A stretch of DNA of 12,723 nucleotides from an uncultured Massilia sp. (GTDB lineage Bacteria > Pseudomonadota > Gammaproteobacteria > Burkholderiales > Burkholderiaceae), in contig CAMPHU010000137.1 in the NCBI GenBank assembly GCA_946886065.1, positions 1 to 12,723 on the forward strand, written 5' to 3'. Position 1 is the stretch's first letter. Every line of letters starts with the position of its first letter. The notes under the pieces were generated by a model. The model saw only the letters and a list, made by a program, of their open reading frames with translations. It searched no databases and had not been told where the DNA came from. Below, in pieces: positions 1 through 12,723 of the stretch. A program made the translations under genes and the position numbers.

Positions 1-256
1 CTTCCGTGTCGATCTGCCGGCAGGCAAGACCCTGAGCTCGGTCCTGACCCCGAACGGCAGCTCGGACTACGACCTGTACGTGTACAACAGCGCCGGCACC
101 CTGCTGGGCAAGAGCGAGAACGGCACCGGTTCGGTCGACAGCTACAACACGACCAATACCGGCACCGGCACCCTGGCCCGCTATGTGCGCGTGGTGTACT
201 ACAGCGGCGGCACCGGCTCGACCAGCGGCACCTACACCCTGAAACTCACCTGGTAA
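1..256 (+). CDS. C-terminal end of an S8-type serine protease (PPC domain), 5' truncated by the window
   Basis: Only the last 84 codons are present, read from base 2 to a TAA at 254-256. The sequence starts FRVDLPAGKTLSS and ends YTLKLTW. It matches the last part of the complete S8 protease that follows, from that protein's residue 515 onward, with mostly conservative changes. This segment is the bacterial pre-peptidase C-terminal (PPC) type beta-sandwich, which secreted proteases often carry behind the catalytic domain and remove on maturation. The catalytic part lies outside the window, so the S8 assignment is inferred from the paralogue and is not seen directly. A strong terminator follows 37 bases after the stop, so the two genes are probably separate transcription units. 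Confidence 0.8.
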   Translation, partial: FRVDLPAGKTLSSVLTPNGSSDYDLYVYNSAGTLLGKSENGTGSVDSYNTTNTGTGTLARYVRVVYYSGGTGSTSGTYTLKLTW

Positions 257-563
257 GCCTGTTCGCCCTGCCGGCGACGGCAAAGTGACAGCGAACGCGC
301 GGCCTTGGCCGCGCGTTTTTTATTGCACGCCGGCATGGCAAGCGGGCCCAGGATATTCAATTGTTACGGGCAATATTTTGCGAATTTAACGTTTGTCCGA
401 AGAAACGATGTTTTTCAAAAATATGTGATTTTTGGTGTGGCGAAACCACCGAATCCGCTGCGAATTCGGCTGCGTTACCTCTTCCTTTCGCGATACCCTG
501 CACCGTTCTCATCCAGGCGTACAGCGGCCTTGTCGCTGACGACACCAAACCTTAAGGAAGACG
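257..563 (+). other. Protease intergenic region: terminator, then AT-rich promoter-bearing stretch
   Basis: This 307-base gap holds the terminator at 288-321 and then a clearly AT-richer stretch (about 350-440) unlike the surrounding GC-rich DNA. A possible promoter is TTGTTA at 361-366 with TTTAAC at 385-390 (18-base spacer), which is a weak match. A small hairpin, CCGAAT/ATTCGG, sits at 449-469 in the presumed leader. No small gene is convincing here. The Shine-Dalgarno site AAGGAAG at 554-560 belongs to the next gene. Confidence 0.45.
288..321 (+). terminator. Rho-independent terminator of the upstream protease gene
   Basis: ACGCGCGGCC at 295-304 pairs perfectly with GGCCGCGCGT at 307-316 (closing as a CTTG tetraloop), and a run of six T follows at 316-321. 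The 34 bases 288-321 are repeated exactly at 2376-2409 behind the second protease gene. Confidence 0.9.
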
Positions 564-2363
564 ATGAAGCGTGCAATGCATCCGGTAATGTTGAAACTCT
601 GTGCAGCGGTCTCGCTGGCGGCGGCCTCGGTCTCGGCCGTGGCAGGCGCCGGCAACGGTAACGTGGTCCCGGGCTTGATGGACACCGACCGCATCATTGT
701 GAAATACAAGGACTCCATGCCGGCCGCAGCCGCCAACGGCCTGGCCAGGGCCGCCGCCATGAGCGGCGAGCGCAAGGCCAGGCTGGACCGTGCCGGCCAG
801 CAGTTCGGCATGACCGTGAGCGAAAGCCACACGATCTCGACCGGCGCCCACGTGTTCAAGCTGAACGGCAAGCGCGGCCTGAAGGACGTGCAGGCCCTGG
901 CCGCCGAAATGATGGCGCGCGATCCGTCGATCGAGTACGCGGAACCGGACCGCATCATGACCCACATGGCGACCGCGAATGACCCGATGTACAGCCAGCA
1001 GTGGCACTACACCGACACCACCGGCGGCCTGCGCCTGCCGACCGCCTGGGACAAGTCGACCGGCAGCGGCGTGGTCGTGGCCGTGATCGACACCGGCTAC
1101 CGCCCGCACGCCGACCTGAGCGGCCAGTTCCTGCAGGGCTATGACTTCATCCGCGACACCTTCATCGCCAACGACGGCAACGGCCGCGACAGCGACGCCA
1201 GCGACCCGGGCGACGCCATCGCCATCGGCGAGTGCGGCAATGGCCAGCCCACCCGTGCGCAAAGCTCCAGCTGGCACGGCACCCACGTGGCCGGCACCAT
1301 TGCCGCGCGCACCAACAACAGCACCGGCGTCGCCGGCGTGGCCTACAACGCCAAGATCGTTCCGGTTCGCGTGCTGGGCAAGTGCGGCGGCTATACCTCG
1401 GACATCGCCGACGCCATCAACTGGTCGTCGGGCGGCGCCGTGACCGGCGTGCCGGCCAATGCCAACAAGGCGCGCGTGCTGAACCTGTCGCTGGGCGGCA
1501 GCGGCGCCTGCGACTCGACCACCCAGGCCGCGATCAACGGCGCCCGCTCGCGCGGCGCGGTGGTCGTGGTGGCGGCCGGTAACAGCGCAATGAACGTCAG
1601 CAATTCGAACCCGGCCAACTGCGCGGGCGTCGTGGCCGTGGCGGCCACCGGCAAGACCGGCGCCCGCGCGTCCTACTCGAACTACGGTGCCCTGATCGAC
1701 GTCGCCGCTCCCGGCGGCGATGCCGGCTATTCGGTGATCTCGACCCTGAACTCGGGCGCCTCGGCGCCGGCCTCGGACAACTACGCCGGCTACCAGGGCA
1801 CCTCGATGGCGACCCCGCACGTGGCCGGCACCGCTGCGCTGATGCTGGCCGTGAACCCGGCGCTGACCCCGGACGAGATCGAGTCCAGGCTGAAGTCGAG
1901 CGCGCGCGCCTTCCCGGTGGCTTGCTCGGGTTGCGGCACCGGCATTGTCGACGCCACCGCCGCCGTGAACGCGGCGCAGGGCGCCGGCGCCGGCGCGGCC
2001 CTGATCGAAGCCGAGGCGAACAACAGCATGGCCGCCGCCAACCTGGTCACCGCCAGCGGCAGCACCCTGACCGGCTACATCGGCGGCAGCACCGACACCG
2101 ATTACTTCCGTGTCGATCTGCCGGCCGGCAAGACCCTGTCGTCCTACCTGACCCCGAACAGCACGGCGAACTACAACATCTATGTGTACAACAGCGCGGG
2201 TGCGCTGATGGGCCGCAGCGTGAACGGCATCGGCGTGGTAGACACGGTGCACTCGGCCAACACCGGGACCACCACCTCGACCCGCTATATCCAGGTGCAG
2301 TACTACAATGGCAGCACCGGCACCGGCAGCGGCGGCAAGTACACGCTGAAACTGGCCTGGTAA
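564..2363 (+). CDS. Secreted S8 family serine protease (subtilase) with I9-like propeptide and C-terminal PPC domain
   Basis: This 599-residue secreted endopeptidase has the full subtilase layout. Residues 1-28 form a signal peptide (basic MKRAMH, then an Ala/Val-rich core ending AVAGA). Residues about 41-131 resemble an inhibitor I9 propeptide (IIVKYKDS to IEYAEPDRIM). The catalytic domain spans about 150-475, with Asp176 in VVAVIDTG, His238 in WHGTHVAGT, oxyanion Asn340 in AAGN and Ser414 in GTSMATPHVAG. A PPC-type domain occupies about 480-599. Six cysteines in the catalytic domain (224, 274, 316, 353, 454, 457) suggest disulfides and an extracytoplasmic location. The start is supported by AAGGAAG four bases upstream. 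It lies in tandem with a paralogue whose end is at 1-256. The substrate is unknown; a general extracellular proteolytic role is inferred. Confidence 0.95.
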   Translation: MKRAMHPVMLKLCAAVSLAAASVSAVAGAGNGNVVPGLMDTDRIIVKYKDSMPAAAANGLARAAAMSGERKARLDRAGQQFGMTVSESHTISTGAHVFKLNGKRGLKDVQALAAEMMARDPSIEYAEPDRIMTHMATANDPMYSQQWHYTDTTGGLRLPTAWDKSTGSGVVVAVIDTGYRPHADLSGQFLQGYDFIRDTFIANDGNGRDSDASDPGDAIAIGECGNGQPTRAQSSSWHGTHVAGTIAARTNNSTGVAGVAYNAKIVPVRVLGKCGGYTSDIADAINWSSGGAVTGVPANANKARVLNLSLGGSGACDSTTQAAINGARSRGAVVVVAAGNSAMNVSNSNPANCAGVVAVAATGKTGARASYSNYGALIDVAAPGGDAGYSVISTLNSGASAPASDNYAGYQGTSMATPHVAGTAALMLAVNPALTPDEIESRLKSSARAFPVACSGCGTGIVDATAAVNAAQGAGAGAALIEAEANNSMAAANLVTASGSTLTGYIGGSTDTDYFRVDLPAGKTLSSYLTPNSTANYNIYVYNSAGALMGRSVNGIGVVDTVHSANTGTTTSTRYIQVQYYNGSTGTGSGGKYTLKLAW

Positions 2364-2375
2364 AGCCTGCCTGTC

Positions 2376-2411
2376 ACAGCGAACGCGCGGCCTTGGCCGC
2401 GCGTTTTTTTT
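2376..2411 (+). terminator. Rho-independent terminator of the S8 protease gene
   Basis: The same stem as at 294-317 (ACGCGCGGCC/GGCCGCGCGT) lies 20 bases after the stop codon and is followed by an eight-T run. It sits between convergent genes, but the other strand has no T-run, so it should act only rightwards. Confidence 0.92.
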
Positions 2412-2422
2412 GGGGCCGGCAC

Positions 2423-2914
2423 TCAGGCCAGGGTCACGCTGCCGGCGGCGCCCTGGCGCGTCATCTTGGTGTAGGGACACAGCCGCTCGGCGCTGCGCAC
2501 GAGGCCTTCGGCCAGCTGGCGCTCCACGCCCGGCAGGGTGATGAGGACGTCGGCGGTCAGCATGGTCAGCCCATCCATCGGATCGCGCCCGAAGGCGACC
2601 CGGACGTCGACCCGCGCGTCCGCGATCTCCATGCCGGCGCGCGCCGCCAGCAGGTGCAGGGCGCCATGGAAGCAGGCGCCGTAGGCGGCGGCGAACAGCT
2701 GCTCCGGATTGGTGCCGCTTCCCGGTCCGCCCAGTTCTTCCGGCAGGCGCAGCGCGATCTCGAGCCGTCCGTCGTCCGAGCGCGCCACGCCGGAAGCGCG
2801 CCCATGTCCGCTCTCGCCGCCGGTGACCGCGACCGTGGTCGTGTACAAGGGCAGGAAGTGCTCGCCCCGGTAGCGCTCGAGCAGGCTGGCCGGCGGCGGC
2901 TTGAGCGGACTCAT
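2423..2914 (-). CDS. Ohr/OsmC-family organic hydroperoxide resistance protein
   Basis: This 163-residue cytoplasmic thiol peroxidase reduces organic hydroperoxides in the known members of its family. The two reactive cysteines are visible: Cys81 in AAAYGACFHGAL and Cys146 in ERLCPYTKM. Their spacing of 65 residues is typical of Ohr, and the CPY context favours Ohr over OsmC. Also typical are LYTTTVAVTGG and TNPEQLFAAAYGACF. The N-terminus is about 15-20 residues longer than most Ohr proteins (MSPLKPPPASLLERYRGEHF). The start codon lies four bases after the SDR stop codon, and a GAGG inside the end of that gene serves as ribosome binding site, so the two are co-transcribed and probably translationally coupled. 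No OhrR-type (MarR) regulator is near; a LysR gene lies upstream instead. Confidence 0.9.
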   Translation of the reverse strand: MSPLKPPPASLLERYRGEHFLPLYTTTVAVTGGESGHGRASGVARSDDGRLEIALRLPEELGGPGSGTNPEQLFAAAYGACFHGALHLLAARAGMEIADARVDVRVAFGRDPMDGLTMLTADVLITLPGVERQLAEGLVRSAERLCPYTKMTRQGAAGSVTLA

Positions 2915-2918
2915 CGGC

Positions 2919-3677
2919 CTATGCCTCGACGGCGCGTTGCTGCTCCAGCCAGCTGTCCAGGCCCAGCTTGCCCAGGCGCGCCTCGCCGGCCGGCACCAGG
3001 GTGCCGTCCTCCAGCCTGGCGCCGAAGTAGCGCGCGTCTTCGTCGGCCACGACCTTGCGCGTATCGCCGCTAGCTGCCAGGTAGCGCTGGACCAGCTCGG
3101 TCATGCGCTGGCGTTCGGGACCGGCGATCTCGACCACGCCATTGACCGGCGCGTCCAGCGTGCAGTCGGCCATGGCCAGGGCCACGTCCTCGGCCGCGAT
3201 CGGCTGCAGCCAGGCCGGCGACAGGTGCACGGTGTCGCCCTGGGCGCCGGATTGCGCGATGCCGCCCAGGAACTCGAGGAACTGGGTCGAGTGCACGATG
3301 GTGTAGGGGATGCCGGATTCGCGGATCAGCTTCTCCTGCAGGATCTTGCCGCGGAAGTAGCCGCTCTCCGCCAGGCGGTCGGTGCCGACCACGGACAGCG
3401 CCAGGTGATGCCGGACCCCGGCGCGCGCCTCGGCGGCCAGCAGGTTGCGGCCCGAGGTCCCGAAGAAGTCGAGCACCGCCTGGTCCTCGAACGAGGGCGA
3501 GTTGGCGACATCGACCACGACCTGGGCACCGGCCAGCGCCGCGTCCAGGCCCTCGCCGGTGAGGGTGTTGACGCCGGACGCGGGCGAGGCGGCCAGCACC
3601 TCGTGGCCGCGCTCGCGCAGGATGGCGACCAGCTTGCTGCCGATGAGGCCACTGCCTCCGATAACGACGATTTTCAT
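2919..3677 (-). CDS. Atypical SDR / NmrA-like NAD(P)-binding oxidoreductase
   Basis: This 252-residue protein has an N-terminal Rossmann fold, with MKIVVIGGSGLIGS carrying the GGxGxxG dinucleotide motif (Gly7-Gly13). Later segments, GYFRGKILQEKLIRESG (about 107-123) and YTIVHSTQFLEFLG, are typical of atypical, NmrA-like SDR proteins, which lack the usual YxxxK active site. It is probably an NAD(P)H-binding oxidoreductase or redox sensor; the substrate cannot be read from the sequence. AGGAAA lies seven bases before the ATG. It is the first gene of a two-gene unit with the Ohr gene. Its upstream region contains a block shared with the AhpD-like gene on the other side of lysR, suggesting common control. 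Confidence 0.85.
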   Translation of the reverse strand: MKIVVIGGSGLIGSKLVAILRERGHEVLAASPASGVNTLTGEGLDAALAGAQVVVDVANSPSFEDQAVLDFFGTSGRNLLAAEARAGVRHHLALSVVGTDRLAESGYFRGKILQEKLIRESGIPYTIVHSTQFLEFLGGIAQSGAQGDTVHLSPAWLQPIAAEDVALAMADCTLDAPVNGVVEIAGPERQRMTELVQRYLAASGDTRKVVADEDARYFGARLEDGTLVPAGEARLGKLGLDSWLEQQRAVEA

Positions 3678-3739
3678 GATGTGTTTCCTGTAGAGTGCCC
3701 CGGTGCGCCGCGGCCGCCGTGTGCGGATATCGCTGGAAC

Positions 3740-3811
3740 CAGTGTAGGCAAGGCCCGGGGAGCCCGGTAGGTCCGTCCAGGGCCGCGCATTGTTGTGCGC
3801 CGCGCACCAAT
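3740..3811 (-). promoter_or_regulatory. Candidate LysR-responsive promoter/operator of the SDR-ohr unit
   Basis: Read on the minus strand from 3811 to 3740, this block aligns without gaps to 4944-5015 on the plus strand, with 52 of 72 identical by eye. Shared elements are ATTGGTGC (3811-3804), a T-N11-A dyad (T at 3806, A at 3794), GCGGCCCTG, CCTACCGGG (3771-3763) and CCTACACTG (3748-3740). TACACT at 3746-3741 is a plausible -10. The T-N11-A box would then centre near -66, the usual LysR-type recognition position. The site begins 11 bases after the lysR stop codon. Binding by this LysR is inferred. Confidence 0.6.
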
Positions 3812-3822
3812 GCGGCCGGCGC

Positions 3823-4842
3823 TCAGGGGAAGGCGAGGCTGTCCAGGCAGTGCAGGTCGAGGGCGCGCACCTGCAGCGTCATGTCGTCGACGAAGACCCG
3901 GATGCGCGCCGGCAGGTGGCGCCGGCTCTGGTAGCACAGGTAGTGGCCGCGGTCGTCCGGCGCATAGGGCGCCAGGCAGGCCAGCAGCCGTCCGCTGCGC
4001 AGGTATCCGCATGCCTGGTAGCCGGCCAGCTGGGCCAGGCCTTCTCCCGCCAGTACGGCGTCGAGCACCAGGCCGGCGTCGTTGAAGCCGAGCGAGGAAG
4101 GCGGCAGCATGCGCCGTACCTGGCCGTTGACCTTGAACTCCCACTCGCAGCTGCGCCCGGCCGCGTTGAGGAAGTGGACGCAGCGGTGCCGTTCCAGCTC
4201 ATCGACCGTGTGCGGCATGCCGTGGAGGGCGAAGTACTCCGGGGTGGCGCACACCAGCATGTGCATCGGGATCAGCTGCCTGGCGATCGCCTGGCTGTCG
4301 TCGAGGCGGCCGTCGCGGAAAGCCACGTCGATGCGGTCGGCGATGAAATCGGGGGCACCGTCGTCCAGCACCAGGTCGATGCCGATCTCCGGATAGCGCG
4401 CGCGAAAGCCGCGCAGCAGGGGCGCGACGACCTGGCGTCCGAAGCCGGCCGGGGCGGCTACCCGCAGCTGGCCGCGCGGCGGGCCGGCGCGCAGGTCGCG
4501 CATGTCCTCCACCGCCTGCACGATGCGCTCGACGCCGGGCTTGCAGCTTTCATAGAACAGCGCCCCTTCGCCGGTGAGCGAGGTGCTGCGCGTGGTGCGC
4601 AGGAACAGGCGCGTATCGAGCTGGGACTCGAGCTTCTGCACGCTGCGGCTCACGGCCGAACGGCCGATGCCGAGCCGTTCCGCGGCCCGCGCGAAGCTGC
4701 CTTCGTGGACCACCGCGATGAAGGCCAGCACGCCGGCATAGGTGGTCGCGAAGCTCGACGCCAGCGCATCGCCGCGCTCGCGCACCGCTTGCCGCACCGG
4801 GCTGCCGCCACCGGCCTGGACCGCCACCATCTCCATCTTCAT
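3823..4842 (-). CDS. LysR-family transcriptional regulator
   Basis: This 339-residue LysR-type regulator has a winged helix-turn-helix at about residues 36-95 (FIAVVHEGSFARAAERLG, then SAVSRSVQKLESQLDTRLF and TRSTSLTGEG). A co-inducer-binding domain of two periplasmic-binding-protein-like lobes follows at about 124-320. The start has a strong AGGAGG site six bases upstream (4849-4854). This supports a real N-terminal extension of about 34 residues before the HTH, which is long for the family. The gene is divergent from the AhpD-cupin pair and lies just upstream of the SDR-ohr pair on the same strand. Both flanking pairs carry a matching upstream block, so this protein is the likely regulator of both. 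The ligand is unknown; an oxidant or reactive organic compound is a guess from the targets. Confidence 0.92.
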   Translation of the reverse strand: MKMEMVAVQAGGGSPVRQAVRERGDALASSFATTYAGVLAFIAVVHEGSFARAAERLGIGRSAVSRSVQKLESQLDTRLFLRTTRSTSLTGEGALFYESCKPGVERIVQAVEDMRDLRAGPPRGQLRVAAPAGFGRQVVAPLLRGFRARYPEIGIDLVLDDGAPDFIADRIDVAFRDGRLDDSQAIARQLIPMHMLVCATPEYFALHGMPHTVDELERHRCVHFLNAAGRSCEWEFKVNGQVRRMLPPSSLGFNDAGLVLDAVLAGEGLAQLAGYQACGYLRSGRLLACLAPYAPDDRGHYLCYQSRRHLPARIRVFVDDMTLQVRALDLHCLDSLAFP

Positions 4843-4883
4843 CCTGTTCCTCCTGCCCCGCCCCGGCGGCGCTCCACAAGGAC

Positions 4884-4912
4884 ATCGTAGTCAGGCCAGG
4901 GTGGACCGGCAA
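4884..4912 (-). promoter_or_regulatory. Candidate promoter of the lysR gene
   Basis: On the minus strand TTGCCG (4912-4907) and TACGAT (4889-4884) are separated by 17 bases, each matching four of six consensus positions. The predicted start at about 4877 leaves a leader of about 35 bases before the AGGAGG site. The shared operator at 4944 lies about 70 bases upstream, consistent with classic LysR autoregulation from a divergent region. Confidence 0.45.
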
Positions 4913-4943
4913 TGACAAAAATCCCCGCATTCATGCCACCAGG

Positions 4944-5015
4944 ATTGGTGCCTGGCGTGCACCGCTGTGCGGCCCTGCGCAGGCCTACCGGGAAGCGGGA
5001 GCCCTTCCTACACTG
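4944..5015 (+). promoter_or_regulatory. Candidate LysR-responsive promoter/operator of the AhpD-cupin unit
   Basis: This is the plus-strand partner of the block at 3811-3740. It contains the dyad GGTGC-N7-GCACC (4947-4963) with T4949-N11-A4961, CCTACCGGG at 4984-4992 and CCTACACTG at 5007-5015. TACACT at 5009-5014 is a plausible -10; transcription would start near 5021, putting the dyad near -66. The -35 region matches consensus poorly, as expected for an activator-dependent promoter. A perfect TGTCA-CA-TGACA dyad (5020-5031) sits on the predicted start site. Confidence 0.6.
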
Positions 5016-5054
5016 CTCCTGTCACATGACAACACACGACAACAGGAGAACCTC

Positions 5055-5534
5055 ATGTCCCAGCGCATCAACTACATGGAACAGTCGCCCGAACTGTTCA
5101 AGAAATTCCTCGACTTCAACCTGGCGATCAAGCAATGCACGATCGAGGAAAGCCTGCGCGAGCTGGTCGAGATCCGCGCGTCCCAGCTGAACGGCTGCGG
5201 CTTCTGCCTCGACATGCACGTCAAGCAGGCGCGCATCCACGGCGAACGCGAACTGCGCCTGCACCACCTGGCGATCTGGCGCGAATCGACCCTGTTCGTG
5301 CCGCGCGAGCGCGCCGCCCTGGCCTGGACCGAGGCGCTGACCCGCCTGCCGGAACAGGGCGTGCCGGCTGAGCTCTACGACCGCGTGCGCGGCCAGCTGT
5401 CCGAGAAAGAATTGTCCGACCTTACCTTCGTCGTCATGGCCATCAATGCCTGGAACCGCGTCAACGTCGCCTTCACGGTGGTGCCGGGTTCCTATGATGC
5501 GGCCTTCGGCCTGGGCAAGGCCAACCTGTCCTAG
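5055..5534 (+). CDS. Carboxymuconolactone decarboxylase family protein, AhpD-like (CxxC)
   Basis: This 159-residue all-helical protein carries the AhpD-like redox motif: Cys48-Gly-Phe-Cys51 with His55 in NGCGFCLDMHVKQAR, preceded by ELVEIRASQ. These residues form the thiol peroxidase/disulfide reductase site in AhpD-like proteins. True gamma-carboxymuconolactone decarboxylases do not use a CxxC, so a redox role is much more likely than aromatic degradation. AGGAG at 5044-5048 supports the ATG. It is the first gene of a unit with the cupin gene, and its stop codon is part of the cupin's ribosome binding site. It is divergent from lysR and shares its promoter block with the SDR-ohr unit. No ahpC or ahpF is in the window, so its thiol partner is unknown. 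Confidence 0.9.
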   Translation: MSQRINYMEQSPELFKKFLDFNLAIKQCTIEESLRELVEIRASQLNGCGFCLDMHVKQARIHGERELRLHHLAIWRESTLFVPRERAALAWTEALTRLPEQGVPAELYDRVRGQLSEKELSDLTFVVMAINAWNRVNVAFTVVPGSYDAAFGLGKANLS

Positions 5535-5542
5535 GAGGTCCC

Positions 5543-5956
5543 ATGTCTTTCGCAACCAGCATGAGCAGCGCCCTGGCCCTGGCGGCCGGCGTCCTGCTCG
5601 CCCCGCATACCGCGGCAGCGCCCGCGGAGCCGGTCACGGTCACCACCCTGATGACCAAGGCCCTGGCCGAGAATCCGGGCAAGGAAGTCCTGATTATCAC
5701 GGTCGACTACGCGCCGGGCGCGGCCGACCCGGTGCACCGCCACGATGCGCCCGCTTTTGTCTACGTCCTGGAAGGTTCGATCGTGATGGGGGTAAAGGGC
5801 GGGAAGGAACAGGTCGTGAATGCCGGCCAGCTCTTCTACGAGGGGCCGCAGGACCTGCACACGGTCGGCCGCAACGCCAGCAAGACCAAGCCGGCCAAGT
5901 TCCTGGTGTTCCTGGTCAAGAACGCGGGAAAACCCTTCTTCATCCCCGTGAAGTAG
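5543..5956 (+). CDS. Exported small cupin-domain protein
   Basis: This 137-residue protein has an N-terminal signal peptide (residues 1-26, an Ala/Leu-rich core ending HTAAA) and one cupin barrel. Cupin motif 1 reads PGAADPVHRHDAPAFVYVLEG, with metal-ligand histidines His65 and His67. Motif 2 is GQLFYEGPQDLHTVG with His106. The Glu expected three or four residues after the HxH is absent (Ala71/Phe72), so any metal site would be three-histidine or altered. Translation starts from AGGAGGT (5533-5539), which overlaps the stop codon of the AhpD-like gene; the pair is tightly coupled. Its function is unknown; a periplasmic partner of a stress module is inferred only from position. It ends six bases from the convergent GlxA-type gene. 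Confidence 0.85.
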   Translation: MSFATSMSSALALAAGVLLAPHTAAAPAEPVTVTTLMTKALAENPGKEVLIITVDYAPGAADPVHRHDAPAFVYVLEGSIVMGVKGGKEQVVNAGQLFYEGPQDLHTVGRNASKTKPAKFLVFLVKNAGKPFFIPVK

Positions 5957-5962
5957 GGAAGA

Positions 5963-6955
5963 TCACAGGTGCTGGCGGCGCCAGGCGCTGGGCGACTGGC
6001 CCAGGTGTCGCATGAAGCTGGCGCGCATTCGCTCGGGGTCGCCGAAGCCGCATTCCTCGGCGATCTGCTCGAGCTTGCGGTCGGACTGCTGCAGCAGGCG
6101 GCGCGCCGCCTCCAGGCGGAACAGCTCGATCGCCTTGGCCGGGGTGCGCCCGGTCCTGGCGCGGTAGACGCGCGCGAAGTTGCGCGGGCTCATGCAGGCC
6201 TGGCCGGCCAGGGTCTCGACGTTGAGGTCGGCGCTGGCCAGGTGGGCGGCGATCCAGCGGTGCAGGGCGTCGAACTGCACGCCGTCGCCGGCCTGCAGCG
6301 CCAGCTGGGCGCTGTGCTGGGATTCGCCGCCGGCGCGGCGCACGTGGACGGCGAGTTCGCGTGCCACCAGCATCGCGATCTCGTTGCCGTGGTCGGCCTC
6401 GACCATGGCCAGCGCCATGTCGATGCCGGTGCTGACGCCGGCCGAGGTCCAGACCGGGTCCTGGCGCACGAATACCGCTTCCGGCTCCACCCGCACGCTG
6501 GGGTGCAAGGCGGCGAGGCGCTCGCACAGGGCCCAGTGGGTGGTGGCGCGGCGGCCGTCGAGCAGGCCGGCCGCGGCCAGCAGGAAGGAGCCGGTGCAGA
6601 CCGAGGCGATGCGCCGTGCGTCGCTGGCGCGCAGCCAGGCGACCAGGGGCGCCAGCTCGTGGATGGCCGTGACCATCTCGGCGGTGCCGGGCACCAGCAC
6701 GGTGTCGGGCTGGAGTTCGGGCGCGTCCAGGCTGGCGGTGGCCAGCACGGTGCCCTCGGCGGTCTCGACCGTGTTGCCGCCGATGCTGGCGGTGACCAGG
6801 GCATAGCCGGGCAAGCCGCGCGGCTTCAGGTGGCGGTTGGCGCACCAGAACACCGTCTGGGCGCCGGCCAGGTCGAGCATGCAGGTGCCGGGGTAGACGG
6901 TAAACACGACCTGCCGCACGGCGTGCGCAGGGGAAGGGGGAAGAAGGGCGTTCAT
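5963..6955 (-). CDS. GlxA-family transcriptional regulator (DJ-1/PfpI domain plus AraC HTH)
   Basis: This 330-residue regulator has two parts. The N-terminal part (about 14-190) is a DJ-1/PfpI amidotransferase-like domain, with FTVYPGTCMLDLAGAQTVF, then Cys120 at the nucleophile elbow (ASVCTGSFLLAAAGLL) and GRRATTHW. The C-terminal part (about 228-328) is a double HTH of the AraC family (NVETLAGQACMSPRNFARVY; GRTPAKAIELFRLEAARRLL; CGFGDPERMRASFMRHLG). Known relatives (GlxA, ArgR, CdhR, GbdR types) sense small nitrogen compounds; this ligand is not evident. The cysteine is retained, but most such regulators are thought not to be enzymes. The gene is divergent from dinB and convergent with the cupin gene. 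No good ribosome site is seen before the ATG; an internal start is possible but the domain begins close to it. Confidence 0.92.
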   Translation of the reverse strand: MNALLPPSPAHAVRQVVFTVYPGTCMLDLAGAQTVFWCANRHLKPRGLPGYALVTASIGGNTVETAEGTVLATASLDAPELQPDTVLVPGTAEMVTAIHELAPLVAWLRASDARRIASVCTGSFLLAAAGLLDGRRATTHWALCERLAALHPSVRVEPEAVFVRQDPVWTSAGVSTGIDMALAMVEADHGNEIAMLVARELAVHVRRAGGESQHSAQLALQAGDGVQFDALHRWIAAHLASADLNVETLAGQACMSPRNFARVYRARTGRTPAKAIELFRLEAARRLLQQSDRKLEQIAEECGFGDPERMRASFMRHLGQSPSAWRRQHL

Positions 6956-7000
6956 GCTTGTCGGACTCTGGGCGGGGGCCGGGAAGGGCCTGCTTTTTTC

Positions 7001-7028
7001 ATTATAGGATTTCCCGGGCGAGCTCCAA
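7001..7028 (-). promoter_or_regulatory. Candidate sigma-70 promoter of the GlxA-family gene
   Basis: The minus strand has a perfect TATAAT at 7006-7001 with a weak -35, TTGGAG, at 7028-7023 (16-base spacer). Transcription would start near 6994, giving a leader of about 40 bases. Confidence 0.6.
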
Positions 7029-7059
7029 GCTCATCCGTAAGAGGGATGCGGCTGTTTGC

Positions 7060-7088
7060 TTGCAACAATTCAGGATTCAGTCGATACT
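7060..7088 (+). promoter_or_regulatory. Sigma-70 promoter of dinB
   Basis: TTGCAA at 7060-7065 and GATACT at 7083-7088 are 17 bases apart, each matching four of six consensus positions. The -10 overlaps the left half of the LexA box, so bound LexA would block RNA polymerase. The predicted start is near 7095. Confidence 0.6.
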
Positions 7089-7102
7089 GTATGCAATTAC
7101 AG
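7087..7102 (+). promoter_or_regulatory. LexA (SOS) box upstream of dinB
   Basis: The sequence is CTGT-ATGCAATT-ACAG, an exact CTGT-N8-ACAG, and the palindrome extends by TA on both sides (7085-7104). It lies 30 bases before the dinB start and overlaps the -10 element. This is the standard gamma/betaproteobacterial LexA operator and predicts DNA-damage induction of dinB. Confidence 0.9.
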
Positions 7103-7131
7103 TAGTGTGCCCCGGTCTGGGGCGGCCTCGA

Positions 7132-8205
7132 GTGAACGCCCCGGTCCGAAAAATCATCCATTGCGACTGCGATTGTTTCTACGCATCCGTCGAGATGCGG
7201 GATGACCCGTCCCTGCGCGGACGGCCGCTGGCCGTGGGTGGGCGGCCCGACCAGCGTGGCGTGATCGCCACCTGCAACTACGAGGCGCGGCGCTACGGCA
7301 TCCATTCGGCCATGGCCACCGCCCAGGCCATGAAGCTGTGCCCGGACCTGCTCGTCATTCCGCCGGCGATGGAGAAGTACCGCATCGCCTCGCGCCAGAT
7401 CATGGACATCTACCGCGACTACACCGAGCTGGTGGAACCGCTCTCGCTCGACGAAGCCTATCTCGACGTCAGCGATTCCCCCCACTGCAAGGGCAGCGCC
7501 ACCCTGATCGCGCAGGAGATCCGGCGCCGCATCTTCGAGACCGTCGGCATCACCGCCTCGGCCGGCGTGGCGCCCAACAAGTTCGTGGCCAAGATCGCCA
7601 GCGACTGGAACAAGCCGGACGGCCTGTTCCTGGTGCGGCCAGGCGAGGTGGACGCCTTCGTGGCCGCGCTGCCCGTGAAGAAGCTCTATGGCGTGGGCAA
7701 GGTGACGGCGGAAAAGATGAACCGCCTGGGCGTCCAGACCTGCGCCGACCTGCGCGGCTGGAGCATGGACCGGCTGCACGAGCACTTCGGCAGCTTCGGC
7801 GCGCGCCTCTACGACCTGTCCCGCGGCATCGACCACCGCCCGGTGAACACTTCGCGCGAGCGCAAGTCGATCAGCACCGAGGAAACCTATACCCCCGACG
7901 TGCCCGACCTGCCGGCCTGCCTGAAGCTGCTGCCCGAGCTGGTGGAACACCTGCTGGGCCGCATCAAGCGCGCCGGCGCCGAAAAATTCATCAACAAGCT
8001 GTTCGTGAAAATCAAGTTCGCGGACTTCCAGCAGACCACGGTGGAGTGTGTTGGCTATGCGCCACATATTCCAACCTACGCCCACCTGATGGAAACCGGC
8101 TGGCTGCGCGCCGCCAAGCCGGTACGCCTCCTCGGCGTCGGCGTGCGCCTGAGCGAGGCGGAAATCGTCGAACAGCTGCGCCTGTTTGACGACCTGACAA
8201 CATAA
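7132..8205 (+). CDS. dinB: DNA polymerase IV (Y-family translesion polymerase)
   Basis: The product is 357 residues when started at GTG 7132, close to the 351 of E. coli Pol IV. It performs error-prone synthesis past damaged bases. The first metal-binding Asp is Asp12 in HCDCDCFYASVE, with Tyr17 at the steric-gate position; the second acidic pair is Asp107-Glu108 in SLDEAYLDV. NYEARRYGI, GVAPNKFVAKIASD and the HhH region PVKKLYGVGKVTAEK follow in the usual order. A little-finger domain occupies about 240-345. The C-terminus carries a beta-clamp-binding motif, QLRLF (348-352). The frame stays open upstream to 6958, but the promoter and LexA box lie inside that stretch, so GTG 7132 is preferred. 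GGGGCGG (7119-7125) is a possible ribosome site, partly in a hairpin. Confidence 0.95.
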   Translation: MNAPVRKIIHCDCDCFYASVEMRDDPSLRGRPLAVGGRPDQRGVIATCNYEARRYGIHSAMATAQAMKLCPDLLVIPPAMEKYRIASRQIMDIYRDYTELVEPLSLDEAYLDVSDSPHCKGSATLIAQEIRRRIFETVGITASAGVAPNKFVAKIASDWNKPDGLFLVRPGEVDAFVAALPVKKLYGVGKVTAEKMNRLGVQTCADLRGWSMDRLHEHFGSFGARLYDLSRGIDHRPVNTSRERKSISTEETYTPDVPDLPACLKLLPELVEHLLGRIKRAGAEKFINKLFVKIKFADFQQTTVECVGYAPHIPTYAHLMETGWLRAAKPVRLLGVGVRLSEAEIVEQLRLFDDLTT

Positions 8206-8240
8206 AAATTTTTTTGCGGCATTAACACTGGGCATCAGCG

Positions 8241-8246
8241 TAGAAT
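8241..8246 (+). promoter_or_regulatory. Candidate -10 element of rdgC
   Basis: TAGAAT in the context GCGTAGAATGTCG lies 41 bases before the rdgC ATG. No good -35 is found at 16-18 bases. The 81-base gap after dinB has no CTG-N10-CAG site, so rdgC does not appear to be under direct LexA control here. An A5T7 run at 8204-8215, at the very end of dinB, has no stem. Confidence 0.4.
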
Positions 8247-8286
8247 GTCGTTCCCTTGAAATACTGAAACAATCGGATAACAGCGT

Positions 8287-9183
8287 ATGTGGTTCAAGAA
8301 TCTCCAGATTTATCGCCTGCCCGCTCCCTGGGCATTCAACCCGGAACAGATGGAAGAAGCGCTCCAGCCGCAGGCGTTCACGCCTGCCAGCAGCAACGAG
8401 CTGCTGCGCCAGGGCTGGGATTCGCCGCGCGGCAATGGCAAGCTGGTCCACGTGGTCAACAAGCAGATGCTGATGATGCTGGGCACCGAGAAGAAGCTGC
8501 TGCCTTCGTCGGTCATCAACCAGGTGGCGAAGGCCAAGGCGGCCGAGCTGGAAGAGCAGCAGGGCTTCCCGCCGGGTAAGAAGGCGATGAAGGAGCTGAA
8601 GGAACGCGTGGCCGACGAACTGCTGCCGCGCGCCTTCTCGATTCGCAGCAACGTCTGGGTCTGGATCGACCCGGTCAACGGCTGGCTGGTGGTGGACGCC
8701 GCCAGCCCGGCCAAGGCCGACGACGTGATCAAGCTGCTGCTCAAGGCGGTCGACCGCATGCCGCTGGAATCGCTGCGCGTGCAGCGCTCGCCGGTGGCCG
8801 TGATGACCGGCTGGCTGGAAGCCGACGAAGCGCCGTATGGCTTCACCATCGACCAGGACACCGAACTGCGCGCCACCGGCGAAAGCCGCGCCGCGGTGCG
8901 CTACGTGAAGCACACCCTGGAGCCGGACGACATCCGCCGCCACATTGCCGCCGGCAAGCAGTGCACCCGCCTGGCCATGACCTGGAACGACCGCATCAGC
9001 TTCGTGCTGACCGAGTCGCTGGCGATCAAGGGCGTCAAGCCGCTGGACGTGATCAAGGAAGGCGAGGCGCCGACCTATAGCGACGACGAGCGTTTCGACA
9101 ACGACATCGTGCTGATGACGGGCGAGATGGCCAAGCTGCTGGCCGACGTGGTGGAAGCCCTCGGCGGCGAAGCCAAGGCGTAA
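8287..9183 (+). CDS. rdgC: Recombination-associated protein RdgC
   Basis: This 298-residue protein begins [11 protein letters not shown], the hallmark start of RdgC, and is close to the usual length of about 300. Family-typical stretches include GWDSPRG (about 43-49), [22 protein letters not shown] (about 72-93) and the C-terminal [16 protein letters not shown]. Known RdgC forms a ring-shaped dimer around double-stranded DNA in the nucleoid and limits RecA loading and activity. It follows dinB in the same direction after 81 bases, with its own putative -10, so independent transcription is likely although both act in DNA damage tolerance and recombination. The ribosome binding site is weak (GGATAA, 8275-8280). 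Confidence 0.95.
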
Positions 9184-9197
9184 TCGTCTCCCGATGT

Positions 9198-9218
9198 GCC
9201 GGCGGTCCTGCCGCCGGC
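9198..9218. terminator. GC hairpin between convergent rdgC and catalase genes
   Basis: GCCGGCGG (9198-9205) pairs with CCGCCGGC (9211-9218) around a five-base loop. It occupies most of the 39-base gap between two convergent genes. No T-run follows on either strand, so its activity as an intrinsic terminator is uncertain. Confidence 0.4.
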
Positions 9219-9222
9219 GCAC

Positions 9223-10839
9223 TCACTTCCCGGCCGCGAGCTCGTCGCTCGTGGCCGGTTCCTTGCCTGCGCCTTCCGGCTGTCCATCCGAATAGGTCGG
9301 CCCTTGCCGGTGCTTGTGCGGCGCCGGCTTGCCCTCGAGCGGCGGCAATCCCCTGGCACGCTCCAGGTCGACGCCGGCAATCTCCGCCACCCGGCGTGCA
9401 TACTCCTCGTCGCAATGCCACAGGTGCCACACCATGCGCAGCTGTATCGGCTCGGGACATTTCCTTAAATCGCCCCCGACGTTGTTCACCAGCTCGTCGC
9501 GTTCCCAGTCCTCGAAGCTGCGATAGCGCGCGCCTGCCTGCCCATAGTCGTCGGCCGTGCGGCTGGTCTGGTAGCGCCCCAGGTGGCCTTCGACGTACTG
9601 GTGATAATCGTGGGCCGGCTGCGGCGCTTCCTGGTAGCCGCCCATGATGCTGGGCTCGTAGTTGATGTGCTTGTCCTCGCCGCGGTTGTCGACGTAATAG
9701 GTCATCTGGCCGTCGCGCTGGTTGGTGCGCGCCATCGCGTTTTCCTGCGGAGCATTGATCGGCAACTGGAGGTAGTTCGCGCCCACGCGGTAGCGCTGGG
9801 TGTCGGAATACGACAGGGTGCGGCCCTGCAGCATCTTATCGTCGGAAAAATCGACGCCGTCCACCAGCACTCCGGTGCCGAAGGCCGACTGCTCGGTTTC
9901 CGCGAACACGTTGTCCGGGTTCTTGTTCAGCACCAGGCGGCCCACCGGCAGCAGCGGGAAGCGGTCTTCCGGCCAGCGCTTGGTGTCGTCGAGCGGGTCG
10001 AAGTCGAGCTCGGGATGCCCGCCGTCGCTCATGAGCTGCACGCAGAATTCCCATTCCGGAAAATCGCCCCGATCGATGGCGTCGTAGAGGTCGCGCGTGG
10101 CGTGGCTGGTGTCGTGGGCCTGGATCTCGGCGGCTTGCGCGGCGGTCAGGTTGCGCACGCCCTGCCTGGGTTCGAAGTGGAACTTGACCAGGTGGGCCAC
10201 GCCCTGGTCGTTGACCAGCTTGTAGGTGTTCACACCCGAGCCTTCCATCTCGCGATAATTGGCCGGGATGCCCCAGGGGCTCTTGACCCAGGTGACCATG
10301 TGCAGGGCTTCCGGATGGCTGCAGATGAAGTCGTAGAAGCGCCAGGGTTCCTGCTGGTTGGTGACGGGGTCGGGCTTGAAGGCGTGGATCATGTCCGGGA
10401 ACTTGATCGCGTCGCGGATGAAGAAGACCTTCAGGTTGTTGCCCACCAGGTCCCAGTTGCCTTCGACGGTCTTGAACTTGATGGCGAAGCCGCGCGGATC
10501 GCGCGCCGTCTCGGGCGACTCCCTGGCGCCGATCACGGTGGAGAAGCGCACGAACACCGGGGTCTGTACGCCGGTGTCGTTGAGCACGCGCGCCCGCGTG
10601 TACCTGCTCGCGGGCTCATCGCCGATCTTGCCGTAGGCTTCGAAGTAGCCATGGGCGCCGGTGCCGCGCGCATGCACCACGCGTTCCGGAATCCGCTCGC
10701 GGTCGAAGTGGGTGATCTTTTCGATGAACTGGTAGTTCTCGAGCGTGGCCGGCCCGCGCTCGCCGACGGAACGCATGGCCTGGTTGTCGCGGACCGGGTG
10801 GCCCTGGCGGGTGGTCAGCGTGGGTCGCTGCTCGCTCAT
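9223..10839 (-). CDS. Monofunctional heme catalase
   Basis: This 538-residue catalase (2 H2O2 to 2 H2O + O2) has all the expected active-site segments. Distal His56 lies in [16 protein letters not shown], the distal Asn in NWDLVGNN (about 128-135), and the proximal heme-ligand Tyr344 in [27 protein letters not shown] and [11 protein letters not shown] are also typical. The core and a short C-terminal helical region end near residue 495; a polar tail of about 40 residues follows ([20 protein letters not shown]). It lacks the large flavodoxin-like domain of KatE-type enzymes, so it is a small-subunit catalase, probably cytoplasmic as no signal peptide is seen. AGAGGA (10852-10847) lies seven bases before the ATG. 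It could be OxyR-controlled, but no such site was identified. Confidence 0.96.
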
Positions 10840-10870
10840 GGCTCTCTCCTCTTTCAGGGTGGGAGAGGGC

Positions 10871-10876
10871 AGTATA
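10871..10876 (-). promoter_or_regulatory. Candidate -10 element of the catalase gene
   Basis: The minus strand reads TATACT, five of six matches to consensus, 31 bases before the catalase ATG. At 17 bases upstream no -35 match exists; that region lies in the hairpin at 10892-10910. A poor -35 fits an activator-dependent promoter, which is an inference. Confidence 0.45.
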
Positions 10877-10891
10877 GGAAAGGCAAGCGAA

Positions 10892-10910
10892 GGGCAGCGC
10901 GCGGCTGCCC
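10892..10910 (-). terminator. Perfect hairpin downstream of the asparaginase-like gene
   Basis: GGGCAGC and GCTGCCC (7 bp, perfect) flank a five-base GCGCG loop, 16 bases after the stop codon of the asparaginase-like gene. On the minus strand it is followed by TTCGCTTGCCTTTCC, pyrimidine-rich but without a clean T-run. It is a plausible weak terminator separating that gene from catalase, or part of the catalase control region. Confidence 0.45.
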
Positions 10911-10926
10911 CGCGGAAAAGGCTGGC

Positions 10927-11412
10927 TTACAGCTGCTGGAACACGCCGGCGGCGCGGTTCTTCTGGACGTTATCCCATGGGAAGACCTGGCCGTTCATGG
11001 CGACGTAGACGCCGGCCGGCAGGGCCTGGGCCACACCGCAGGCGAAGCCGAGGTTGAACAGGGCGTCCGAGTTGGCGATCTCGTAGGGGATCATGGCGCC
11101 GGTCAGCACGATGGTCTGGCCGAGATTGGCCGCGCCCAGCACCGCCGCGGTTTCGCGCATGGTGTCGGTGCCGTGGATGATGACGATGGCTTTCTCTTGC
11201 GCAGCCTGGCAGGCGGCCAGCACGCGCTGGCGGTCGGCGTCCTGCATGTCGAGCGAATCGAGCAGGGGCAGCACGTCGAGCGCGACGGGGATCGTCATGC
11301 GGCTGCGCTTGATCACTTCGGGCAAATGGCTGTCGGAGAAGCCGAGCACGCCGTTCAGTTCGTTGTAATGCTTGTCGAAGGTGCCGCCGGTGGCGATGAG
11401 TCGGAGAGTCAT
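10927..11412 (-). CDS. Single-domain asparaginase-like protein (N-terminal asparaginase domain only)
   Basis: This 161-residue protein matches only the N-terminal domain of bacterial L-asparaginases (about 330 residues). The counterparts of E. coli AnsB catalytic residues are visible: Thr11 in IATGGTFD (Thr12), Thr82-Asp83 in HGTDTM (Thr89-Asp90), and Lys151 in DNVQKN (Lys162). SLDM at 53-56 replaces the SQDM substrate loop. The C-terminal domain, which completes the active site across the tetramer, is absent. The gene ends cleanly with a hairpin after it and no asparaginase-like continuation, so it is a genuine short form and not a recent truncation. Short stand-alone forms are known in proteobacteria, as far as I recall. 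Activity is unproven. The ribosome site is weak; TATCAT at 11463-11458 is a possible -10. Confidence 0.85.
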   Translation of the reverse strand: MTLRLIATGGTFDKHYNELNGVLGFSDSHLPEVIKRSRMTIPVALDVLPLLDSLDMQDADRQRVLAACQAAQEKAIVIIHGTDTMRETAAVLGAANLGQTIVLTGAMIPYEIANSDALFNLGFACGVAQALPAGVYVAMNGQVFPWDNVQKNRAAGVFQQL

Positions 11413-11498
11413 ATCGGTTTAATGAAGGTTTATCAATGCAGTGAAAAAAGCTCGCTCATGATAGCCGCAAACGGGTATGTATCCGTGTGTGACTGCGC

Positions 11499-11504
11499 TA
11501 GAAT
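11499..11504 (+). promoter_or_regulatory. Candidate -10 element of the gene at 11561
   Basis: TAGAAT in the context TGCGCTAGAATCG closely resembles the rdgC -10 context and likewise has no convincing -35. It lies 56 bases before the ATG at 11561 and downstream of an earlier in-frame ATG at 11477, which argues for the later start. Confidence 0.45.
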
Positions 11505-11560
11505 CGTTCGGATCGGATGAGTACACTGATTCCCTTGTTTCCTTCCTTGCTATTTTTTCC

Positions 11561-12316
11561 ATGAAAACCGTTGCTCCAGGAACCGTCATTTTCCACCGCC
11601 ATCGAGGCTATGGCGTGATCACCCACGTCAACCTCCTGACGGGCTGGATCACGGCGCGTTTCGGCAGCGAATCGCGTCCGCTGGACCTGAACCTGTCGAG
11701 CGACGAGGTGCAGCATGCGGACGGCGAACCCATCCTGTTCCGCCGCACGCCGCCGGACCGCATGCCGCATGCGCGCCTGATGGCGGTGGTGCGCGAGCTG
11801 CACAAGGCGGGCTACCAGAAGCTGTACCTGTATTCCTGGCCCAAGCCCTCGGGGCTGCACTGGCGCTGGCATTTGTTCACCGGGCCGCGCAACTGGATGC
11901 AGCGTACCTGGCGCGAAGGCTGGTATGGCTCGGGGGCGGATTACAACAACAATCCGGTGATGGGCTGGGGCGATGTGCCGGGGGCGACGACGGATGAGCT
12001 GATTCATGCCTTGGCGAAGTTCGATCCGCAGGGGCTGGCGCAGGCGCTGGGGAGGGACGAGGATCATACGGCGTGGTTCGCGCAGGCCTGCGAGCTGCTG
12101 CTGCCGGGGTACATGTACAGCCTGAACATGGAGCGGCCGGCGGGCGGCGGGTTGATCGAGGCGCCCTTGGTGCCGGTGGTGCCGGTGAAGGCGGGCTTGA
12201 AAGCGTATACCGGGCCGGATATCGGCTGGCCGCCGGGATGGGCCGGGTTGTGGACGGGCACGCATGTCATGCCGGCGCGTAAGCTTAATCTGACGGGGGA
12301 GCCGGAGCTGCGCTAA
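11561..12316 (+). CDS. Uncharacterised Trp-rich protein
   Basis: This 251-residue product is not recognised. The N-terminus (MKTVAPGTVIFHRHRGYGVITH, with WITARFG soon after) looks like a small beta-barrel of the KOW/CarD-like kind, which may bind nucleic acid or polymerase; this is a resemblance only. The middle contains LYLYSWPKP, LHWRWHLFTGPRNWM and REGWYGSGADYNNNPVMGWGD. There are 12 tryptophans in all, spread over the whole length. The C-terminal part is Pro/Gly-rich (PVVPVK, GWPPGWAGLW). No signal peptide or membrane segment is seen, so it is probably cytoplasmic. The frame is open from ATG 11477 (279 residues), but a putative -10 at 11499 makes ATG 11561 more likely; neither start has a good ribosome site. 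It is divergent from the asparaginase-like gene with a short shared upstream region. Confidence 0.7.
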   Translation: MKTVAPGTVIFHRHRGYGVITHVNLLTGWITARFGSESRPLDLNLSSDEVQHADGEPILFRRTPPDRMPHARLMAVVRELHKAGYQKLYLYSWPKPSGLHWRWHLFTGPRNWMQRTWREGWYGSGADYNNNPVMGWGDVPGATTDELIHALAKFDPQGLAQALGRDEDHTAWFAQACELLLPGYMYSLNMERPAGGGLIEAPLVPVVPVKAGLKAYTGPDIGWPPGWAGLWTGTHVMPARKLNLTGEPELR

Positions 12317-12353
12317 GTTGCTGGTGCAATCACGGGTTATCGCTGCGGTGCGA

Positions 12354-12461
12354 ACTTGGGTCCCCGCCTTCGCGGGGATGACGTTATTAAGATACGGACC
12401 ACAATAGCTATCGTAGTCGGTATCTTTTGAACGTCATCCCCGCACAGGCGGGGACCCAAGT
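12354..12461. repeat. REPIN-like 108-base inverted repeat
   Basis: Two 32-base arms, 12354-12385 and 12430-12461, are inverted copies with 30 of 32 matching. Each contains its own hairpin: CCCCGC-CTTC-GCGGGG at 12362-12377 and CCCCGC-ACAG-GCGGGG at 12438-12453. The inner 44 bases continue the symmetry without indels (AAGATAC/GTATCTT, centre ATAGCTAT at 12404-12411) with only six mismatched pairs. The layout of two inverted REP-type units joined by a spacer is that of a REPIN, a non-autonomous element mobilised by RAYT transposases. It lies between convergent genes and could also act as a terminator for both. Confidence 0.8.
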
Positions 12462-12481
12462 CTGCAAGCTGACCAATAACG

Positions 12482-12723
12482 TCACCTCTTACCCAAGGCC
12501 TCCGGATTCAAGATGTTATCCGGCTTCCCTTCAGCAAACTTCAGCACATTCTCGAACGCGATCTGGAAATAGATCTCGTAGCTATCCTTTTCCACATACC
12601 CCAGGTGCGGCGTCGCCAGCACCGTTGGAATACGCAGCAACTCCGCATCCGCCGCCAGCGGCTCGCTGGTGAACACATCCAGCGCCGCCGCCCCCGGCCG
12701 CCCCTTGCGCAGCGCGTCCTCCA
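12482..12723 (-). CDS. C-terminal end of a D-2-hydroxyacid dehydrogenase family protein, truncated by the window
   Basis: The last 79 codons are present, reading leftwards from the window edge to a TGA at 12484-12482. The sequence EDALRKGRPGAAALDVF, then SEPL and TVLATPHLGY, is typical of the end of the NAD-binding domain of D-isomer-specific 2-hydroxyacid dehydrogenases; the His of PHLG is the catalytic acid/base in the family. The tail ENVLKFAEGKPDNILNPEAL is the usual return to the substrate domain. The specific substrate (3-phosphoglycerate, glyoxylate or other) cannot be told from this part. It is convergent with the uncharacterised gene, with the REPIN-like element between them. Confidence 0.88.
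   Translation of the reverse strand, partial: EDALRKGRPGAAALDVFTSEPLAADAELLRIPTVLATPHLGYVEKDSYEIYFQIAFENVLKFAEGKPDNILNPEALGKR

Follow-up and report, generated by a model that had tools for sequence, protein, structure and literature searches.

In the general model of LysR-type regulators, as outlined in excerpts of PMC11739112, the protein acts through a recognition site and an activation site. Pseudomonas aeruginosa needs the AhpD-like protein RclX, which is under a regulator of its own, against HOCl and HOSCN (excerpts of PMC7950407). For PA0269, another AhpD-like protein (PDB 2o4d), excerpts of PMC3141380 report a weak ability to reduce H2O2; in its main text on PA0269 the word 'LysR' does not occur. 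A search of the open-access literature, with subscription papers mostly outside its scope, returned no description of the gene set presented here together with a LysR.

The window (the whole stretch of 12,723 nucleotides analysed here, from an uncultured Massilia sp.) encodes a LysR-type regulator of 339 residues on the minus strand (3823..4842), with HTH_1 (69.8 bits, cut-off 26.6) and LysR_substrate (123.3 bits, cut-off 28) domains. Its closest named matches found are from Massilia sp. ST3 and Massilia sp. DD77 (86% each), and P0001 stands at 99%. The gene lies between two copies of a 72-base block, here denoted A and B, of which its product is the putative binding protein, and is divergent from the operon behind block B. 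That operon begins with a CMD/AhpD-like protein of 159 residues (5055..5534, plus strand), which carries a CGFC (CxxC) motif at 48 and scores 56 bits for the AhpD core domain (TIGR00778, cut-off 27.8). After a gap of 8 bases follows a cupin of 137 residues (5543..5956, plus strand), with an N-terminus that by eye is hydrophobic and signal-like. Behind block A, on the minus strand, are an NmrA-like/SDR NAD(P)-binding protein of 252 residues (2919..3677) and, 4 bases on, an Ohr-family peroxiredoxin of 163 residues (2423..2914; TIGR03561, 114 bits against a cut-off of 88.85). The latter has cysteines at 81 and 146, in the contexts ACFHG and LCPYT, which we take to be the two Ohr cysteines. Convergent with the CMD-cupin operon is a gene for an AraC-type regulator with a DJ-1/PfpI domain (5963..6955, minus strand); no block stands ahead of it in the window.

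Like LysR-type systems, as far as the excerpted sources describe them, the locus combines the HTH_1 and LysR_substrate domains with a T-N11-A dyad near -66, a second region nearer the promoter, a divergent gene and more than one target promoter. A point of difference from the general model may be that the likeness covers all 72 bases, the -10 among them, and recurs at every unit. The second-best solved relative of the regulator is PDB 3hhg, a LysR-family protein (E 7.9e-41), which we take to be CrgA of Neisseria meningitidis. CrgA likewise has a T-N11-A site, in its case in the crgA/mdaB promoter region (excerpts of PMC6422896), but its target genes differ and the match is one to the LysR family in general. 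The best named family, E. coli YafC (NCBIfam NF040888), gives 188.8 bits, far below its cut-off of 470, so the regulator is not a YafC. As in the RclR-RclX system, where RclR induces RclX (excerpts of PMC7950407), the regulator adjoins a gene for an AhpD-like CxxC protein. The CMD protein matches PA0269 over residues 1-142 (E 1.3e-36) with the CxxC kept. RclR, unlike the LysR of the window, is a regulator of another kind, a member of the AraC family, and RclX is likened to the CMD protein by description. By analogy with what the excerpts say of them, PA0269 and RclX may point to oxidant or electrophile defence, without naming an inducer.

A repeated block on both sides of the regulator gene

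The sequence-only reading had counted, by eye, 52 identities in an ungapped 72-base likeness between minus-strand 3811-3740 and plus-strand 4944-5015, and the count proved exact. Putatively, block B (4944..5015, plus strand) serves the CMD(AhpD-like)-cupin operon as LysR operator and core promoter, and block A (3740..3811, minus strand) does the same for the NmrA/SDR-ohr operon behind it. The score of 52 is the highest that any ungapped 72-base alignment of the intergenic regions, 145 and 212 bases long, attains. The shuffled-sequence control that the reading had asked for, run on 2000 dinucleotide-preserving shuffle pairs, gave a maximum of 41 (mean 33.5, sd 1.6), and in the rest of the window, on both strands, every 72-mer has at most 36 matches to either block. 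The flanks are unrelated, as had been said: identity ends at the block edges. The shared parts that the reading named (ATTGGTGC, the T-N11-A dyad, CTACCG and TACACT) also sit where it placed them.

Along the block, ATTGGTGC lies at 4944-4951 in block B and at 3811-3804 in block A (plus and minus strand, respectively, here and below). The second dyad arm of block B, GCACCG (4959-4964), and the arm of block A at 3798-3793 belong to the T-N11-A dyad, which has the identical aligned position in both. About 22 bases on comes a second conserved region, consisting in block B of GTGCGGCCC (4967-4975) and CTACCG (4985-4990), together a putative activation site; block A has GCGCGGCCC at 3788-3780 and CTACCG at 3770-3765. 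The layout ends in a TACACT -10 (5009-5014 and 3746-3741). With the start set about 7 bases past TACACT, the dyad is centred near -66 as the reading had it, a figure that is arithmetic on a predicted start. The blocks hold no recognisable -35, and a scan of 3600-5100 for a strict sigma-70 consensus returned no promoter; this null result fits an activator-dependent promoter, but proves nothing.

A search of 61 relatives found the LysR (E <= 1e-60) in nine, at ten places. Blocks score 50-85 in the nine cassette-bearing loci and the next matches at most -5, except for one of 25.7 in L019; this gap is partly by construction, since the matrix was made from 22 of the same sites. Together with those of the window, the blocks of the nine relatives' loci make 23, which align without gaps over 75 columns. 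Thirteen columns are invariant: A2 T3 T4 G5 G8 in the dyad, G27 in GTGC, C43 T44 at the start of CTACCG, and T67 A68 A70 C71 T72 in the -10. Dyad symmetry is strongest about column 13, where it reads ATTGGTGC-N7-GCACCA. The blocks thus hold a T-N11-A in an interrupted dyad near -65, as LysR-type operators do, the value of -66 resting on the predicted start. Columns 26-33 and 43-48 are conserved as well, and we label this region as the activation site provisionally. Within the block, pairwise identity averages 0.60; in the flanks it averages 0.285 for the 23 training blocks and 0.301 for 21 other blocks. Of the 273 letters that these 21 have in the invariant columns, 265 are kept, a likeness that is partly selected, since the profile itself found the 21 blocks.

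Taken as a whole, the comparisons make it highly probable that the 72-base block is the operator and core promoter of the LysR encoded between its copies. A LysR tetramer would occupy the dyad as its recognition site, near -66; on binding an inducer it would also occupy the second region, near -44, as its activation site, and would recruit polymerase to a promoter that is weak on its own. The AhpD-like, cupin, NmrA/SDR and Ohr proteins would then be induced together, and in many relatives also a separately located, lactonase-like hydrolase of the MBL fold. The role, which we propose with less assurance, would be detoxification of an organic peroxide, a lactone or another electrophile; a part in peroxide or electrophile stress is read from the enzyme families.

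A variant of this explanation holds that the LysR represses these promoters and that an inducer releases it. A recognition site near -66 with a second region near -44 and no -35 is the usual activation layout, and it is what the blocks have, which argues against the variant and makes it rather unlikely. A precedent for it is the LysR-family CrgA of P. aeruginosa, which represses alkB2 and is released from binding by long-chain acyl-CoAs (excerpts of PMC6422896). In the excerpts of PMC11739112, a LysR tetramer is described that, with its effector, shifts off a site of repression and onto one of activation, so both modes may apply.

Occurrence of the block and of the regulator across genomes

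A profile built on sequence alone from 23 sites was run over 392 genomes of the family, with filters whose stricter settings may miss weak matches. It matched at E <= 1e-3 in 19 genomes. The LysR (E <= 1e-95) is present in 16 of the 392, every one of them a genome with a profile match; sites thus co-occur with the regulator across genomes, as in a LysR regulon (16 of 16 against 3 of the 376 without a LysR match). The eight LysR-bearing genomes that gave no training sequence all have blocks. The probability of such an overlap by chance, if genomes were independent, is 9e-26 overall and 1.5e-14 outside training, figures that overstate independence because the genomes are related. The three block genomes without the LysR (G105, G151 and G238) have one weak match each. 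In G105 and G238 no LysR match lies near the weak site. Close to the weak match of G151 (L068, G151:C283, near 3060-3115) is a stretch that resembles a LysR (44.7% over 150 residues), and the match may belong to a sister regulator or system.

Phylogenetic footprinting, which the sequence-only reading had suggested as a check, gave a consistent picture: the blocks are kept in all 16 family genomes with the LysR and absent from all 13 places with the CMD gene but without the LysR. Class-level samples of 350 genomes contained neither blocks nor this particular LysR and are uninformative. The circuit that the reading had drawn around the LysR is supported, as the blocks follow the regulator from genome to genome, and what emerges is a well-supported candidate regulon of ordinary LysR type.

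Two relatives of the regulator are found in other settings. A paralogue in G006 (L023, its second LysR, 66%), the last of the ten places in the 61 relatives, has no cassette and no match above 30 bits, and a Burkholderia LysR at 58% (L013) likewise has no cassette and no match above 30 bits; part of this LysR family therefore does something else. Near the second LysR of G006 there is a weak dyad-like match (L023:6619-6667, minus strand, 22.8 bits), and this paralogue may be a sister regulator whose site is related. Redox sensing through conserved cysteines of the LysR (window residues 100, 198 and 303, invariant in 21 of 21 aligned sequences) was considered and dropped: the aligned set includes L013 and L023, with neither cassette nor strong blocks, and the invariance is thus no evidence for it.

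Beyond the family genomes, we fetched 5 of 24 plasmid records with the LysR, from Variovorax, Caballeronia (two), Paraburkholderia and Cupriavidus, their LysR proteins being 60-65% identical to that of the window. Each of these five Burkholderiales replicons with a LysR homologue has two profile matches (E <= 1e-4). In Caballeronia and Paraburkholderia, one site precedes CMD and the other NmrA or Ohr. In Cupriavidus one site leads NmrA, and the second, weaker at 19.5 bits, is not followed directly by any cassette gene. In Variovorax paradoxus (L122, NZ_CP138516.1) no cassette gene was found within the 11 kb examined, and the two sites precede frames that read as alpha/beta-hydrolase-like. In the Paraburkholderia record (AP028202.1), a gene annotated as a sigma-70-type factor (L124:2845-3726) immediately precedes the block with its CMD-cupin-LysR-SDR cluster. 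Nannocystis poenicansa (L012), a myxobacterium of another phylum, carries relatives of the LysR, NmrA, Ohr and cupin proteins at 65-73% identity, 65% being that of the LysR, and one block before NmrA-Ohr. LysR and block in this organism suggest horizontal transfer, and going by these sequence matches the Nannocystis cassette was probably acquired horizontally.

These loci also bear on the reading that the blocks bind another regulator, such as the neighbouring AraC/DJ-1 protein, and that the tie to the LysR is one of linkage. Of 18 family LysR loci, 17 have an AraC match in the neighbourhood of the cassette: the window and 16 of 17 others (L014-L022 and L079-L085 among them), the exception (L073) being a contig of 3.5 kb. 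In L084 the AraC gene even has a block of its own, 233 bases ahead of it. Yet Nannocystis has LysR and block with no AraC match in the 9 kb examined, as do L123, L124 and L126 in 11 kb, and in the CMD-NmrA cluster of G336 (L117) an AraC/DJ-1 gene is divergent from the enzymes, with no LysR match and no block. Since a T-N11-A dyad at -66 is moreover the layout of LysR rather than of AraC proteins, we regard binding by the AraC protein as very improbable and retain the LysR as the candidate binding protein.

Genes led by the block

Positions were counted in 19 loci for the 47 matches that exceed 30 bits, of which 23 are training sites; nine weaker matches (at most 22.8 bits, the L023 site included) were dropped, and L011, which is the same contig as L014, was counted once. 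The 47 blocks lead CMD (15), cupin (14), NmrA (9), Ohr (6), AraC (1, the L084 gene) and none of the known genes (2), at a median distance of 48 bases to the start of the matched gene. Whatever the gene order, 44 of the 47 point toward the start of CMD, cupin, NmrA or Ohr at most 400 bases off. In the reverse count two blocks point away from a cassette gene start; they are the divergent pair of L085, each facing its own gene. Two blocks, both in L019, lead no cassette gene, and one of them leads a protein of 132 residues that matches no Pfam family and, on reading, resembles frames that follow other blocks in G415 and G419. Such a small protein, about 120-130 residues long and with EKIGI-RIRL-LPVCG near its start, stands behind a block in G419, G034 and, on a reading of the DNA, G415 (L054, L057 and L019:9188-9586); the two examples tested against Pfam (L054 and L019) match no family.

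Of the cassette genes, 22 lack a block of their own. In 19 cases the gene begins 7-53 bases after another member of the cassette; the Ohr genes of L020 and L085 overlap or abut the end of NmrA, and the L012 cupin starts 134 bases behind Ohr. Such spacing, from which we take the operons, indicates that one block heads each probable transcription unit, in any gene order. The sequence-only reading had described a two-operon regulon; its circuit is well supported, and the number is too narrow, as cupin, Ohr and NmrA have a block of their own where they lead a unit and an MBL-fold gene is a further target. In 11 of the 16 LysR genomes a gene for an MBL-fold hydrolase lies behind a block, none of these 11 blocks being in the training set. 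This target is away from the cluster, about 8 kb off in G006 and elsewhere on other contigs or far off. The family was assigned by profile for one of the 11 proteins (L064) and for the other ten by shared sequence on reading. For L064 the best named family is the AidB quorum-quenching lactonase, at 121.3 bits against a cut-off of 360, and among solved structures its closest relative is a reconstructed lactonase/dihydrocoumarin hydrolase. The frame of the G022 MBL-fold gene (L066, G022:C118, about 2640-3263, minus strand) ends early and looks broken or like an assembly error.

The same data weigh on the possibility that descent, not function, makes the blocks alike, promoter DNA having been duplicated recently or a small repeat element copied. 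In its favour, columns of the window pair that vary elsewhere agree more than expected, in 16 of 23 cases against 0.32 by composition (permutation p 0.0001). That pair, however, was picked for its likeness, and over four loci such columns agree at a mean of 0.45 within a genome and of 0.40 between genomes, the other loci standing at 0.33. In these four loci the two blocks of one genome (0.65) are less alike than orthologous blocks are (A-A 0.73, B-B 0.79), so that any duplication would predate these species. Against the possibility, too, the blocks precede a few gene families and point at them, divergent blocks retain the same columns, and no Rfam family matches the window; the Rfam result also led us to reject a structured RNA. 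Recent duplication or a mobile repeat as main cause was accordingly rejected, on the likeness of the orthologous pairs and the aim of the blocks at few gene families, and we give it hardly any credence. Where the earlier reading had the block 'selected or duplicated as a unit', duplication is not demonstrated, and shared constraint accounts for most of the likeness.

The same enzymes beside other regulators

A CMD gene (E <= 1e-45) is present in 25 of the 392 genomes. Thirteen of them have the LysR, all with blocks, and twelve lack it, none with blocks. One LysR genome, G419, has a second CMD cluster without an adjoining LysR (L116) beside the LysR form (L082). At none of the 13 CMD places without the LysR does the profile match at E <= 10. 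Ten of these places were viewed with wide flanks; the others (G250, G219 and G268, at 62-63% identity) were searched within 2.7-3.5 kb. The block thus travels with the LysR and not with the enzymes.

All ten widely viewed clusters contain NmrA and seven contain a cupin. In nine (L112-L116 and L118-L121), a divergent regulator of about 527 residues takes the place of the LysR; it consists of Trans_reg_C and TPR domains (Pfam, on L113), the others being 72-83% identical to L113. The tenth is the G336 cluster with its divergent AraC/DJ-1 protein described above. The winged-helix/TPR regulator occurs in none of the 19 LysR loci, within the stretches examined.

The analysis turns a pair of look-alike promoters into a testable regulon, with a candidate operator, a regulator and a set of little-studied stress enzymes (AhpD-like/CMD proteins, NmrA/SDR proteins and small cupins). 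The inducer of one LysR would give a common physiological clue to all of these enzymes. We tentatively suggest, as an idea somewhat less likely to hold than to fail, that the detoxification cassette (AhpD-like protein, NmrA/SDR, periplasmic-looking cupin, Ohr and a separate MBL-fold lactonase) answers one small molecule, which may be an oxidised lipid or a lactone made by plants or microbes, and that in the course of evolution no fewer than three unrelated regulators have captured it: the LysR with its 72-base block, the winged-helix/TPR protein of about 527 residues and the AraC/DJ-1 protein. If true, nature would here provide a clean example of regulators replacing one another over a largely constant gene set, with two forms in one genome (G419). 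The winged-helix/TPR regulator that takes the LysR's place beside the same genes offers a natural comparison of operator gain and loss.
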